From contig JAPKZY010000096.1 in assembly GCA_026393535.1 (NCBI GenBank), forward strand, positions 1-64,000: a DNA stretch of 64,000 nucleotides, given 5' to 3'. Shown piece by piece: positions 1-64,000 of the stretch (positions are counted from its first letter, which is position 1; the number at the start of each line of letters is the position of its first letter). Made by a program: the position numbers and the translations under genes. Under the pieces are notes generated by a model, which saw only the letters and a program-made list of their open reading frames with translations, ran no database searches and was not told the origin of the DNA. The stretch is from Actinomycetota bacterium. Its GTDB lineage: Bacteria; Actinomycetota; Acidimicrobiia; Acidimicrobiales; Ilumatobacteraceae.

Positions 1-550
1 GCACTACTTCAGGGCTGAACTGATCTGTTTCGGCATCCAGAAATCCGTAGAAACGATCAAAGCCTCGTGCAAGTGGCCAGCCATCGAATGGACCAGTAGG
101 TCCTGTTTCAGTGAGTGGGGTGACGTGCCATTTGCCAATCATGTAGTTGCGGTATCCGTGAGGGCGCAACATTTCAGCGAGTGTTCCTGCTTCTTTTGCA
201 ATCTTCCCGCGATAGCCGGGGTATCCGCTGTCGAAGTTTGCAAGGCATCCGACACCAACTGAGTGGTGATTACGGCCGGTGTGAATTGCAGCACGAGTTG
301 TAGAGCACATGGCAGTGGTGTGAAAACCAGAGAAGCGCAAACCGCGCTGTGCGATGGAGTCGATGACAGGTGTTGCGTTCTCAGAGCCGTAACAACCAAA
401 ATCTGCAAAGCCGACATCGTCGAGAAGAACGATCAAAATGTTCGGCTTGTTTCCATCGGTGTCTTCTGATGGGAAGTGCGAGGTTGACTCAGCAATCGTG
501 CGACCGATAGTGCCTGGAAATCCCTGAGGTGTGGTGGGATTAAACGTCAT
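1..550 (-). CDS. Sulfatase (arylsulfatase family), 3' part off the left edge
   Basis: Type I sulfatase; hydrolyses sulfate esters of an unknown substrate. Only the first 183 codons are inside the window. Residues 37-50 carry the N-terminal metal-binding strand with the Asp44-Asp45 pair. Residues 82-86 read CSTTR, the site where Cys82 would be converted to formylglycine, followed by GRNHH (residues 92-96) as in bacterial arylsulfatases. A GKWH motif lies further on. The ATG at 550 is set by a perfect GGAGG Shine-Dalgarno sequence at 555-559 on the minus strand. No signal peptide is visible, so it is probably cytoplasmic. An inverted repeat overlies its promoter (separate entry). Family certain; substrate unknown. 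Confidence 0.9.
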   Translation of the reverse strand, partial: MTFNPTTPQGFPGTIGRTIAESTSHFPSEDTDGNKPNILIVLLDDVGFADFGCYGSENATPVIDSIAQRGLRFSGFHTTAMCSTTRAAIHTGRNHHSVGVGCLANFDSGYPGYRGKIAKEAGTLAEMLRPHGYRNYMIGKWHVTPLTETGPTGPFDGWPLARGFDRFYGFLDAETDQFSPEVV

Positions 551-570
551 AAAAACCTCCGTAGGTGGTG

Positions 571-593
571 TGGCAATTGTAGTGATATTGCCA
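571..593 (-). promoter_or_regulatory. Inverted repeat over the putative sulfatase -10 box
   Basis: Perfect 7-bp arms TGGCAAT (571-577) and ATTGCCA (587-593) are separated by 9 bp. On the minus strand a TACAAT hexamer (581-576) lies inside the repeat, 25 nt before the sulfatase ATG. A repressor bound here would cover the -10 element. The operator role is inferred; no -35 match is evident. Confidence 0.4.
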
Positions 594-617
594 AACTCCT
601 AGGAATATGAGGTGCGT

Positions 618-1430
618 TCAGAATGTAGCGATTCGGCCCTGTCTGCGGCCGTGTTCTGCTGCAACACGACGAAAGCGAGGGTCAAGTGAGTTTGGTCCCA
701 TTGCTTCTATGGCTTCAGCATCGGCGACAATCATGCGAATCGTGCTTCCAGATGCCTTTAGTTCATCAAGTTCAGCGGTAACGATGGGCGAAGGTCCGCC
801 GGTCATTGGCGCAATCACGATGACATCAGTGTGCCCTTTGGCTAAGTATGCATTTGCACTGTTGCGTAATCCACCATCGTAATAGCGACGACCATTAATG
901 GTCACGCATGGCCACACGCTCGGCACTGCACAACTTGATGTCACCGCATCGACAAGTGAGACTCCACTGTCTTTTGACCACGTGACAAATTCTCCAGTTA
1001 ACGCATCTATTGCAGTGAGTATCAGTGGGGTGGTTGGCCAGTTGTGAGAAGGCAGACGCTTTTCAATAACAGCACGTCGTGTCGGTTCGTCCACGGTTGT
1101 TGCACCAAGCGCAAGTTCTCCAATTCGTATGCGTTGTTCATCAGTGGTAGTTCCACCCAATGCCATTTCTCCAAAGATGATTGCTAGTGCGTCTAGATCA
1201 AGTTGGGGGGAAATTTCATTGTGCTTTTCAGCAATCTGTCCTGCATAGAGATCAGCAAGGTCCGTGCCCGAAAGTATCTGGGCACCCACGGTGGAACCAG
1301 CTGAGGTACCCACCACTAGGTCAAGGTTGGCGATGATGTCGTGGCCGGCATCACGCAATCCCAACAGGACTCCCGTTTCCCATGCAACACCCGTTACGCC
1401 GCCGCCTGCCAATACCAATGCATGTGTCAT
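618..1430 (-). CDS. Patatin-like phospholipase / esterase (RssA type)
   Basis: Patatin-fold serine hydrolase of 270 residues, expected to hydrolyse acyl esters of lipids. Visible features are the glycine-rich oxyanion loop GGGVTG (residues 9-14), the nucleophile elbow GTSAG (41-45, Ser43) and the DGG motif that supplies the catalytic Asp (Asp185). Together these make the Ser-Asp dyad complete. There is no signal peptide or membrane helix, so it is probably cytoplasmic. It lies 67 bp downstream of the divergently oriented sulfatase start, reading in the same direction, and could be co-transcribed only from its own promoter since it is upstream of nothing obvious. Natural substrate unknown. Confidence 0.88.
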   Translation of the reverse strand: MTHALVLAGGGVTGVAWETGVLLGLRDAGHDIIANLDLVVGTSAGSTVGAQILSGTDLADLYAGQIAEKHNEISPQLDLDALAIIFGEMALGGTTTDEQRIRIGELALGATTVDEPTRRAVIEKRLPSHNWPTTPLILTAIDALTGEFVTWSKDSGVSLVDAVTSSCAVPSVWPCVTINGRRYYDGGLRNSANAYLAKGHTDVIVIAPMTGGPSPIVTAELDELKASGSTIRMIVADAEAIEAMGPNSLDPRFRRVAAEHGRRQGRIATF

Positions 1431-1526
1431 ATCTCATGTTTAGTCGTTTCGGGGCCCGAGGTAATTGTTGCAACTTTGTTTCGTGTGAGGCGTGGCTTGT
1501 TTTGGCTCCATACACTCCAAGGAGAT

Positions 1527-2012
1527 ATGGTCAACCAGCCTGAAGCACGCTATTTAGAGCCCTATGCCGATGACTTGTATCAGGCTGTAATCAGTGCGGT
1601 TCCACATTGGATAACTACTCAAGTATCAGAAATTGCGTCACTGAGTATCGATGAGACGTCGAAGGAATTTACATCTGCATTAGCGGATGTTGCCGAGCAC
1701 ACTCTTCGAGTTGTAACTCAAGATTTATTTGCGCTGTTATCAACTGATGTTGATGCCCAACAATCGAACCCACTGCATGTACTTCGTGCATCGACATCGT
1801 CTGCCACTCAACTATTGCAGACGTTTAGTGCGACGCCAGCTCGACGCGATGAATATGAAGTTCGAGCGATGCCCGATGATGTTTTTTCCATCGGACCATT
1901 GACGTGGAGAGATCTAGGTGAAGAGGTTCACGAAGCAGGTATCTCGTGGGGTGCATGGAAGGCAGCGACAATTCTGACTCGCCGACGCGCGGATGGAAGT
2001 ATCCCGTCATGA
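1527..2012 (+). CDS. Hypothetical protein translationally coupled to glnD
   Basis: A protein of about 161 residues that I do not recognise. The start at 1527 is chosen because it follows an AAGGAG sequence (1519-1524), although the spacing is short; longer in-frame readings run into the divergent patatin gene. The sequence looks soluble and helical, with no membrane segment, and ends with a conserved-looking tryptophan-rich stretch (TWRDLGEE, then SWGAWKAA). Its stop codon overlaps the glnD ATG as ATGA (2009-2012), so the two are very likely co-translated. A link to nitrogen control is suggested by position only. Confidence 0.65.
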   Translation: MVNQPEARYLEPYADDLYQAVISAVPHWITTQVSEIASLSIDETSKEFTSALADVAEHTLRVVTQDLFALLSTDVDAQQSNPLHVLRASTSSATQLLQTFSATPARRDEYEVRAMPDDVFSIGPLTWRDLGEEVHEAGISWGAWKAATILTRRRADGSIPS

Positions 2013-4294
2013 CAACTCGTTCCGAAGTGATTGCAGACATTTCAATGAGCGGTACTGCAGCGTGTCATGCGTTATCCGATGTCACTGATGCCTGGTTGAT
2101 AGAGATTTTCAATGCCGCTACTGCCGGAGAAAAGAAACGTGATGACATAGTGCTTATTGCAGTCGGCGGGTATGGCAGACGTGAACTGGCCCCGCACAGC
2201 GATCTTGACATTTTGCTTGTGCATAAATCAGTAAAAAACATTGGTGAGATCGCCTCAAAGATGTGGTATCCAATTTGGGATGCCGGTATCAAGCTTGGTC
2301 ATGCTGTTCGTACTCCGAAAGAGACAATTCAGTTATGTACATCAGATCTTGATACAGCCACCGCATTAGTGACCGCACGTGTAATTGCTGGAAACCAGAA
2401 ACTTGGACACGAGCTGATTCGTGAGGCGTCTGCTGGTTGGAAGAAAGACGGCCGTCAATGGTTGGTGCAATTACACAGACGAATAATTGAGCGATATGCA
2501 AAAGATGGGGAAGTTGCATTTCTTCTTGAGCCAAACCTTAAAGAAGGTCTTGGTGGTTTACGTGACATTCATGCATTGCAGTGGGCAGTGGAAGCAGGTT
2601 TGGAATTGTCAACTGATGATCGCCGACAATTGATCAGATGTAATGACGTTCTGCTTGGTGTGCGTGTTGCACTGCACCGTCAAGTTGGTCGCGCTAGTGA
2701 AATATTGCGATTGGAAGATCAAGGGCCTGTTGCGCCGATGGCCGGATACGCCACAGACGACAAGTTGATGGAAGCCATTGCAGAAGTAGGACGCGAAGTG
2801 GCGTGGATTGCTGATGAAGCGTGGGCACAACTAGACCCGCCAGCAGATCGTTCTCCTATTGCGCAAGCACTGGCGCCAGGAGTGCATCTGTTAAACGGTG
2901 AAGTGCATCTTGATGATGCTGTGAATGTCGCCGATGACCCGACGTTATTGCTACGAGTTGCAACAGCGGCAGCGCGTCTTCGGGCACGTATTGATCGTGC
3001 GTCGTTAAATCGACTGGGAGATTTATCACCACAATGGCCAAACCCGTGGCCAGCAGGAGCTAGTGATGATCTTGTTGCGCTGCTCCTTGAAGGTGAAGCT
3101 GCGATTCCCGTTCTTGAATCATTAGATCAGCGCAACTTGTTAGTGCGCGTGTTGCCTGAATGGGCGTCGGTACGCAGCAAGCCGCAACGCAACGCATTTC
3201 ATCGCTACACAGTCGACCGTCATTTGTGGCAGACAGTTGCGAATGCTGCAGAGTTGGTGCATCGAGTAGCTCGCCCTGACTTGTTGGTGCTATCGGCTTT
3301 GTTCCATGATCTCGGTAAGGGTTATCCCGGAGATCACACCGAAGTGGGCATTGAACTGTTTGCTGAAATTGGAACGCGAATGGGAATGCCTGAATCAGAT
3401 CAGCGCACTATCAGTTTGCTTATTGAACATCATTTGTTACTTGCCGATACCGCTACGCGACGCGACTTGTCTGATGATGCCACCATCACCATGGTGTCTG
3501 GACACTTGCAATCAACAGTTGTATTAGATCTGTTACATGCGCTGACGCAAGCTGATTCACTTGCTACAGGCCCGTCGGCATGGAGTGATTGGAAAGCAGA
3601 ACTTGTTGCGCTCTTGGTTGAACGCGCCCGACATGTATTAGGTGGTGGCGATATGACAGAAGTGATGTGGCGACTTTTCCCTGATGCGTCGGTGCTGGAA
3701 CTTATGGCCGCTGGCGATATCGCAATTCGCACACAACCAGACCGTGTCACTGTTGTAAGCCCTGACAAGCCAGGAACATTTAGTCGTGTTGCCGGAGTTC
3801 TGTCTCTGTACAACATGGATGTCTTGGGCGCTGAAGCACATTCAGATGAGCAGGGAATGGCAGCCTCAGAGTTTCGTGTCTCAAGCCAACACGGCGATAT
3901 TGACTGGGAACCGATTGAAACAAATCTTCGACTTGCACTGTCTGGTCGACTGGCACTTGATTCGCGACTTGCAGATCGTGCAGCGAATGCTCGGCCTCGT
4001 CGTGCTACGTCTGCGCTTGCACCAGCTGCACCGACAGTTCGTTTCGATGATTCCGCATCATCGAATGCCACATTCCTCGAAGTGCGAGCGCCGGACATGG
4101 TCGGAGTATTGCACCGCATTACGAAAGCAATCGCTGATTGTGGACTCGACATTCGTCATGCCCGAGTATTAACCCTCGGAAATGAAGTTGTGGACTCCTT
4201 TTATGTGCGGGAAGCGAATGGTGGCCGAATAAATGATGAGGCATATAAGAACGAAATTTCTCGCGCTATTTTGTACTCCCTTGGCGAGAAGTAG
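2009..4294 (+). CDS. glnD: Bifunctional PII uridylyltransferase / uridylyl-removing enzyme GlnD
   Basis: Nitrogen sensor that modifies and demodifies the PII signalling protein in response to glutamine. About 761 residues, in the usual domain order. A nucleotidyltransferase domain has GGYGRREL (about 53-60) and a DLD metal pair (65-67). A central HD hydrolase domain has HDLGKG (His433-Asp434). Two C-terminal ACT domains sit at about 580-650 and 690-761 and should bind glutamine. The start at 2009 is preferred over an in-frame ATG at 1946 because it gives a 4-bp ATGA overlap with the upstream gene. No glnB or amtB is in the window. The size is a little short of proteobacterial GlnD. Confidence 0.95.
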   Translation: MTTRSEVIADISMSGTAACHALSDVTDAWLIEIFNAATAGEKKRDDIVLIAVGGYGRRELAPHSDLDILLVHKSVKNIGEIASKMWYPIWDAGIKLGHAVRTPKETIQLCTSDLDTATALVTARVIAGNQKLGHELIREASAGWKKDGRQWLVQLHRRIIERYAKDGEVAFLLEPNLKEGLGGLRDIHALQWAVEAGLELSTDDRRQLIRCNDVLLGVRVALHRQVGRASEILRLEDQGPVAPMAGYATDDKLMEAIAEVGREVAWIADEAWAQLDPPADRSPIAQALAPGVHLLNGEVHLDDAVNVADDPTLLLRVATAAARLRARIDRASLNRLGDLSPQWPNPWPAGASDDLVALLLEGEAAIPVLESLDQRNLLVRVLPEWASVRSKPQRNAFHRYTVDRHLWQTVANAAELVHRVARPDLLVLSALFHDLGKGYPGDHTEVGIELFAEIGTRMGMPESDQRTISLLIEHHLLLADTATRRDLSDDATITMVSGHLQSTVVLDLLHALTQADSLATGPSAWSDWKAELVALLVERARHVLGGGDMTEVMWRLFPDASVLELMAAGDIAIRTQPDRVTVVSPDKPGTFSRVAGVLSLYNMDVLGAEAHSDEQGMAASEFRVSSQHGDIDWEPIETNLRLALSGRLALDSRLADRAANARPRRATSALAPAAPTVRFDDSASSNATFLEVRAPDMVGVLHRITKAIADCGLDIRHARVLTLGNEVVDSFYVREANGGRINDEAYKNEISRAILYSLGEK

Positions 4295-4323
4295 TCGCCT
4301 TTCTACCAAGTAAGGTGAAATCT

Positions 4324-5028
4324 ATGAGCGATGCAGAACCGCAATACTTCACCAAAGATCTCATTCGATGGAGCGAAACTCTTGCAGCCATTGCACGCAC
4401 CGGAATGGGCTTCACGCAGAGCTTGTATGAAAAAGAACGGTACGAAGAAGTACTGAAAGTCGCTGCAGATATCAAAGTGGCAGCTGACGATGCCTTAGAG
4501 GTGCGCCGCGAACAAGACCATTTTGTCCAAGAGTGGATGGAATCTGTTGGCGAAGGTATTCCCGGATACGTCACTCCGAAAGTTGCTGTCGGCGCAATTG
4601 TTGGAAACGAAGAAGGAAAGATTCTCCTCGTTCAACGAAAAGACAGTGGAGTATGGCTGTACCCCACAGGATGGGCTGACGTTGGGTATTCTCCAGCTGA
4701 AGTAGCCATGAAAGAAGTAGAAGAAGAAACAGGCATTATTGCTGAGCCATTACAACTGCTTGGCGTTGTTGATGGCATGCGTATGGGTTTCTCACGATTC
4801 GGCATGTACATGTTGTTGTTTCATCTGCGCGCAACTGGCGGGGAACTACAAGGACATCCATTGGAAACAGGCGATGTGGGCTGGTTCGGGCCCGATGAAC
4901 TTCCCACTCCAACAGCTGGTGCGCAATGGTGGGGCGACATGGCTTTTGCAGCGATTGCTGGCGACATTAATCCGGCAACGTTTGATGCTCCGCGCGAACA
5001 TATGTGGCGCGGCGATCACGCCAGTTAA
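4324..5028 (+). CDS. NUDIX hydrolase with N-terminal helical domain (YjhB type)
   Basis: Pyrophosphohydrolase of nucleoside-diphosphate derivatives, 234 residues. The first ~90 residues form the helical N-terminal domain found in the YjhB/ADP-ribose pyrophosphatase-like group. The Nudix box lies at about 116-139 and ends in KEVEEETGI; relative to the general consensus the first Glu is Tyr and the Arg is Lys, while the metal-binding EExG part is intact. ATG 4324 is preceded by AAGG at 8-nt spacing; a GTG three codons upstream is less likely. It follows glnD by 29 bp on the same strand. Substrate uncertain (ADP-ribose or a related sugar nucleotide). Confidence 0.88.
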   Translation: MSDAEPQYFTKDLIRWSETLAAIARTGMGFTQSLYEKERYEEVLKVAADIKVAADDALEVRREQDHFVQEWMESVGEGIPGYVTPKVAVGAIVGNEEGKILLVQRKDSGVWLYPTGWADVGYSPAEVAMKEVEEETGIIAEPLQLLGVVDGMRMGFSRFGMYMLLFHLRATGGELQGHPLETGDVGWFGPDELPTPTAGAQWWGDMAFAAIAGDINPATFDAPREHMWRGDHAS

Positions 5029-5937
5029 TTAGTTCGTGCCCTGATCGCGCAGAAACTGTTCGACTTCGTCGACTAACAAGTGTGCGTTACTTTCGGGATC
5101 TTCTTGATCGTCATCTCCGAATTTGAATTCAAGTTGCGGTGAGTCTTCTTGATCGAAAATATCGTCACCCATGGAGTCAAGTCGTTCGACATATTCACGA
5201 AGGTCGTCGTCGTCTTCGATTAGTTCATTGACTTTGCTGTCGTAGGCAACAACAAAATTATGCAACGCAGAAAGTGGGGCAGGTGTGCCGATAATTTCCC
5301 CGGCGCGTGCCATGAGAGCACTTGCTGCCTTTGGTGAAGGTATCTGCGATGCATATGCAGGCACTGCAGCCCACAACGATGCTGATGGGATAGATGCTTG
5401 TGAACATGCATCGTGCAAGACGCCAACTATTCCGGTTGGACCTTCATATCGCGAACGTTGTAGATCAAATCTGTCAATAGTGGTTTGGTCGTTTGCGGTA
5501 CCCATGACACGAACTTCGCGCGAGTGTGGAACATCTGCAAGTAACGCGCCAAGTGACAACACTATTGATGCTTCGAAACGAGCAGCAACACTGACGATCT
5601 GTTCGGTAAACAAGCGCCATTTCAAACTTGGTTCTGGACCAAGTACAAGAATGACATCTGCGCCAGGCGTGCTTGCATGCCACAGACTGACCTTTGGCCA
5701 CACAATGGTGCGATTTACTCCATCGAGTAAACGAACAGATGGGCGAATTGTCGCAAAGTCGGTGAATTCTTCAGGGTCGATCTCAGCGAGAGGCTCAGCA
5801 TTCCATGCATCAATGAGGGTGCGTACTGCTGTACTTGAGGCGTCGGCCGCATCGTTCCAGCCACTAAACGCCGCAATGACGGCAGGGCTGCGAAGTGTTG
5901 GTTGCGATAACCAGCGGACGTGATCTGAAGCCGTCAT
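5029..5937 (-). CDS. PAC2 family protein
   Basis: A 302-residue member of the PAC2 (proteasome assembly chaperone 2-like, formerly DUF75) superfamily, widespread in actinobacteria. The typical start of the domain is visible (AAFSGWNDAADA, residues 22-33), as is a central GPTGIVGVLHD stretch (about 165-175). The C-terminus is highly acidic (EDDDDL and further Asp/Glu runs), which suggests a disordered interaction tail. Actinobacterial members are thought to relate to the proteasome, but the exact role is not established and no proteasome genes are in this window. The stop codon abuts that of the convergent NUDIX gene. Confidence 0.85.
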   Translation of the reverse strand: MTASDHVRWLSQPTLRSPAVIAAFSGWNDAADASSTAVRTLIDAWNAEPLAEIDPEEFTDFATIRPSVRLLDGVNRTIVWPKVSLWHASTPGADVILVLGPEPSLKWRLFTEQIVSVAARFEASIVLSLGALLADVPHSREVRVMGTANDQTTIDRFDLQRSRYEGPTGIVGVLHDACSQASIPSASLWAAVPAYASQIPSPKAASALMARAGEIIGTPAPLSALHNFVVAYDSKVNELIEDDDDLREYVERLDSMGDDIFDQEDSPQLEFKFGDDDQEDPESNAHLLVDEVEQFLRDQGTN

Positions 5938-5976
5938 TCCTTCAAAATCTATCGCCGAAAATCACCAGAGAATTCA

Positions 5977-6867
5977 CTAATTGGCTGCATCTGCCAGATC
6001 ATGTGGACCAGCTGCCGGATAGCCCTTTTTCTGACGAATTGCGGCTCCCCACGGCTTCAAAATGGCGATTAATTCGTCGATGTCAGAGCCAAGCGCGCGC
6101 ACTACACATTCCATTTGTTTGTCGGTGTTTTGTTCTACTAATTCGCGCTGGGCACGGCCCTCTGTGGTGAGGGTTCCGTCATCTGTAATGAGACCGTCTC
6201 GTAACAAGCGATCAGTGGCTTCGTCGTAATCTGCTTCGTTCCATCCACGGCTGCGGCTATAGGTCTTGATGGGCATTCCCCAGAACAACTCGCTCAGCAC
6301 CCCAATTTCGCATGCGGTGAATCCGGCACTAATCCATGCCCCGGTATGGCTGTCTCCTCGGTATTCACGCAGCATGTCACCGAGTCGCCACACATCTCCG
6401 ACAACTGAACCCGGCATGGCAAGTGAACTCATGCCAGCAAAAAGCGCGCGACCTTCTGGACGAAGTACTGCTGTTGCACGTGAAAGTAATGTTCGCGCAC
6501 GAGATGCGCCTTCTGGATTTTCACCGATGATGCGGTGCAGTTGCCCAATTGCGCCGTCATCGCGTGCAGCACAGATTGTTGTTGCATCTGTCAGTGTCCA
6601 ACCGTATGCAACAGATGGCAACACCACTTCTGGTTTGAACACCGAAAAGGCGGCAGCGACTACGTGTCCTGGTACCTGCCCCATAACTGAACCACGACTA
6701 GTGAAGTACGCCGGACCATCAGGCGCCATGACTCCGTTCAGTTCTCGTGGACTCGCCCCGAAACCCAATTTTTGGTAGTTGCTGTGGCACTCGGGCGAGA
6801 AATACACCTGCCCCGTGACTGGTTCAAGAACACCTGCTAATACTCGCGAAATATGTGTGGATGACAT
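5977..6867 (-). CDS. SCO6745 family protein (winged-helix-like C-terminus)
   Basis: Protein of about 296 residues resembling the actinobacterial SCO6745 family, whose function is unknown. Recognisable are the YFSPE segment near the N-terminus (about 19-23), the GPAYFTSRG and VPGHVVAAAF segments, and a C-terminal stretch (RLLRDGLITDDGTLTTEGRA) that looks like a winged-helix beta-wing. The start at 6867 is chosen because earlier in-frame ATGs would run into the divergent GNAT gene (start 6932). No membrane segments. Confidence 0.7.
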   Translation of the reverse strand: MSSTHISRVLAGVLEPVTGQVYFSPECHSNYQKLGFGASPRELNGVMAPDGPAYFTSRGSVMGQVPGHVVAAAFSVFKPEVVLPSVAYGWTLTDATTICAARDDGAIGQLHRIIGENPEGASRARTLLSRATAVLRPEGRALFAGMSSLAMPGSVVGDVWRLGDMLREYRGDSHTGAWISAGFTACEIGVLSELFWGMPIKTYSRSRGWNEADYDEATDRLLRDGLITDDGTLTTEGRAQRELVEQNTDKQMECVVRALGSDIDELIAILKPWGAAIRQKKGYPAAGPHDLADAAN

Positions 6868-6931
6868 GCCTGAAGAATAACGACTCGCCGATGTCGCCCG
6901 ACTACTGGGGTAAATGTGGCAAGGTGGGTGC

Positions 6932-7363
6932 ATGTCAGTTGTTGTTGAACAAGCCACTATTGCTAATGCCGAATTGATTGACGCCTTCAACCGTCTCATT
7001 CCGCAACTTTCGACTTCTAACAAGCCACCAACCCAAGAGCAATTAGCCGAGATCATTGCGTCGCCATCGACTGTCCTCTTTATAGCTCGACACGACGAAC
7101 ATATTGTTGGGTCACTCACTCTTGCAACATTTCGCATTCCTACCGGGGTACGTGCGTGGATAGAAGATGTTGTGGTTGATTCTGCGGCTCGAGGACATGG
7201 TGTTGGTGAAGCACTGAATCAAGCAGCAATCTTGGAAGCGCGTCATCGTGGTGCAATTACGGTTGAACTGACATCACGTCCATCTCGTGAAGCTGCAAAT
7301 CGCTTGTATCAGCGACTCGGCTTTGTGGCCCGCGAAACAAACGTGTATCGACACGAGCTATAG
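6932..7363 (+). CDS. GNAT family N-acetyltransferase
   Basis: 143-residue acetyl-CoA-dependent acyltransferase with a single GNAT domain. The acetyl-CoA pyrophosphate loop is seen as RGHGVG (about residues 87-92), followed by the typical helix and by ANRLYQRLGFV near the C-terminus (motif B). ATG 6932 follows AAGGTGG, a good ribosome-binding site; an in-frame ATG at 6914 is less likely. It lies 31 bp before the Ddn-like gene on the same strand, so the two may share a transcript. Substrate (small molecule or protein amine) cannot be deduced. Confidence 0.85.
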   Translation: MSVVVEQATIANAELIDAFNRLIPQLSTSNKPPTQEQLAEIIASPSTVLFIARHDEHIVGSLTLATFRIPTGVRAWIEDVVVDSAARGHGVGEALNQAAILEARHRGAITVELTSRPSREAANRLYQRLGFVARETNVYRHEL

Positions 7364-7382
7364 AGGCTTCTTAATTTCACGC

Positions 7383-7388
7383 TATGGT
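7383..7388 (+). promoter_or_regulatory. -10 box for a leaderless transcript (Ddn-like gene)
   Basis: TATGGT ends 6 nt before the ATG at 7395, so transcription would begin at or next to the start codon. The same TAnnnT-to-start spacing recurs at other genes here. Inferred; no clear -35. Confidence 0.35.
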
Positions 7389-7394
7389 TGCGCT

Positions 7395-7841
7395 ATGAAT
7401 CACCTCGAAGGCACATACGTACCCAGCACTAGCGAATGGGTACGTAATCAAATCGATGAGTACGAAAAGTCTGCAGGCACTGTAGGAAACACTCTTATGA
7501 AGACGGGCATCCCTGTCATCATCGTCACTATGCGTGGCGCCAAGAGTGGAAATGTTCGAAAGATCGCACTGATGCGTGTTGAACATGAAGGTTCGTATGC
7601 GTTGGTTGCATCACGCGGTGGCGCTGCCGAAAACCCGGATTGGTATACCAATCTGATCGAGAACCCTACAGAAGTTCTGGTGCAAGATGGCCCGGCACCA
7701 TTTCGTGTCACGGTTCGTGAAGTAAAAGGTGATGAATACAACGTGTGGTGGGAGCGTTCCGCTGCTGTATTTCCTCAGTACAACGAATACAAAACCAAGA
7801 CGTCACGCATCATCCCAATCTTGATTACAGAACCTCAGTAA
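7395..7841 (+). CDS. Nitroreductase/deazaflavin (F420)-dependent oxidoreductase, Ddn family
   Basis: 148-residue member of the DUF385/Ddn family, whose characterised mycobacterial members use the deazaflavin F420 as hydride donor to reduce quinones or nitro compounds. The family core is visible: PVIIVTMRGAKSGNVRKIAL, then ALVASRGGAAENPDWYTNL and a VWWERSAAVFPQYNEYKTKT end. ATG 7395 is preferred because upstream in-frame sequence is within the GNAT gene. Family assignment is firm; use of F420 rather than FMN is inferred from the family. No F420 biosynthesis gene is in the window. Confidence 0.9.
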   Translation: MNHLEGTYVPSTSEWVRNQIDEYEKSAGTVGNTLMKTGIPVIIVTMRGAKSGNVRKIALMRVEHEGSYALVASRGGAAENPDWYTNLIENPTEVLVQDGPAPFRVTVREVKGDEYNVWWERSAAVFPQYNEYKTKTSRIIPILITEPQ

Positions 7842-7844
7842 TTT

Positions 7845-8723
7845 TTAGTGTTGTTGTAGAAACGTTCCTTCAAGTTGATCGAGATGATCTCGGTCAAGTT
7901 GCCACAACTGGGCGAATGACTCAATTCCTTGCGTTGCGGTATTGCCGCGAAGACTAGACAACCCAAGCAAGGCTCGAGCTGCAGTGGGAAGTGTTTGTGC
8001 AATTTCTAAAGGAATAGCAAGTGGTACTGCTTCTTCTGGCGTCAACCACCCCAACAAGAACCCGATGTACAACGCCTTGCGAACTCGGTCAGAACTTGTG
8101 TTAGCGCCACCGCCATGAGCAAGACTGCCCAAGTAAATTAGTGCGTCGCCCGGCTTCATTTCTACGGGTTGCGCGCATGATGCATCAATAGGGCTGTTGT
8201 ATCCGTCGCGGTGGCTACTCGGCACCACCATGGTTGCACCGACTTCTGCGTCATAATCACCCAAGGCAACGAGCGCAGACATTTGAAGATCTATTCCTTG
8301 TTTTGCGGCAAACGACCAGTTGATGTCATCACGATGCAGCGCCTGAGCTGGGTTACCGGGCGCGATGTAAATAGTTTCAGCTTGACTCATCCAATAATTA
8401 CCGCAGTTAGGCAAAAGAATTTCATCGGCTATACCGAGCAGAATCTCATTGAGAAGAATTGAATCAACGAACTGACGACTCTTCGCTGCAAGTCCTTGAA
8501 TACGAACTGTCTTTCGACCATAAAATTCATCGTCCCCGGCGTCTTCCCGAAACCCAGGAGACCGACGCTCAACGTGAGGCTGTAGTTGATCATGCAGTGT
8601 GCGAGTTTCGTTCGGTGTCAATAATCCTTCGACGACAACTCCACCGTCGCGGTGCACAATTTTTGCTAATTCACTGACCGATGTATTTTTCGGGCAACGA
8701 GATAATGATTGAGAGGAGAACAC
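7845..8723 (-). CDS. Phytanoyl-CoA dioxygenase (PhyH) family protein
   Basis: Fe(II)/2-oxoglutarate-dependent oxygenase of 292 residues. The 2-His-1-Asp iron triad is visible as His130-x-Asp132 (in ALHRDD) and His203 (in GSLAHGGG), with Arg214 placed to bind the 2-oxoglutarate carboxylate. PhyH proteins hydroxylate diverse small substrates including fatty acyl-CoAs; the substrate here is unknown. The start is uncertain: GTG 8723 gives full length but has no clear ribosome-binding site, and an internal GTG about 22 codons later is possible. Its end is 3 bp from that of the convergent Ddn-like gene. Confidence 0.85.
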   Translation of the reverse strand: MFSSQSLSRCPKNTSVSELAKIVHRDGGVVVEGLLTPNETRTLHDQLQPHVERRSPGFREDAGDDEFYGRKTVRIQGLAAKSRQFVDSILLNEILLGIADEILLPNCGNYWMSQAETIYIAPGNPAQALHRDDINWSFAAKQGIDLQMSALVALGDYDAEVGATMVVPSSHRDGYNSPIDASCAQPVEMKPGDALIYLGSLAHGGGANTSSDRVRKALYIGFLLGWLTPEEAVPLAIPLEIAQTLPTAARALLGLSSLRGNTATQGIESFAQLWQLDRDHLDQLEGTFLQQH

Positions 8724-8792
8724 TGAGTCACGGTATCTACCACAAGGTGGACAATGATTCCATTCGACCCGAAATATATGAAGATTGAGTTT

Positions 8793-10049
8793 TTAGCCCG
8801 AAGAATGGACACGTACTGATTCGGGAATTGACGTGCGAACGCGAGCAGAGCCCGGTTCACGAACAGTGAGTTCTCGGGTAGTTGCATTGAGTGAAAGTTT
8901 CCAGCCTCCTTCATGGGCGCATCGGTGGTGCTCGGTGCACAGAGGGATGAGGTTGGCCATATCTGTGGTGCCACCAAGATTCCAAAATGCAATGTGATGT
9001 GGTTGGCATTGCGAGACCGGTATGTGACAGTGGGGCATGGCACAGGTTGTGTGCATGGATTCGAGAGCTCGCCGCTGATGCCGTGTTGCAAGACGACTCG
9101 ACCGACCCACGTCAAGAACGACACCGTCATTTCCTAAAACAATGGGAATGATTTTTGCCTCACAGGCAATACGACGAATGGTTTCAATCGGAACATCAAT
9201 ATCAGTGCCCGTATGGACGAGCGAATGTTTATGTACACCAGATTGAAGTGTTTTGAGATCGATAATGACACTGACGTCGGCCCGACCATACGCAGATGTG
9301 ATGGGCGCTGCGGAATCTGTGTTTGTATCAATGACGAGGGCACACAAACTAAGGGCTCGAAGTTGATCGGGAGATCGCGGCTCGCCGTTAACAGTTCCTT
9401 CTCGAAAGAGTCGTTCCACTGCATTTTGTAGTCGACCTACTATTTGCAAACCTGATTCGGGGTCGAATTCTCCGCGTAGGCACACCATGCCCGAATCACG
9501 ATCGACCCAATGGCGTAGGAAAGTACGGCGGCGTTGCTGCTCAAGTTGAGTGAGCCCAGAGTCCGTGTGAACCTGTTGCACAGCGCGCCGTACGGCGCGG
9601 GCAAAATTATCGGGTGTGGTGTGCGAGGCAACCATGTTGATCCAGTTTCCTTGGATGGCAACTTGTTGCTTCTCAGGCTCTGAAAGGTGTGACATGGCCT
9701 GGGTGACGGCATCGATATGTGCAACGGAAACGGTGCCGGTGGTGAGTGCACTTTCGAGCAGTGGAACTAGAGCCAACGTAGAGACCCGTGCCACGCCTCG
9801 TTGCGCTTCGCTGCGTGTGACCCCGCATGCTGATGCAATGACTTGTGCCGGAACCACTGATGGTGATGCAGCAGCGAGTTCTTGAAGGCGTCGTGTGAGA
9901 AGAAGTTTTTGCGAATCAACCCACGCTGCAACCTGGGCTAGACCTTCGAGCGCTTGACGCACTGACTCGGTTGTGAGCTGGTTTATGGGCAGCGAATCGA
10001 TTTTTTCCACGATGGGACAAATTGTGGTTGCGCGGAGAATGACTGACAT
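8793..10049 (-). CDS. DUF222 / HNH endonuclease domain protein (13E12 repeat family)
   Basis: 418-residue protein with an N-terminal DUF222 domain (about 20-250; helical, with the RSEAQRGVARV segment) and a C-terminal HNH nuclease motif (about 331-386: paired Cys, then QPHHI, NLIPLC and EHHRCAHEGGW). Such proteins are abundant and multicopy in actinobacteria and are often linked to mobile or repetitive sequence, but no transposase or terminal repeat is seen here. Predicted metal-dependent DNA nuclease; biological role unknown. Confidence 0.88.
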   Translation of the reverse strand: MSVILRATTICPIVEKIDSLPINQLTTESVRQALEGLAQVAAWVDSQKLLLTRRLQELAAASPSVVPAQVIASACGVTRSEAQRGVARVSTLALVPLLESALTTGTVSVAHIDAVTQAMSHLSEPEKQQVAIQGNWINMVASHTTPDNFARAVRRAVQQVHTDSGLTQLEQQRRRTFLRHWVDRDSGMVCLRGEFDPESGLQIVGRLQNAVERLFREGTVNGEPRSPDQLRALSLCALVIDTNTDSAAPITSAYGRADVSVIIDLKTLQSGVHKHSLVHTGTDIDVPIETIRRIACEAKIIPIVLGNDGVVLDVGRSSRLATRHQRRALESMHTTCAMPHCHIPVSQCQPHHIAFWNLGGTTDMANLIPLCTEHHRCAHEGGWKLSLNATTRELTVREPGSARVRTSIPESVRVHSSG

Positions 10050-10155
10050 ATGACCTCGCTCCTAAGAACTGTGAGGTGGACAACTGGGCCATGCAGCCAA
10101 TATGAATAGGGTTTCCCTATCGACAATCACACCGTAGAGCGTGGGTGTGTCGCAG

Positions 10156-11694
10156 TTACGCGGTTGCTGGCTCGTTCTTTTCCATGGCGTCAGATAATCC
10201 GGCGCGCAAGCGCAACGGCTGTTCACGCAGGATAATTGCAAGCAACAACCCAATAACCATGGTTGCGGCGCAGAGCCAATAGATTCGACTGACTCCCAAT
10301 GCAAGGCTGTCAATCACTGCTTGCTTTGATGCAAGAGGCAACGTAGCAATCTGTTGCGGTGATCGAATAATTGAAGAAGCTTTGTCTGGATCAATTGTTA
10401 TTTGCTTTGGTATTTCACTGCGAATAGTGGAGTTCAACACTGTGCCGAAAATTGCGAGTCCGAATGAGCCACCGAGTGAGCGAAAGAACATCACCGTTGC
10501 AGTTGCAACACCGAGATCAGAGAAATCAACCGCATTCTGACTAGCAATTGAGGTGGTTGTGAAAATGGAAGCTGTACCAAAGCCCATAAGAATCATTGGA
10601 ATTACAAGAAATAAATACGGAGTTGTTCCGGTGATTTGCGCAACGCCAATCAGTCCACAGAAGGAAAGCACACTGCCAACGATTGGAAATATCTTGTACT
10701 TGCCGGTCTTTGCAATGATGCGACCAATTCCAAATGTGGCAAGTGTGACACCAAGCATTTGTGGCAATGTGCGTAATCCAGATTCTGTGGGCGATACCAA
10801 CAGTGAATCTTGGAAGTACAACGAAAGAAAGCCACCTGCACCATACGTGACAACACCGGCGCACATTCCGAGTAGCGCACATGTGCGAACGACGTCATTT
10901 GAAAATAATCGCAACGGAATCATTGGTTCCTCGGCGCGTTGTTCTACTTTGATAAATGCGCCAAGACCAAGAAGTGCAATTACAAAAAGAATCAGAACAT
11001 GTTGTTGGGTCCAACCGTGCCTGCCTTCTTCGAGGCCGATCATCAGTGACGCGATGGTGAGAGACAACAAGCCAGCCCCCATGAAGTCAAGTTTTGCTTT
11101 CCGGCGCTTGAAAGGCAGTCTGAGTGCGAAATGGCACACGCCGCCAACAAGGATGACGAATGGGACGTTGATGTAAAAGATCCATGGCCAACTTGCGTGG
11201 TCGATGATGAGTCCACCGACAAGTGGTCCGAGAATTGCTGAACCCACAAATGCAAGTGTGAAGTAGCCCATGTATCGGCCGCGCTCACGTGGTGGAAGAA
11301 TGTCCCCAAGAATTGCGAAGGCGAGTGCTTGAATTCCGCCGCCGCCCATTCCTTGAAATGCCCGTGCTGCAATAAGTTGACCCATTGATTGCGATGCACC
11401 GCACAAAATTGAACCGACTAAGAAAACAGCCATTGTCGATTGAAAGATGAGTCGACGACCATAGAGATCAGACAGTTTGCCAAGCAATGGCGTGCTGATC
11501 GCCGACGTCACGATGTAAGCGGTTCCTACCCAAGCAAAACTTTCGAAGGCATTGAACTGTCCCGTAATGGTGGGAAGAGCGGTCGCGATGATGGAGGTTT
11601 CAAGGTTTGCCAGCATGACGGCAAGAGCCAAGGCACCAAGGACAATCCACAATCGTTTATTGGTGAATCCGGGAACCAGAGTCTCTGTAGCCAT
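10156..11694 (-). CDS. MFS multidrug exporter, DHA2 family (EmrB/QacA type, 14 TM)
   Basis: 512-residue proton-driven exporter of the major facilitator superfamily. There are about 14 hydrophobic helices, motif A is seen as GKLSDLYGRR between helices 2 and 3, and the glycine/proline-rich motif C region (GSAILGPLVGGLI) typical of antiporters is present. The substrate is not predictable. ATG 11694 is preceded 6 nt upstream by TACGGT (11706-11701), consistent with a leaderless transcript. The divergent neighbour is tag; a weak inverted repeat (CTCAG/CTGAG, 11710-11726) sits between them. Confidence 0.9.
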   Translation of the reverse strand: MATETLVPGFTNKRLWIVLGALALAVMLANLETSIIATALPTITGQFNAFESFAWVGTAYIVTSAISTPLLGKLSDLYGRRLIFQSTMAVFLVGSILCGASQSMGQLIAARAFQGMGGGGIQALAFAILGDILPPRERGRYMGYFTLAFVGSAILGPLVGGLIIDHASWPWIFYINVPFVILVGGVCHFALRLPFKRRKAKLDFMGAGLLSLTIASLMIGLEEGRHGWTQQHVLILFVIALLGLGAFIKVEQRAEEPMIPLRLFSNDVVRTCALLGMCAGVVTYGAGGFLSLYFQDSLLVSPTESGLRTLPQMLGVTLATFGIGRIIAKTGKYKIFPIVGSVLSFCGLIGVAQITGTTPYLFLVIPMILMGFGTASIFTTTSIASQNAVDFSDLGVATATVMFFRSLGGSFGLAIFGTVLNSTIRSEIPKQITIDPDKASSIIRSPQQIATLPLASKQAVIDSLALGVSRIYWLCAATMVIGLLLAIILREQPLRLRAGLSDAMEKNEPATA

Positions 11695-11700
11695 GTTTTC

Positions 11701-11706
11701 ACCGTA
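11701..11706 (-). promoter_or_regulatory. -10 box for a leaderless transcript (DHA2 exporter)
   Basis: TACGGT on the minus strand ends 6 nt before the exporter ATG at 11694. The same hexamer precedes the LCP and alanine-racemase-like genes in this window. Inferred. Confidence 0.35.
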
Positions 11707-11784
11707 GCCCTCAGGTGGTGTCTGAGTTCACACGGAGCATTAATTGGGTGATTACATACGGCAATAGGCACATACGCTTCAGGT

Positions 11785-12420
11785 GTGACGACTGTGTGGC
11801 TCCGGCCAACTGAAAATGGTGGCCAACGTTGCTGGTGGCCAGGCGATGATGATCAATACATCGAGTATCACGACACCGAATGGGGTCGACCTGTCGCTGA
11901 TGACACTCGGCTTTTCGAAAAACTTTGCCTCGAAGGATTTCAAGCTGGATTGTCGTGGTTGACCATCTTGCGCAAACGCGAAAACTTCCGCACGGCATTT
12001 AATGCCTTCGACATGGATGAGGTTGCTCGATTCTCAGAGCGTGATATCAATCGTCTGTTGGAAGATGCAGGAATTGTTCGGCACCGCGGAAAAATTGAAG
12101 CGACCATCAATAATGCAGGTCGTGCACTGGACCTGATTGATGAAACTGGTTCGCTGTCGGAGTACATCTGGAACTTTGCACCAGACGTACCTTTTGGTCG
12201 TGATGGTAAGTCACTGCATGCGTCTGGCGTTGCTTCCATATCGCCATCAGCTACAGCACTGTCAAAAGATTTGAAAAAACGTGGATGGAAATTTGTTGGC
12301 CCCACCACTGTGTATTCATTCATGCAGTCGATGGGATTAGTGAATGATCATGTCGATGGATGTCATGTTCGCAGTGCATGTGAGGATGCACGACAATCAG
12401 CTATCGCTGCGCGAAAATAA
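11785..12420 (+). CDS. tag: DNA-3-methyladenine glycosylase I (Tag)
   Basis: Base-excision repair enzyme that removes 3-methyladenine from alkylated DNA; 211 residues. It aligns throughout with the E. coli enzyme: zinc ligands Cys16 and His29 near the N-terminus and His/Cys in NDHVDGC near the C-terminus, the LEGFQAGLSW helix (Glu50) and RHRGKI. A GTG start at 11785 gives the full-length protein, although no strong ribosome-binding site precedes it. Divergent from the DHA2 exporter. Its stop abuts the convergent HEAT-repeat gene. Confidence 0.95.
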   Translation: MTTVWLRPTENGGQRCWWPGDDDQYIEYHDTEWGRPVADDTRLFEKLCLEGFQAGLSWLTILRKRENFRTAFNAFDMDEVARFSERDINRLLEDAGIVRHRGKIEATINNAGRALDLIDETGSLSEYIWNFAPDVPFGRDGKSLHASGVASISPSATALSKDLKKRGWKFVGPTTVYSFMQSMGLVNDHVDGCHVRSACEDARQSAIAARK

Positions 12421-13011
12421 CTAACTACGGGGATTGAGTAAATCTTCTGCGTTCTGGCGCACTTGCCAGTCTTTGTCTTCAAGCGCGAGTTGTAATGCAG
12501 CGTCAACTTCTTCACCTTCGAATGGGGCAAGCGCCAAGATGGCGCGTCTACGTACAGCAGGTTTATCCGAGCATGCCGCAAGAATTGCAGGCAGTCCGCG
12601 TGCATCACCGAGTGAACCAAGTGCAGCCGCACATGCTTCGCGCACCACAGCCTCAGTGTGTGATGTCGTGCGATCAATGAGAGTTTCGATTTCAATGTCG
12701 CTTGCGGGCATGCGTTCACCCACGCACCATGCAGACATCTCTGCCACGAACACATCTGGGTCATCGATGCACTGATGAACATTGACCGAAGGAAACGGAA
12801 CCGCTAATTCAACAGCCGTACGTCTGGTTTCGATGTGTGAATCCTGAATATATGGAGCAAGAATTTCAGCAGTCAATGTTCCGATGCGTGCAAGAGCACG
12901 CAATGCACTGGCGCGAACAGTGCCATCCTCATGGTGCAATGCCTCGAGAGCTACTGAGGAATCCCCAGAGAATCCGGCTGCTATGACATCAAATCGAAAA
13001 TTATCTGACAT
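12421..13011 (-). CDS. HEAT-repeat domain protein
   Basis: 196-residue protein built from about five alpha-helical HEAT/PBS-lyase-type repeats; recurring units such as DGTVRASALRALARIG, DSHIETRRTAVELA, EAVVREACAAALGSLGD and DWQVRQNAEDLL are visible. Proteins of this kind are protein-protein interaction scaffolds; no catalytic residues are present. It lies 6 bp downstream of the small membrane-protein gene (13018-13335) in the same direction, so the two may form an operon. Specific role unknown. Confidence 0.8.
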   Translation of the reverse strand: MSDNFRFDVIAAGFSGDSSVALEALHHEDGTVRASALRALARIGTLTAEILAPYIQDSHIETRRTAVELAVPFPSVNVHQCIDDPDVFVAEMSAWCVGERMPASDIEIETLIDRTTSHTEAVVREACAAALGSLGDARGLPAILAACSDKPAVRRRAILALAPFEGEEVDAALQLALEDKDWQVRQNAEDLLNPRS

Positions 13012-13017
13012 AGCGGA

Positions 13018-13335
13018 TTAGGCCCGAAGGAGCCCACCCACAAATTCAAATGCAATGGTGAATAAGAAACCAAGGATGCAGGCAATAAGGGCACCGAGGA
13101 CGATTGCACCGCCAGAAAGGCTTGCGAGGGTCTTCCATTTTTGATCGCGTTCTGGTTCGGCATAGAGAGGGGTGGGTTTATTGTCAACCCGCACCACCGC
13201 GGTACGTCGCGGCGTGGCAGGCTTCATACGGTCAATAAACGCAAGCGCAACCAAGGCCAGGGCAACAACCCACACAGCGCGGGCACCAGCACCGGTAGCG
13301 GTAATGGCAAAGAAGGATGATGAAAGGATTGACAT
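13018..13335 (-). CDS. Small two-helix membrane protein, unknown function
   Basis: About 105 residues with two hydrophobic helices: one near the N-terminus (ending VVALALVALAFI) and one at the C-terminus (ALIACILGFLFTIAFEF), separated by a basic, proline-containing loop. I do not recognise a family. The start is uncertain: ATGs at 13335 and 13341 lie next to the ATG of the divergent PDZ-Lon gene (13340), so regulatory sequence for one must overlap the other. Probably in an operon with the HEAT-repeat gene. Confidence 0.6.
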   Translation of the reverse strand: MSILSSSFFAITATGAGARAVWVVALALVALAFIDRMKPATPRRTAVVRVDNKPTPLYAEPERDQKWKTLASLSGGAIVLGALIACILGFLFTIAFEFVGGLLRA

Positions 13336-13339
13336 ACTC

Positions 13340-14491
13340 ATGAACAACACGATTGTACCGCCAGTCCCACCACGACGTCCCGCACCATTGCGTGGGCTGG
13401 GATACGCCCTGCCATTAATTACTCTCTCGTGGATTGTGTTGTTCGGCATTATTGCAATGGCAGCTGTGCGGATTCAACGTTTTGAACTGGCACCTGGCGA
13501 AGCAATGGCCGTGGCACCACGCATTGAGTTTGCAAAATCCTCGACAGGGACAAAAGTTCCGGAACGATTCCGCACGACGAACGGAATCAAATTTGTCACT
13601 GCATTTGGTGGTCAATTATCCATTCTCGACAGTGTTCTGGGCTGGATTGACCCACATGTGCAAGTGGATACGTACAAGGAACATTTCGGAACAAGTACGC
13701 CAAGCACTTCACGACGTCTTGGATTTCAAGCAATGATCGGTGCAAAACAAATTGCTGAATACGTTGCGATGAAGAGACTAGGACTCGACGTAAAACTTGT
13801 GATGGGTCGAGTAGTTATTGAAGAACTGGTCTGCGACGGTGCGCCCAAGAAAAATGCTGCATGTACAAATCTTGAAGTAGGGGAAACCATTACTCACTTA
13901 GATGGTGTCGCGACATCTACATTGACTGAACTTGCGGCGCAGATGAAGGGGCATGTTGTCGGCGACACAGTGGAACTCACAGTGATTCCGTATGACGCAA
14001 AGGCAGCAACTCCGGATGCAACAAAGGCTGAGAAGCGCACCGTGCAGTTAATGGCAAACGCTGATAATCCCACTCGTCCAATTATCGGCTTCGTTCCAGC
14101 AGATACTCGCAAGGTGTCGTTGCCGTTTGACGTGAAAATTTCAACTACAGATATTGGCGGACCATCTGCGGGTCTTGCCTTCACGTTGGCGCTGCTTGAC
14201 GAACTAACAAGCGGCAATCTGATGGGCGAATCTCATGTGGTTGCGACCGGAACAATCAGCGAAGATGGCTCTGTTGGGGCGATCGGTGCTCTCGAACAAA
14301 AGGCTGTGGCGGTCGAGGCATCGGGCGCTGACCTCTTCCTCGTTCCAGCTGGTCAATCTGTAGATGAGATGAAGCGAGCTCGTCAGGCGGCCGGTTTAAA
14401 AGTCAAAATTGTGCAAGTTGCAACTCTGAATGAAGCGTTGGCAGTGTTACGTACTAACGGCGGCGATGCTTTGAGCGCAACCACTGCCTAG
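13340..14491 (+). CDS. Membrane-anchored PDZ - Lon (S16) domain protease
   Basis: 383-residue protein of the YlbL-like group. An N-terminal membrane anchor (about residues 25-50) is followed by an extracytoplasmic region, a PDZ domain (about 175-235, including VGETITHLDG) and a C-terminal Lon-type proteolytic domain. The catalytic Ser is in GGPSAGL and the catalytic Lys in EQKAVA, forming the Ser-Lys dyad; there is no AAA+ ATPase domain. ATG 13340 follows GAAAGGA at a long spacing. Predicted to process envelope proteins; the target is unknown. Confidence 0.9.
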   Translation: MNNTIVPPVPPRRPAPLRGLGYALPLITLSWIVLFGIIAMAAVRIQRFELAPGEAMAVAPRIEFAKSSTGTKVPERFRTTNGIKFVTAFGGQLSILDSVLGWIDPHVQVDTYKEHFGTSTPSTSRRLGFQAMIGAKQIAEYVAMKRLGLDVKLVMGRVVIEELVCDGAPKKNAACTNLEVGETITHLDGVATSTLTELAAQMKGHVVGDTVELTVIPYDAKAATPDATKAEKRTVQLMANADNPTRPIIGFVPADTRKVSLPFDVKISTTDIGGPSAGLAFTLALLDELTSGNLMGESHVVATGTISEDGSVGAIGALEQKAVAVEASGADLFLVPAGQSVDEMKRARQAAGLKVKIVQVATLNEALAVLRTNGGDALSATTA

Positions 14492-14548
14492 GTGGGCTGT
14501 GGATAATGCCACCAAATGGCACCCTAGGAGTCGTACTGTAGATGCCTA

Positions 14549-16474
14549 ATGGCTATCTCTTTCTCCCGACCCGACCCATCATCGCCTGCAGCAGTGGGTT
14601 CGGCTGCGTTTCCCACCGGTCGCCGTGGGTTCGACCAGGCTGAAGTACGTGATTTTCTCAAAATGGTGGCTGCTGAGATGGCTCGCCTGCAAGAACGCGA
14701 ACGCTTCCTTGAAAGTGAAATGCGCGCCATGCAAACACGGGGCTTATCGGCTCCTGGGCGCCTCGATGAAGAGACTGTCACCACGTTGCTTGGTGAAGAA
14801 GCAGCACGGGTTCTGACAGCTGCTCGTGATGCGAGTACACAAATTCGTGACCGCGCTGAAGAGTCCGCAACTCGCCTTGTCAAGGACGCCGCAGAAGATG
14901 CAGTTCGTATTCGTGAATCTGCAGTCTTAGAAGCAGCTCGCATTCGTCAAGACTCAGGCTCAGACGCCGAATCTGAAATTGAAATGGCAAAGCAACAAGG
15001 CCGTGACATGGTTAATGAGGCACGTGAGTATCGCGAAAAAGTCTTGTCAGAATTGTCCCGTCGTCGTGATGCTGCTCGCTCACAAATTGAACAGCTTCTT
15101 CATGGCCGCGACCGTCTTATGAATGCGTTCGAACGTGCGCGTATTGCCAGCGAAGATGTCATCGGCGGACTCACTGATGCTCATGATGAGCCTGAATTCA
15201 TTGTGGATTTGTCGCCTACTACTGGTCCTGTGCCAATCATCAATTCTGAACATCCTTCGGTAAAAGTGTTTGACCGTGAAGAAGTAATCGTTGAAGAAGA
15301 GGCAGCAGAAGTTGTTACCAATGTTGTTATTTTTGATCATGAAACTGAAGCAGAAGTAGAATTTATTGCAGAAGAAGTCAGCGTCGAAGTAGTTGATGAA
15401 ACTCAGATTGTTGACGTTCTTCACCCAGTGCACACACCTGCTGATATCGCTACATCAGTAGAGGACATTGCTTCTACAGAACAAACCGAAACATCTCAGA
15501 CCAATGTGGTGTCATTATTCGGTCGCGGTCGACGCTCAGTCGACATGCCTGAAATTGAAATTGAACCTGAAATCGCAGAAGTAGAGACTGCGAAATTGCT
15601 AGAAGTAGTTGTTGCTCCGACTCCGAAGAAAGATGTTGCTGCTGTCGACGATATTTTTGCAAAGTTGCGTGCGGGTAGCACTGCCGATGTCGCTGCGAAA
15701 GCAACAACCGCGTCTGAGATCACGAAAGACGAAAAGCTTGCTGTGAAAGCTTCTGCGCCAAAAGCGGAGAAAAAGGCGAAAGTCAAGTCCACTGTTCCAG
15801 TTGTAGACCCAGCACGATTCGAAGAGCGCAATGAAGAACTGTCACTGGTAGTGGTAGCCATGGCTCGAAAGTTGAAGCGGGTCCTTGCTGACGAACAAAA
15901 CACTGTTCTTGGCCATGTTCGTGCAAAGCGCAGTTCGTTGGATATCGATGCAGTGCTCGGAACTGAAGCCGAACATAGCGCTCGGTATGCGGTAGCCGTC
16001 GTAGAAGACACCATGGCGGCCGCAAGTGCTGGCGCGAAGTCTGTGAAAGCTGCTGGTGGTTCAAGTCGTCGTGTTACACAAAAGGCCATTGCTTCTCACG
16101 CTGTCTCAGCAATTACTGCAGGTTTGGTCGCAGGGTTCCGTGAAGATGCCCGTATCGCAATTGGTGAAGCCGAAGGCGATCATGATGTCTTACTTGGGCT
16201 CATCCGTGACGTGTATCGCAGCTGGAAGACAGAACGAATCGATTCCCATGTCGACGACATTGCCTGTTCGTCATACAGCCATGGTGCGTATCTTGCTTTA
16301 GAGCCAGGTAGCCGCATCACCTGGATGGCCGAGCCAGATACCAATTGCTGCAGTGAATGTGAAGACAATTCGCTCGGTGGCTCCGTTGTTCGTGGCGATG
16401 ATTTCCCCACAGGTCACAGTCATCCACCTGCTCATGCAGGCTGCCGATGCCTTGTTTGCCCCGTTCAGGACTAG
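14549..16474 (+). CDS. DivIVA-domain protein with phage-head-morphogenesis-like C-terminus
   Basis: 641-residue multidomain protein. Residues ~10-60 contain a DivIVA-type lipid-binding start (FPTGRRGFDQAEVRDFL), followed by a coiled coil to about 200. A long, Glu/Val-rich low-complexity linker (about 220-410) follows, then a helical region. The last ~50 residues have W-x5-D followed by two CxxC-type cysteines (NCCSECED) and end in HPPAHAGCRC. That spacing resembles the C-terminal motif of phage Mu F / SPP1 gp7 minor head proteins. DivIVA proteins mark cell poles and septa. The combination is unusual (see findings). It lies 57 bp after the PDZ-Lon gene and 11 bp before the UPF0182 gene. Confidence 0.75.
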   Translation: MAISFSRPDPSSPAAVGSAAFPTGRRGFDQAEVRDFLKMVAAEMARLQERERFLESEMRAMQTRGLSAPGRLDEETVTTLLGEEAARVLTAARDASTQIRDRAEESATRLVKDAAEDAVRIRESAVLEAARIRQDSGSDAESEIEMAKQQGRDMVNEAREYREKVLSELSRRRDAARSQIEQLLHGRDRLMNAFERARIASEDVIGGLTDAHDEPEFIVDLSPTTGPVPIINSEHPSVKVFDREEVIVEEEAAEVVTNVVIFDHETEAEVEFIAEEVSVEVVDETQIVDVLHPVHTPADIATSVEDIASTEQTETSQTNVVSLFGRGRRSVDMPEIEIEPEIAEVETAKLLEVVVAPTPKKDVAAVDDIFAKLRAGSTADVAAKATTASEITKDEKLAVKASAPKAEKKAKVKSTVPVVDPARFEERNEELSLVVVAMARKLKRVLADEQNTVLGHVRAKRSSLDIDAVLGTEAEHSARYAVAVVEDTMAAASAGAKSVKAAGGSSRRVTQKAIASHAVSAITAGLVAGFREDARIAIGEAEGDHDVLLGLIRDVYRSWKTERIDSHVDDIACSSYSHGAYLALEPGSRITWMAEPDTNCCSECEDNSLGGSVVRGDDFPTGHSHPPAHAGCRCLVCPVQD

Positions 16475-16485
16475 CGTCCTGATGC

Positions 16486-19401
16486 GTGCGTAACTCTTCA
16501 GACCTTCCTGGCGGCCCTACTGGCCCTGTATTCCGACTTCCTAACTTTGGTAAGCCCTCTCGTGGCCGAATTGTGGTCTCAGTTGTAGTTGGACTCTTCT
16601 TGCTCCTTGTGTTCAGCGCAAAGGCGATGTCGTCGTTCTATGTGAATGTGTTGTGGTTTAACAGTGTTGGTCGCAGCGATGTGTACTGGGCAGTTTTACG
16701 CAGCAAGGCGGAACTTGTTGGTGTGTTTACAGTGGGTTGTTTTCTGTTCTTGTGGGTCAACCTTCTTATTGCAGATCGCCTCGCTCCACTGACTCTGCCG
16801 AATACACCAGAAGATCAGACCATCATCCGTATCCGTGAATTGACGGCAAAAAGTCGCGGCAAATTGCGAATCGCGTTAGCTGTACTTATTGGCATCATGC
16901 TTGGATTACCTGCGTCGAGCCAATGGCAAGAGTGGACTATGTTCCGCAATCGTCAAGCTTTTGCGGTCGGGGACCCGTTGTTCAAAGCAAATGTTGGTTT
17001 CTATGTCTTCCGTCTACCTTTCGCACAATTTGTAGTGTCATGGGCTTTTGGCGCACTTGTTCTTGTCACAATCATCACCACGGCATTCCATTTCATCAAC
17101 GGCAGTATTCGCCCGCAAGATCGCGTGCAACGCGTGACATCGCAAGCCAAAGTTCATTTGTCGGTGCTTCTTGCCATTGGAACTCTTCTGCGCGCTGCTG
17201 ATTATTGGTTGTCGAAATACCAATTGACATCGTCGACTCGAAGTGTTGTACGCGGTGCGTTATACACGGATGTGAATGCCCAATTGCCGGCATTGAACTT
17301 GATGGTCTTGGTGTCACTTGCTGTAACAGCATTGTTGTTGTGGAATATTCGTCAGAAGGGTTGGCGCTTGCCCGTTCTCGCAATCGGTCTATGGATCGTT
17401 GTTGCATTGGCTGTCGGAACGGTGTATCCAGCAATCATTCAACGATTCGTTGTTCAGCCAAACGTAAGTACACGAGAGTTGCCGTTTATTCAGCGCAACA
17501 TTATTGCCACAAAGTCAGCAATGGGAATCTCTGATGTGACGCGCCAAGACACAACCTTTAGTGATATTAGTGCCACTGATGTCACCACTAACGATGCGGC
17601 TCTTCGAGATGTACGCCAACTTGACCCTACGCAAATGCTTGATCGTTTTGCTCTGGACCAAGGACTCAAATCGTTCTACACAGTCAACGACCTTGATGTT
17701 GACCGTTACTCAATTGATGGTCGCGTGCAGCAAGTGCTTGTCGCAGCTCGTGAACTTAACCTTGCTGGTGTTCCAAACCGTACGTGGGTTTCTCGCCATC
17801 TCTTGTACACACACGGTTGTGGTGTCATTGCTGCTCCGGCAAGTCTTGCAACAGAAGATGGTCGCCCTTCATACATTGATTTGAAAGTCACTAAGCCACA
17901 GATTTACTTCGGAGATCGTCTCGGCGAATATGCAGTTGTCAAGACTTCCCAAAAAGAGCAGGCATGTCCAAGTGGCACAGAGACCTCTTTTGTGGGAAAT
18001 GGCGGAATTAAGTTCAACAGCTTTGTTCGGCGTGTTGCCCTTGCAGTGAATTTTGGGGAGTTCAACCTTTTCGGTTCAAGCCTCATTACGAAAGATTCTC
18101 AAATTCTTTTGCAACGCGATGTGCGTTCACGCGTAGCAAAGATTGCGCCATTCCTGCACCTTGATGCTGACCCATATGCAGTTGTCGTTGATGGTCAAGT
18201 GAAATGGGTCGTTGATGCTTTCACCACGACAAATCGCTACCCATATGCGGAGACTGCAAATGTTTCGCAACTCACTACTGGTAGTGGGCTAAACCATTCG
18301 TTTAACTATGTGCGCAACAGCGTCAAAGCGGTAGTCGATGCGTATACAGGCAACGTGACTCTGTATCTAATGGATTCAAAAGATCCGATTGCTCTCATGT
18401 GGAACGCTGCATTTCCGGACTTGTTCGCAAAGAAGTCAACTGTTCCTGCTGAATTGTCAGCGCACTTCCGATACCCAGAAGATTTGTTCCGCGTGCAGAC
18501 AAATATGTTTGGCCGTTACCAATTTGATGATGCAACATTGTTCTTCAACCGTGATGCGGCCTGGAGCATTGCTCAGGCTCCTGCCAATGCACCAGAAACG
18601 GGTGGCTCTGGCGGACTTCTTGGATCCTCTGCTACCGGTATTGACCCGGTTGATTCCATTAATGCCAATGATTCATCTGTTCAACGTTTCAGCCCGTACT
18701 TTTCTATCTTCCACGAACCAAATGCGAAGACAGACATTGGTCAATTTTCAATGGTCCGCCCGTTCGTTCCCTTCTCCGCTGATGACAGCCGTAAAGAATT
18801 GCGGTCGTTGATGGTCGTATCAAGCGAGCCAAAGACGTACGGAAAAATTACGGTGTATGACATCAAGGCGCCACTGCCTGCTGGGCCTGCCACGGTGTCT
18901 GCTCAATTTGAAAGCGAACCAGCGATCTCGCAAGCAATTACTCCGCTCGACCAGCGTGGTTCGCGTGTTACATACGGTGACTTGCAACTGGTGCCGGTGG
19001 GGAAGGGTCTCGTCTACATTCGCCCGATGTTCGTACAGCCTGACGGCAATGACAAACAGGTATTTGTTCGAAAGATTCTTGCTGGGTATGGCGACAGATC
19101 AGTCGTTGGTGACAGTTTGACCAGTGTGATTTCTCAGTTGTTCCCCGGATTCAATGTGAATCTCGGTGATCGTGTTGGTGGTTCATCAAGTACACCAACG
19201 ACCACAATTGCAGGAAGTCCAGTCACGGTTGCTCCGACAACTGGTACAACGCCAGCAGAGTTGTTGCGACAAGCAGAAGCATTGTTTGCACAAGCTGATG
19301 CTGCATTGGCAAAATCTCCACCAGATTTTGCTACATATCAAACCAAGTTGTCTCAGGCACGTGGCTTGGTTCAGCAGGCTTTAGCCGCAGTCAAGGGCTA
19401 G
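16486..19401 (+). CDS. UPF0182 family large membrane protein
   Basis: 971-residue protein of the UPF0182 (COG1615) family, characteristic of actinobacteria and cyanobacteria. About seven hydrophobic segments fill residues ~25-330, then a large extracytoplasmic domain follows with family landmarks (VNPNVSTREL-like region, PFIQRNI, TRQDTTF, YTVNDLDVDRY). A Thr/Ser-rich linker (about 895-920) precedes a helical, Ala/Gln-rich C-terminal tail. Molecular function is unknown for the whole family. A GTG start 11 bp after the DivIVA-type gene implies co-transcription. Confidence 0.9.
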   Translation: MRNSSDLPGGPTGPVFRLPNFGKPSRGRIVVSVVVGLFLLLVFSAKAMSSFYVNVLWFNSVGRSDVYWAVLRSKAELVGVFTVGCFLFLWVNLLIADRLAPLTLPNTPEDQTIIRIRELTAKSRGKLRIALAVLIGIMLGLPASSQWQEWTMFRNRQAFAVGDPLFKANVGFYVFRLPFAQFVVSWAFGALVLVTIITTAFHFINGSIRPQDRVQRVTSQAKVHLSVLLAIGTLLRAADYWLSKYQLTSSTRSVVRGALYTDVNAQLPALNLMVLVSLAVTALLLWNIRQKGWRLPVLAIGLWIVVALAVGTVYPAIIQRFVVQPNVSTRELPFIQRNIIATKSAMGISDVTRQDTTFSDISATDVTTNDAALRDVRQLDPTQMLDRFALDQGLKSFYTVNDLDVDRYSIDGRVQQVLVAARELNLAGVPNRTWVSRHLLYTHGCGVIAAPASLATEDGRPSYIDLKVTKPQIYFGDRLGEYAVVKTSQKEQACPSGTETSFVGNGGIKFNSFVRRVALAVNFGEFNLFGSSLITKDSQILLQRDVRSRVAKIAPFLHLDADPYAVVVDGQVKWVVDAFTTTNRYPYAETANVSQLTTGSGLNHSFNYVRNSVKAVVDAYTGNVTLYLMDSKDPIALMWNAAFPDLFAKKSTVPAELSAHFRYPEDLFRVQTNMFGRYQFDDATLFFNRDAAWSIAQAPANAPETGGSGGLLGSSATGIDPVDSINANDSSVQRFSPYFSIFHEPNAKTDIGQFSMVRPFVPFSADDSRKELRSLMVVSSEPKTYGKITVYDIKAPLPAGPATVSAQFESEPAISQAITPLDQRGSRVTYGDLQLVPVGKGLVYIRPMFVQPDGNDKQVFVRKILAGYGDRSVVGDSLTSVISQLFPGFNVNLGDRVGGSSSTPTTTIAGSPVTVAPTTGTTPAELLRQAEALFAQADAALAKSPPDFATYQTKLSQARGLVQQALAAVKG

Positions 19402-19402
19402 T

Positions 19403-19807
19403 TCAGGCGCGTTGGCGCTGTAACAATTTGTTCGCAAGTGCCGCAAGATCTTGTCGGAATGTAATTTCATACCGAGCTTGTTCGTTTGCAAGACGTACTT
19501 GTGTTGTCTTAAGAGCGTCCATCATTTCGGCGACTCCAGAGTCTTCTGCACGCTTTGAGAGCTCTTCAATTTCCGTACCAAGTTCGTGTAATTGACGTGA
19601 TAACTCTGAGCCCATGCCCGATACTCGCGCTTCAATTCCTGCAAGTCGATCCACTGTGGAGCGTGTAGCTTCCCGTTCAGCTTCTAATGCGGCCATCGAA
19701 TCGCTCATTTCAGCCCGCAAAGAAGCAATTTCTGCTTGCAGTGCCTCTACGGCCAGTTGGGTCTTTTTGTTTCGGGCAAGCATGGTGATTGCACTAATCC
19801 TAAGCAT
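19403..19807 (-). CDS. Coiled-coil protein, unknown function
   Basis: About 134 residues dominated by heptad-like repeats rich in Glu, Ala and Leu (from QLAVEALQAEIASLRAEM to IEELSKRAED): a long coiled coil with a basic C-terminus (LLQRQRA). The open frame extends to 19900, but that would run antisense through the initiator tRNA, so the ATG at 19807 (or 19783) is a better start. Convergent with the UPF0182 gene, 1 bp apart. No family recognised; a structural or adaptor role is possible. Confidence 0.6.
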   Translation of the reverse strand: MLRISAITMLARNKKTQLAVEALQAEIASLRAEMSDSMAALEAEREATRSTVDRLAGIEARVSGMGSELSRQLHELGTEIEELSKRAEDSGVAEMMDALKTTQVRLANEQARYEITFRQDLAALANKLLQRQRA

Positions 19808-19863
19808 TTCGGGTGAAGTTGTGAGTGAGGCACTCGCCTTGTACCGTAATGCTTCAACTACAT

Positions 19864-19937
<74 letters not shown>

Positions 19938-19953
19938 CTAATAAAAAAAGTCT

Positions 19954-19987
19954 AAAATCCCAGCCTCTCCACAGAGGTTGGGATTTT
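19954..19987 (+). terminator. Intrinsic terminator after tRNA-fMet
   Basis: A 15-bp stem (AAAATCCCAGCCTCT paired with AGAGGTTGGGATTTT, one G:T pair) closes a 4-nt CCAC loop and is followed by a T-rich run (ggttttct). An A-rich tract precedes it, so it could act in both directions. Confidence 0.85.
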
Positions 19988-20008
19988 GGTTTTCTAGGGG
20001 TCTGTGAC

Positions 20009-20040
20009 ATGTGGCAGCCTCGTCCGCTTCGGTGCCACAT
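20009..20040. repeat. Inverted repeat upstream of the thiolase-like gene
   Basis: Perfect 8-bp arms ATGTGGCA (20009-20016) and TGCCACAT (20033-20040) with a 16-nt loop. There is no T tract, so a terminator is unlikely. It could be an operator or an mRNA hairpin. Confidence 0.4.
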
Positions 20041-20056
20041 TCGCGTGCCTGTTCTA

Positions 20057-20069
20057 ATGGAACTTCCAT
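20057..20069. promoter_or_regulatory. 13-bp palindrome, putative operator of the thiolase-like operon
   Basis: ATGGAA-C-TTCCAT is a perfect palindrome 27 bp before the ATG at 20097, a position suited to repression. No local regulator gene is adjacent. Inferred. Confidence 0.4.
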
Positions 20070-20096
20070 GTCGACCAGAGTGCAGAGCAGATAACG

Positions 20097-21254
20097 ATGA
20101 CTATTCGAGGAGCGGCCTATGTTGCCGGCATTTACGAACACCCCCGTCGCGACATTCCAGATCGCACACTGTTTGAGATTCATACAGAAGTTGCACTTGG
20201 TGCTTTGGCTGATGCCGGCTTAGCGATGAGCGATGTTGATGCCGTGTTCTGTGATGGCACAGCTGGTTTCGGACCAATGTCGTTGGTGGAACATTTTGGT
20301 TTACGCCCGAGCTACTTCGACAGCACTGAAACAGGAGGCTCGTCGTATCTTGCACATGTCGGTCATGCAGCTGCAGCTATCGCTGCCGGCAAGTGCTCTG
20401 TTGCGTTGATTACGTTGGCCGGAAAACCCCGCACAGGTCGTCACGAGGTGTCCTTTGCCTCAGGATCAGACGCAGGGTTTGAATCGGGTTGGGGAATTGC
20501 TGGCGCGCCACACACATACGCGCTCGCCGCACAACGCCACATGTACGAATTTGGCACTACATCTGCGCAGTTAGCCGAAATCAAGGTCGCTGCAAGCATT
20601 CACGCCCAGTACAACCCGAATGCGTATTTGCCATACGCCGTCACCGTTGAAGATGTGTTGAATTCGCCATTAGTAGCTGACCCGCTACATCGCCTCGACT
20701 GTTGTGTTGTTACCGATGGCGGCGGAGCCTTGATTGTGGTGTCTCCTGAAGTTGCGCGTTCACTCAATCGCACGTCGGCAAAAATTCTTGGTCACGGTGA
20801 AGCAATCAAGCACACAAACAATGGTGGTATTGATCTCACCTACACCGGCGCCGTGTGGTCTGGACCACGTGCGTTCGCCGAAGCAGGGGTCAGTGTTGCC
20901 GACATTAAATACGCGTCAATCTATGACAGTTTCACAATCACTGTTTTGCAAACAATTGAAGACCTTGGATTTTGTGAAAAAGGACAAGGCGGAAAATTCG
21001 TTATGGATGGCGGACTCGTTGCGCCATTCGGGAAATTGCCGTTCAATACTGACGGTGGTGGATTGTGCAATAACCACCCATCAAACCGTGGCGGAATCAC
21101 CAAGGTGATTGAAGCAGTGCGCCAGATGCGTGGTGAGGCACACCCTGCAGTACAAGTGCCGAACTGCCAGATATCACTTGCTCATGGAACGGGCGGAAGT
21201 CTTGGTTCGAAGCATGGCTCAGTCACACTCATTCTTGGACAAGAGGACGCATGA
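20097..21254 (+). CDS. Thiolase-like protein (SCP-x / Ltp2-type) lacking the catalytic Cys
   Basis: 385-residue thiolase-fold protein. The position of the acyl-accepting Cys in true thiolases is taken by Ser in TGGSSYLAHV (about residues 79-88), and the C-terminal Cys loop reads AHGTGGSLGSKHG. The GHP-type loop is present as GGGLCNNHP. This matches the lipid-transfer-protein/thiolase branch that, with a DUF35 partner, forms steroid side-chain aldolases (Ltp2-ChsH2 type) instead of condensing acyl-CoAs. Here the next gene is exactly such a DUF35 protein, overlapping by ATGA. A C-C lyase acting on an acyl-CoA is inferred; the substrate is not known. Confidence 0.85.
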   Translation: MTIRGAAYVAGIYEHPRRDIPDRTLFEIHTEVALGALADAGLAMSDVDAVFCDGTAGFGPMSLVEHFGLRPSYFDSTETGGSSYLAHVGHAAAAIAAGKCSVALITLAGKPRTGRHEVSFASGSDAGFESGWGIAGAPHTYALAAQRHMYEFGTTSAQLAEIKVAASIHAQYNPNAYLPYAVTVEDVLNSPLVADPLHRLDCCVVTDGGGALIVVSPEVARSLNRTSAKILGHGEAIKHTNNGGIDLTYTGAVWSGPRAFAEAGVSVADIKYASIYDSFTITVLQTIEDLGFCEKGQGGKFVMDGGLVAPFGKLPFNTDGGGLCNNHPSNRGGITKVIEAVRQMRGEAHPAVQVPNCQISLAHGTGGSLGSKHGSVTLILGQEDA

Positions 21255-21661
21255 CCATGTTGCCAGCACCCGCACCTGTTATTAACTCGACCACTGCTGA
21301 ATTTTGGAAAGCCACTACAGAGGGACGATTCATATTGCAGCGCTGTGATGCGTGCGACATTGTTTTGTGGTTCCCACGTCGCAACTGTCCGAAGTGCTGG
21401 ACAGAAAATGTGTCCACATTTGATGCGCAGCAAACGGGCACTATTTATAGTTTCACTGTTGTGCGCAAGGGGACCGGAGCATTCAAGGATGCCGGCCCAT
21501 TTGTTATCGCCTATGTGGAACTTGCTGATGGCCCACGCATTATGACCAACATTGTTGATTGTGACATTGATGCATTACATATAGGAATGCCCGTAGAGAT
21601 GGTGTTTCACGACACTGGTGAAGGAAGTGCTTTGTATCGCTTCCGACCTGCTTCTCGTTAG
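21251..21661 (+). CDS. DUF35 OB-fold / zinc-ribbon acyl-CoA-associated protein
   Basis: 136-residue partner protein. A rubredoxin-like zinc ribbon is formed by Cys32, Cys35, Cys46 and Cys49, followed by an OB-fold DUF35 domain (TGTIYSFTVVRKG and the downstream strands). In characterised systems this protein binds and supports the thiolase-like subunit. It overlaps the upstream thiolase-like gene by 4 bp (21251-21254), arguing for a stoichiometric complex. Its end overlaps the convergent methyltransferase by 4 bp. Confidence 0.9.
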   Translation: MTMLPAPAPVINSTTAEFWKATTEGRFILQRCDACDIVLWFPRRNCPKCWTENVSTFDAQQTGTIYSFTVVRKGTGAFKDAGPFVIAYVELADGPRIMTNIVDCDIDALHIGMPVEMVFHDTGEGSALYRFRPASR

Positions 21662-22233
21662 CGGCACGCCTCTAACTCATACATCGGGGTGCCTTGTAGT
21701 GGCACCCATAACCCAGCACCCACTTGACGGAAATGTTGCGAGAGGTGTTTGCGGTACCACTGCGCCGAACGGTGGTATACCTGCAGATCTGTTCCAGATT
21801 TATCGATGATGTTTTCGTAGTCCCACTTGGTGGGAAGCTCGAGATACATCACATGTCGCGTTGCCGCCGCGAGGTTATCGATTGCTTGAACAACTGACTG
21901 ATTGTCAAGGTATTGCAACACGCTATGACACACAACAAGATCAGATTTTTCGCGAGGGCGCCAAGTGCCTATGTCTCGTTGCTCATGATTCCACGTATTG
22001 CACGCGTGTTCGCTGACATCAATTGAACGCACGGTGACTTCAGGAAACTTTGTGTGATACCAATCGCGCCACATTCCCATACCGGCACCTACATCAAGAA
22101 CGGAAGTGATGTTGATGCCCCACCATGCCGCAAGGTGGTGAACTGCTGTGGCAAGGTGCGCGATCTTCTCAGCGTCGTGCGCACCGTTATCGCCGTAAAA
22201 ACGTTTGTAATACGCAATATCGAATTTCAGCAT
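21658..22233 (-). CDS. Class I SAM-dependent methyltransferase
   Basis: 191-residue methyltransferase. The SAM-binding motif I is VLDVGAGMG (about residues 41-49), followed by the acidic loop (SIDVSEHA) and a DLVVCHSVLQYL stretch typical of UbiE/type-11 enzymes. The substrate cannot be inferred. The gene lies 9 bp downstream of the RlmA-like gene in the same direction, so they may be co-transcribed. Confidence 0.82.
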   Translation of the reverse strand: MLKFDIAYYKRFYGDNGAHDAEKIAHLATAVHHLAAWWGINITSVLDVGAGMGMWRDWYHTKFPEVTVRSIDVSEHACNTWNHEQRDIGTWRPREKSDLVVCHSVLQYLDNQSVVQAIDNLAAATRHVMYLELPTKWDYENIIDKSGTDLQVYHRSAQWYRKHLSQHFRQVGAGLWVPLQGTPMYELEACR

Positions 22234-22242
22234 GTCGCTACG

Positions 22243-23031
22243 TTAGAGCGAAGTGCCCGATGAGACCCAAACATCGACACTGACCTGTGTTGTCGGTGAT
22301 GCATCTGCAGCGGTCTGCCATACCAGTGGAGTCATTGAAAACAAGTCATTGGCGGTGCTGGGCGATAGGTCGAGTTCAAATTGAATGCGCTCTGCATGTT
22401 GAGCCTGTGCTGGCGGTTCGCTGCGTCGCTCTTCTCGTTCATCAATAGAGTTGTCGCGTTTTGGCCGCATCTGTTGTAGATGGTGTGGGCCTGGCGTGAC
22501 CGTGACCCATGTGCCACCGGGTTTCAATACTCGGGCATATTCTTCGAACGAATGTGGTGCGAATACCGAGAACACAGCCCCACAGGAATGATCAACAATG
22601 GGAAGGCGAAATGCCGATGCAACTGCACAGTGAGCATCAGGCAACAGTTTGCTCGCCATTTGCACCGCTTTCTTCGAAATATCGATCCCGTATTTTTCGG
22701 TCGCGTTGATGTGAGTGAGGTAATAGCCCTCTCCACATCCCACATCGAGAACTGGGCCAGTTATGTCTCCTAGTGCGTTAGCAAGTGCAGTTGCAATGGG
22801 TACATAGCAACCTGTTGCAAAGAAGTCTCGTCGGGAACGAAGTGACTCTGCGGTGTCGCCCGACGTAGAAGTTGGAGCAAGTCGTCCACCGACAACGAGA
22901 TTGATGTACCCATCTCGAGAACGATCGAAGAGGTGATTGTTCTCACATCGTGCTTCGTACTGACTGAGGTGTAGTGGCATTGTGCAATGTGGGCACGCGA
23001 AGACTGTGAAAACGCCGTTGTCTGTGCCCAT
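22243..23031 (-). CDS. RlmA-like 23S rRNA (guanine-N1) methyltransferase
   Basis: 262-residue protein with the arrangement of the RlmA (RrmA/TlrB) family. An N-terminal zinc finger uses Cys13, Cys16, Cys29 and His33 and is followed by the family signature DRSRDGYINLV. A Rossmann methyltransferase domain has VLDVGCGEGYYL (about 95-106). Family members methylate G745 or G748 in 23S rRNA helix 35; which base is targeted here is undetermined, and TlrB-type members confer tylosin resistance. The family is clear, the exact specificity is not. Confidence 0.83.
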   Translation of the reverse strand: MGTDNGVFTVFACPHCTMPLHLSQYEARCENNHLFDRSRDGYINLVVGGRLAPTSTSGDTAESLRSRRDFFATGCYVPIATALANALGDITGPVLDVGCGEGYYLTHINATEKYGIDISKKAVQMASKLLPDAHCAVASAFRLPIVDHSCGAVFSVFAPHSFEEYARVLKPGGTWVTVTPGPHHLQQMRPKRDNSIDEREERRSEPPAQAQHAERIQFELDLSPSTANDLFSMTPLVWQTAADASPTTQVSVDVWVSSGTSL

Positions 23032-23156
23032 TTAGGAAGTCTGGCAGTGGTTTTCGCATAAATGCGCAAGAAATCACTGATTCAGGGGCCCCGTGGTTCA
23101 GAAATGCAGTGCCCTCACTAGCCTGTTATTCGGACTCAACCCGAAAGATCGTCTCA

Positions 23157-24182
23157 ATGACCGGAAATTCAGTATTTCGTCACCAGCATGCAGGTGTGTT
23201 GAGTGTTGCATCGGTTGATGCGCCCAATGTCATTACGTCTGAGTGGATCGATGAGCAGTTGGCAGAGGTATACCAACGCAATGGCCTCAGAGCTGGATTG
23301 CTTGCTGGGCTTGCGGGTGTCGAGGAGCGCCGCTGGTGGGATAAAGACGTGTCGTTCTCTGATGCAGCTGCAATGGCAGGCAAACTCGCGATTGAAAAAG
23401 CGGGGATTGACCCTTCACAAATTGGCGTATTGATTTCTACGTCGGTGTGTAAGGAGCATCTCGAGCCATCTGTGGCTTGTCTTGTCCATGACCGTTTGAA
23501 ATTGTCTTCGTCATGTCTGAATTTTGATATCGGGAATGCGTGCCTTGGGTTTATCAATGCGATGCATCTTGGCGCCACAATGATTGACTCTGGCTCTGTT
23601 GAGTATGTGCTCATTGTGGATGGAGAAGGTAGCCGTGCAACGCAACAGGCAACACTGGAACGACTTCGCAAACCAGATTCCACGGCTCTTGATGTGTTCG
23701 CAGAATTTGCTTCGCTCACCCTTGGTTCGGGGGCAGCAGCAATGGTGATGACAAGCACAACGCGTCATCCAGAAGCACACCGATTGATTGGTGGCATGGC
23801 ACGAGCTGCAACGGAACACAATTCATTATGTGTTGGAGATCTTGATCGTATGACTACAGATACTCATGGACTATTGGTAGCTGGTCTTGACTTGGCAGCA
23901 GAAGCATGGGCGGAAGCACTTATCGACTTCACCTGGGGTTCAGGTATTGATTGGTACATTTTGCATCAGGTGAGCAAGGTGCACACCACGATGCTGTGTG
24001 ACCGCCTTGCCATTGATTCGTCGAAGGCGCCAATCACTTTTCCTCATTTCGGAAACATTGGCCCTGCGGCTATTCCAATTACCTTGGCAAGCGTGCAAGA
24101 CCAGATTAAACCGGGTCAGCGGGTGTTGTGTCTCGGCATTGGTTCTGGTCTCAACACAAGTGCGCTAGAGATTCTTTGGTAA
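23157..24182 (+). CDS. oleA: OleA: acyl-CoA head-to-head condensing thiolase
   Basis: 341-residue thiolase/KAS III-like enzyme that joins two fatty acyl-CoAs to a beta-keto acid, the first step of long-chain olefin synthesis. The catalytic set is complete: Cys129 (IGNACLGF), His270 (LHQVS), Asn300 (FGNIGP) and Glu103 (HLEPS). Their spacing matches the Cys143/His285/Asn315/Glu117 set of the Xanthomonas enzyme; the OleA-specific Glu distinguishes it from FabH. ATG 23157 gives this length; an upstream in-frame start at 23109 is not needed. It begins the oleA-B-C-D gene order, and OleB follows 2 bp after its stop codon. Confidence 0.92.
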   Translation: MTGNSVFRHQHAGVLSVASVDAPNVITSEWIDEQLAEVYQRNGLRAGLLAGLAGVEERRWWDKDVSFSDAAAMAGKLAIEKAGIDPSQIGVLISTSVCKEHLEPSVACLVHDRLKLSSSCLNFDIGNACLGFINAMHLGATMIDSGSVEYVLIVDGEGSRATQQATLERLRKPDSTALDVFAEFASLTLGSGAAAMVMTSTTRHPEAHRLIGGMARAATEHNSLCVGDLDRMTTDTHGLLVAGLDLAAEAWAEALIDFTWGSGIDWYILHQVSKVHTTMLCDRLAIDSSKAPITFPHFGNIGPAAIPITLASVQDQIKPGQRVLCLGIGSGLNTSALEILW

Positions 24183-24184
24183 AT

Positions 24185-25264
24185 GTGCAGCGTCCGCTCG
24201 TTGCTGACTTTGCGACGTTCGGACTTGACCCATCTTGGTCGCGCACAATTGACGTGCTGAGTCATGATGGCGCAATACATCACTGGCACCTTCTTGATCG
24301 CCCAGGAACCCAAAAAGATACACCTGTGGTGCTATGTCTTCACGGAAACCCCACATGGTCATTTCTATGGTCACGTTTGTTCAATGAATTGAATTCAAAT
24401 TTTCGCATTATTGCACCAGATCATTTGTCAATGGGTTTGTCAGAACGAGTGCCTACCCGCACGTATCGCGATCGTGTTGCAGATATCAATGACCTCGTCA
24501 CTGCCCTGAATATCACTGCACCAATATGGATAGTTGCTCAGGACTGGGGAGGTGCAATCGGAATGGGTTACGCAGTTGCGCACCCAGAGCGAGTTGCCGG
24601 AATGGTGCTCTCGAATACAGGGATTGCGATTCCACACGACCGCCGTGCACCGTTGCTCATTCGTCTTGCTGCTGCTACTGGTATTCACCGACTCGTTACA
24701 AAAGATTCGTCATTGTTTGTGCGCGCGACACCATTCCTACCAGGGCGTGGAATTTCCCACTTGCAGCGAACGTCGTTGGTCTTTCCGTATCGACAACGTA
24801 AACAACGCAATGGTATTGCAGATTTTGTAGCCGATGCGCCACTGACTGCGCGACATTCTTCAGCACAAGACATTGCCGACGTTGCTGAAAAGATATCGAC
24901 ATTGACCATTCCTGTTCGCTTGGTATGGGGCTCTAGTGACCCTGTATTTAATGACGACTTTGCACATGACCTGATGAAACGGTTTCAGAACGTGGCGTTG
25001 CACCGCATTGCAGACTCTGGACATCTCACAGTGCTTGAGACATCAATTGCACCACTTGTCGAAGCGGCAATAGAAGAAGCCGGAGAAGGTGAGCCGCTTC
25101 AACATGTACAACAAGAACACAATGATGATGCGACCTTGTGGTCTCAGATCGATCATTGGGTTAATGCCGATGACATTGCGATTACGGATGCAGCGGCAGA
25201 CGCCTCAGTAACGCGACCAGAGTTTGCAGCGCGGCTGTGTTGGTGTCTCCCAGCATTGATTTGA
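24185..25264 (+). CDS. oleB: OleB alpha/beta-hydrolase, with remnant of an OleC N-terminus (broken OleBC fusion)
   Basis: Haloalkane-dehalogenase-like alpha/beta hydrolase. OleB is known to act as a beta-lactone decarboxylase in olefin synthesis. The oxyanion segment HGNPTW (53-58), nucleophile Asp120 (AQDWGG) and His280 (SGHLTV) are present. The GTG at 24185 follows the oleA stop by 2 bp. Residues ~296-350 lie beyond the hydrolase domain and look like the start of an OleC ligase domain (LWSQIDHW, ITDAAAD, VTRPEFAAR). The frame then ends at 25264 while the OleC domain continues in another frame. Actinobacterial OleBC fusions are known, so this looks like a fusion split by a small out-of-frame deletion (see findings). 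Confidence 0.85.
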   Translation: MQRPLVADFATFGLDPSWSRTIDVLSHDGAIHHWHLLDRPGTQKDTPVVLCLHGNPTWSFLWSRLFNELNSNFRIIAPDHLSMGLSERVPTRTYRDRVADINDLVTALNITAPIWIVAQDWGGAIGMGYAVAHPERVAGMVLSNTGIAIPHDRRAPLLIRLAAATGIHRLVTKDSSLFVRATPFLPGRGISHLQRTSLVFPYRQRKQRNGIADFVADAPLTARHSSAQDIADVAEKISTLTIPVRLVWGSSDPVFNDDFAHDLMKRFQNVALHRIADSGHLTVLETSIAPLVEAAIEEAGEGEPLQHVQQEHNDDATLWSQIDHWVNADDIAITDAAADASVTRPEFAARLCWCLPALI

Positions 25265-26592
25265 TTGCAGTGGTGTATGCGTGTTGGCGTATTGGTGCCG
25301 TTGCAGTTATTGCAGATAGAGGTCTAGGTCTTCGAGGGCTTACATCAGCTATTCGTGCGTCACGGGTGAAACACGTCATTGGGCCCGTGAAAGCAATAGC
25401 AGCAGCACGATTGTTGCGCTGGGCTCCTCGTGCCTCAATAATTCGGCTCTCCAAACTCTCTGGTTCACCTATTGTCTCACGGCTTGAATATGTGAATGCG
25501 CCAGAACCAAATGCTGATGATCTTGCGGCCGTGTTGTTTACTTCTGGTGCAACAGGGCCAGCGAAAGGGGTGCGTTACACACATCGTCAGTTGTATGCAC
25601 AACGTGACGCCTTGCAAAAGACATACAACATCATTCCGACAGACACGTTTGTCGCTGCCTTTGCTCCGTTCGCGCTATACGGACCCGCGTTAGGTATCGC
25701 AACTGGATTAGCCGATATGGATGTGACGTCGCCCGGCACACTGACTGCGGCGGCGCTTGATGATGCATGCCGTCGAGTGAGCGCAACAATGGTGTTTGCT
25801 TCGCCCGCAGCATTAGCGAATGTTGTGCGAACTGCGACGACCGATGTTCAGCATCTTGGCACAGTACGCCTTGTTATGTCGGCGGGCGCACCAGTGCCAA
25901 TTAAGACCTTGCAGGAAGTTTCGCGTCTGTGTCCACTCGCTGAACTGCATACGCCATATGGCATGACGGAAGTGTTGCCTGTTGCTGATGTGTCGTTGAG
26001 CGATTTGACACGCATCGGAACAGGGCATGGCGTATGTGTTGGCAAGCCAGTGAGTGGGTGCGATATTCGCATCGACAACGAAACATCAGAACTTTTAGTG
26101 TCAGCGCCGTGGATGTCGGCAGGCTACGACTCGTTGTGGCTCACGCAACACAATGCGCGCCCAATATTGAATGTCGATAGTCAAACTGCCACGTGGCACC
26201 GCACTGGCGACGTGGGTCATATCGACAGTGAAGGCAATGTATGGATCGAAGGACGTTTGGTGCATGTGATTCACACATCACATGGGCCCATCGCGCCTGT
26301 TCCATTGGAGATAGCAGTTGAGGCATTACCGAACGTTGTTCGTGTCGCTGCAGTGGGGATTGGACCTACTGACGTGCAACACATTGTCGTTGTCGTGGAG
26401 ACCATCAACAGCAACGACGGCCCAGCCGATGCTGAACTAACGCACGCCGTACGTGTTGCACTGGCTCCGTTAACAATTGCCTCAGTGTGGGCAACCAAGA
26501 AACTTCCTGTTGATATTCGCCACAACTCAAAGATCGACCGTACTGCAGTTTCGAAACAGATGTCACAAATCTTGTCGGGTACCCAGAAGTGA
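25237..26592 (+). CDS. oleC: OleC AMP-binding beta-lactone synthetase domain, N-terminally truncated or frameshifted
   Basis: 451 residues of an acyl-CoA-synthetase-like (ANL) enzyme; OleC turns the beta-hydroxy acid into a beta-lactone using ATP. The P-loop TSGATGPAKG (about 99-108), PYGMTE, the TGDVGHID aspartate motif and the C-terminal KKLPVDIRHNSKIDR lysine segment are all present. The reading begins mid-domain (VLVSPSIDL); about 50-60 N-terminal residues expected for the fold are missing from this frame, and most are found in the overlapping oleB frame. A GTG at 25237 could permit separate translation, but the protein would lack its first strands. Either a natural lesion or a sequencing/assembly error. 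Confidence 0.8.
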   Translation: MLVSPSIDLIAVVYACWRIGAVAVIADRGLGLRGLTSAIRASRVKHVIGPVKAIAAARLLRWAPRASIIRLSKLSGSPIVSRLEYVNAPEPNADDLAAVLFTSGATGPAKGVRYTHRQLYAQRDALQKTYNIIPTDTFVAAFAPFALYGPALGIATGLADMDVTSPGTLTAAALDDACRRVSATMVFASPAALANVVRTATTDVQHLGTVRLVMSAGAPVPIKTLQEVSRLCPLAELHTPYGMTEVLPVADVSLSDLTRIGTGHGVCVGKPVSGCDIRIDNETSELLVSAPWMSAGYDSLWLTQHNARPILNVDSQTATWHRTGDVGHIDSEGNVWIEGRLVHVIHTSHGPIAPVPLEIAVEALPNVVRVAAVGIGPTDVQHIVVVVETINSNDGPADAELTHAVRVALAPLTIASVWATKKLPVDIRHNSKIDRTAVSKQMSQILSGTQK

Positions 26593-27575
26593 AGGTCTTG
26601 GTCACCGGCACTGGCAGTCTGCTGCTCGGTGGTATCGCTAGTGAACTAGTTCATCGTGGTGATGACGTGGTGTGTCTGCAGCGCAGGACAACAACATTCA
26701 TCGGGCACGAGAACGCGCAAGAAGTTCTTGCCGATATTCGTGACGCAGATGCGGTAGCGCAAGCGGCACAGGGGTGTGATGCCATCATTCACGGAGCAGC
26801 ACGCGTTGGAGTTGTTGGTTCGCAGAAAGATTTCTACGACACCAATGTGGTCGGAACTAAAAATATTATTGGTGCTGCTGAACAGCACCACATTTCACGA
26901 TTGGTGTTTGTATCAACTCCCTCAGTCGCGCACACCGGTGATTCACTGATTGGCGCATCAGCTGGTGAGGCTAAAATTGGTCGCTCGCGTTCGCATTACG
27001 CGGAATCAAAAGCCATTGCTGAGCGATTAGTTCTGAATGCGCGGAATGATCATCTCGCAGTTGTCGCCATCCGCCCACATTTGGTGTGGGGCCCTGGGGA
27101 CACGCAATTAGTTGGTCGAATTGTGGATCGTGCAGCAAGTGGACGTCTTGCGGTTATTGGTACCGGAAATGCATTGGTTGATTCCACGTATATCGACAAC
27201 GCGATTAGTGCGCACATTGCAGCGCTTGATGCCCTGCGCATAGGTTCAGCGTGTGACGGCAAGGCGTATGTCATCTCAAACAGCGAACCACGCACTGTGA
27301 ATGAACTGATGCGCTCAATGTGCGAATCAGCTGGGGTTCCATTTGAACCGCGTCATCTTTCGTTGGCGCTTGGAGTTCGGCTTGGGTCACTGATTGAGCG
27401 ACTATGGCCGCTCATACGATCATCTGAACCACCACTGACGCGCTTTATTGCAGAACAATTAGGCACAGCGCATTGGTTTGATCAGCGTGCAGTTCAGCAA
27501 GATTTGGGCTGGACGCCACACGTTTCTCTCGATGAAGGTTTTCAGCGCTTAACGCAATGGTTCGCGTCGCGCTGA
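26589..27575 (+). CDS. oleD: OleD: NAD(P)H-dependent beta-keto acid reductase (extended SDR)
   Basis: 328-residue short-chain dehydrogenase of the 3-beta-HSD-like branch; OleD reduces the OleA product to the beta-hydroxy acid. The nucleotide-binding loop is TGTGSLLLGG (6-15), a GTG-start variant of TGxxGxxG, and the catalytic Tyr137-x3-Lys141 is in SHYAESK. It overlaps oleC by GTGA (26589-26592), so it is in the same operon. The last gene of the cluster; the convergent thioesterase ends 5 bp away. Confidence 0.9.
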   Translation: MKVLVTGTGSLLLGGIASELVHRGDDVVCLQRRTTTFIGHENAQEVLADIRDADAVAQAAQGCDAIIHGAARVGVVGSQKDFYDTNVVGTKNIIGAAEQHHISRLVFVSTPSVAHTGDSLIGASAGEAKIGRSRSHYAESKAIAERLVLNARNDHLAVVAIRPHLVWGPGDTQLVGRIVDRAASGRLAVIGTGNALVDSTYIDNAISAHIAALDALRIGSACDGKAYVISNSEPRTVNELMRSMCESAGVPFEPRHLSLALGVRLGSLIERLWPLIRSSEPPLTRFIAEQLGTAHWFDQRAVQQDLGWTPHVSLDEGFQRLTQWFASR

Positions 27576-27580
27576 CGTAG

Positions 27581-28015
27581 TCACACCTTGTAGACCAACG
27601 ATGCCGTTGCGCATAGTTTCCCAGAAGTTGCGCCACGTACTTCTGCTCGACAAAATGCAATGGAACGACCACGTTTCGTAATCCAGCCCTCACACACTGC
27701 GTCTTCGTCAGCAACTGCCGACAAATATTCCACATTCATGCTGATGGTGAGGAAAGATCCGGTCTCATATGGGCCACCGACAGCCGGAACAACTGTTGTG
27801 TCAATAAGGCTCGCGATTGCTCCTCCATGCATAATTCCTGCTGGTTGATTCATTTCCAATCGCGCGGGTAAACGCATACGTGCATAGTCACGTTTCACCT
27901 CTTCTACAATAAATCCGAGATACACGGCGTAGTTCACATCTTGGTCCCACTTTGGGAAGCGTGCCCAGAATTCTGCTTGTTCTGGCGTGAGTGGTTCGAA
28001 TTGGTCGGCAATCAC
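27581..28015 (-). CDS. Hotdog-fold thioesterase (PaaI / DUF4442-like)
   Basis: 144-residue acyl-CoA thioesterase-type protein. Typical PaaI landmarks are MNQPAGIMHGGAIASLIDT (about residues 53-71), which carries the HGG loop and the Asp, and a GWITKRGRSIAFCRAEV strand pair. Substrate chain length is unknown. It overlaps the upstream amidohydrolase by 4 bp (28012-28015), suggesting a shared operon and perhaps a shared pathway. It is convergent with oleD. Confidence 0.85.
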   Translation of the reverse strand: MIADQFEPLTPEQAEFWARFPKWDQDVNYAVYLGFIVEEVKRDYARMRLPARLEMNQPAGIMHGGAIASLIDTTVVPAVGGPYETGSFLTISMNVEYLSAVADEDAVCEGWITKRGRSIAFCRAEVRGATSGKLCATASLVYKV

Positions 28016-29013
28016 GACGCGAGACCGTAGACGCGAGTTGCAGTACCACGAAACAATGCATCTTTCTCTGTTTCAGTAAATGATGCGGTCATTTTCTTAA
28101 AAGCATTCCATACGACTGTGTATGACAATGAGAATCGGTCGATGGGGAAGTTTGATTCAAACATGCAACGTTCTGGCCCAAAACATTCAATGGTGTGATC
28201 GAAGTACTTCTTTTGTACCGCGATGAATTCATCAGACGTTGGCGGTTTCTCTGCCGTATGCCAACCGAACCCATTGTCAGGCATCGCCAACCCTCCCAAT
28301 TTTGCAACGACGTTGGAGCACTGTGCAATTGCAGCGATGTCTTTTTTCCATTGAGTAAAGATTTCGTCCCGCTGTGATTCGTATGGCCCAACACCTAAGG
28401 GCGTTCCAAAATGGTCAAGCACCATTGTTGTACTGGGAACCGCACGGGCCAGTTCTAGGAATTCTGAGTTCTGATAGTGGTAATGCCACGAGTCGTATGT
28501 CAGACCACGTGTACCAAGGGTTGCAACACCGCGCCGAAAGTTTGCGTCCTTGTATAAGTCCTTCGTTGCTCGGCCGGGAATCGCCAGAACTTCAGGGTGG
28601 TCGGCTCGGGCTAGTGCATCTCGAATTCCGCGTAGAAGGCCGTGACTAGCTTGCGTATGCGCATCAAGAATGTCGTTGAGGTCATCACGACTCAGGTCAG
28701 CATGCGCAACAATGCCCGAGATGAGGTGGGTTGGGTCACGTAGTGATTCTCCGGCAACGAACTCTGTTTCGCCCACTGGAGCAAGATGAGCAGGTCCGTC
28801 GTTGCGATAACTGGCGCCGCATTCGATGAAGACTGTTTTCTCAATGAGATGGCCTGCAGTGGTGTCGCCGTGCAATTGGTCGAGTCCGTAGGGCAATGAA
28901 CCGCCAATTGGCCACAGATGGTGGTGTGGGTCAACGATGCGGCGAGAGGGGTCAATGACCTCTTCGTGGACTTGGCTAAACCATTCTGGAGTTCCAGGTG
29001 CGTAACTATTCAT
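28012..29013 (-). CDS. Amidohydrolase family protein (Amidohydro_2, TIM barrel)
   Basis: 333-residue metal-dependent hydrolase or decarboxylase of the Amidohydro_2 group. The metal-binding HxH motif is at about residues 27-29 (DPHHHLW). His/Asp residues further on (VLDHFG, MFESNFP with the terminal SNFPID aspartate) fit the ACMSD/lactonase-like branch. There is no signal peptide. The substrate is unknown; close relatives are often listed as lactone hydrolases of the dicarboxylate type. It is transcribed away from PAP2 and runs into the thioesterase gene with an ATGA overlap. Confidence 0.83.
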   Translation of the reverse strand: MNSYAPGTPEWFSQVHEEVIDPSRRIVDPHHHLWPIGGSLPYGLDQLHGDTTAGHLIEKTVFIECGASYRNDGPAHLAPVGETEFVAGESLRDPTHLISGIVAHADLSRDDLNDILDAHTQASHGLLRGIRDALARADHPEVLAIPGRATKDLYKDANFRRGVATLGTRGLTYDSWHYHYQNSEFLELARAVPSTTMVLDHFGTPLGVGPYESQRDEIFTQWKKDIAAIAQCSNVVAKLGGLAMPDNGFGWHTAEKPPTSDEFIAVQKKYFDHTIECFGPERCMFESNFPIDRFSLSYTVVWNAFKKMTASFTETEKDALFRGTATRVYGLAS

Positions 29014-29106
29014 CTCAATGTTCTAATACCTGTCCATCGTCACCGGCGTATTGGCAGGAAAGTTATTTGAGTGACACGATAAGAGGGCATAAACAAGGCA
29101 AAATGG

Positions 29107-29802
29107 ATGCTGATGTTGACAGCCCGCCGCCTTACTACTTACACAGCAATAGTGTGCATGGTTCTAGCGATTCTGATTCAACAAGTCGTGACTCGTGGGT
29201 TTCTTTCTGATTTTGACAAAACGGCTCGGCTAACCTCTCGAGATGTCAATGCATCAATAGATTTCTTTTCTGTCACGGTCATGTTTGGTTTGCGAGGAAT
29301 TATTCTCACCATCTGTCTTCCAATTCTTGGGTGGGTCTCATGGAAGCGACGTTCGTGGATTCCGATTGCTGGGTTCTTTATTGTTCTTATTATGGAAACA
29401 GGAATTGCAGGAGCGTTAAAAATTTCTGTAGGAAGAATATTCCCGTATCAGTACGAGAACTTTTTCAACAGAATGATGATCGGGCAGGATGAATTGGCAT
29501 TCCCGTCCGGACACGCTGCAAACTGTGTTGCATTGTGGGGATACGTCGTGTGGTATTTCACGCAGGCTGGATCTGTGTCACGTCGAGTCGGCACGTGGTT
29601 AGTGGTGCTTGCAAGTTCCATAGTTGGCATCTCATCGTGGCTAATCAGAACCCACTGGCCAACAGATTTACTTGCTGGTTATGCAGTCGGCCTTGCATCT
29701 CTTTTGGCAGTCATTGGTTTGTATACGGCGCTCGGATTTAATCCCGAGGCCACGTCTCACCGCTCGCAAGAAGTTCATCGCGAAACTGCGGATGCGCAAT
29801 AG
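29107..29802 (+). CDS. PAP2 superfamily membrane phosphatase (divergent active site)
   Basis: 231-residue integral membrane protein with about six hydrophobic helices and a PAP2 domain. Motif 1 is K105...R110-I-F-P, motif 2 is PSGH (133-136) and motif 3 is SSWLIRTHWPTD (His183, Asp187). Catalytic His and Asp are present, but the Arg of the RP pair in motif 1 (now Phe112) and that of SR in motif 3 (now Ser177) are replaced. Likely role is dephosphorylation of a lipid phosphate or undecaprenyl pyrophosphate, if active. The last 65 bp overlap the convergent CoA-transferase gene. Confidence 0.82.
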   Translation: MLMLTARRLTTYTAIVCMVLAILIQQVVTRGFLSDFDKTARLTSRDVNASIDFFSVTVMFGLRGIILTICLPILGWVSWKRRSWIPIAGFFIVLIMETGIAGALKISVGRIFPYQYENFFNRMMIGQDELAFPSGHAANCVALWGYVVWYFTQAGSVSRRVGTWLVVLASSIVGISSWLIRTHWPTDLLAGYAVGLASLLAVIGLYTALGFNPEATSHRSQEVHRETADAQ

Positions 29803-31030
29803 CCGCTAGCGCGTGTGCACGTTCGCGAATTGTGCGACCTTCTAATTCAGCAACACCAAATTCAGTAATAATTGTGTCCACTTGATGGCGAGGGGTACTG
29901 ACAACACTTCCGGCAGGAAGAATGCCCATGATGCGACTTGTTAGTACGCCATTGATCATTGTGGTGGATGGCAAACAGATAAGACTTCTGTCAGTTGCGT
30001 CAAGTCCTGGCCCTGACACGAAATCTTCATGACCGCCGACCCCGCTGAATTGAGTGCCACCAATGGTGTCAGCAACAACTTGCCCAGCAAGATCGACAGC
30101 TAAAGCACCGTTGATAGTGACCATGTTGCGATTGCTGGCAATGAGTTCGGGTGAGTTCACAATTTTCACTGGCAAGAAACGGACAGCGTCGTTGTTGTGT
30201 AGCCAGGTGTAGAGCTCTGGAATCCCCGCTGCAAATGTCGTGGGCGAGAATCCATCGAATGTGCTGCCCTTATTGTTTGTCACTTTTCCTGCCTGATGTA
30301 GACGCATGAGGCCGGTTGTAAACATTTCTGAATGCACACCGAAATCTCCCATGTCACTTGCAGCGAGAGAAAGTGCAATCTGATTTGGGATTCCGCCGAT
30401 GCCGGTTTGAAGAGTGCTTCCCGAATGGATGAATGACACAGCAATATCTGCGATTGTTCGTTCTGCATCGCTTGGCTCTGTATCTGCCAAGTTCAGCGGA
30501 GTCCGGTCTGATTCGATGAGACAATCAATTGCATCAACATGAATGCGGTGTTCATGAGGCGCGACGCCGAAAGTGCGTGGGAAATGTTCGCTGACTTCAA
30601 CAAGAAGAATTCGTTCTGGGTCCGCACTTGCGCGATGGATCTCATCAACAGTCGCGCCTGCATGTACGGACAAGCTGACCCAGCCGTCAACAGGTAGCGA
30701 ACCGGCTGTGGCCATGATCCGCGGCCGCATTTTTTCAAGAATTGGTTCGAAGCGACGAAAGTCTGCCGGAACGAAATCAATAGAGGCGCCAGAGTCACGC
30801 AAAAAGCGTTCGGCGGGTCCGAAAAACCCGCTGCGATAATGCACGCCTGGTTTCGCGAGAACCGCGTATAGATCTGGCATCAGCGCACCTGAGATCTGTA
30901 GGTCGACATAGTCGTCTCGGTCGCCAAGTGCATGCATGAATCCGCCTGGCACGCCTGGCCCAAGGGGGACTGCCAGGGTGTCGGCCGCGCGAACGATGGC
31001 GACGGCTTCAGAGATTGTCATAGGAGCCAT
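29738..31030 (-). CDS. Acetyl-CoA hydrolase / 4-hydroxybutyrate CoA-transferase family protein
   Basis: About 430 residues, a CoA-transferase of the acetate/4-hydroxybutyrate type. Visible are the catalytic Glu region (FGVHSEMFTTG), GIGGIPNQIA, and the C-terminal GVGGHEDFVSGP, TEFGVAELEGRT and RERAHALAAIAHP stretches. It should transfer CoA between a short-chain acyl group and acetate or 4-hydroxybutyrate, or hydrolyse acetyl-CoA. The start is uncertain: in-frame ATGs occur at 31087, 31039, 31030 and 31021. The first would share the palindrome CATG with the start of the divergent flavoprotein gene. Confidence 0.87.
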   Translation of the reverse strand: MAPMTISEAVAIVRAADTLAVPLGPGVPGGFMHALGDRDDYVDLQISGALMPDLYAVLAKPGVHYRSGFFGPAERFLRDSGASIDFVPADFRRFEPILEKMRPRIMATAGSLPVDGWVSLSVHAGATVDEIHRASADPERILLVEVSEHFPRTFGVAPHEHRIHVDAIDCLIESDRTPLNLADTEPSDAERTIADIAVSFIHSGSTLQTGIGGIPNQIALSLAASDMGDFGVHSEMFTTGLMRLHQAGKVTNNKGSTFDGFSPTTFAAGIPELYTWLHNNDAVRFLPVKIVNSPELIASNRNMVTINGALAVDLAGQVVADTIGGTQFSGVGGHEDFVSGPGLDATDRSLICLPSTTMINGVLTSRIMGILPAGSVVSTPRHQVDTIITEFGVAELEGRTIRERAHALAAIAHPQFRDELLASGETWPRD

Positions 31031-31085
31031 ATGTCCCATGGTACGCAGGTAGCAGATTGGAGATGCATCTGGCAGGCTCGTAGTC

Positions 31086-32303
31086 ATGCAGGAATTCGAC
31101 GTTCTCATCATTGGTGGGGGACCTGCTGGGTCGGCTGCAGCCATTACTGCAGCGCGAGCAGGATTACGTGTTGTCCTGTTTGAAAAAGGACCATATGGCC
31201 GCGACAAAGTATGTGGCGATGGCCTTACCCCTCGTGCCATTGCTGCTCTGAATGATTTACGCATTGACCATTCTGTTGCGCACCGCATTGATGGCTTGCG
31301 AATGATTGCAGGAAAAAAGCAGCGCGAACTGGCGTGGCCAACGACATCGCGTTTTCCGAATCATGGCGCAGTGTGGCCCCGTCAACGATTCGACAATCAT
31401 CTTTTAGATGTTGCGATTGCAAGTGGTGCAGATGTCCGATTCGAATCCGAAGCACTACCTGTTCTTGAAGATGGTCGTGTCATCGGTGTCAGTGTGGGAA
31501 CTGAAACGTTTCGTGCACCGTTCACTATTTTGGCAGCAGGCGCACAAGGAATGGCCGCAAAGATGTTGGGCGCAGAACGTGACCCGAATGAACCGTTTGG
31601 TCTTGCAATACGTGCGTATGCGCCAACACCGCGTCATGGCGAACGTCATCTCGAAGCATGTCTCAGTCTGAGTGATGAACACGGCGTTGCAGTTCCGGGG
31701 TACGGCTGGATGTTTCCCGCTGGCGATGGCACCGTAAACATTGGTGTGGGTGCACTCAGCACCATGAAAGGTTTCAAGAAATTGAACCTCAATACGTTGC
31801 TTGATCAGTACGCAACATTGGTGCGCGACTCATGGTCGCTTGGTGACTACATCGAAAAACCGCGTGCATGGAGATTGCCGATGAGCTGCACCAAACGTCA
31901 CGGCCCAGGTTGGGTAGCAATCGGTGATGCGGCCGGATTTGTGAATCCGATGAACGGTGAAGGAATTGACTACGGACTTGAATCAGGGATGTTGGCCGTT
32001 GAGCGATTTCTTGCAGATCCGAATACAGCATCTGAGTCATACAACGAATTGGTGGGCGAGCGGTTCGATGCATTTTTGCGCACGGGGCGAAGGTTTAGTT
32101 TCATCATTGGTCATCCGTGGCTTTTGAAACCAGGTTTACGGCTTGCAGTGGGCACCCAAGTGGCAGCAGACATCACATTGGCAGTCATGGGTAATCTCAT
32201 CGATTCAAAAACACCTGGTGCTGCCGGACGTGTAATGAAAATTGCTGATGGCGCATTGCGTGTAGCTGACCCCATCTTGCGACGCACACGCGCTAAGGCA
32301 TAA
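31086..32303 (+). CDS. Geranylgeranyl reductase family FAD-dependent oxidoreductase
   Basis: 405-residue flavoprotein. The FAD dinucleotide-binding motif is GGGPAGSAAA (10-19) ending in Glu33, followed by the family motif near DKVCGDGLTPRA (about 40-51) and the second FAD motif GDAAGFVNPMNGEGIDYGLESG (near residue 280; only part is quoted as a guide to family). In actinobacteria relatives include MenJ, which saturates a menaquinone isoprene unit, and archaeal-type geranylgeranyl lipid reductases. Reduction of an isoprenoid side chain is the most likely activity; the exact substrate is open. ATG 31086 overlaps a possible start of the divergent CoA-transferase. Confidence 0.88.
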   Translation: MQEFDVLIIGGGPAGSAAAITAARAGLRVVLFEKGPYGRDKVCGDGLTPRAIAALNDLRIDHSVAHRIDGLRMIAGKKQRELAWPTTSRFPNHGAVWPRQRFDNHLLDVAIASGADVRFESEALPVLEDGRVIGVSVGTETFRAPFTILAAGAQGMAAKMLGAERDPNEPFGLAIRAYAPTPRHGERHLEACLSLSDEHGVAVPGYGWMFPAGDGTVNIGVGALSTMKGFKKLNLNTLLDQYATLVRDSWSLGDYIEKPRAWRLPMSCTKRHGPGWVAIGDAAGFVNPMNGEGIDYGLESGMLAVERFLADPNTASESYNELVGERFDAFLRTGRRFSFIIGHPWLLKPGLRLAVGTQVAADITLAVMGNLIDSKTPGAAGRVMKIADGALRVADPILRRTRAKA

Positions 32304-32358
32304 AACCCGCCTCTTCAAACCCGTGTAAGCCGTATTGGGCACAGATAGGTTGGGGGTC

Positions 32359-32733
32359 ATGAGCGCAATGAAACCCGATCTTTCCATTCCCGCAGGGGAC
32401 GCACCTTCCGAACTTGTTTTAGAAGACATCACTGTCGGTGATGGCAAAGAAGCAGTCGCCGGCACAAACGTGGAAGTGCATTACGTCGGTGTTGCATGGA
32501 GCACACAACGTCAATTCGATGCATCATGGGATCGCATCGAAACATTTGAGTTTCGTCTCGGTGCAGGCCAAGTAATTTCTGGTTGGGATCAGGGCGTTGC
32601 CGGTATGAAAGTCGGCGGGCGTCGCCGCATCACAATTCCTGCTCATCTTGGGTACGGATCACAGGGTGCAGGCGGAGTCATCAAGGGTGGAGAAACTCTT
32701 GTCTTCGTTGTCGATTTGTTGAACGTGAACTAA
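32359..32733 (+). CDS. FKBP-type peptidyl-prolyl cis-trans isomerase
   Basis: 124-residue single-domain FKBP that speeds prolyl isomerisation in protein folding. Typical elements are the VEVHYVGVAW strand, FDASWDR, GAGQVISGWDQGVAGMKVGG, IPAHLGYGSQGAGG and the final LVFVVDLLNV strand. No signal peptide, so cytoplasmic. The ATG at 32359 is preceded by TAGGTT 7 nt upstream (leaderless candidate); an in-frame GTG/TTG at 32335 is less likely. Followed 1 bp later by the DCC gene. Confidence 0.93.
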   Translation: MSAMKPDLSIPAGDAPSELVLEDITVGDGKEAVAGTNVEVHYVGVAWSTQRQFDASWDRIETFEFRLGAGQVISGWDQGVAGMKVGGRRRITIPAHLGYGSQGAGGVIKGGETLVFVVDLLNVN

Positions 32734-32734
32734 C

Positions 32735-33082
32735 GTGCAACCCGTGGTCGTCTACGACGGTGATTGTGGAATCTGTGAAGCCTCTGCAGGGTGGATCATT
32801 GCTCATATTCCTGTGGTCGACGTTGTGTCGCATCATCAATACGGGCTCACACATATTGGTTCCGTATGGTTTGTGACTGACAACGGTCGATTAGAAGGCG
32901 CTGCAGCCATTTCAGCTATTTTGAAATTGGCTAATGCTCGTGTGTACCGCGCTATTGGTGTTGTGATTGGGTTGCCAGGAGTGCTCTTTATTGCGGGGCT
33001 TGTGTATGCATTAGTAGCCCGTAATCGACGGCATATCTCGCGACTCTTGGGTATGAACGCCTGCGGACTTCCACCGCGATAA
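32735..33082 (+). CDS. DCC family thiol-disulfide oxidoreductase-like protein (DUF393)
   Basis: 115-residue protein with the hallmark YDGDCGIC at residues 7-14, a CxxC redox pair (Cys11, Cys14) after Asp residues. A hydrophobic segment follows (about 71-92, GVVIGLPGVLFIAGLVYALVA is hydrophobic enough to lie in the membrane), as in the family. Predicted thioredoxin-like redox role; substrate unknown. GTG 32735 is 1 bp after the FKBP stop, so the two are likely co-transcribed and may both act in folding. Confidence 0.85.
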   Translation: MQPVVVYDGDCGICEASAGWIIAHIPVVDVVSHHQYGLTHIGSVWFVTDNGRLEGAAAISAILKLANARVYRAIGVVIGLPGVLFIAGLVYALVARNRRHISRLLGMNACGLPPR

Positions 33083-33126
33083 TCAATTGCGGTAGTGCCC
33101 AATTGCTTCTGCGATAGACCACCCTT

Positions 33127-33714
33127 ATGAATGCCCTTGTTGTGTACTGCCATCCCGTTGAGGGAAGTTTCTGTTCTGCGATGCGAGATGCTGCCGTTTC
33201 GGGTTTGAGTACCGCAGGGCACACTGTGGATGTCATTGATCTTGCGGCTGAAAATTTCAATCCGGTGATGTCGACTTCAGAGTGGACTCTGTATTCCGAG
33301 GGCAGTGGCCAGATACCAGTCGGTCTCGAGCGTGATGTTTCTCTCGTGAAGGCCGCTGCGATAATCGTGTTCGTGTATCCCACGTGGTGGGGTGGGTTGC
33401 CCGCGCAACTAAAAGGTTGGTTGGAACGCGTGATGTTGCCAGGAACAGCCTTTGTGTTTAACGAAAACAACAAAGTGCGGCCAGGACTGAGTGATATCCG
33501 CCGCATACACATTGCGTCGACTTTTGGCTCGCCGTGGCTATACGTACGATTTGTGAACGACAATGGTCGTCGTATTTTGGCCCGTGCATTTCGCCTCAAT
33601 ACTTCCTTGCGAACAAAAGTCTCCACTTCAAGTCTGTATGCCATGGATACAGCTACGGATGAGAGTAGGAAGAGTTTCCTTCTTTCTCTTGAAAAGAAAA
33701 TGGAGAACTTATGA
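33127..33714 (+). CDS. NAD(P)H quinone oxidoreductase-like flavodoxin-fold protein, copy 1
   Basis: 195-residue Flavodoxin_2 (NQO/KefF-like) protein. The FMN/FAD phosphate-binding start is VVYCHPVEGSFC (5-16), followed by DLAAENFNPVMS and the family core VFVYPTWWGGLPAQLKGWLERV (about 79-100). Predicted two-electron reduction of quinones by NAD(P)H. It overlaps copy 2 by ATGA (33711-33714). The two are homologous but clearly diverged, pointing to an old tandem duplication, perhaps a heterodimer. Confidence 0.87.
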   Translation: MNALVVYCHPVEGSFCSAMRDAAVSGLSTAGHTVDVIDLAAENFNPVMSTSEWTLYSEGSGQIPVGLERDVSLVKAAAIIVFVYPTWWGGLPAQLKGWLERVMLPGTAFVFNENNKVRPGLSDIRRIHIASTFGSPWLYVRFVNDNGRRILARAFRLNTSLRTKVSTSSLYAMDTATDESRKSFLLSLEKKMENL

Positions 33715-34316
33715 AAGTTCTTGTAGTTCTTGCACATCCATCACGAGATTCTTTCGTTTCATTTCTCTCTTTTGAAGTGATTACTGAGCTCAAAAATGGC
33801 AGTCACGAGATTCGTCATCATGATTTATGGGCTGAGGAATTTAATCCGGTGTTTACGTCGTATGAACGGTTGAATCATGTCGGTGACGTGGCAGAAAAAC
33901 TAAAGGAACTTCCCGAATTACAACAGCACATCGAAGATCTGCAGTGGTGTGATGCGTTGGTGTTTGTGTACCCCACGTGGTGGTCGGGCCAACCCGCAAT
34001 CTTAAAAGGCTGGTTTGATCGAGTGTTGATGAACGGAGTGGCGTGGGTGCTTCCTGAGGGTGCAGCGCGCATTCGGCCGCTTCTTACCAACGTGCGACAT
34101 TTAATTGTGGTGACCACGCACGGATCAGGCAAGTTCGTTAACGCGCTTGAAGGGGAGTCGGGGAAACGAACCGTATTCCGCTCGGTACGTCTGATGCTGC
34201 ACCGTCGAGTTCGTTGTGAATGGATAGCGATGTACGGCATAGACAATGCCACACCTCTCCAACGCCAAAAATTCTCGGGTCGTGTGCGCCGGCGAATCAG
34301 CCACGTATTGGGTTAG
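33711..34316 (+). CDS. NAD(P)H quinone oxidoreductase-like flavodoxin-fold protein, copy 2
   Basis: 201-residue paralogue of the preceding gene with the same landmarks: VLVVLAHPSRDSFVS at the N-terminus, DLWAEEFNPVFTS, and VFVYPTWWSGQPAILKGWFDRV in the middle. The C-terminus is basic (RQKFSGRVRRRISHVLG). Translationally coupled to copy 1. A role in quinone reduction is inferred from the family; the next gene is a quinone-oxidoreductase-like enzyme, consistent with a redox-stress theme. Confidence 0.87.
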   Translation: MKVLVVLAHPSRDSFVSFLSFEVITELKNGSHEIRHHDLWAEEFNPVFTSYERLNHVGDVAEKLKELPELQQHIEDLQWCDALVFVYPTWWSGQPAILKGWFDRVLMNGVAWVLPEGAARIRPLLTNVRHLIVVTTHGSGKFVNALEGESGKRTVFRSVRLMLHRRVRCEWIAMYGIDNATPLQRQKFSGRVRRRISHVLG

Positions 34317-34359
34317 CACGGTTCATTACATCTGAGGTCTGTCTAGTACCGTCGCAAGT

Positions 34360-35331
34360 ATGAAAGCTTTGCAAGTACAGCAACTTGGTTCACTCGACGA
34401 CATTGAGATTGTGGTGATTGATTCGCCCGACTTATTGCCAGGACAAATACGTGTGGCCGTTTTGGCAAGTGGTTTGAACTACGTGGACTCGCTCATGATT
34501 GAGGGAAAGTACCAAATCAAACCGCCAGTCCCGTACAGGCCTGGGTCTGAAATTGTCGGACGCGTCATCGAAGTCGCTTCTGATGTCACGAATATAAAAA
34601 TAGGTGACCGAGTCTTCTCACCTAGCGGTGGTTTTGCAGATGAGGCAGTACTTTCCGCAACGCGTGTGATTCCGATTCCTGACCAGTTAAGTGATGGGCA
34701 AGGCGCAACGTTTATGCAGAGTTACCTCACGGCATGGTTTGCATTTCATAAACGCGCACAGGTACGTGAGGGCGCAACCATGTTGGTGCTAGGTGCAGGT
34801 GGCGGCGTTGGACTGGCTGCTGTAGACCTTGGTGTCGCAATGGGCATGCGCGTTATTGCGGCTGCCTCAAGCGCCGAAAAGCGTCAACTCGCATTAGACC
34901 GGGGGGCCTTCGCTGCTATCGATGTTCTGAATGAAGATGTGAAATTGCGGACGCGTGAGTTATGTGGTGGCGGAGTTGACCTGGTGTACGACCCAGTGGG
35001 TGGAGACCTTGCTGAACAGTGTTTACGTGCATTAGCACCATTTGGCCAGTATCTCGTTGTTGGTTTTGTTGGCGGAATTCCTCGTCTTCCTGCGAATCAT
35101 GTATTGCTCACAAACCGCACGGTGGTTGGAATTGATTGGGGCGCATGGGTCGGTAGAAACGTTGCCGAAAACCAACAAATGTTGGTTGACGTGTTGGCTG
35201 AAATCGCAGCAGAAAGACTTCACCCAGTAGAACCTGTGACATATCCGATGAGCAAAGCTGTGCAAGCCATGCGTGATCTGCAAGATCGTAAAATTGCTGG
35301 CAAGGTCGCGCTGGTTCCCTTGTTCGATTAG
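34360..35331 (+). CDS. Zinc-independent MDR: NADPH:quinone oxidoreductase-like protein
   Basis: 323-residue medium-chain dehydrogenase/reductase of the quinone oxidoreductase (QOR) branch. The catalytic-zinc cysteines of alcohol dehydrogenases are absent, the N-terminal GroES-like domain is intact (YRPGSEIVGRVIEV, about 66-79), and the cofactor loop is VLGAGGGVGLAAVDLG (about 145-160). Expected to reduce quinones or enoyl groups with NADPH. Follows the two flavodoxin-fold genes by 43 bp on the same strand. Substrate unknown. Confidence 0.88.
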   Translation: MKALQVQQLGSLDDIEIVVIDSPDLLPGQIRVAVLASGLNYVDSLMIEGKYQIKPPVPYRPGSEIVGRVIEVASDVTNIKIGDRVFSPSGGFADEAVLSATRVIPIPDQLSDGQGATFMQSYLTAWFAFHKRAQVREGATMLVLGAGGGVGLAAVDLGVAMGMRVIAAASSAEKRQLALDRGAFAAIDVLNEDVKLRTRELCGGGVDLVYDPVGGDLAEQCLRALAPFGQYLVVGFVGGIPRLPANHVLLTNRTVVGIDWGAWVGRNVAENQQMLVDVLAEIAAERLHPVEPVTYPMSKAVQAMRDLQDRKIAGKVALVPLFD

Positions 35332-35338
35332 CGGCTCG

Positions 35339-37378
35339 TTACGGAGCGCACGATGCTGTGCCGGAATCAATAGTTGAACCATCAAGCGCGCTGATGAATC
35401 CCCACGAGAATGCACGGGGAGTCAGGGTAAACGACAGAACTCCATGATTGGAGTTATAGCGAAATGCACTTCCCGCAACTGCATCTCCGATTGGAAGTGC
35501 CGGCGCACCACCAAGTCCATTGATGAAAAAGGGCATACCGCCTACTGCTGGAGCGCCTGAAACATCAAGCGGTGAAAAGCGTTCATAGATATGGTCATGT
35601 GCGGCCACCATGAGATCAGCACCACCAGTAACTGCGGCTTCCCACAAATTCTTGACACTGGCAGTCGCATACAAACCACTCGACACAAATGGATGGTGCA
35701 TCATCACTGCTGTGCATTTGCTTTCATCACGAGCTCGTTGTAGTTCTAATTTAAGCCATTGTGTTTGGGCAGACGCTGCTGAACAGCCAGAATAAATTTG
35801 ACCTTGGCACCATGAGTCAACTGCGATAATTCGCCAACCACCTGCATCAACTGTCCAGTACGAGGGCGACATTTCGCTGAAGTAATCGACATATCCCGCT
35901 GCGCCCGACGTGAGGTATTCATGATTGCCGCGCACAGGATAAGTGGTACTGCGAAGCGGCCCCCACGATAAATCAAAGTTGGTCATGAGTTCCTGTGAAC
36001 TTGCGCTTTCGTACTGAAGATCTCCGAGAGCGAAAACTCCATCGGGTTTTAACGAAGAGATCAGTGAGGCAGTGACGTAGTCGCCGCATTGTGTACCAAC
36101 TGGGCCCGTGTTGCTAGCTGTACGTCTATTGGTATCGCAGGCGATATCGCCTGCTGCAATGATTCGTGCAGATTGATCAGTGCCAATGGATTTCATTCGT
36201 ACACCGTTTGGCCATATTTCGGTTCCGATAGAACGCATTCCACTAGGGCCACTTCCACCGTCACCCAGTTGGCCTTGTAGGCCGAGGCCCCAACACCACA
36301 TGGCCCCTGAAGTGTTTGCAATTGCGCACACGTGAAATGCCCCTGCTGCGATTGCAGTCATCGAGCCAATATTCGTACTTGTAAGAATTTTCTGGGGAAT
36401 AGAAGATGCAATTGACGAGCCATTAGATAATTGGCCGTATCTATTTCGTCCCCAACACCAGGTAGTAGTAGCAACGGTAATTGCACACGCGAATTCACTG
36501 CCGGCAGTTAAAGCAACGGGGTTTTTAATAGATGTGGTGTGAGGAGCAATGCGTGACGAACCAGCGGTGCGGGCTAATTGGCCAAATTGATTTCGTCCCC
36601 AACATTGGACTCGAGTGTTCGTTGCAATGATGCATGTAAATGCATCGCCAGTAGCAACAGATGTTGCACGTACTTTTGGCACGTAGGTGGGAACCAGGAA
36701 TGGTCCTTTATTTCGCAAACCGAGACGGTGGTACCCGTTTGAACCCCAACACCACACAGAATTTGTCCGCCTCACTGCACATGTGTGTTCGGCGCCAACA
36801 TCAAGTGATTGCACTGTGTCAATTCGTGCTTGCACGGGTAGGACAGAATCAAGGTTTGAATTGTTTCCTAACTGCCCCCACGTATTTTTTCCCCAGCACC
36901 ACACGGTGTCGTCGAGCAAGTTGGCACATGTGTGTGTCATGCCAACAGCAACTGTTCGTGCATTTGTGAGCGGAACTTGAACAGGAACTGGAGAATTAGT
37001 TGCGATGATTTCGGCTGTCACGACATCAAGTGATGTCGCAATGGTTCCCCAACACCAGACAGTGGCGTCAGTGCGAACCGCACATGAAGTAGTACCACCA
37101 ACGTCGACCATTATTGCGTTTGTCATTGCGGAAGGACTAAAGGCAATTGTCTTGGTTAGTGACCCGGTACCAAGCTGCCCACGTGAGTTAGATCCGGTAC
37201 ACCACACCGTGGCATCGCGCACCATGCACGTGTGCTCTGCCCCAGCACTAACAGATGAAATAACAGGGGTGATTGCCATTCCGGGAGTACCTATGGTGTC
37301 AGTCGCACCTTGAACGGCTGATTGTGGAAGAAGAATTCCAGATCCGAAGAACAATGCGAGCGCGATAAAAATTTTCAT
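35339..37378 (-). CDS. Secreted RCC1-repeat protein fused to a calcineurin-like phosphoesterase
   Basis: 679 residues. A signal peptide (about 1-24, hydrophobic core FIALALFFGSGILL) is followed by seven RCC1-type repeats (about 38-390), each built around a VxAGxxHTC...WCWGxNxxGQLG pattern. The HTC and WCWG cysteines would form one disulfide per blade. The C-terminal half (about 400-679) is a calcineurin-like phosphoesterase with AAGDIACD, GDLQY, GNHEY, MHHP and AAHDHIYERF metal-binding motifs, closest to secreted acid/alkaline phosphatases; the usual GDxH is GDIA. It may release phosphate outside the cell. Domain pairing is unusual (see findings). Confidence 0.88.
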   Translation of the reverse strand: MKIFIALALFFGSGILLPQSAVQGATDTIGTPGMAITPVISSVSAGAEHTCMVRDATVWCTGSNSRGQLGTGSLTKTIAFSPSAMTNAIMVDVGGTTSCAVRTDATVWCWGTIATSLDVVTAEIIATNSPVPVQVPLTNARTVAVGMTHTCANLLDDTVWCWGKNTWGQLGNNSNLDSVLPVQARIDTVQSLDVGAEHTCAVRRTNSVWCWGSNGYHRLGLRNKGPFLVPTYVPKVRATSVATGDAFTCIIATNTRVQCWGRNQFGQLARTAGSSRIAPHTTSIKNPVALTAGSEFACAITVATTTWCWGRNRYGQLSNGSSIASSIPQKILTSTNIGSMTAIAAGAFHVCAIANTSGAMWCWGLGLQGQLGDGGSGPSGMRSIGTEIWPNGVRMKSIGTDQSARIIAAGDIACDTNRRTASNTGPVGTQCGDYVTASLISSLKPDGVFALGDLQYESASSQELMTNFDLSWGPLRSTTYPVRGNHEYLTSGAAGYVDYFSEMSPSYWTVDAGGWRIIAVDSWCQGQIYSGCSAASAQTQWLKLELQRARDESKCTAVMMHHPFVSSGLYATASVKNLWEAAVTGGADLMVAAHDHIYERFSPLDVSGAPAVGGMPFFINGLGGAPALPIGDAVAGSAFRYNSNHGVLSFTLTPRAFSWGFISALDGSTIDSGTASCAP

Positions 37379-37443
37379 GGAAGACGCCGAAGCGGTGTGA
37401 CCACGCTAATGAGAATTAGACGACGAGATGTGTCACCTCGTAT

Positions 37444-38793
37444 TTAGAGTCCAAACGGCGCGTAACCAGGCGCAGTAAGTGGCCACGGCTTGATGCGTTC
37501 GATATGAGAGGCAAGACCGAGTGTGAGGTTGTCTGCGAAACGAGGCCCTGTGAGATGAATGCCGCACGGAACACCATTGTCATCAAGACCCATCGGCACG
37601 CTTGTCGCTGGGTGTCCCGTGAAGTTCGCATCGGGTGTATTTAGTGTGACCATCGGATCGTCAGTGTTTCCGGCCCTGGCGGGCAGTGGACCTTCTGCTG
37701 GCCATGAGCGCGCATTTGAAGTAGGCGTGAGAAGAACTGCATCGTTCCCCAATAAGTCATCAAATCGAATACTGATTTCGTGGCGCTTTCGTTGGGCAGC
37801 AATGTATTGGTCAATTGTGACTGATGAGCCAAACTGCAATTGTGCCTGAACATAATCTGACAACTCACCCCATCGGTGTTCTTCATGGCGCAAGCTTTGA
37901 GTGAGCTGTGCAGTGGACATGATGAACCAGTTCCAGATGGTGTCGTTGTCTGATGGTGATGCAACCCGTTCCACTGTGACGCCGCTTGCAACAAGTGCAT
38001 CAATCATTGATTCATAGTTAGCTTCGATATCTGGATCAACATCGGTACGAAATGTTCGGCACGCAAGAACGCGATGTGGCATCACAGGATTCAGTGCGAT
38101 GCTCTTTGCTGGCAGTCCTAAAAAATCACCAACTGCTGGGCCATGAGTAATTGCTGCTTCATACGCAACATCAGCCACGGTGTGGCCAGATGTTCCTTGT
38201 GTAGAAAAATCAATCCATCGCGGAAGCACATTGCGTCCGATTGCACCCATGGATGGCTTGTACCCAACGAGTCCAGTTGCAGATGCAGGACCGCGCACGC
38301 TGCCTCCACCATCTGATGTAGTTGCGATTGGTGTTAGCCCCGCAGCCAACGCTGCTGCAGAACCACCACTGGAACCGCCTGGTGATTTTTCAGTGTTCCA
38401 TGGGTTACGTGTTGCACCAAATACTTTGTTTGTTGTGTATGCGGTTGCACCAAACTCTGGGCTATTTGATCTACCAATAATGATTGCTCCGGCTTCACGC
38501 AGGCGTGACACAACCGAGTCATCAACATCATCTGCGGGGCCATCGGCATATAACGCCGAACCAGCCGTGGTGATGTGGCCTTTCACGCGCGCCATGTCTT
38601 TCACCAAGAACGGCAAACCTGCAAGCGCACCCGTGAGCGGGTGTGAATGTGCCAGCGCACGCGCTTCATCGGCGTACACCGCAACAACAGCATTTAATGA
38701 CGTGGCTGCTTCGATACGACGAAGGCTCTCGTTGATGAGATCAACAGGGTTGATTTCTCCAGATCGGACTTTGGCTGATAGTTCTTCAAGCAT
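37444..38793 (-). CDS. Amidase signature family hydrolase
   Basis: 449-residue amidase. The Ser-cisSer-Lys triad is visible: Lys in LPFLVKDMARVKG (about residue 70), the glycine/serine loop GGSSGGSAAALAAG (about 138-151) and the nucleophile region TSDGGGSVRGPA (about 159-170). Family members hydrolyse carboxamides, acyl amides or allophanate; the target is not predictable, although putative polyamine-degradation context nearby (aguA/aguB) is noted. It lies 16 bp downstream of the double-TetR gene on the same strand and is probably co-transcribed with it. Confidence 0.9.
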   Translation of the reverse strand: MLEELSAKVRSGEINPVDLINESLRRIEAATSLNAVVAVYADEARALAHSHPLTGALAGLPFLVKDMARVKGHITTAGSALYADGPADDVDDSVVSRLREAGAIIIGRSNSPEFGATAYTTNKVFGATRNPWNTEKSPGGSSGGSAAALAAGLTPIATTSDGGGSVRGPASATGLVGYKPSMGAIGRNVLPRWIDFSTQGTSGHTVADVAYEAAITHGPAVGDFLGLPAKSIALNPVMPHRVLACRTFRTDVDPDIEANYESMIDALVASGVTVERVASPSDNDTIWNWFIMSTAQLTQSLRHEEHRWGELSDYVQAQLQFGSSVTIDQYIAAQRKRHEISIRFDDLLGNDAVLLTPTSNARSWPAEGPLPARAGNTDDPMVTLNTPDANFTGHPATSVPMGLDDNGVPCGIHLTGPRFADNLTLGLASHIERIKPWPLTAPGYAPFGL

Positions 38794-38809
38794 CAGCGAA
38801 GACTAGTGA

Positions 38810-40006
38810 TTATTGACCGAAAGGAATCCATCGCCAGTCGAGCTGGCAGATTGTTGGGTCAACAACTTCAAGAATTGAGAGTCCTAAAACGCTTGCACGG
38901 GCGGATAAGCCCGTATCGGGGCTAATAGTGGCGCCAGGAGGAGCCTTCACTGCGGCTGCCATTAGGGAGCGCCTTGCGGCAAATGTGTATGCAGCCAGTT
39001 GTGATGCAATGTCGGGGGAGTGTCGGGCCGCAACAATGCTTTCCAGACGGAATGTGCGCCATTGTGCAAACGATGGCGACATGTAGTTCGCCAAAATATC
39101 AGTGACAACCGCACGTTGATCAGTTGCTGTGAAGACTCGTGACCACTCTTCGACATCGCGTCGACTTTGTGGTGGGAACAAGACTTCTAAACAATCTGCT
39201 ACGAGCGCATCTTTGTTTTCGTACAAACCGTAGATTGCCCCAACGCTGACACCTGCTCGCCGCGCGATACGCGACACTGTGGCTCTGTGTACACCAGTAC
39301 GCGAGATGACATATTCACTTGCAGCGATTAGAGCATCGCGAACATCGTCATACGTGGTGGGAAATTGATATGGTGCTGTGTTTCGAAGCGTGCCTGCAGA
39401 TTTAGCGGGCTTCACGGGCGACTGCACTGAACGAGTAAAGACCTCAATGAGTGCGGTGGGGTCAATCATGTTGTGCTTGTTGTCAACATATGCAGAGTTC
39501 AGTAATGATGCACCAAACAGAGTGCTAATTGCTGACACAACAGATTGGCGTAGTGCACCATCTGTAGCGGGGCCGACTCCACGGTCATCGAGGAGTCCGT
39601 TGATATCGCGTTGCACAACTTCACCGATAGTTTCATCACGTCGTGAAGCGATGATGACTTCCATTGCGCTACCAAGGTCAGGGACAATTCCTGGGTCGGT
39701 GGAGCGAATGAATAGTTCAGCAATTTGGCTCATGCTGCTGTTGTCTTTAGAGATCACCGCATCAGCGAGCAAAGTAATGATCTCTGACAACATCGGCCAG
39801 AAGCTTTTCTCCCATGCCATGACAACCAGTTCTGATCTGTCGTCACATCGGGCATAGATGGCGCCACTTGAGAATCCGGCGTCGGCAGCAACACGGGTGA
39901 GAGCCATTTGGTCAACGCCCACTGTGCGCACTGCGCTGGCTGCGCTGTGGGCGACTTTAAGGTCGGTCTGGCGGGATTTTTCCGACTGCTTGGTGGCGAT
40001 AACCAT
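38810..40006 (-). CDS. Tandem TetR-type transcriptional regulator (two TetR units in one chain)
   Basis: 398 residues, about twice a normal TetR protein. An N-terminal helix-turn-helix (about 34-62: MALTRVAADAGFSSGAIYARC) heads a first ligand-binding-like half. After a short linker, a second helix-turn-helix (about 243-272: ATVSRIARRAGVSVGAIYGLY) heads a second half. Each half retains the conserved A-I-Y of TetR domains. A single chain could bind an operator as a pseudo-dimer. It is divergent from aguB with 46 bp between, and upstream of the amidase, so it is a good candidate regulator of both. Effector unknown. Confidence 0.85.
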   Translation of the reverse strand: MVIATKQSEKSRQTDLKVAHSAASAVRTVGVDQMALTRVAADAGFSSGAIYARCDDRSELVVMAWEKSFWPMLSEIITLLADAVISKDNSSMSQIAELFIRSTDPGIVPDLGSAMEVIIASRRDETIGEVVQRDINGLLDDRGVGPATDGALRQSVVSAISTLFGASLLNSAYVDNKHNMIDPTALIEVFTRSVQSPVKPAKSAGTLRNTAPYQFPTTYDDVRDALIAASEYVISRTGVHRATVSRIARRAGVSVGAIYGLYENKDALVADCLEVLFPPQSRRDVEEWSRVFTATDQRAVVTDILANYMSPSFAQWRTFRLESIVAARHSPDIASQLAAYTFAARRSLMAAAVKAPPGATISPDTGLSARASVLGLSILEVVDPTICQLDWRWIPFGQ

Positions 40007-40046
40007 GGTCAGATTGTCTCACACATGGTGGCAAAGCGAACATCCC

Positions 40047-40052
40047 TAGAGT
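40047..40052 (+). promoter_or_regulatory. -10 box for a leaderless aguB transcript
   Basis: TAGAGT is followed by GTGGAT and then GTG at 40059, giving a leaderless start. This would favour the GTG at 40059 over the in-frame GTG at 40053. Inferred; no good -35. Confidence 0.35.
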
Positions 40053-40949
40053 GTGGATGTGACACTTTCCCTAGCTGCCATTCAAATGTCTATGTCCGAC
40101 TCCCGTGAAGACAATGTTGCAAAGGCTGAACGTATGGTGCACGAGGCTGCATCAGCAGGGGCAAAAATAATTCTCATTCCTGAATTATTCGAGGGCCAGT
40201 ACTTCTGCAAGGAACAAGATGCTGCGCATCAGCAGCGTGCAACGTCAATCGATGAGAATCCCACGGTCTCTCATTTTCAAAAAGTTGCTGCCAAGCTAAA
40301 CGTGGTGTTGCCACTCAGTGTGTATGAACGTGCTGGCAATGCATTGTTCAACACTGTTGTCATGGTTGATGCCGATGGGACTCGCATGGGTGTGTATCGC
40401 AAGAGTCACATTCCCGATGGTCCTGGCTATTCCGAAAAGTTTTATTTCAGTCCTGGAGACACAGGGTTCCGAGTCTGGGCTACGCAACACGGAAGAATTG
40501 GCATCGGCATTTGTTGGGACCAATGGTTTCCCGAAGCTGCACGCGCAATGGCGTTACAAGGTGCAGAGTGCATTCTGTATCCCACAGCTATCGGTAGTGA
40601 ACCACAAGACCCCACATGGGATTCATCACGACATTGGCAACGAGTGATGCAAGGACATGCAGCAGCGAACCTCTTGCCCGTGATGGCAGCAAACCGCATT
40701 GGGCGTGAAGTGCAAAACATGACTGAAATAAATTTCTATGGCTCATCGTTCATTGCCGACAACACAGGAGCGTTAGTGGCAGAAGCTAGACGTGATACTG
40801 AAGAAGTGATTTATGCCACTTTTGATCGTTCTGCATTGGCAGCGTTGCGGTCATCATGGGGCTTGTTTCGTGATCGACGCCCAGAGCTATACGGGGCACT
40901 TCTTACTCTTGACGGAAGCGATAGTTATTTTTCGCATCCCACTATATAG
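40053..40949 (+). CDS. aguB: N-carbamoylputrescine amidase AguB
   Basis: Nitrilase-superfamily enzyme (298 residues) that hydrolyses N-carbamoylputrescine to putrescine, CO2 and ammonia. The Glu-Lys-Cys triad is present: Glu44 (LIPELFEGQYF), Lys117 (YRKSHIPDGPGY) and Cys154 (GIGICWDQWFPE). The PELFEGQYF and SHIPDGPGY stretches are diagnostic for AguB. Start is GTG 40053 or GTG 40059 (two codons later). It is followed 10 bp later by aguA, whose product is its substrate, and preceded by a divergent double-TetR regulator. Confidence 0.95.
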   Translation: MDVTLSLAAIQMSMSDSREDNVAKAERMVHEAASAGAKIILIPELFEGQYFCKEQDAAHQQRATSIDENPTVSHFQKVAAKLNVVLPLSVYERAGNALFNTVVMVDADGTRMGVYRKSHIPDGPGYSEKFYFSPGDTGFRVWATQHGRIGIGICWDQWFPEAARAMALQGAECILYPTAIGSEPQDPTWDSSRHWQRVMQGHAAANLLPVMAANRIGREVQNMTEINFYGSSFIADNTGALVAEARRDTEEVIYATFDRSALAALRSSWGLFRDRRPELYGALLTLDGSDSYFSHPTI

Positions 40950-40959
40950 AGGTTTTTGA

Positions 40960-41967
40960 ATGTCTACATTTTCGCGCATCATGCCCGCTGAGTTTGAACC
41001 GCACCAGGGCACGTTGATGTGCTGGCCATCGCGTGACGATATTTGGGACGGCCAGATTGCTGAAGCCGAACGGGCCTATGCAGAACTTGCAAACTCAATT
41101 GCAGTGTATGAACCAGTGACGATGGTTGTGGACCCAAAACATATTGAACGGGCTGAGTCAATGTGTGGCACGGGAGTCAGTGTGATCGCCGTGCCAATTG
41201 ACGATTCATGGTGTCGCGACAGTGGGCCGATTTACGTGCGCGAATCTGGCGGCAGTCTTGTCGGTCTTGATTTTGTGTTTAACGGTTGGGGCGAAAAGTT
41301 TGTGCCTTTTGATCAAGATGCGCAATTGGCATCACGGGTGTTATCTCAGCAAAATCAACATAAACGCAGTGTTTCGATGGTTCTCGAGGGCGGTTCTATA
41401 AACGTTGATGGGGCAGGCACCCTCATCACCACTATGCAGTGCTTGTTGCATCCCAATCGAAACCCTGAAATGTCACAGACGGAAATTGAGACCGTGTTGA
41501 AAGATGAACTCGGAGTCTCGTCAGTGGTGTGGTTACCTCATGGACTCATACTTGATCATGACACTGATGGTCATGTTGACAATGTTGCTGCGTTCGCCAC
41601 GCCTGGTCATGTGTTGTTGCAGGGATGCAATGATGCGGCGGAGGAAGATTACGCACGACTGTTTGTCAATGAAAAAGTTGCTCGGTCATCAATGTCAGGT
41701 CGCGGTGAACAATTGAAAGTCGATATTGTTCCGGTATTGCCCTTCGCAGAGACTGGTACTGGTCGTGTCGCGGTTCCCTACCTAAATTTTTATGTGGGAA
41801 ATAACTTTGTTGTTATTCCAGTGACAGGTCATGAGGCCGACAACGACATGGTGCAGATGATCGGAGGATTTTTTCCAGGTCGTGACATGGTGCCACTTGA
41901 GATTGGTCGCATACTGGCAATCGGTGGTGGTGGCATTCACTGCATCACACAGCAAGTGCCTGCCTAA
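40960..41967 (+). CDS. aguA: Agmatine deiminase AguA
   Basis: 335-residue guanidine-group-modifying enzyme that converts agmatine to N-carbamoylputrescine and ammonia. The active-site Cys328 is in GGGGIHCITQQ at the C-terminus, with the WCRDSGP loop (about residues 87-93) and the DGHVDN His/Asp region (about 202-207). GAGG precedes ATG 40960. With aguB it forms a complete agmatine-to-putrescine route; no arginine decarboxylase is in the window, so agmatine may be imported or made elsewhere. Its end overlaps that of the convergent ung by 4 bp. Confidence 0.96.
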   Translation: MSTFSRIMPAEFEPHQGTLMCWPSRDDIWDGQIAEAERAYAELANSIAVYEPVTMVVDPKHIERAESMCGTGVSVIAVPIDDSWCRDSGPIYVRESGGSLVGLDFVFNGWGEKFVPFDQDAQLASRVLSQQNQHKRSVSMVLEGGSINVDGAGTLITTMQCLLHPNRNPEMSQTEIETVLKDELGVSSVVWLPHGLILDHDTDGHVDNVAAFATPGHVLLQGCNDAAEEDYARLFVNEKVARSSMSGRGEQLKVDIVPVLPFAETGTGRVAVPYLNFYVGNNFVVIPVTGHEADNDMVQMIGGFFPGRDMVPLEIGRILAIGGGGIHCITQQVPA

Positions 41968-42644
41968 AGACTCCAGTCGATAGGCGCCCGGCCCGCCTCT
42001 TGTAGAAGTGCATTGGTACGCGAGAACGGCGCACTGCCAAAGAATCCTCGGTATGCCGATAATGGCGATGGGTGAGGCGCCTCAAGAATTGCGTGATGCC
42101 CTTGTGTAATCATTTTTTTCTTCGCCTGAGCGTGTGCGCCCCACAAAATAAACACACATCGTACTGTGTTGTCATTCACAGTACGAATGATGTGGTCAGT
42201 GATTTCTTCCCATCCCTTTTTTGCGTGACTGCCAGCACTTCCTTCCCGAACAGTGAGTGACGTGTTGAGCAGAAGAACACCTTGTTGTGCCCACGGTGTG
42301 AGCGTGCCATGTGTTGGTGGTTTCAGTCCGATGTCTTTTTCACGTTCAGCAAAAATGTTTCGTAACGACGGGGGAATAGGAACACGAGGCAGTACAGAAA
42401 AACTCAAACCGTGCGCTTGACCATATTCGTGATACGGATCTTGTCCGAGGATGACAACTGAGATGTCGCGCGGGCCGGCAAATGACAGGGCCGCAAAGAC
42501 CTGATCGTCTGGTGGAAAGACCGTGCATTCTTCTCGTTCGCGAGAGATGAATGCTGCGAGTTCATGGGCCGAATTAGTTGCCATCGCTGTGGCTAATGAT
42601 TCTTTCCATTGTGGATGCACGGTCTTATCGTACGAAGTGTTCAT
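41964..42644 (-). CDS. ung: Uracil-DNA glycosylase (family 1, UNG)
   Basis: 226-residue repair enzyme that excises uracil from DNA. The water-activating loop GQDPYH (68-73, Asp69 by count), LLLNTSLTV, and the DNA-intercalation loop HPSPLSAYRGFFG (His191) are all intact, so the enzyme should be active. ATG 42644 fits the family length. Convergent with aguA. Divergent from the ROK gene with an 85-bp intergenic region. Confidence 0.96.
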   Translation of the reverse strand: MNTSYDKTVHPQWKESLATAMATNSAHELAAFISREREECTVFPPDDQVFAALSFAGPRDISVVILGQDPYHEYGQAHGLSFSVLPRVPIPPSLRNIFAEREKDIGLKPPTHGTLTPWAQQGVLLLNTSLTVREGSAGSHAKKGWEEITDHIIRTVNDNTVRCVFILWGAHAQAKKKMITQGHHAILEAPHPSPLSAYRGFFGSAPFSRTNALLQEAGRAPIDWSL

Positions 42645-42729
42645 AGCCTATAAATCATAGATAAATGACTGTTGACCAGCTCCCTGTATGTCGTAAAAAC
42701 TGCTGACTCTTTGGCACACTAGTTATCTC

Positions 42730-43623
42730 ATGTCATTGTCATTGTCTATTGATATTGGTGGCACCAAGTGTGCAGTTGGTTTAGTTACTCGCGAGGGCGA
42801 ACTCATTGACCGCACCTCTGTCTCTGTGAATCCACGTGACAACGCCGAAGATCTTTTCTCTGACATTGCTGAAGCAGTGCAACAACAACTTGCACGTGCA
42901 CGCGAACATCACGGTGAGAGTCCGTTAACAGTTGGCGTTGCATGCGCAGGTCCGAGTACTCACAATCTTGAATCAGTGTCTCCTCTCAATATTCCTCAGT
43001 GGCGTAATTTTCCGCTTCGTAATCGATTAGTTGAGATCACTGGTTTGCCGGTCTTTGGTGATGGTGACGCAAAAGCGTTAGCTCTGGCTGAAGGCTGGGT
43101 AGGCGGAGCTCGTGGCGTCGACAACTTCATGGCCATGGTGGTTTCCACCGGAGTCGGCGGCGGAATTGTCCTCAATGGGCAGCTGCTGGAAGGCGCTAGT
43201 GGCAATGCGGGCCATATCGGGCACGTTGTGGTGGAGCCGAACGGTCGCAGATGCGCCTGTGGAGGCCGTGGCTGCCTTGAGGCTGAAGCGTCTGGCCCTG
43301 CGATCGAGGCAATTACTGGTCGCTCTCCGATGCAGCCGACCTACGAGATCATGGTTCGCACGGGTCGACTTGTTGGCCGTGGTGTCGCGTCTGTCTGCAA
43401 TCTTCTTGACCTTCAACTCGTCTGTGTCGGTGGAAGTGTTGCGCTTGGGTTCGGTGCAACTTTCTTTAACTCAGCGCAGCGCACACTTGATGAATTATGT
43501 GGACTTGAGTTTTCTCGCGGTGCAAGGATTATTCCGTCTCGCTTAGCCGACCAAGGTGGACTCATTGGTGCAGCAGCTGTCGGTTGGCGCGGTCTCAACC
43601 GAATGGCATCTACGCCCCACTAG
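42730..43623 (+). CDS. ROK family sugar kinase (glucokinase-like)
   Basis: 297-residue ROK protein. N-terminal ATP phosphate-binding motif SLSIDIGGTKCAVGL (3-17), a DGDAKALALAEGW stretch with the catalytic Asp, and the ROK zinc motif GHIGHVVVEPNGRRCACGGRGCLE (about 158-181; His and three Cys). There is no helix-turn-helix domain, so it is an enzyme and not a NagC-type repressor. Phosphorylates glucose or a related hexose; substrate is not determined by sequence. A TAGTTAT box lies just upstream of the ATG. Confidence 0.9.
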   Translation: MSLSLSIDIGGTKCAVGLVTREGELIDRTSVSVNPRDNAEDLFSDIAEAVQQQLARAREHHGESPLTVGVACAGPSTHNLESVSPLNIPQWRNFPLRNRLVEITGLPVFGDGDAKALALAEGWVGGARGVDNFMAMVVSTGVGGGIVLNGQLLEGASGNAGHIGHVVVEPNGRRCACGGRGCLEAEASGPAIEAITGRSPMQPTYEIMVRTGRLVGRGVASVCNLLDLQLVCVGGSVALGFGATFFNSAQRTLDELCGLEFSRGARIIPSRLADQGGLIGAAAVGWRGLNRMASTPH

Positions 43624-43644
43624 TTATTCACCGTAGAAGTGGTC

Positions 43645-44598
43645 TTACACCCACTGCAGTAAATCAACCTGCACTTTGGTGAGTGACTGCTGCACGTCGA
43701 GCCATTCTCCAATGCTCGGTATGGGTCGTCCACGTGCAACGAATAACATTGAGATATGCATATGTGGCGGTTCCAACATATTGAGTCGTTGACGCTGAAA
43801 ATGAAACGGACTACGACCATCATCGAGGGGTGATACTCCGTGGGCTGTACCGCACCCAACAATCACAATCTCGCCTGGCCCTTTGATAGGAACCTGCGTA
43901 TAGCCGGCAAAAGAGCCTGATTCCACTGGGTGATGATCAAGGATGTCGGCTGACAGTTGCATGGTGGATTTGTCGCCGTGCCACAGTGATGTACCAAGAC
44001 GCATGCGAAATTCACGCGACGGATAGTCGCGACGTAATGCAGCGTATGCCGCAGAATCAAGATGACTGATGTACACGGGCAACGCAGGGTCAATGTGGTC
44101 TAACCATTGCGTGATGTCTGAAAGATGAGTAGCCATGTCGCCAGCAATCGGAGGATGAATCGCATAACCACGAATGGTGAATTGCGCGCTGGCAATATCG
44201 GAGAGCAACGGTTGAAGGTTTGCATGCGTAACACCGAAACGTTTTGTAGATGATTGCAACTTCACAATGACATCACCACGCCATTGTGCGCGGGTAAGCG
44301 CCACAACATGATGAGGACTCCCGACCGTGAGCACGGTATTCATTGGCAAGTTCTTCGGCGGGGCAGTCATCGTTGGAGTCAAAACAATGGGAGTGAGGTG
44401 CGATGGCGTATCGCGTACTTCGAATACTGTTCCGACGGCGACTTCACGAGACAACTCACCTGCAATCTCCATGAGGTTCCAGCGTCGAAAGCCATAACCG
44501 TTGCCCTTCACCACCGGAACAAGCCCTGGGGTTGCATCAGCTACACCATGAACATGGGCAAGCCAGTCAGATCTGCGGACGGTGAGGCGAATAGTCAC
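43645..44598 (-). CDS. Alanine racemase-like PLP-dependent protein
   Basis: 317 residues with the N-terminal PLP-barrel of the alanine racemase family: the cofactor Lys is Lys31 in PVVKGNGYGFRR, followed by VKLQSSTKRFGV and a C-terminal beta-domain-like segment (about 200-317). It is shorter than canonical Alr (about 360-390), and the usual catalytic Tyr region of the C-terminal domain is not evident, so it may be a divergent racemase or another PLP enzyme. GTG 44598 follows TACGGT (44611-44606) at 7 nt, a leaderless arrangement, and is next to a complex inverted-repeat region. Confidence 0.7.
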   Translation of the reverse strand: MTIRLTVRRSDWLAHVHGVADATPGLVPVVKGNGYGFRRWNLMEIAGELSREVAVGTVFEVRDTPSHLTPIVLTPTMTAPPKNLPMNTVLTVGSPHHVVALTRAQWRGDVIVKLQSSTKRFGVTHANLQPLLSDIASAQFTIRGYAIHPPIAGDMATHLSDITQWLDHIDPALPVYISHLDSAAYAALRRDYPSREFRMRLGTSLWHGDKSTMQLSADILDHHPVESGSFAGYTQVPIKGPGEIVIVGCGTAHGVSPLDDGRSPFHFQRQRLNMLEPPHMHISMLFVARGRPIPSIGEWLDVQQSLTKVQVDLLQWV

Positions 44599-44610
44599 CC
44601 CCTGAACCGT

Positions 44611-44649
44611 ACTCGGGAGACCAATTCCCGAGTTGTTCAGTCGGGAATT
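44611..44649. promoter_or_regulatory. Triple half-site operator between alanine-racemase-like and DUF4395 genes
   Basis: Two nested inverted repeats share their middle arm. ACTCGGGA (44611-44618) pairs with TCCCGAGT (44626-44633), and AATTCCCGA (44623-44631) pairs with TCGGGAATT (44641-44649). This gives three TCGGGA half-sites (forward 44613-44618, reverse 44626-44631, forward 44641-44646). The right repeat brackets a TTGTTC -35-like box. An operator for a dimeric regulator acting on both divergent promoters is inferred. Confidence 0.55.
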
Positions 44650-44661
44650 AGGCCATAGCGT
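44633..44661 (+). promoter_or_regulatory. Promoter of the DUF4395 gene (leaderless)
   Basis: TTGTTC (44633-44638), a 17-bp spacer and TAGCGT (44656-44661) precede ATG 44668 by 6 nt. This is the best -35/-10 pair in the window. The -35 lies in the loop of the 9-bp inverted repeat. Confidence 0.5.
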
Positions 44662-44667
44662 GGGCTC

Positions 44668-45159
44668 ATGGCAAAAGTATTTGGGTTTCCCAATCCAGTG
44701 AACGAAACGTCGGCCCGCATTGTGGCCACAGGCGCGGTTCTGATGAGCGTTTTATTCGTCGTCACCGGAAACCCTTTGGTGCTTGTGCCGCTGACATACG
44801 GGTTCATTGCTCGAGTCCTTACAGGCCCACTTCTCAGCCCGCTTGGTCGAATTGCCACCGAAGTCATCACGCCGCAAATGAAGCGCGATCACGTACTCGT
44901 CGCTGGACCGCCTAAACGTTTTGCCCAAGGAATCGGTGCAGCGTTTTCAATCGCCGGATCTGTATTGTGGATTCTTGATCTGCACACTGCGTCACGTGTT
45001 GTCATTGCAATGTTGGCTGGCGCGGCATCGCTTGAAGCATTTGTTGGCTTCTGCCTGGGATGTGCAATCTTTTCTCGTCTCATGCGATGGGGTGTCATTC
45101 CTCAATCAGTCTGTGAAGACTGCAATGACATCAGCGCGAGACTGAGCGCCGCACGGTAA
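44668..45159 (+). CDS. DUF4395 family membrane protein
   Basis: 163 residues with about four hydrophobic helices. The family landmarks are FPNPVNETSARIVA at the N-terminus and GPPKRFAQGIG in the middle, with a cysteine-containing end (GFCLGCAIFSRLM and VCEDC). DUF4395 proteins are small actinobacterial/firmicute membrane proteins of unknown function, often near thioredoxin-like genes. Its promoter appears leaderless and covered by repeat half-sites. The 3' end overlaps the end of mftF by 29 bp (45131-45159), convergent. Confidence 0.85.
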   Translation: MAKVFGFPNPVNETSARIVATGAVLMSVLFVVTGNPLVLVPLTYGFIARVLTGPLLSPLGRIATEVITPQMKRDHVLVAGPPKRFAQGIGAAFSIAGSVLWILDLHTASRVVIAMLAGAASLEAFVGFCLGCAIFSRLMRWGVIPQSVCEDCNDISARLSAAR

Positions 45160-46498
45160 TCACCGGCAACAAACACCGCAATGAACGTGTGCGTACCGCA
45201 CCTACCCACACACCAGTTCCGTATGCCACATCTTCAAGAATGCGCACGATGAAATAACGAACGGGGTGACTTGGCTTTTTGCGCAGAATACCGACAATCG
45301 GCGGAACAAGGGCACTGAACGTAATCATGACACCGGGACGAGGTGATACGAACGATGCAAGAAAAAACAACGGCAACCATGCCCGCATGATGGCACGTGC
45401 AAGTAGTCGGGTGGTGCTGGTCAGTCCTTTCCAGGCAAGTCGGCTGCGTGTTCCAATGGGAATCGAAGTTGAACGGAGGGAAACCACAAAATACGCGACC
45501 GTTGGCACCACGAGAATCAATGCAAAATAGATGTAACCCATCAAAACAGTTGTTGCTGTGGTCAAGAGCAATGCATGAGCACGTAACGGTGAGGCTGCGC
45601 GCGGGTGACGTTTATCTAGCAATGCAGCGCTGGTGCCGTAGTCATAACGCTGTTTGAGCATTTTGCGCATTGATGAGCGGGTTCTGTGGGGGCATTCAAT
45701 CGACGGTACGTAACGGCATGCAATTCCATTCTCGATGAAACGCCACACTAGATCGACGTCTTCCCCCATGCGGATTGAATCATCAAACCCACCAACTGTA
45801 CGGAGTGACTGCACATCGCACACCAGCACAGCTGCGGGAAGATACGACACGCGAGACATTGGACGAACAACAGCAGGCACTGAGCCGAGATCGAGGGGTG
45901 AATGGTGAGACTCAAATTCACCAATGAATGTTCCATCGTTTATGCACGTAATGCGAGGGGCGACGGCACCAACACGCAAGTCAGTGCAATATGCGGCCAG
46001 TGTGGCGATCTGCTGTGTCGTCACCATGACGTCAGTATCAACGCAAGCCACCACTGTCGTTGTGACGGCAGCGATGCCGGTATTGCGCGCAGCCGCAGGT
46101 CCTTTGTTTATGTCGTGCCTAATGACACGAGCTCCGGTGATGTCTATGGGGTGTGGCGACGTATCATCAACGATGATGATGGTGAGGCCAACGAGTGATG
46201 CCACAAGTTCCTGAAGATGGACATGTGATTCTGCGTCAGAGATTAATGCAGGAATCACAACGGTGATATCAGTGAGTGCTGAAGGCCTTTCCGGAACAGG
46301 GTGAACTGCACCAGTAGCCAACAAACGATCAGTTAATTGTGCATGGTTCTGCGGTAACTCGGAATTGGTCTCGATGGCATCTAATATTTTTGACCCTGCA
46401 TCTGTAACGCCAAAGTATGTAAGTGGAGAACCAGCGAGTACGCCATTTCCATTTTTAGAACGAAACCATTGATCGTCGGGGAGAAGCCGAATCGTCAT
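45131..46498 (-). CDS. mftF: Mycofactocin glycosyltransferase MftF
   Basis: 455-residue family 2 glycosyltransferase that in mycobacteria adds the oligoglucose chain to (pre)mycofactocin. The N-terminal region (FGVTDAGSKILD) is a peptide-chaperone-like extension typical of MftF. The GT-A domain follows: TIIIVDDTS (about 118-126), VACVDTDV (DxD-type), GPAAARNTGIA, GGFDDSIRMGEDVDLVWR. C-terminal hydrophobic segments (from about 320) suggest membrane association. The ATG at 46498 overlaps the mftE stop as ATGA, so it is translationally coupled; a longer in-frame start at 46516 is less likely. Confidence 0.88.
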   Translation of the reverse strand: MTIRLLPDDQWFRSKNGNGVLAGSPLTYFGVTDAGSKILDAIETNSELPQNHAQLTDRLLATGAVHPVPERPSALTDITVVIPALISDAESHVHLQELVASLVGLTIIIVDDTSPHPIDITGARVIRHDINKGPAAARNTGIAAVTTTVVACVDTDVMVTTQQIATLAAYCTDLRVGAVAPRITCINDGTFIGEFESHHSPLDLGSVPAVVRPMSRVSYLPAAVLVCDVQSLRTVGGFDDSIRMGEDVDLVWRFIENGIACRYVPSIECPHRTRSSMRKMLKQRYDYGTSAALLDKRHPRAASPLRAHALLLTTATTVLMGYIYFALILVVPTVAYFVVSLRSTSIPIGTRSRLAWKGLTSTTRLLARAIMRAWLPLFFLASFVSPRPGVMITFSALVPPIVGILRKKPSHPVRYFIVRILEDVAYGTGVWVGAVRTRSLRCLLPVITVRRSVSR

Positions 46499-47178
46499 TG
46501 CGCGCCACCGAGCCATTCATTAGAAAGTGCTGCAAGATGCGTTGCAAGGCTTGTCGAGTAGAGCCTCATTACTGCAATGCCATGTTCGCTGGTAGCAGTG
46601 GTTGGATCACCGAGAACACCATTGGCGGATACGCCAGCAACACCACTGGTGCGCATCTGCGTCACAAGGGCAGACGCATCTCCGATAGTTCCACGTTCAA
46701 TCCGATCAGTCTGAACTTTGCCTGGAGCAACATAAAGCATTACTGAAGTTTCCGTGTGTCCTGCGTGCATATCGGATCCGTCATAGGAGGGCAGAGACCA
46801 TATTGAATGTCTGATCTTTTCGTATGTGAGAGCTGAGCTAATGCGCGCAAGTGCGTCTGCATTCCCACCGTGTCCGTTCACTATGCAAACACCTTGTGAC
46901 CATGAGGCTGACCGACAGATTGCAACGACAGACTGCACGAGCGCCTCGGTTCCTGTGCTGAGCGTGCCAGGGAATCCGACGTGTTCATCGCTAGCCGAAA
47001 TTGCAATTGTTGGCGCAATAGCAAAAGCGTCCGCATCAACCTGCGTGTCACGCAGTGCATGTATAACAACCGAATCAATAATGATGGTGTCGGTATCAAA
47101 GGGCAAATGTGGTCCGTGCTGTTCCCACGAACCAAGGGGCAATAATAAAACCTTTGAGTTTGGACTTGTGGTCGACAT
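46495..47178 (-). CDS. mftE: Mycofactocin system creatininase-family peptidase MftE
   Basis: 227-residue creatininase-fold metallopeptidase that releases the C-terminal Val-Tyr-derived unit (AHDP precursor) from the modified MftA peptide. Metal ligands are Glu19, His21 and Asp30 in LGSWEQHGPHLPFDTD, with INGHGGNADAL and HAGHTETSVML further on. Length and motif order match MftE and not amino-acid creatininases. The gene starts 1 bp after the DedA-like gene's stop and overlaps mftF by 4 bp. Confidence 0.9.
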   Translation of the reverse strand: MSTTSPNSKVLLLPLGSWEQHGPHLPFDTDTIIIDSVVIHALRDTQVDADAFAIAPTIAISASDEHVGFPGTLSTGTEALVQSVVAICRSASWSQGVCIVNGHGGNADALARISSALTYEKIRHSIWSLPSYDGSDMHAGHTETSVMLYVAPGKVQTDRIERGTIGDASALVTQMRTSGVAGVSANGVLGDPTTATSEHGIAVMRLYSTSLATHLAALSNEWLGGAQ

Positions 47179-47179
47179 G

Positions 47180-47812
47180 TTATTTGTTTAGGGGTGTTGA
47201 GGATGACCCTAAACGATGACGAAAATGTCGAATCACTTCCAAAGATACGGTTGCCCCGATTGCAATAGAGAAGGCAACGAGAAATGCTTTTGAGTGGTTG
47301 TCTTGAAACGAGCGACCACCAATAAAACCAAGAAGAGTTCCGTACATTGCCCAGATTGGGGTAGCGATAGCGATCCATTTCATGAACCAACGGCGGTCTT
47401 GATTAGTAATTCCACAACTGAGAGTGAGAAGGGTGCGACCACCTGGAATAAAACGCGCAGTGATTAGCAGTTCGCCGCCGCGCAACTGAATTTGTTCGTG
47501 CGCCCAATGAAGTCGCCGTTGTCCTTTGGCGCTTCGTTCATATCTCTTTTGCAATGACGCTGAGAATCGATGTCCGATTTGATAGCTGATGTTGTCCCCT
47601 GCAAAGGCGCCAGCGGCAGCGGCGATAATGACTAACGACCAGTGAAGTTCATGTAGCCCAGCACTCACTCCACCAATAATGACTAGTGATTCACTGGGAA
47701 CGACAGGAAGGACAGAATCAAGCAGTGCTATGGAGAAAATTGCTAGATAGAACCACGGCGATCCTGAGTAGTGCTCAAGCCAATTAAAAAATGAATCAAG
47801 AAAAGAGAACAC
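47180..47812 (-). CDS. DedA family membrane protein (SNARE-associated / VTT domain)
   Basis: 210-residue integral membrane protein with about five hydrophobic segments. Family signatures are LPVVPSESLVIIGG (about 36-49) and ARFIPGGRTLLTL (about 116-128), the conserved re-entrant-loop region of DedA flippases. Members help translocate undecaprenyl phosphate or phospholipids across the membrane. It sits between plsY and mftE in the mycofactocin operon, 9 bp after plsY and 1 bp before mftE, which is not its usual location. Confidence 0.88.
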   Translation of the reverse strand: MFSFLDSFFNWLEHYSGSPWFYLAIFSIALLDSVLPVVPSESLVIIGGVSAGLHELHWSLVIIAAAAGAFAGDNISYQIGHRFSASLQKRYERSAKGQRRLHWAHEQIQLRGGELLITARFIPGGRTLLTLSCGITNQDRRWFMKWIAIATPIWAMYGTLLGFIGGRSFQDNHSKAFLVAFSIAIGATVSLEVIRHFRHRLGSSSTPLNK

Positions 47813-47821
47813 AAATGGAGG

Positions 47822-48412
47822 TTAGACGGTTGAGCCTGTCACGGGGGGCTCGGTACCAGTTAACAATCGTTTGATATTTGATGCATGTCGAACTTCCACT
47901 AGGGCACCAATACCAACAAGCGAGAAAATTTCCCACCATTGTGTGCCGCTCATGATGAAAGCAACAACCAAGACCGGCACGATTGCGATAGATGCAATCG
48001 ATGCTTTTTTCGTCACCTTCGTCACGAGGAGCCATGTCAGAGCAGCGCCAATGAGAAGAACGGGATGAAGCGGTAACAAACTTCCCGCTCCAGTTGCAAC
48101 GCCCTTGCCACCTCTGAATTTCCGAGTGATGGGAAATACATGACCAAGCACAGTTGCAGCTGCGCATGCGTACGCAATCGGACGATTCGATAGAAGAGCG
48201 AAAACGGGAAGTGCACCTTTGAGGGCATCACCGACGAATACGAGGACTCCGTACTTAGCGCCCAGTGCTCGGGCAACATTGCTTGCACCGGGATTACCTG
48301 AACCAAATGTTGTGATGTCGATGCCTTTTGATTTAGCAATAAGAATTGCTATGGGCAAGGTGCCACAGAAATAAGCGATAATGATCGCAATTACTGCAAC
48401 AAAAGAATTCAC
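47822..48412 (-). CDS. plsY: Glycerol-3-phosphate acyltransferase PlsY
   Basis: 196-residue membrane enzyme that acylates glycerol-3-phosphate with acyl-phosphate to give lysophosphatidate. About five hydrophobic segments; conserved loops are FGSGNPGASNVARALG (motif 1, about 36-51) and TRKFRGGKGVATGAG (motif 2, about 95-109), both with the key Gly/Asn/Lys residues. The GTG start overlaps the mftC stop as GTGA (48409-48412), so it is translated together with mftC. It is therefore embedded in the mycofactocin operon, where mftD would be expected. Confidence 0.93.
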   Translation of the reverse strand: MNSFVAVIAIIIAYFCGTLPIAILIAKSKGIDITTFGSGNPGASNVARALGAKYGVLVFVGDALKGALPVFALLSNRPIAYACAAATVLGHVFPITRKFRGGKGVATGAGSLLPLHPVLLIGAALTWLLVTKVTKKASIASIAIVPVLVVAFIMSGTQWWEIFSLVGIGALVEVRHASNIKRLLTGTEPPVTGSTV

Positions 48413-49536
48413 GTAGAAACTTTACTCTTTATCAGGGTTCGTGCTGGCTTTGAATGGTCCATTGAAGGGCGAGGGACAAGCGAGACAGGAACGGATGGCA
48501 ACAGCACTTCGCCATGGCCTGTTACGCATTCGGGGTCTGGGCCATCTAGGGGAAGACCAGTAAAGAACTTGGCGGCCATGCAACCACCCTGGCAGGCGTC
48601 GAATGCGCCACAGGACGCACATGCGCCTGCACTTTGTGGTTCACGTAATTCTGTGAAGAGATCTGATTCGCGCCATACGTGGGTAAAACCACCGTCTTCA
48701 AGAACATTGCCTGCTTTGAAGGTGTCATGAATAACAAATGGGCACGCGTAGACATCGCCGATTGGGTCGATGAGGCATACCACTCGTCCAGCGCCACATA
48801 AGTTCAAACCTGGCAATGACTCACCAAATGCGTTGAGGTGGAAAAAAGAATCGCCGGTAAGAACGTTTTCTCCGTGTGCAAGCAACCAGTCATAGATCTG
48901 ACGTTGTTGAGCATTTGTGGGGTGAAGTTCATCCCATGTATCTGCACCACGTCCGGCTGGACGCAAACGTGTAATACGCAATTGGGCACCGTATGAATCA
49001 GCAAGAGCCTTGAATTCATCAAGTTGATCAACGTTGTGGCGCGTTACGACCACTGAGATTTTAAATTGACCAAAACCGGCAGCCTTCAAATTGTCCATCG
49101 CACGAATGGCGGTGTCGAATGAACCTTCACCGCGTACTGCGTCGTTTGTAATGGCATCCGTGCCATCAAGACTGATTTGAATATCGAGATAATCCATTGC
49201 GGTGAGACGCTCAGCATTTTTCTTGTCAATGAACGCGCCATTCGTAGAGAACTTGACACCAATGTTGTTAGCAATTGAATGTTCAACAATTTCGAAAAAG
49301 TCGCGGCGAATCATTGGCTCGCCACCACCGATGTTGATGTAAAACACTTGCAACGCAGCAAGTTCATCAAGAACGGCTTTCGCTTGTTCAGTAGACAATT
49401 CACGGTCATCGCGTTGTCCGCTACTAGACAAACAATGCACGCACGCCAGGTTGCACGCGTAGGTGAGTTCCCATGTGAGACAGATAGGAGCATCAAGCCC
49501 TTGCTTCATTTGTTGGCCGAGGCTATGAGAGGACAC
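48409..49536 (-). CDS. mftC: Mycofactocin radical SAM maturase MftC
   Basis: 375-residue radical SAM/SPASM enzyme that oxidatively decarboxylates the C-terminal Tyr of MftA and then forms the Val-Tyr C-C bond. The radical SAM cluster is Cys28-x3-Cys32-x2-Cys35, followed by the GGE motif (GGGEPM). A C-terminal SPASM domain has cysteines in DVYACPF, CASCGAFDACQGGC and DPEC for auxiliary clusters. It overlaps mftB by 14 bp; GTG 49536 is the likely start. Full length and no missing cluster ligand. Confidence 0.95.
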   Translation of the reverse strand: MSSHSLGQQMKQGLDAPICLTWELTYACNLACVHCLSSSGQRDDRELSTEQAKAVLDELAALQVFYINIGGGEPMIRRDFFEIVEHSIANNIGVKFSTNGAFIDKKNAERLTAMDYLDIQISLDGTDAITNDAVRGEGSFDTAIRAMDNLKAAGFGQFKISVVVTRHNVDQLDEFKALADSYGAQLRITRLRPAGRGADTWDELHPTNAQQRQIYDWLLAHGENVLTGDSFFHLNAFGESLPGLNLCGAGRVVCLIDPIGDVYACPFVIHDTFKAGNVLEDGGFTHVWRESDLFTELREPQSAGACASCGAFDACQGGCMAAKFFTGLPLDGPDPECVTGHGEVLLPSVPVSLVPRPSMDHSKPARTLIKSKVST

Positions 49537-49792
49537 GAATTATCTCCGATGTGGTGAGGGAAGAAAGAGCTTCAATGAATGAGGGCCACCGTGATTCGGC
49601 GACGCCTTCTGCAACGAACGTGTCGCGCAAGGTTGGGTGTTCACCCATCGTTTTGACAACACGCACAATGTCTGGGTGACGAAGAAAAACTAAACGACGG
49701 TTGCCATAGTGATAGGCGAGCGCACCAAAGGGTTCAGGCCGGATCGCGACTTGAGGGTGCAACTCGCACGCGGACTCAAGCGTGACTGTCAT
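49523..49792 (-). CDS. mftB: Mycofactocin RRE peptide chaperone MftB
   Basis: 89-residue RiPP-recognition-element protein that binds the MftA peptide and presents it to MftC. The sequence follows the MftB pattern: HPQVAIRPEPFGALAYHYGNRRL near the N-terminus, with winged-helix fold residues, and RWPSFIEALSSLTTSEIIRVL at the end. It starts 15 bp after the mftA stop and overlaps mftC by 14 bp. Confidence 0.93.
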   Translation of the reverse strand: MTVTLESACELHPQVAIRPEPFGALAYHYGNRRLVFLRHPDIVRVVKTMGEHPTLRDTFVAEGVAESRWPSFIEALSSLTTSEIIRVLS

Positions 49793-49807
49793 GATGATGC
49801 GAGCTGG

Positions 49808-49930
49808 TTAGTACACGCCGCACATGCCGTCAATGGAAATCTCCTCGACGAGAAGTTCCTCGACGATGGGGCTTTCCACGCTGGCTGAGGCCTGCTCGGG
49901 TACTGGTTGTGGGGCAATGTCCTTATCCAT
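49808..49930 (-). CDS. mftA: Mycofactocin precursor peptide MftA
   Basis: 40-residue precursor starting at ATG 49930 and ending in the family-invariant IDGMCGVY, in which the terminal Val-Tyr becomes the redox cofactor. The leader is acidic (EELLVEEIS) as in other MftA peptides. A longer frame reaches 50023, but it would cover the promoter region and is not supported. TACTGT (49943-49938) lies 7 nt before the ATG, so the transcript may be leaderless. First gene of the operon mftA-B-C-plsY-dedA-mftE-mftF. Confidence 0.96.
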   Translation of the reverse strand: MDKDIAPQPVPEQASASVESPIVEELLVEEISIDGMCGVY

Positions 49931-49937
49931 ACCTACG

Positions 49938-49943
49938 ACAGTA
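49938..49943 (-). promoter_or_regulatory. -10 box for a leaderless mftA transcript
   Basis: TACTGT on the minus strand ends 7 nt before the mftA ATG at 49930. It is directly preceded by CGGCAGGT, the reverse complement of the repeated ACCTGCCG element. Inferred. Confidence 0.4.
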
Positions 49944-50019
49944 CCTGCCGAAGAGCCCACTAGAGAATATGCAGTGCGAATGAGTAATCTCAGAGAAGAA
50001 CCTGCCGGATACCTGGCAG
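49943..50019. promoter_or_regulatory. Repeated ACCTGCCG elements in the mftA-adh intergenic region
   Basis: ACCTGCCG occurs at 49943-49950 (beside the mftA -10) and at 50000-50007. A related ACCTGGCAG at 50011-50019 makes an inverted repeat (CTGCC at 50002-50006 with GGCAG at 50015-50019). One element lies by each divergent promoter, which suits joint control. Inferred. Confidence 0.4.
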
Positions 50020-50037
50020 CCAAACAAGGGGGCTTCT

Positions 50038-51150
50038 ATGAAGACAACCGCTGCAATTCTGTGGGAAGTAAACGCTCCGTGGAGCGTTGAAGAAATTGAA
50101 CTCGATGCGCCGAAGGCTGGCGAAGTCTTGGTCAAGATTGCCGCTTCAGGCATGTGCCACTCAGACGAACACCTCACTACAGGAGACCTGCCATTCGCGT
50201 TGCCCATCATTGGTGGCCACGAAGGCGCCGGAGTTGTTGAAGCTGTTGGCGAAGGTGTGAGTTGGCTTGAAGTCGGCGACCATGTGGTGTTCGGGTTTAT
50301 CCCGTCATGTGGTCGTTGCCCAAGTTGCTCAACCGGTCATCAGAACTTGTGCGACCTTGGTGCGCTAATGGGACTTGGTATGCAAGTAACTGACGGCACA
50401 TCACGTCATCACGTTGGCGACAAAGACCTCACACTCATGTGCATGCTTGGTACGTTTGCCAAGCACACAGTTGTGAACGAAGCATCATGTATCAAAATTG
50501 AAAAAGATGTTCCACTAGAGAAGGCATGCCTTCTTGGTTGCGGTGTCGTCACCGGTTGGGGATCTGCTGTGTATGCAGCAGACGTTGCTCCTGGCGACAC
50601 AGTCGTTGTTGTTGGCGTTGGCGGTATCGGTGCCAACGCAATTCAAGGTGCTCGCCTTGCTGGTGCAAAGCGCATCGTTGCAATCGACCCTGTTGAGTTC
50701 AAGCGCGAAAAAGCTATGGAATTCGGTGCAACACATACAGCATCGTCAATGGCCGAAGCATTGCCATTGCTGCAAGATCTCACATGGGGAACAATGGCGA
50801 ACAAAGTCATCATGACCATGGGCGTCGGCAACGGCCAAATGATTGGCGAAGCCATGGCACTTGCTGCAAAGCGCGGCCGTGTTGTTGTTACCAACATTCA
50901 TCCAGCACTTGAAATGGGTGGCGCAAACATGAGCCTTCTTGACCTCACACTGATGGAAAAGCAACTTGTTGGTTCACTGTTCGGTTCAGGTAACCCACGT
51001 GCAGACATTCCGAAACTTCTTGGTCTGTACCGCGAAGGCCAACTTGATCTTGATGGTCTTGTCACAAAGACATACAAGCTTGAAGACATCAACGAGGGCT
51101 ACCAAGACATGCGTGATGGCAAAAACATCCGCGGAGTTTTGATCTACTAA
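50038..51150 (+). CDS. NDMA-type (mycofactocin-associated) zinc alcohol dehydrogenase, copy 1
   Basis: 370-residue zinc-dependent medium-chain dehydrogenase of the Rxyl_3153/NDMA-dependent group, whose members keep NAD(H) tightly bound and need an external acceptor, thought to be mycofactocin. Catalytic zinc ligands are Cys40 and His61-Glu62, plus a third Cys in LLGCGVV. The structural-zinc cysteines are 91, 94, 97 and 105 (CGRCPSC...LC), and the NAD loop is VGVGGIGANAIQGA. A strong AAGGGGG Shine-Dalgarno precedes ATG 50038. Divergent from mftA. Alcohol substrate unknown. Confidence 0.92.
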   Translation: MKTTAAILWEVNAPWSVEEIELDAPKAGEVLVKIAASGMCHSDEHLTTGDLPFALPIIGGHEGAGVVEAVGEGVSWLEVGDHVVFGFIPSCGRCPSCSTGHQNLCDLGALMGLGMQVTDGTSRHHVGDKDLTLMCMLGTFAKHTVVNEASCIKIEKDVPLEKACLLGCGVVTGWGSAVYAADVAPGDTVVVVGVGGIGANAIQGARLAGAKRIVAIDPVEFKREKAMEFGATHTASSMAEALPLLQDLTWGTMANKVIMTMGVGNGQMIGEAMALAAKRGRVVVTNIHPALEMGGANMSLLDLTLMEKQLVGSLFGSGNPRADIPKLLGLYREGQLDLDGLVTKTYKLEDINEGYQDMRDGKNIRGVLIY

Positions 51151-51195
51151 ATCACAACAGCCAGAAATGGTTAACAATTCCAGGGGGAAACAACA

Positions 51196-52347
51196 ATGAA
51201 GTCACGCGCAGCAGTTTTGTACGGGATAGATCAACCATGGATGGTTGAAGAAATCGAAGTCGATGATCCAAAAGCCAATGAAGTATTGGTGAACTGGAAA
51301 GTGGCCGGCATGTGCCACTCAGATGAACACTTCGTTACTGGCGACATGGTTCCCCCCAAGGAACTGTTGGCCATGATGGGTGTCGATGACTTCTTTCCAT
51401 TTATTGGTGGACACGAAGGTGCCGGAATTGTTGTGAAGCTTGGGCCAGGTGTTACTACCTTGGAAGTGGGCGACCATGTGTCGGCCAGTTTCGTTCCATC
51501 ATGTGGTCGTTGTCGGTACTGCTCAACAGGTCGTCAAAACCTGTGCAACTTAGGTGCAGGCACATTGACTGGCGGAATGATTACAGATGGCACACATCGC
51601 CATCACGTGAAAGATGGTCGCTCCGTCAAACTGATGGCAAAACTCGGAACATTCTCTGAGTTCGCCACTGTTGCTGAAGCATCCCTCATCAAAGTTGAAA
51701 AAGATTTGCCACTTGATTGCGTAGCGCTCGTGTCATGCGGCGTTGCAACTGGCTGGGGCTCTGCTACAACTCGCGCAGATACACAGCCTGGCGACACTGT
51801 CGTAGTTGTTGGTATCGGCGGCATTGGTATCAACGCTGTACAAGGTGCTCGGATGGCTGGTGCAAAGCGAATCATTGCTATTGACCCTGTTGAGTTCAAG
51901 CGTGAAAAGGCAATGGAGTTCGGTGCAACACATACGTATGCATCAATGACTGAAGCAATTCCGCATCTCATGGAATTGTCATGGGGTGAAATGGCTGATC
52001 GGGTCATCATGACTCCTGGCGTTCTTCATGGCGAAATGATGGGTGAAGCAATGACAATGGTCGGCAAGGGTGGCACATGTGTTGTTACTGCAATTTCACC
52101 TATGGTCGAAACCAGTGCAGACATTAACTTGTTCCAACTTGCGATGTGGAACAAGGAAGTGAAGGGCACCATCTTTGGCAGCCTGAATCCGCGAGCTGAT
52201 ATTCCTAAATTGCTTGACATGTATCGCGTTGGCGACCTCAAACTTGATGAGCTCATCACAAAGCGTTACACGCTTGATGACATCAACGAGGGGTATCGCG
52301 CTATGCGTGAGGGTGAAAACATTCGTGGTGTCATAGTCAATGACTAA
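51196..52347 (+). CDS. NDMA-type (mycofactocin-associated) zinc alcohol dehydrogenase, copy 2
   Basis: 383-residue paralogue of the preceding gene with the same zinc and NAD motifs (GMCHSDEH, GGHEGAG, CGRCRYCSTGRQNLC, VGIGGIGINAVQGA). It carries an extra insertion after the first zinc ligand (about 50-68, VPPKELLAMMGVDDFF). AGGGGG precedes ATG 51196. The two copies have clearly diverged and may handle different alcohols or form a heteromer. The stop overlaps the AAA ATPase gene by 8 bp. Confidence 0.92.
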   Translation: MKSRAAVLYGIDQPWMVEEIEVDDPKANEVLVNWKVAGMCHSDEHFVTGDMVPPKELLAMMGVDDFFPFIGGHEGAGIVVKLGPGVTTLEVGDHVSASFVPSCGRCRYCSTGRQNLCNLGAGTLTGGMITDGTHRHHVKDGRSVKLMAKLGTFSEFATVAEASLIKVEKDLPLDCVALVSCGVATGWGSATTRADTQPGDTVVVVGIGGIGINAVQGARMAGAKRIIAIDPVEFKREKAMEFGATHTYASMTEAIPHLMELSWGEMADRVIMTPGVLHGEMMGEAMTMVGKGGTCVVTAISPMVETSADINLFQLAMWNKEVKGTIFGSLNPRADIPKLLDMYRVGDLKLDELITKRYTLDDINEGYRAMREGENIRGVIVND

Positions 52348-53266
52348 GTCGTCGTTGCGCGCGGCGCTTTCCACTCAAGTCGTCGGACGTACTCGTGAAG
52401 TAGAACTAGTACTTGCTGCTCTTGCAGCGGACCGTCATGTTCTGTTGGAAGGTCCTCCTGGCACGGGAAAATCAACTTTATTGCGTGCTGTGGCCCACGG
52501 TCTTGGCATTGGTTTTGAATTCGTTGAAGGGAATGCTGAACTCACACCAGCGCGTCTTGTTGGTCACTTTGACCCAGCGCGAGTGCTGAATGATGGGTAC
52601 GACCCAAGCATTTTCGTTGATGGCGCATTAGTCAGCGCCATGCGTGACGGATCACTTTTGTACATCGAAGAAATCAACCGCATCCCGGAAGAAACGTTGA
52701 ACGTACTTATTACGGTCATGAGCGAAGGCGAACTGAATGTTCCTCGTCTTGGTCGTGTTGTAGCCGCGCACGGTTTCCGCATGGTGGCTGCAATGAACCC
52801 GTTCGACGCAGTTGGTACCGCACGTATCTCAAGCGCGGTCTATGACCGTGTGTGTCGAGTATCTATGTCGTATCAATCGGCCGAAGACGAGATTGCGATT
52901 GTTCGTCGCAACACTGAAGGTTCTGGCGTATCTGACGGATGGCTAGAAAAAGCCGTTGCAGTTGTGCGTCGTACGCGTTCACACGCCGACCTACGCGTTG
53001 GGTCATCGGTTCGTGGTGCAGTCGACTTTGCGAAAGTCGCAGTGTCGTTAGCTGAACTCCGCGAAGCAAATATCGAAAACCCCAGTGTCGGTGTTGATTC
53101 TGCGTTAGTTGCATTGTCTGGTCGCGTACGTGTGCGCGAAGGCAGCGTACGAACCGCTGAAGAAATTGTTACTGAAATCTGGCAAGACGTGTTTGGCCGA
53201 ACCGAAGGGGACGCCAACGGGGGAAAAGTGACGGCCCCGACAGGGGCGGACACGACCTCCCGCTAA
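52340..53266 (+). CDS. MoxR-family AAA+ ATPase
   Basis: 308-residue AAA+ ATPase of the MoxR group. Walker A is GPPGTGKST (38-46), Walker B is LLYIEEINR (about 110-118), followed by the sensor 1 region MVAAMNPFDAVG and an Arg-rich lid domain. MoxR proteins act with VWA partners as chaperones that insert cofactors or metals (CoxD/CoxE, MxaR/MxaL are examples). The ATG overlaps the upstream dehydrogenase stop by 8 bp and the next gene encodes the VWA partner, so its likely job is maturation or remodelling of the dehydrogenases. Confidence 0.9.
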   Translation: MTKSSLRAALSTQVVGRTREVELVLAALAADRHVLLEGPPGTGKSTLLRAVAHGLGIGFEFVEGNAELTPARLVGHFDPARVLNDGYDPSIFVDGALVSAMRDGSLLYIEEINRIPEETLNVLITVMSEGELNVPRLGRVVAAHGFRMVAAMNPFDAVGTARISSAVYDRVCRVSMSYQSAEDEIAIVRRNTEGSGVSDGWLEKAVAVVRRTRSHADLRVGSSVRGAVDFAKVAVSLAELREANIENPSVGVDSALVALSGRVRVREGSVRTAEEIVTEIWQDVFGRTEGDANGGKVTAPTGADTTSR

Positions 53267-53334
53267 CGAAAGAAGGCGACGAAGCAGATCAAGCTGTCGC
53301 TGAAGCAGGGAAGCGCACCACGTCTCGTCGCGAC

Positions 53335-54183
53335 TTGTCGCGTCATGAAAATTTCGAAAACATCTCGCCTGAAGTGGGCGAACTTGATGAAGTTGCTGTT
53401 GATGAAGCAATGCAGAACAGCCCTGACGAAATGTTGGGCATGCTTGCCGATCTCACCGGGGCAACAGACCCTGCATTACGTGCGTTGGCACAACAACTAG
53501 CAGGGCGCCTGATGCTCGATATCGGTAATCGTGGTCGCACACGCCCACACGGAATCGGCAAGATGGAAGAACAGGCATACCGACCTGATGCTGGTGATAT
53601 TGATATCGACGCAAGCCTTGACGCCATCAGTGAAGCTCGTAACGGCATTGCGCTCGACCCGGAACGTTTACGAATTCGTGGTTGGCGCAAACCGGGGACT
53701 GCCTTCTGTCTACTGCTGGACCGCAGCGGATCAATGGGTGGCAAACCGTTAGCTACTTCTGCTGTTGCGACAGCAGCGATCGCGAGTCGGTGCCCAGAGG
53801 ATTACAGCGTCATTGCATTTGGGAAAGATGTCGTAGTTGCAAAATCGCAAGATGTTCCTAAATCAAGCGAGCGAGTCATCAATGATGTTCTGACCCTTCG
53901 TGGATATGGCACGACTGACTTGGCTGGGGCGCTCCTTGTGGCCCAGCAACAACTATCACGCTCTCGTGCGGGCAGACGCGTAGCGATTCTTCTCTCTGAT
54001 TGTCGTGCCACCGTTGACGGTGATGCTGAAGCTGCCGCTATGAGCATGGACGAGGTGATTGTGATTGCGCCTGCAGAAGATCATGACGAAGCGAAAGCCT
54101 TTGCAGATCGCATTGGTGCGCGCATTGCATTGGTGAATGGGCCGAGCGAAATACCAGAAGTACTCGCGCGAGTTCTTGAATAA
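53335..54183 (+). CDS. VWA (MIDAS) domain partner of the MoxR ATPase
   Basis: 282-residue protein whose C-terminal ~170 residues form a von Willebrand A domain with an intact MIDAS site: DRSGSM, the Thr in GTTDLAG, and LLSDC. The N-terminal half is helical and acidic. Start uncertain: TTG 53335 is the best in-frame codon, but upstream sequence back to about 53176 is also open and looks coding (GPDRGGHDLPLTKEGDEADQ), so a non-standard start or coupling to the ATPase gene (68 bp apart) may apply. Likely binds substrates for the ATPase. Confidence 0.85.
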   Translation: MSRHENFENISPEVGELDEVAVDEAMQNSPDEMLGMLADLTGATDPALRALAQQLAGRLMLDIGNRGRTRPHGIGKMEEQAYRPDAGDIDIDASLDAISEARNGIALDPERLRIRGWRKPGTAFCLLLDRSGSMGGKPLATSAVATAAIASRCPEDYSVIAFGKDVVVAKSQDVPKSSERVINDVLTLRGYGTTDLAGALLVAQQQLSRSRAGRRVAILLSDCRATVDGDAEAAAMSMDEVIVIAPAEDHDEAKAFADRIGARIALVNGPSEIPEVLARVLE

Positions 54184-55440
54184 CTAGAACTGACAGTTGG
54201 GGTCGTCAACTGGAACGATGCCCTTTGTTTCTTGTTGAATAACTACTGCAGGAACGGTTGTTGTCGTCGTGCTGGTAGTTGCAACTGCAGGCGTAGACAT
54301 TGCTAGTCGCATTACTGATGTAGTTGCTACAACTGCGGCGAGTTCTGTGAATTCTGCAGACGGCGCAATGATTGAAGTCTTTTTTAGTGTGGTTGTCAAA
54401 CTTGCTTTGCCTTGAAACACCGACAGAATCTTCTTTGACTGGTCGCTTTCAAAATCCGGCACGATGACTGAAGCCTTGTCAATCACTTGCCCAATTCCTG
54501 GCATGGTGTAGCTACCCATGGTGTTTGCATCAAAGTTCTTCATGGCCTGACCCAATTGCAGAACTGTCAATGCATTGAGGCGGTCATCGGTGATCACATT
54601 TTTGAGCGCAGCATTGAGAATTCCAGTGGCTACTCGTGGATTGGAGCGTGCCTTATCTAACGCCTTCTTCACAAGACGACGCATGAAGTCTTGTTGGCGC
54701 GCAATACGGCCCCAGTCAGAAGATGGGTCAGTGCGCCATTTCTGAAGCGCAGGGTCAAACCACTGGTAATGACGTGAACGCATATACGCGAGTGCGTGGT
54801 CACCTTCAAAGGTGTAACAAACATTGGCTTTCAGAACTTTGAATCCTGTTCGTTTGTCTCGAGCTTTGTTCGCAAATGGAACCCTGACTCCACCGACGGC
54901 ATCGATGACTTCTTTGAAGGCACAGAAGTCAATGTTGACGTAGTGGTCTATAGAAATACCGAAGTTTTCCTTGATGGTACGAATCAGGCGATTTGGGTTC
55001 TTCTTGTCGAAATTGGTGTTGATGCGCCCATGGCGGTTTGAGCCGGCTTGAGTTACCCACATGTCTCGCGGAAAGGAAAGAACAGCAGCTTGGTTGTCAA
55101 TGGGGTTAACACGAATCACCATGATCGAGTCACTGCGTTCGCCGAATGTGCTGCGCTTTCCGAAGCCGCCTGCGTATGGAGAATCTTTGGCGATGCACGC
55201 ATTGTTGTCAGAGCCGGTGATCAAGAAGTTCTTTGCCTTTAAATCGCCGATTGGTAAATCAAATCCGTTGCCATTCGGGTCAACCGAATCAATGGTGACG
55301 ACTTTGCGGTTATTGAGTTTCCAGTTTGCGTACAAAAGCCCGGTGCCAGAAAGAATTGTTATAACTGCAAGGGTGATGTTGGCAAGGAGAAAAACTCGGT
55401 GTTTGCCAGAGTGGTGGGGGGAAGTGATTTCATCTGACAT
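54184..55440 (-). CDS. LytR-CpsA-Psr (LCP) family cell-wall ligase
   Basis: 418 residues: a cytoplasmic N-terminus, one membrane helix (about 17-40) and an extracytoplasmic LCP domain (about 85-260) with the DSIMVIRVNP, SFPRDMWV and GIDHYVNIDF motifs that bind a polyprenyl-pyrophosphate-linked substrate. A Thr/Val-rich tail follows. LCP proteins attach arabinogalactan or teichoic-acid-like polymers to peptidoglycan. TACGGT (55455-55450) lies 9 nt before the ATG. Upstream on the same strand is valS, whose stop codon is 54 bp away. Confidence 0.9.
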   Translation of the reverse strand: MSDEITSPHHSGKHRVFLLANITLAVITILSGTGLLYANWKLNNRKVVTIDSVDPNGNGFDLPIGDLKAKNFLITGSDNNACIAKDSPYAGGFGKRSTFGERSDSIMVIRVNPIDNQAAVLSFPRDMWVTQAGSNRHGRINTNFDKKNPNRLIRTIKENFGISIDHYVNIDFCAFKEVIDAVGGVRVPFANKARDKRTGFKVLKANVCYTFEGDHALAYMRSRHYQWFDPALQKWRTDPSSDWGRIARQQDFMRRLVKKALDKARSNPRVATGILNAALKNVITDDRLNALTVLQLGQAMKNFDANTMGSYTMPGIGQVIDKASVIVPDFESDQSKKILSVFQGKASLTTTLKKTSIIAPSAEFTELAAVVATTSVMRLAMSTPAVATTSTTTTTVPAVVIQQETKGIVPVDDPNCQF

Positions 55441-55494
55441 GACCCTTACACCGTAGTTGCGCGCGTGAGCCTGCCACTGTCGCTGAGGCTAGAT

Positions 55495-58065
55495 CTAGTG
55501 AATATTGGGCGCGAGAGTCACGTCGACGGTGATCTCGTTCGTGTCTGCGGTGGAGATGCTCCACTTTTCGACCGAACCTGCATCAGCAATATCGGCCCAA
55601 CCGGCAGTTATGGCAGACGCAGCATTGATGCTTGTGACAAACGACGCTTCGGTGACTACAGCTCGCTGGCTGACTTTGGCTTCAGTCTTTGCACGACGGA
55701 TGACACCGATAGCCCCACAAATGGCGTCAAGCAGTTCCTCATTCGGACCGTCCGTTAGTCCGTCTGTCAGCGCTGATGTTGTTGGCCATTGTGATTGGTG
55801 AACGGAACCTGATTGCCACCAGTTCCACACTTCTTCAGTGACAAACGGGAGAAGAGGAGCCAACAGGCGTTGCATGGTGGAAAGAGCACGACGTAATGCA
55901 GCACGAGCCGACATGGCGCCGTCTTCAGTGTGGCTGAGGTATCCGCGAGTTTTGACGAGTTCGACATAGTCGTCACAGAACCACCAGAAGAATTCTTCCG
56001 TTCGCTCAAGAACTCGTGCGTAATCAAACGCTTCGAATGCAGCGGTTGCTTCATCAACAACACCTGCAAGCCGATGCAACATGGCAACGTCAATTGCTTC
56101 GGTTGGAACAACGTCATCGGCTACTTCGCCAATGCCAAGAACAAACTTCGACACGTTCAACAATTTGGTTGCCAACTTGCGGCCAACCTTCATTTGGTCT
56201 TCGCTAAATGCAGTATCAACACCAGGGCGAGCGCCGACTGCCCAATAACGCACAGCATCACTTCCGTAGGAATCAAACAAATCAGCTGGTGTTACAACGT
56301 TGCCCTTTGATTTCGACATCTTCTTGCGGTCTGGGTCAAGAATCCAACCAGACAAGGCAACGTGTGACCATGGGGCAACATCATGTTCGAAGTGCGATCG
56401 AACCATGGTGGAAAACAACCATGTACGAATGATGTCGTGACCCTGCGGGCGCACATCAAATGGGAACACACGCTCGAACAAGTCGTTGTCATCTTGCCAC
56501 TTGCCAGCAATTTGTGGCGTCAGCGACGACGTAGCCCACGTGTCCATGACATCAGGATCGCCAATGAAGCCATCAGGTTGTCCGCGCTGAGCTTCTGTGT
56601 ATCCAACTGGTGCGTCAGTGCTTGGGTCGATAGGCAACAAAGATTCGTCAGGTACAAGCGGAGAATCATGCAATGTTTCACCTTGTGCATCAAGCGGGTA
56701 CCACACGGGTACTGGTACGCCGAACCAACGCTGACGACTGACAAGCCAGTCTCCGTTGAGGCCTTCTACCCAGTTCGAATAGCGATGGCGCATGTGATCA
56801 GGCAACCAATTCAGCCCGGCGCCACGTGCGAGCAGTGAATCACGAAGTGCCGCATCACGTCCGCCGTTGCGGATATACCACTGGCGGCTTGTGACGATCT
56901 CTAATGGTCGATCGCCCTTTTCATAAAACTTCACGGGGTGCGTAATTGCGCGAGGTTCACCAATCATTTCGCCAGACGTGGTGAGCATTTCTGCAATTGC
57001 AGTTTGTGCTTGCTTGGCTGACTTACCAACAAGTGATGCATAGTGCGCAAGACCAGCAGAGTCTGTCAGGCCACTCGGCGGTTCGTTCACAATGCGACCA
57101 TCGCGAGAAATGATTGCACGCATCGACAATTGCAGCTCGCGCCACCAGATGACGTCAGTAAGGTCTCCGAATGTGCAGCACATTGCAATGCCGGTGCCCT
57201 TATCAATTTGCGCAAGGGGATGTGCGAACACGGGTACTTCTACATCGAATAATGGCGTGCGCACTATTTTTCCAAACAATGGCTGATAACGCGGATCATC
57301 AGGGTGTGCAATCAACGCAACGCATGCTGGCAGAAGTTCTGGGCGAGTGGTATCAATCAAAACATCGCCGGAACCATCTGATTTATGAAACGCAATGGTG
57401 TGATATGCGCCAGGACGATCGCGGTCTTCTAGTTCGGCTTGGGCAACTGCGGTACGGAAATCAACGTCCCATAATGTTGGCGCTTCTTGTGTGTATGCCT
57501 CACCGCGTACAAGATTACGCAAAAAAGCGCGTTGGCTCGCACGACGCGAGCGGTCTTCAATAGTGGTGTACAGCAATGACCAGTCGACTGATAAGCCAAG
57601 ACGGCGGAAGAGATCTTCGAAAATCTTTTCGTCTTCTGCTGTGAGTTCTTCGCACAACTCAATGAAGTTCGGACGTGAAATGGGGACCGCGCGATGATCT
57701 TTTGGTGGGTCGCCCCTGAATGGAGGCTGAAAGTTGGGAACATACGCAACTGATGCATCACATGACACGCCGTAGTAATTCTGTACGCGTCGCTCTGTGG
57801 GCAGTCCGTTATCGTCCCAGCCCATCGGATAAAACACGCTCTTGCCGCGCATTCTCCAGAAACGAGCCACGGTGTCTGTGTGGGTATAGGAAAACACGTG
57901 CCCCATATGTAAGGAACCGCTGACTGTGGGCGGTGGAGTGTCAATCGAAAAGACATTGTCGCGGGTGGCTGACCGGTCAAAGGCGTAAGTGCCGTTCTGG
58001 TCCCACGAGTCGATCCACTTGGGCTCAACATTTTCGAGGGAGGGCTTCTCAGGGACACCGGACAT
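55495..58065 (-). CDS. valS: Valyl-tRNA synthetase
   Basis: 856-residue class I synthetase that charges tRNA-Val. HMGH (53-56) in the catalytic Rossmann fold, an editing CP1 insert, and KKMSKSKGN for the KMSKS loop are visible, followed by an anticodon-binding domain. The start is ATG 58065, because the longer in-frame reading to 58140 would enter the divergent cysS gene. AGGA lies 4 nt upstream. Only 26 bp separate its start from that of cysS. Confidence 0.96.
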   Translation of the reverse strand: MSGVPEKPSLENVEPKWIDSWDQNGTYAFDRSATRDNVFSIDTPPPTVSGSLHMGHVFSYTHTDTVARFWRMRGKSVFYPMGWDDNGLPTERRVQNYYGVSCDASVAYVPNFQPPFRGDPPKDHRAVPISRPNFIELCEELTAEDEKIFEDLFRRLGLSVDWSLLYTTIEDRSRRASQRAFLRNLVRGEAYTQEAPTLWDVDFRTAVAQAELEDRDRPGAYHTIAFHKSDGSGDVLIDTTRPELLPACVALIAHPDDPRYQPLFGKIVRTPLFDVEVPVFAHPLAQIDKGTGIAMCCTFGDLTDVIWWRELQLSMRAIISRDGRIVNEPPSGLTDSAGLAHYASLVGKSAKQAQTAIAEMLTTSGEMIGEPRAITHPVKFYEKGDRPLEIVTSRQWYIRNGGRDAALRDSLLARGAGLNWLPDHMRHRYSNWVEGLNGDWLVSRQRWFGVPVPVWYPLDAQGETLHDSPLVPDESLLPIDPSTDAPVGYTEAQRGQPDGFIGDPDVMDTWATSSLTPQIAGKWQDDNDLFERVFPFDVRPQGHDIIRTWLFSTMVRSHFEHDVAPWSHVALSGWILDPDRKKMSKSKGNVVTPADLFDSYGSDAVRYWAVGARPGVDTAFSEDQMKVGRKLATKLLNVSKFVLGIGEVADDVVPTEAIDVAMLHRLAGVVDEATAAFEAFDYARVLERTEEFFWWFCDDYVELVKTRGYLSHTEDGAMSARAALRRALSTMQRLLAPLLPFVTEEVWNWWQSGSVHQSQWPTTSALTDGLTDGPNEELLDAICGAIGVIRRAKTEAKVSQRAVVTEASFVTSINAASAITAGWADIADAGSVEKWSISTADTNEITVDVTLAPNIH

Positions 58066-58074
58066 AGTTCCTAA

Positions 58075-58084
58075 ATCGTAGGCT
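58075..58084. promoter_or_regulatory. Shared symmetric -10 of the divergent valS and cysS promoters
   Basis: Minus strand reads TACGAT (58080-58075), ending 9 nt before valS ATG 58065. Plus strand reads TAGGCT (58079-58084), ending 7 nt before cysS GTG 58092. The two hexamers share the central TA (58079-58080). Both transcripts would be leaderless or nearly so. Inferred from position and sequence. Confidence 0.5.
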
Positions 58085-58091
58085 TGACAGA

Positions 58092-59453
58092 GTGCTGAAC
58101 CTCTACGACACCGCCACGCAAAGCGTGAAACCTCTGGCACTGCGCCAGCCGGGGTCGGTCAGTATCTATTTATGTGGTCCAACTGTCTATGGACCCCCCC
58201 ATCTGGGTCACGGCCGCGCCACTTTGGTCTATGACATCTTGCGTCGGTACCTCACGTGGACAGGTTTGTCGGTCCGCCTCGTTTCGAATATCACGGACAT
58301 TGACGACAAGATCATCGAACGCGCCAATACAGAAGGTCGCCTGTGGAGCGACATCACTCACAAATGTGAATCTGTGTGGTTTGAAGCAATGGGCAAGCTC
58401 GGTGTAATCCGTCCGACCGATGTTCCACACGCAACTGATTATGTACAGGGCATGGTCGACATGATCAACACATTGGTGTCTGATGACAAGGCGTACGTAA
58501 CTGATGACGGCGTGTACTTAAGTATTGCAAGTGTTCCTGACTATGGCCTACTTGCACATCAAAGTCTTGATGACATGCTCAGCGGTGGTGGCGATCGTGA
58601 AGTGTTCGGTGCCAGCAACAAACGACACCCATCTGACTTTGCATTGTGGAAGTTTTCAAAACCAGGTGAACCGTCATGGCCATCACCATGGGGAGATGGT
58701 CGCCCCGGCTGGCACAGTGAATGTGTCGTTATGAGTCTTGATCTTCTTGGTGAAGGTTTTGATCTTCATTGCGGTGGTGCAGACCTTCGTTTCCCTCATC
58801 ATGAAAACGAACGGGCACAAGCCGTTGCCTTGGGGAAAACTTTCGCAAATCATTGGATGCACAACGGATTTGTTGTCGACATTGAAGGCGAAAAGATGTC
58901 AAAGAGTCTTGGCAATGTGCTGAATCTCATTGATCTTCTTGAAAAGTATGACCCTCGTGCCTACCGCTTGTTGTTGTTGCAAACGCACTACCGCTCACCA
59001 ACACGTGTTGGTGAAGAAAACATTGATGCATGTGTTTCTGCGCTTGCAGGTCTTGATTCATTCGCCGCTCGCACATCTGCACACAGCAACGGCACACCAG
59101 ACCCAACAGTTATTGCTCAGTTCATCAGTGCAATGGAGAACGATCTTGATACGACCACTGTGATGGCATTGGTGTTTGATTCTGTTCGCCGGGCTAATAC
59201 TGCTATGGATATTGGTGATGTTGCAACCGTGTCATCAGTGCGCGCTGCAGTGATTGAAATTCTCGGCGCACTTGGTCTTGAACTTTCATTAGGCGACGAC
59301 ATTGATGCAGACATTGCCACTAAAGGTGTTGCACTTGATGCAGCACGTACCGCAAAAGATTTTGCCGCAGCTGACGCGTTACGCGATGAACTGCAGTCGC
59401 TCGGCTATGTTGTCGAAACATCGAAAGACGGGACGCGCATCCGACGTGGCTAA
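58092..59453 (+). CDS. cysS: Cysteinyl-tRNA synthetase
   Basis: 453-residue class I synthetase that charges tRNA-Cys. HLGH (37-40) and EKMSKSLGN (about 265) are intact, as is the zinc-binding Cys28 (YLCGPTVY). The YLCGPTVY motif distinguishes it from the mycothiol ligase MshC, which has a different loop. Starts with GTG 58092, giving the family N-terminus (MLNLYDT). Its end overlaps the MFS gene by 8 bp. Confidence 0.96.
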
Positions 59454-60621
59454 GAAAGAACGCACGCCCATGCCGGCGGGCTATTGGACAATCTGGACCA
59501 CCGTTGCACTTGACCTCGTTGGATTTGGCATTGTCGTGCCCATCTTGGGCCGCTATGCAGAACGATTCGGCGCAAGCGGATTACAAGTCGGTCTTATGTT
59601 CGCGTCGTTCTCTGTTGCACAGATGGTCTTTGCTCCCATTCTCGGGCGCATCTCAGACAAGGTTGGCCGCAAGCCCGTCATTGTGTTTTCTCTCATCGGT
59701 ACGGCGGTGGGCAGTTTTGTCACCGGCGCAGCTGGTGCACTGTGGGTTCTCTTTCTAGGTCGAATTCTTGATGGTGCGTCGGGAGCCAGTGTTGCCGTAG
59801 CGCAAGGCGCGGTCGCTGATATTGCTCCGCCAGAACAACGCGCACGTCTCATGGGAATGATGGGCGCCGCATTCGGCGTCGGCTTTGTTGTTGGGCCTGC
59901 TCTTGGTGGTCTTGCTGCGCTCGGTGGCCCACACGTGCCGTTTTACTTGGCCGGTTCGATTGCAGCGGTGAATGCAGTTGCCGCAATGATTCGGCTGCCA
60001 GAAACTAAACCCGACACTTCGCATATCACCGAAAAACATCAACGTGGAAGTGCGCTGTCTCCCTCTCTCAAACGATTCGCTCTTGTCGGTTTTCTCTCGA
60101 TGCTTGGCTTTGCAGGCTTCGAAGCAACGTTCTCAATCTGGGGTCAAAAGCAATTCGGTTTCACTGAAGGATCCGCATCAATTGTGTTCGTATTTGTTGG
60201 CGTCACCTTGGTTGCAGTTCAAGGCGGACTCATTGGTCCACTCACAGAAAAACTTGGTTCGCGAAAACTTCTTCGCATTGGTTTGTCATTAGTAGCAGTT
60301 GGGCTTCTTCTACTTGGCTTCACCACAACATGGCCGATGTTGTTCGTTGCATTGTTTTTGCTGTCGCTCGGCCAAGGCGTTTCTGGTCCGTCGGGTGGGG
60401 CATTGGTTGCAGAACTTGCTCCGGTTGAACGTCGTGGTGAAGCAATCGGATATCAACAAAGTACTGCTGCATTCGGGCGTGTAGCAGGCCCCGTTGCGGC
60501 CGGCGCATTGTTTGATCACGTGGGTATCAGCGCACCGTTTTTAGTGAGCGGCATTTTGATTGTCTTCGCTGTGGGCTCCGTATGGAGTATCACTCGCTCC
60601 GCGATTACTTCTGTGAAGTAA
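59446..60621 (+). CDS. MFS transporter (12 TM, drug-efflux-like)
   Basis: 391-residue major facilitator with about 12 hydrophobic helices. Motif A is GRISDKVGRKPVI (loop 2-3), and the motif C region is GFVVGPALGGL. The start is GTG 59446 (8-bp overlap with cysS) or ATG 59470; both precede the first helix. It resembles bacterial drug-efflux (DHA1) proteins; substrate unknown. The coupling to cysS suggests joint expression. Its 3' end overlaps the convergent phosphatase gene by 17 bp. Confidence 0.85.
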   Translation: MAKKERTPMPAGYWTIWTTVALDLVGFGIVVPILGRYAERFGASGLQVGLMFASFSVAQMVFAPILGRISDKVGRKPVIVFSLIGTAVGSFVTGAAGALWVLFLGRILDGASGASVAVAQGAVADIAPPEQRARLMGMMGAAFGVGFVVGPALGGLAALGGPHVPFYLAGSIAAVNAVAAMIRLPETKPDTSHITEKHQRGSALSPSLKRFALVGFLSMLGFAGFEATFSIWGQKQFGFTEGSASIVFVFVGVTLVAVQGGLIGPLTEKLGSRKLLRIGLSLVAVGLLLLGFTTTWPMLFVALFLLSLGQGVSGPSGGALVAELAPVERRGEAIGYQQSTAAFGRVAGPVAAGALFDHVGISAPFLVSGILIVFAVGSVWSITRSAITSVK

Positions 60622-61387
60622 TCGTCTCAACAATTTCGTCGGCAAGTTCGCGCGTGCTTGCAATAACGCCACTCCATCGTTTTGACAAATCAGGATCAAA
60701 TGTAAACGGACGATCGTGAATATCTCGAACGTATCCACCTGACTTTTCTACAATGAGCGAAATTGCTGCAAGGTCAACGATGCGATGAATATCGCCGCCC
60801 GGATCACAGAACGCATCGATTGCACCGTCAGCCACGAGAGCGCCCTCAAGCACCGTGGTTCCCAAAATTCGCATACGCTCCGCACGTTGAGCGAGAGCAG
60901 ACCATGCTGGCCATGTAGTGGGGCGAGGGCGCAACATCGACAACGATGATCCTTGTACAACTCTTTGGTTGGTTGTCTTTTTTACGACTGGGTCGTTGCG
61001 GTGAGCATGCCACCGGTAGCTAGTTCCAAGCCAAGTCACCAAAGATTCAACAACTACATCATCAACAACAATTGCGGCTGAGAAACCTGACAGTGGAACA
61101 CCAGATGCGGAGTTTGCAGTTCCATCTACAGGGTCGATGACTGCGGTGATTGCGGAGCCACGGTCAACCCAGCCAATCTCTTCCGAGAGAACATTCACGC
61201 CCAATCTTTCAAGCACCTGCAACACCGGTTCTTCGACGTATTGGTCGAGAAACATTGTTGGAGTTCCATCCCCACCAAGACCAATGTCAGCCGAGCGTTG
61301 CTCTCTAGTCATTGAGCGCATTGCTGTGGTGTATGCGGTTTCAGCCACTGCAGCCATTTCATTCAATAGTGTGCTGAAGTCGCTCAT
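60605..61387 (-). CDS. Inositol monophosphatase family phosphatase
   Basis: About 260 residues with the Mg-dependent FIG/IMPase fold. Acidic metal ligands are visible in VLSEEIGW, the DPVDGTANSASG motif, and a C-terminal GAIDAFCDPGGDIHRIVDLAA. Start is ATG 61387 or ATG 61396; the latter overlaps the phnM stop. Family members release phosphate from inositol phosphates, histidinol phosphate or related sugars. As the next gene after phnM in the operon, it may act on a sugar phosphate from the C-P lyase route; this is inference. Confidence 0.85.
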   Translation of the reverse strand: MSDFSTLLNEMAAVAETAYTTAMRSMTREQRSADIGLGGDGTPTMFLDQYVEEPVLQVLERLGVNVLSEEIGWVDRGSAITAVIDPVDGTANSASGVPLSGFSAAIVVDDVVVESLVTWLGTSYRWHAHRNDPVVKKTTNQRVVQGSSLSMLRPRPTTWPAWSALAQRAERMRILGTTVLEGALVADGAIDAFCDPGGDIHRIVDLAAISLIVEKSGGYVRDIHDRPFTFDPDLSKRWSGVIASTRELADEIVETITSQK

Positions 61388-61388
61388 G

Positions 61389-62567
61389 TCACGCATCCTG
61401 TAAAGCGAGTCCGCGACTAGCACCTTGGCCAGTGCGGAATGACCCGATTACTCGAGGATTCGCTCCGTCGAGATGACAGAGGGTGATGTCGCCTCGCGCG
61501 CCAACGACAAGGCTGCCACGGTCGTTGAGGCCAACAGTCTCGGCAGGGCCAGATGTGATCAGTTTGACTGCGTCAACAATGGAACACACTTGGTCACGCA
61601 CGAGAATGCCGACGGCACCGAGCATGGCAAAGGGAAGATAATCAGAGGAGAGCCCATCACAGAGCCCAAGAGAAATCAGTTCGGCAGCTGACACATTGCC
61701 TGTGTGGCTGCCACCTCGCACAACGTTAGGAGCGCCGCATACGGTACGCATTCCGGCGTTCTTTGCCAAGCGAGCTGCTTCCACTGTGGTGGGAAACTCT
61801 GCAATAGATGCATGCCAAGTAATCGCTTCTTCAACATCTTCAGGTGTTGCTGGGTCATGGGCCATCAGACGAATGGTTTGAGCGATTGATTGCTCTATGA
61901 GCCATGGAATAGCCGCCGCACGGTTGTGAAGTACCAAGTCTCTTTCCGCGATGACTTCGTCTACATGTGCTCGTGCAGTCTCGCGATCCATATTGCGGTT
62001 GCGCATGATCCAATTTTCAAAGAATGTACGGTCGCGGTACTGCCCAACACCTGGCGTGTGATCTTCAAAACTGACAAGTGGTCGAACATCACGTTTGCGG
62101 TCGCTGTCGATGCGATCGACGAGACCTTGGAATCCGTCTGCATCACGCGCGTCAAGTCTGTAGAGAACACGATTATCTACCAGAGTCGATTCATCAGAAT
62201 ACGAATGAATAATGTCGACCAGTCTGTTTGCTAGGTCAACGGTTCGGTTGCCGTCATTTTCGAATCCGATGCCATGAAAGAGTGTTGTTACTCCGGCTGC
62301 ACGAACTTTTGCTTCGAAAGATCTAACTGTGAATTCAAGTGGGAGGTCTGCTCCGGGGCGTGGCCGGTGTTCCATTTCGAATCCGTCGCTGTGTGTGTCG
62401 ACAATGCCAGGAATGCACAGTGCTCCACGACCATCTACTGTGCCATGGCTTCTTCCATCACGGGAATCAATTTCGGTGATGATGCCGTCTTCGATGACGA
62501 CGCGCGCGTCTTCAATGGCCCTGTCGGGAAGAATTGCTGTGATATTGGTAATTGTGTGAACGGTCAT
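61389..62567 (-). CDS. phnM: PhnM: ribose 1-methylphosphonate 5-triphosphate diphosphatase
   Basis: 392-residue amidohydrolase-fold enzyme of the C-P lyase pathway that removes pyrophosphate from the ribose-triphosphate intermediate. PhnM landmarks: PGIVDTHSDGFEMEHRPRPG (the HxD-type motif plus EMEHRPRPG), GVTTLFHGIGFE, and SFEDHTPGVGQYRD. It overlaps phnL by ATGA (62564-62567). Together with phnL and phnK on the same strand it is the 3' part of a phosphonate-degradation operon. A coupled start at ATG 62567 is secure. Confidence 0.93.
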   Translation of the reverse strand: MTVHTITNITAILPDRAIEDARVVIEDGIITEIDSRDGRSHGTVDGRGALCIPGIVDTHSDGFEMEHRPRPGADLPLEFTVRSFEAKVRAAGVTTLFHGIGFENDGNRTVDLANRLVDIIHSYSDESTLVDNRVLYRLDARDADGFQGLVDRIDSDRKRDVRPLVSFEDHTPGVGQYRDRTFFENWIMRNRNMDRETARAHVDEVIAERDLVLHNRAAAIPWLIEQSIAQTIRLMAHDPATPEDVEEAITWHASIAEFPTTVEAARLAKNAGMRTVCGAPNVVRGGSHTGNVSAAELISLGLCDGLSSDYLPFAMLGAVGILVRDQVCSIVDAVKLITSGPAETVGLNDRGSLVVGARGDITLCHLDGANPRVIGSFRTGQGASRGLALQDA

Positions 62568-63340
62568 GGTTGAACATCTCCTGGAGTTAATTGGGGTAGT
62601 ACTTGGTCCACTGGACCGTCTGTCACAACGCTTCCGCGTGACATAAGAATGATTCGCGATGCAAGACGGCTGATTGCGTCTAGGTCGTGAAATACAGCAA
62701 GAACTGCAACGCCTTGATCGCTGAGATCAGCGATCACTTCTATTGCTCGTTCCCTGTTCTCTGGGTCCAGCGCAGAAACTGGTTCGTCAAGAAGTAACAA
62801 ACGTGGCGGAGAAATCAAGCCAGCTGCAATATTGACGCGCTGCTTTTCTCCACCAGAAAGGACAGACGTATGGACATCCCACAAGGTGCGAGAAATGCCA
62901 AGGCGTGCAAGTGAATAACCAGCTTGTTCATGTGCGTCGGCAGTCGACATTCCGCGAGACACGCCTGCGCGTGCAACTAAGTCAATGACAGACCGACGTG
63001 GTTGAGCATGGAGGAATTGCGATACGTAGCCAATCTCGCGGCCACGAAGGGCAATCACTTCAGCATCTGAGAGTTGAGCGATGTCAACCCATTCGTCATT
63101 TGCCAGACGGAAACTCACGGACCCCGCAGTAATTGAGTATGTGCGGTAAATGAGTCTAAGGAGAGTGGACTTTCCTGCTCCAGAAGAACCAGCAAGTGAG
63201 ACATGTTCACCTGGGTGCACAACAAATGAAGCATCTTCCAATGCCGTGACCGTGCGGCCGTCAATGTTGTGCAGTGTGAATGATTTTGAGACATTCTTAA
63301 CATCCAAAATCGGAAGCGTCTTATTCATTGTCATCGTCAT
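62564..63340 (-). CDS. phnL: PhnL: C-P lyase-associated ABC-type ATPase
   Basis: 258-residue ABC ATPase. Walker A GSSGAGKSTLLR (about 52-63), signature LSGGEKQRVNIA (about 165-176), Walker B LLLLDEPVSALD. In the E. coli system PhnL stacks on PhnK on the C-P lyase core instead of serving a membrane transporter, and no permease gene is here. ATGA overlap with phnM (62564-62567) and with phnK (63337-63340). Confidence 0.93.
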   Translation of the reverse strand: MTMTMNKTLPILDVKNVSKSFTLHNIDGRTVTALEDASFVVHPGEHVSLAGSSGAGKSTLLRLIYRTYSITAGSVSFRLANDEWVDIAQLSDAEVIALRGREIGYVSQFLHAQPRRSVIDLVARAGVSRGMSTADAHEQAGYSLARLGISRTLWDVHTSVLSGGEKQRVNIAAGLISPPRLLLLDEPVSALDPENRERAIEVIADLSDQGVAVLAVFHDLDAISRLASRIILMSRGSVVTDGPVDQVLPQLTPGDVQP

Positions 63341-64000
63341 GTCCGGGCCGCCGCAACTAGTTTTTGGCTATACGGGTGATGGGGATCTTCAAGTAATTGA
63401 TCCGTTAAAGCATCTTCCACTACTCGGCCATGTTGCATTACTAAACAACGCTCGGTGAGCATCTCAATCACGCCAAAGTCGTGCGAAACAACAATTGCCG
63501 CTACTTGCAACTCTTCGAGGAGTTGACGAATTAAGTCGAGCACTCCAGAGGCAACGCTTGCATCAAGCCCGGTTGTTGGTTCATCAAGCAAGAGAATTGG
63601 TGGCTTGTTCGCCAAAGCGCGAGCGATTTGAACGCGTTGGCGCATACCGCCGGAGAAATTTCGAACAATGTCATCCATGCGATCAAGTGGAACTTCGGTG
63701 CGTGCAAGCAACTCACGTGCACGGTCTCTGATTGCGCCGAAGTTTCTCCATCCGGCGGCAGTCAACGGGTCTGCAATGTTTCCGCCAGCTGTGACGCCTA
63801 GGGCTAACCCCTCGGCAGGGTCTTGGTACACCACCGACAATGTGTTGATGCGTAGTTGACGTCGTGCGGATGGGTCAAGATCCAAAATATTGACATTGCC
63901 ATCTTCGAATGGAGCAAGGCGGACATCTCCAGTAGATGCTGCAACATCACCCGCGATACAGCGAAGAACTGTTGATTTGCCAGAACCTGATTCACCAACG
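63337..64000 (-). CDS. phnK: PhnK: C-P lyase core ABC ATPase (5' part off the right edge)
   Basis: Partial gene; 220 codons are inside the window. Walker A GESGSGKST is right at the edge, followed by YQDPAEGLALGVTAGGNIADPL, signature NFSGGMRQRVQIARALA, Walker B LLLDEPTTGLDAS and the H-loop VVSHDFGV. The PhnK-typical Q-loop region YQDPAEGL is intact. It continues beyond 64000; phnG-phnJ would be expected upstream (at higher coordinates) if the operon is standard. Overlaps phnL by 4 bp. Confidence 0.93.
   Translation of the reverse strand, partial: VGESGSGKSTVLRCIAGDVAASTGDVRLAPFEDGNVNILDLDPSARRQLRINTLSVVYQDPAEGLALGVTAGGNIADPLTAAGWRNFGAIRDRARELLARTEVPLDRMDDIVRNFSGGMRQRVQIARALANKPPILLLDEPTTGLDASVASGVLDLIRQLLEELQVAAIVVSHDFGVIEMLTERCLVMQHGRVVEDALTDQLLEDPHHPYSQKLVAAART

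Follow-up and report, generated by a model that had tools for sequence, protein, structure and literature searches.

Few structural parts of phages are known to have been tamed by cells: encapsulins, tailocins, type VI secretion and gene transfer agents. Among the MuF proteins of phages, gp7 of SPP1 binds the portal protein gp6. Virions still assemble in its absence, and of these, only about 25% are infectious, as stated in a passage of PMC6316719. A survey that is cited here from an excerpt (PMC5576092) linked 96% of bacterial muf genes to prophages or prophage remnants. DivIVA proteins, including Wag31, carry an N-terminal membrane-binding head and a coiled coil, and actinobacteria may possess extra DivIVA-like proteins such as SepIVA, according to part of PMC11571769.

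Here, we describe a gene that joins a DivIVA part to a MuF-like domain. It lies in a 64,000-nucleotide stretch of DNA, hereafter called the window, from a member of the Ilumatobacteraceae. Among the papers listed in searches of open-licence PMC literature, none described a DivIVA-MuF fusion, and a search for Ilumatobacter together with DivIVA gave no paper. Likewise, the available sections of a study of MuF and other phage fusions (PMC5512222) make no mention of DivIVA.

Results

Architecture of the fusion protein

The open reading frame singled out in the initial annotation proved to encode a protein of 641 residues (Table 1), and its start at MAISFS is kept in relatives. Pfam matches two families only in this protein, DivIVA (PF05103) and Phage_Mu_F (PF04233). 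The DivIVA N terminus with coiled coil that had been read from the translation was confirmed by both family models at their cut-offs: PF05103 scored 44.3 bits (cut-off, 28) over residues 17 to 123, and TIGR03544, which describes the DivIVA head, scored 26.4 bits (cut-off, 22) over residues 13 to 44. The head also aligned with Wag31 of PDB entry 6lfa at an E value of 0.009, and the Wag31 equivalog model NF050102 gave 37.7 bits, below its cut-off of 260. The full-length AlphaFold model, built with 50 sequences (mean pLDDT, 69.2), starts with the DivIVA head, which is followed by one helix (residues 74 to 211), a largely disordered linker (residues 212 to 420), and the same C-terminal domain that is obtained when this domain is modelled alone. 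The single helix is taken to be the DivIVA coiled coil and probably does coil.

Within the linker, the short motifs PTTGPVP, NVVSLFGR, and VDDIFAKLR are conserved in the alignment consensus of relatives, and an L-F-x-x-L-R-like pattern precedes the MuF-like domain in 108 of 130 carriers. Such motifs may be binding sites for further partners. Of note, a stretch similar to the L-F-x-x-L-R region is also found within a DivIVA without MuF (locus L358). The suggestion of a link to ADP-ribosyltransferases had to be dropped, since neither such a domain nor any other toxin domain was found in the protein with Pfam, NCBIfam, PHROGs, or PADLOC.

Table 1. Features of the DivIVA-MuF locus and its surroundings (positions in the window)
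Feature	Position	Strand	Extent or character	Basis or remark
HEAT-repeat protein, beside the protease	12421-13011	-		PF13646; weak PADLOC match to candidate defence family HEAT-ARM_XIII, E 2e-8
Protease with PDZ and Lon proteolytic domains	13172..14491	+	Listed GTG probably upstream of the true start	PF05362 above cut-off
DivIVA-MuF fusion gene	14549..16474	+	641 aa	Stop codon within coordinates
DivIVA membrane-binding head	14549..14746	+	Residues 1-66, F-x3-RRGFDQAEVRDFL	PF05103, TIGR03544, PDB 6lfa
Single long helix, taken as coiled coil	14768..15181	+	Residues 74-211	Full-length AlphaFold model
Linker	15182..15808	+	Residues 212-420, predicted disordered except helices 369-390	pLDDT mostly <50
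MuF-like domain	15809..16471	+	Residues 421-641; helical part (KR.L.DEQN motif) followed by a small tail of strands and loops	
Cys/His tail	16316..16456	+	Residues 590-636 (W..., CCSECEDN, FPTGHSHPPAHAGCRC)	PF04233 and TIGR01641 matches
UPF0182 protein	16486..19401	+	Start 12 bases past the fusion stop codon	PF03699, E 6.6e-232
tRNA-Met (CAT)	19864-19938	+		Sole tRNA hit of the window

Kinship between the C-terminal domain and phage MuF proteins

The C-terminal domain is related to the family of phage MuF, SPP1 gp7, and portal-MuF proteins, and the relation is significant both between profiles and in fold. PF04233 matched residues 590 to 636 with 20.7 bits when the whole protein was searched and with 26.5 bits (E 1.1e-5) when the last 83 residues were used, and TIGR01641 (SPP1 gp7) gave 22.1 bits with the whole protein and 26.2 bits (E 8e-6) with the last 221 residues; neither the curated gathering cut-off of 29.6 nor the TIGR01641 cut-off of 39.65 was reached. 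Because the curated PF04233 cut-off was tried and missed, the fusion is not a member of that family in the strict sense. With the last 221 residues, the top PHROG match was to the portal protein family phrog_2662 (E 1.5e-10), which covers domain residues 14 to 219 of 221 with its positions 488 to 708 of 717, that is, with the C-terminal end of the portal profile. The same PHROG was the commonest among the cellular domains (30 of 32 members; best E, 6.4e-14), and 18 of the 32 matched PF04233 at an E value of at most 1. When the 32 cellular domains were aligned as a profile with 15 phage MuF proteins from viral contigs, hhalign returned a probability of 99.5% and an E value of 6.7e-23 over 199 columns. 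Hence, the expected match of the C terminus to PF04233 held at the level of profiles and of predicted structures but not at the curated threshold.

The reversed domain and one shuffled copy served as negative controls and gave no MuF match, which, together with the conservation of the tail, rules out a chance motif. Neither the linker nor the helical part without the tail matched MuF when searched alone. Thus, the sequence homology rests mainly on the last 75 to 100 residues or so, and the helical part joins it only in the full alignment. A tblastn search of named phages with the window's own domain gave a best E value of only 0.1, so the relation to these phages is distant, and a viral scan with the MuF protein of the viral locus L184 found only that protein itself.

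The AlphaFold model of the 221-residue domain (78 aligned sequences) has a mean pLDDT of 91.8 and a pTM of 0.89 and shows helices up to residue 163, followed by a small strand-and-loop tail. Compared with the predicted viral structures of BFVD, it gave 44 matches at an E value of at most 1e-3, with TM-scores by query length of up to 0.76. Twenty-one of the matches carry a name; head, capsid, and portal proteins account for 19 of these, and the other two are a protein with a zeta-toxin domain and an uncharacterised protein. Sequence and fold searches of solved PDB structures with the domain gave no useful match; the VIA-align rows were generic helix bundles, which are no argument against a fold.

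The pattern noted earlier for the tail is indeed of the MuF type but reads W-x4-D rather than W-x5-D, and the first of its two close cysteine pairs is better described as the group CCSEC (C600, C601, and C604). Similarly, the CRC described as terminal is present but ends seven residues before the C terminus. The C-x-C tail occurs in 139 of 143 distinct domains, a figure that comprises a scripted tally of 134 and five further rows with CHC, CEC, CNC, or CGC; the remaining four (L053, L054, L055, and L252) lack the whole tail. Among the cellular copies, the first cysteine pair is variable (CCSEC, PCADA, or TADC), and the tryptophan, the asparagine after the first cysteines (DN), P-T-G or P-S-G, and nearly always H-x2-C-x-C are kept. 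A Thr-Glu pair that precedes the tail and is invariant in the 15 phage MuF proteins is absent from the cellular copies and aligns with Asp-Ile in the window.

Genomic setting

As first described, the gene sits between a PDZ-Lon protease and UPF0182, and this setting is conserved across loci. UPF0182 adjoins it downstream in 137 of the 138 loci with at least 700 bases on that side, and a Lon-PDZ gene lies upstream in 60 of the 77 loci with at least 900 bases there. Even in other classes, UPF0182 was found beside the gene in all 10 fetched loci with a confirmed match. The protease itself scored 25.6 bits for PF13180 (cut-off, 27) and 100.5 bits for the SepM family model NF041438 (cut-off, 200), in both cases below the threshold.

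The statement that phage genes are lacking nearby was upheld by a PHROG scan of 10 flanking proteins, in which only the Lon domain and a methyltransferase gave matches and no head or packaging family appeared. In other words, the gene context is not a phage head module but the conserved Lon-PDZ/UPF0182 setting. Synteny, class-wide presence, and the flanking genes together rule out a prophage remnant. A scan for promoters and terminators gave counts at chance level, and Rfam found nothing except a tRNA over positions 12000 to 22000.

We also inspected 20 stretches upstream of UPF0182 from noncarriers. In 10 of these, Lon directly adjoins UPF0182 (L359 to L363, L365, L367 to L369, and L374), and in two, a DivIVA without MuF occupies the same slot (L358 of G046 and L373 of G462); another seven were uninformative or had different genes in the slot. 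The translation of L375 (G361) contains what looks like a decayed MuF tail upstream of UPF0182. These three loci (L375, L358, and L373) are apparently decay products or earlier states of the locus. Given the four tail losses among 143 domains, the two loci with a MuF-less DivIVA, and the persistence of UPF0182 without the fusion, MuF is dispensable in some lineages.

Distribution

The window's own genome contains one copy of the MuF-like domain. A profile match was obtained in 56 of 61 genomes (26 of 30 genera) of close relatives. For the class, the figures are 188 of 247 for genomes and 123 of 143 for genera, so that conservation across the Acidimicrobiia, a check put forward in the initial annotation, is broad. 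In a sample of the phylum, 77 of 398 genomes matched, 12 of them outside the class, and two further actinobacterial classes gave matches in 10 of 34 and 6 of 19 genomes. One match outside the class (G498) is marginal: its locus L246 (E 3.5e-4) showed no MuF match on a repeat search and was left out of the carriers, as was G369, which was never fetched. These genome tallies are counts of profile matches alone, and 142 distinct carrier proteins were examined in fetched loci.

Twelve of the 142 carriers are cut at the N terminus, and 121 of the other 130 match a simple pattern for the DivIVA head. By eye, the nine misses comprise three variant heads (L243, L248, and L249), four sequences that look broken or start inside the gene (L022, L075, L167, and L170), and two without a head (L052 and L236). 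A scan of named genomes yielded 506 related loci, of which 80 were kept; their titles point mostly to Acidimicrobiia, Ilumatobacteraceae, and uncultured actinobacteria, with some acIV. Several loci, including L082, L084, L087, L128, and L130, are titled "Bifidobacterium breve"; these are metagenome bins with acIV-like loci and are probably mislabelled.

Canonical divIVA in the family

In the window's genome, which is reduced, PF05103 matches once, in the fusion gene. In a search of 34 genomes, six further members of the family (G001, G003, G021, G031, G036, and G129) likewise have one match each, and four members (G062, G087, G109, and G187) also encode a second, shorter DivIVA. G031 has its sole PF05103 match on one contig and its MuF match on another; the two probably belong to a single broken gene. 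In G062, the second DivIVA (304 residues) is encoded after sepF and before ileS, in a division cluster whose ftsZ, yggS, and ileS genes were named from their sequence. A search of 19 genomes with this protein found clear copies in G062, G079, G087, G109, and G187, and in the window's genome, it matched only the fusion (E 0.0014).

The corresponding division cluster of the window's genome, ftsZ-yggS-sepF-ileS, was located in L299 (G000:C83:76000-92000), with sepF recognized by PF04472. Its sepF-ileS junction (about 7851 to 8121) spans some 270 bases and contains no divIVA, unlike that of the relatives with larger genomes. As the genome is 94% complete, the absence of a canonical divIVA rests on this intact junction. 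Three other small genomes of the class, G065, G071 (about 1.1 Mb), and G201, show no PF05103 match at an E value of at most 0.01 and have kept UPF0182.

Inheritance and selection

Pairwise distances among MuF-like domains correlate with those of UPF0182 (rho, 0.79; 69 loci after thinning), the DivIVA part (0.83; 65 loci), and Lon (0.81; 52 loci), and in each case none of 999 permutations gave a correlation as high. A tree was built from 38 phage and 42 cellular domains. A branch with support of 100/99 sets the cellular domains apart from the phage domains, and on the cellular side, the class (99/97) and two outside groups (100/100 and 99/99) are resolved. The input comprised 58 viral loci, which gave 54 viral rows past a tail and length filter, and 43 cellular rows; these 97 were thinned to 80 at 75% identity. 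The tree is unrooted, and since the search patterns for the viral loci came from the cellular family, the phage sample is biased. The distance correlations and the cellular clade speak for vertical inheritance of the fusion. Transfer from phage to cell is the direction suggested by the wide spread of the domain in phages, and the best reading of these data is one ancient domestication of a phage MuF in the cellular lineage.

Compared with a 96%-identical copy in L083, the MuF-like domain has a dN of 0.026 and a dS of 0.60, and the DivIVA part has a dN of 0.008 and a dS of 0.52. The linker (dN, 0.103; dS, 0.67) has a dN above that of both ends, and the three parts rank alike by dN in other pairs. 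Both ends of the fusion are under purifying selection, and the dN/dS values rule out a passenger tail without function.

Discussion

It is very likely that the gene represents a domesticated MuF domain on a housekeeping DivIVA protein, and the MuF relation together with the nonprophage setting supports the initial proposal of a domesticated phage module. As to what this protein does, the best explanation overall, and one that we consider probable, is a polar or septal scaffold of the DivIVA type whose phage-derived MuF domain docks a partner. The DivIVA head would bind negatively curved membrane at the pole or septum, the coiled coil would oligomerise the fusion, and the flexible linker of about 200 residues might let the MuF domains reach their partners. 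Like its relative gp7, which binds the portal in SPP1, the MuF domain would serve to dock a partner, and the membrane protein UPF0182 is the most likely one, being the natural candidate because of its neighbouring position. We regard docking to UPF0182 specifically as a serious possibility that falls somewhat short of probable. Such docking could concentrate UPF0182, and perhaps the protease as well, where the envelope grows, and in genomes without the usual divIVA, such as the window's, the fusion may carry the general DivIVA function as well.

The window's PDZ-Lon protease is a putative equivalent of YlbL. In Bacillus, YlbL promotes recovery from a checkpoint that works by way of a division inhibitor, as described in an excerpt of PMC6051672. 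By analogy, this role may link the entire cluster to division or to growth of the envelope. Conceivably, a part of the phage portal vertex could have become a polar organiser of a bacterial class: MuF would have swapped the portal for UPF0182, DivIVA would place the pair at the pole and so position an envelope machine, and in genome-reduced freshwater lineages, the fusion would now stand in for the canonical DivIVA that was lost. Taken as a whole, this scenario is rather doubtful.

Other functions can be envisaged for the conserved tail. It might bind zinc or form disulfides in the cytoplasm and thereby tune DivIVA assembly as a redox or metal sensor, with docking being secondary. The tail (C..C, H, and C-x-C) is among the best kept parts of the domain, as illustrated by the nearly universal C-x-C. 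However, it is the first cysteine pair that varies while W, DN, P-T-G, and H-x2-C-x-C stay, and the same tail is found in phage MuF proteins, where it looks structural. We therefore judge a sensor unlikely. Alternatively, the MuF domain might tether the chromosome at the pole, either by binding DNA directly or through a segregation protein. This would fit the contact of actinobacterial DivIVA with ParA that is mentioned in part of PMC10714820, but Pfam, NCBIfam, and PHROGs revealed no DNA-binding or ParB-like family in the domain, which leaves a tether quite improbable.

A different possibility is that a membrane-anchored copy of MuF interferes with the assembly of infecting phages by binding their portal or head proteins, in the way that the gag relic Fv1 acts against retroviruses. 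Defence genes usually turn over fast, whereas this one is slow, vertically inherited, and kept at a fixed place, and PADLOC gave no match for the fusion. It is true that the partners of MuF are phage portals (PMC6316719, in the passage used here) and that a reference title in PMC9430571 refers to the inactivation of Wag31 (DivIVA) by a mycobacteriophage protein as a means against superinfection. Still, an antiphage decoy seems to us highly unlikely. Finally, the missed curated cut-offs and the lack of a match for the helical part could be invoked for convergence of an unrelated zinc knuckle on the MuF pattern, but such convergence is hardly credible in view of the hhalign alignment (199 columns; E 6.7e-23), the phrog_2662 match to nearly the whole domain (residues 14 to 219 of 221), and the viral fold matches with TM-scores of up to 0.76 by query length.

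A MuF-related domain that is an ordinary, single-copy, slowly evolving, class-wide gene product on a pole or division scaffold would be a new kind of domestication. UPF0182, a family with no functional study among the papers listed in our literature search, would gain a testable partner. Furthermore, the fusion offers a way to ask how bacteria without a canonical divIVA organise their poles.

How, then, does the fusion compare with known systems? With DivIVA/Wag31, it shares the N-terminal membrane-binding head and the coiled coil, but it lies between Lon-PDZ and UPF0182 rather than after sepF, is about twice as long as the 304-residue DivIVA of G062, and has a disordered linker and a MuF-like domain in addition. 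SepIVA and other extra actinobacterial DivIVA-like proteins (PMC11571769, in part) are comparable because the fusion, too, accompanies a canonical DivIVA in larger genomes, a likeness that for SepIVA is drawn from its description. With phage MuF/SPP1 gp7, the fusion has in common the tail (W, C..C, G..F..G, and PP-x-H-x2-C-x-C), the preceding helical domain, and an AlphaFold model that matches viral head proteins. It differs in lying outside any head module or prophage, in scoring below the cut-offs, in lacking the Thr-Glu pair, and in being joined to DivIVA; by comparison, the viral example L184 shows the order portal-MuF-protease-capsid, as judged from its ORF translations. Portal-MuF fusions, represented by phrog_2662 and by a protein of Arthrobacter phage Sonali that was found with a viral query and is annotated as "portal and MuF-like fusion," likewise carry MuF as the C-terminal module of a larger protein, but there the N-terminal partner is a portal and not DivIVA. 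The MuF polymorphic toxins (PMC5576092) also use MuF as a module in multidomain proteins; they have a C-terminal toxin attached, according to a passage of PMC6316719, whereas the fusion described here has neither a toxin nor a prophage around it. Hence, while DivIVA and MuF are both known families, we class as new their combination in a DivIVA with a domesticated MuF-like domain that is a conserved housekeeping protein.

Follow-up and report, generated by a model that had tools for sequence, protein, structure and literature searches.

A mycofactocin operon with plsY and dedA at the place of mftD, and a candidate substitute for MftD in related Acidimicrobiia

The redox centre of mycofactocin is attributed to the action of the enzyme MftD. 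In the canonical system of Mycobacterium, mftABCDEF (TIGR03969/3967/3962/3966/3964/3965), the MftD gene stands between mftC and mftE, and canonical loci of the class Acidimicrobiia, such as L234, have the order mftB-mftC-mftD-mftE. The stretch of DNA analysed here, 64,000 nucleotides from the genome of a freshwater actinobacterium of the Ilumatobacteraceae and referred to as the window, carries a mycofactocin operon in which mftD is not found between mftC and mftE. That spot is occupied by plsY and a DedA-type gene. Where, then, is mftD, and how did two genes for membrane proteins come to stand in its place?

All seven genes of the operon are real. The order mftA-mftB-mftC-plsY-dedA-mftE-mftF (45131-49930, minus strand), with reading frames that overlap or nearly touch, had been read from the sequence in the initial annotation, and it was confirmed by profile scores and by measurement of the junctions. 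The cut-offs used are those of NCBIfam equivalogs for mftA, mftB, mftC, mftE, mftF and plsY, and the Pfam gathering score for the DedA-type gene. mftA (49808-49930) encodes a 40-amino-acid mycofactocin precursor ending in ISIDGMCGVY (TIGR03969, 51 bits against a cut-off of 25). It is followed by mftB, encoding the peptide chaperone (49523-49792; TIGR03967, 96.7 bits against 33), and mftC, encoding the radical SAM/SPASM maturase (48409-49536; TIGR03962, 629.5 bits against 265). Next come plsY, encoding a glycerol-3-phosphate acyltransferase (47822-48412; TIGR00023, 154.7 bits against 137.2), and the gene for a DedA-type membrane protein with a VTT domain (47180-47812; PF09335, 63.2 bits against 33.9), which is under all DedA and UptA equivalog cut-offs of NCBIfam. 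The peptidase gene mftE (46495-47178; TIGR03964, 218.2 bits against 172) and the glycosyltransferase gene mftF (45131-46516; TIGR03965, 340.1 bits against 280) complete the series. The markers of a mycofactocin cluster, namely mftA with its GMCGVY C-terminus, mftB, mftC, mftE and mftF, are all found, and the window contains a functional-looking mycofactocin operon. A gap of 15 bp separates mftA from mftB, mftB and mftC overlap by 14 bp, and mftC and plsY by 4 bp; plsY and dedA are 9 bp apart, dedA and mftE 1 bp, and mftE and mftF overlap by 22 bp. Because every junction is an overlap or a gap of no more than 15 bp, mftA to mftF likely form a single transcript.

The operon has neighbours on both sides. 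A convergent gene on the plus strand for a DUF4395 protein (44668-45159; PF14340), a conserved neighbour by synteny, shares 29 bp with the 3' end of mftF, and a minus-strand gene encodes a PLP protein whose N-domain is of the alanine-racemase type (43645-44598; PF01168, 39 bits against 24.1). Divergent from mftA on the plus strand lies the gene for an NDMA-dependent (nicotinoprotein) alcohol dehydrogenase (50038-51150; TIGR03989, 560 bits against 440), a predicted client of mycofactocin. The same side holds a tandem pair of alcohol dehydrogenases (50038-52347) with about 60% mutual identity; such a pair is also found upstream of mft operons in many relatives.

The gene that is missing from the operon is present in the genome. 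None of ten window proteins scanned (43.6-51.2 kb) matches MftD, which bears out the earlier statement that the window has no mftD-like gene, and a genome-wide search for a homologue located a full-length mftD on contig C32 (2161-3336; 695 bits against the TIGR03966 cut-off of 471). For the window organism, the suggestion that mftD lies elsewhere was correct. This is the sole MftD match above cut-off in the whole assembly (G000; 1.96 Mb, 113 contigs, 94% complete). The window genome shares with the canonical system all six biosynthetic proteins, each above its curated cut-off, as well as the core peptide and a nicotinoprotein alcohol dehydrogenase alongside. It differs from that system in its unlinked mftD, in plsY and dedA between mftC and mftE, and in having no match to MftG.

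On C32, mftD lies 73 bp behind katG, encoding a catalase-peroxidase, together with a divergent OxyR-like regulator (L005, 2161-6567). This arrangement seemed attractive at first because an oxidase would release peroxide. A conserved katG-mftD unit for peroxide handling was rejected: other family genomes with both genes have them far apart or on different contigs, and the congener G058 has mftD near the same transporter genes, with katG absent there.

In relatives, a larger set of genes is found between mftC and mftE. The OYE-type operon of the family reads mftABC-OYE1-plsY-OYE2-dedA-etfA-fixC-fixX-etfB-mftE-mftF. For example, L192 (G028) has the order mftB-mftC-OYE1-plsY-OYE2-dedA-etfA-fixC-fixX-etfB-mftF, and L173 (G022) has the same order plus mftE. 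Some members are without plsY or dedA at those points or have plsY ahead of OYE1, as do L177 and L191 from other genera. In the examples scanned, OYE1, OYE2 and EtfA score above the cut-offs of TIGR03996, TIGR03997 (both "mycofactocin system FadH/OYE family oxidoreductase") and mft_etfA (NF038209), respectively. For mft_etfB (TIGR04503) the highest-scoring protein is EtfB, slightly under the cut-off (180 against 200), and the protein behind EtfA is of the FixC type. Whereas these NCBIfam mycofactocin families stand among mftC, plsY, dedA and mftE in relatives, they are absent from the window operon, and OYE1 (TIGR03996) has no match in G000 at E<=1e-120. Other Acidimicrobiia families carry OYE1-OYE2-EtfA-FixC between mftC and mftE without plsY (e.g. 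L252, L255). With its place between mftC and mftE, which in canonical loci is that of mftD, the module therefore occupies the mftD position. In one locus (L182, G018:C47), otherwise intact, OYE1 is split across overlapping frames, which looks like assembly frameshifts or a decaying gene.

MftD and OYE1 were not found together in any genome sampled, either among the 61 of the family or among the 247 drawn from the class, most of which are incomplete MAGs. MftC is above cut-off in 51 of the 61 family genomes. MftD is above cut-off in 19, and one more, cut by a contig edge (G031), brings the number to 20; OYE1 is present in 29, 27 of them with MftC above its cut-off. By HMM, the 51 genomes with MftC comprise 20 with MftD, 27 with OYE1, none with both and four with neither. 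Two of these four (G014, G018) carry OYE1 fragments, and in the other two (G026, G059) the loci end close to mftC. The class sample contains 32 genomes with MftD, 18 with OYE1 and none with both. The exclusion is genome-wide for OYE1 and MftD, and OYE2, EtfA and FixC were compared within mft loci only. The possibility that OYE-type genomes hold a divergent MftD that scores too low was considered and rejected, as only LldD-like matches under about 300 bits occur there, and these occur in MftD-type genomes also; several OYE-type genomes, such as G022, have no MftD-like match at E<=1e-65.

Within the family, the exclusion has a Fisher p of 1.4e-10 if relatedness is ignored. On the MftC tree the label switches at least 13 times, or 6 times if only well-supported branches count, and in none of six independent pairs on supported branches do MftD and OYE1 go the same way (median sign-test p 0.031). 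Two other families of the class, f3 and f4, each include MftD-type and OYE-type genomes, in separate genera. Once corrected for phylogeny, the statistical case is modest, but the sampled genomes hold no counter-example to the exclusion.

Based on these patterns we propose, with moderate confidence, that the OYE/ETF/FixC module takes over the MftD step, in which the cyclised core AHDP is oxidatively deaminated to premycofactocin. Oxygen would not receive the electrons, which would travel via ETF and a FixC-type ETF:quinone oxidoreductase. The MftA core SIDGMCGVY is identical in every family MftA read, in OYE and MftD types alike, which rules out an altered core that removes the need for MftD. 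Many OYE-type loci, too, have retained a nicotinoprotein alcohol dehydrogenase gene next to mftABC. Because of this common core and these dehydrogenases, organisms of the OYE type presumably continue to make a mycofactocin that is redox-active. M. smegmatis cannot dispense with the deamination by MftD, and mature mycofactocin is abolished when mftD is lost (PMC7491314). OYE1 and OYE2 are related to dienoyl-CoA reductase, trimethylamine dehydrogenase and histamine dehydrogenase; they share the FMN, 4Fe-4S and nucleotide-binding fold family with trimethylamine dehydrogenase (1djn) and histamine dehydrogenase (3k30, 6de6), and the cysteines of the 4Fe-4S motif CxxCxxxC-x11-C are conserved in 33 OYE1 and 18 OYE2 sequences. 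Trimethylamine dehydrogenase hands its electrons to ETF, and FixC-type proteins link ETF to quinone and feed the quinone pool. Given the unchanged core, the indispensable MftD step, the kinship with trimethylamine dehydrogenase and these roles of ETF and FixC, AHDP oxidation is most likely performed by the module. Two observations speak against it. Among solved structures, the best relatives of OYE1 and OYE2 are enoate and dienoyl-CoA reductases (1ps9, 6qkg) rather than amine dehydrogenases, and the sequences are nearer to the reductases. In addition, the cysteine that anchors FMN covalently in trimethylamine and histamine dehydrogenases is absent; the aligned column holds Val in OYE1 and Leu in OYE2.

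A different task for the same genes is possible, though we consider it rather unlikely: the module might re-oxidise mycofactocinol, which is the job of MftG in mycobacteria, or shuttle electrons between mycofactocin and the quinone pool, in which case the deaminase would be another, unlinked enzyme and the exclusion with MftD indirect. MftG is present in about 75% of mftC genomes, and what substitutes for it in the remaining 25% or so is an open question (PMC11778925). Only one of the 61 family genomes has MftG over the cut-off, which means that almost all members of the family need some other way to re-oxidise mycofactocin, and the quinone pool is where FixC-type proteins deliver electrons. 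The single MftG (G014:C31:24354-25847) is in an OYE-type genome. However, the MftD-type genomes of the family are without MftG as well and yet have no OYE1. The module does not track the absence of MftG; it tracks the absence of MftD and sits at the operon place of mftD. As MftG is missing in both types, the module was rejected as its substitute, and a role of this kind leaves the exclusion with MftD unexplained.

It is also conceivable, but improbable, that the mycofactocin of OYE-type lineages, though derived from the same peptide, differs in its chemistry, and that these lineages have no need of MftD. Many high-quality genomes, e.g. G022 (97% complete, 7 contigs), retain mftA, mftB, mftC, mftE and mftF without MftD, as such a product would allow. 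The precursor core is nevertheless identical, the same NDMA-dependent dehydrogenase family stands beside both operon types, and related genera switch between the types. The initial annotation had offered a different end product as one explanation of the locus. For the window this fails, mftD being in the genome; it does fit the mftD-less relatives, which have the OYE/ETF/FixC module at the mftD position.

plsY and dedA appear in both the window operon and the OYE-type operon, and their presence has a simpler origin than a part in the pathway. The window genome has a single PlsY match, and most other family genomes have a single full-length one; a second, specialised PlsY was considered and rejected, as G000 gave no further match. 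plsY adjoins dedA in six relatives without MftC, which belong to two genera (G003, G030 and G046; G009, G032 and G048). In five of the six a PLP-type gene comes after plsY-dedA, and the contig of the sixth stops at dedA. This PLP-type gene, at 43645-44598 in the window, stands behind mftF in relatives and directly behind plsY-dedA at loci that have no mft genes. Because the operon plsY is the only PlsY match in its genome, and because its adjacency to dedA is kept without the mycofactocin maturase, the pair are resident housekeeping neighbours, and the plsY-dedA-PLP block is independent of mycofactocin. By hand count, plsY lies directly after mftC, starting within about 0.5 kb downstream of it, in 35 of the 51 mftC-bearing family genomes, and in four further genomes the distance is about 2 kb, with one OYE gene in between. 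Of the two findings that together would have spoken against the initial annotation, an mftD elsewhere in the genome and a plsY-dedA insertion that is not conserved, only the first was thus made. The same annotation had also suggested that the pair might be coupled to a use of mycofactocin at the membrane, anchored there or linked to lipid. The touching frames and the common position behind mftC would favour such a coupling, but it is unsupported and very improbable in view of the sole PlsY match, the six MftC-less relatives, and the roughly one quarter of mftC genomes in which plsY is kilobases off or on a different contig.

That the C32 mftD is a binning contaminant, and that the window organism truly is without mftD, is barely credible: the assembly is fragmented and the gene lies on a 13.8-kb contig, but C32 has a GC content of 0.507 against 0.511 for the window and a tetranucleotide correlation with it of 0.945 (0.95-0.96 for chunks inside the window), mftD is present in all three sampled congeners, C32 is syntenic with the mftD locus of G058, and the window MftD clusters in the tree with those of G058, G005 and G047.

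The trees bear on the direction of the exchange. The OYE1 sequences of the family form one clade (support 100), as is expected of vertical inheritance. Its MftD sequences are scattered in several groups among those of other families (6 changes, 3 forced), and the cluster that includes the window MftD falls inside a clade dominated by f4 (support 95). The pattern is most simply read as repeated arrival of mftD by horizontal transfer, accompanied by the loss of OYE/ETF/FixC. The support for this reading falls short of proof, since the MftC, MftD and OYE1 trees come from quick searches and contain several weak forks. In the window lineage, mftD would have been acquired horizontally at an unrelated site, and OYE1, OYE2 and the ETF/FixC genes would then have been lost from an OYE-type operon. 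Such a loss would leave plsY and dedA alone between mftC and mftE, which is the order that had puzzled the initial annotation. The explanation as a whole, in which mftD is unlinked, plsY-dedA are housekeeping genes, the module was lost after mftD was gained and the module substitutes for MftD, is in our judgement fairly probable.

Part of this picture is already known. The founding paper of 2011 found MftD in most, not all, mycofactocin species, and it mentions neither OYE nor HMMs of the TIGR03996/TIGR03997 type (PMC3023750). The OYE and ETF families were named after mycofactocin by NCBI curators. A literature search, with thin coverage of subscription journals, found no report of the MftD/OYE exclusion, the shared operon position or the repeated exchange, no paper on the module acting in place of MftD, and nothing pairing mycofactocin with Acidimicrobiia or Ilumatobacter or with electron transfer flavoprotein; mycofactocin combined with Old Yellow Enzyme gave one off-topic match only. 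We rate the window operon, taken by itself, as ordinary and the pattern across the family as a variation on a known system.

For the window organism, the gene that is missing from the operon is simply elsewhere, and the odd content of the operon would be a relic of the enzyme set of an ancestor. For the class, the chances seem to us evenly balanced that Acidimicrobiia have a second, MftD-independent and possibly oxygen-independent route to mycofactocin. Here two OYE-family iron-sulfur flavoenzymes, a dedicated ETF and FixC/FixX would oxidise the AHDP amine and pass the electrons to quinone, and the six-gene module would have been exchanged repeatedly for mftD, the window being one such exchange. 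A role would thereby be suggested for OYE and ETF families that have so far been only "mycofactocin-associated". Many pathways that are complete in other respects have no mftD and always have one specific redox module in its stead, which points to an enzyme for the MftD step that has so far escaped recognition and makes this step open to testing.
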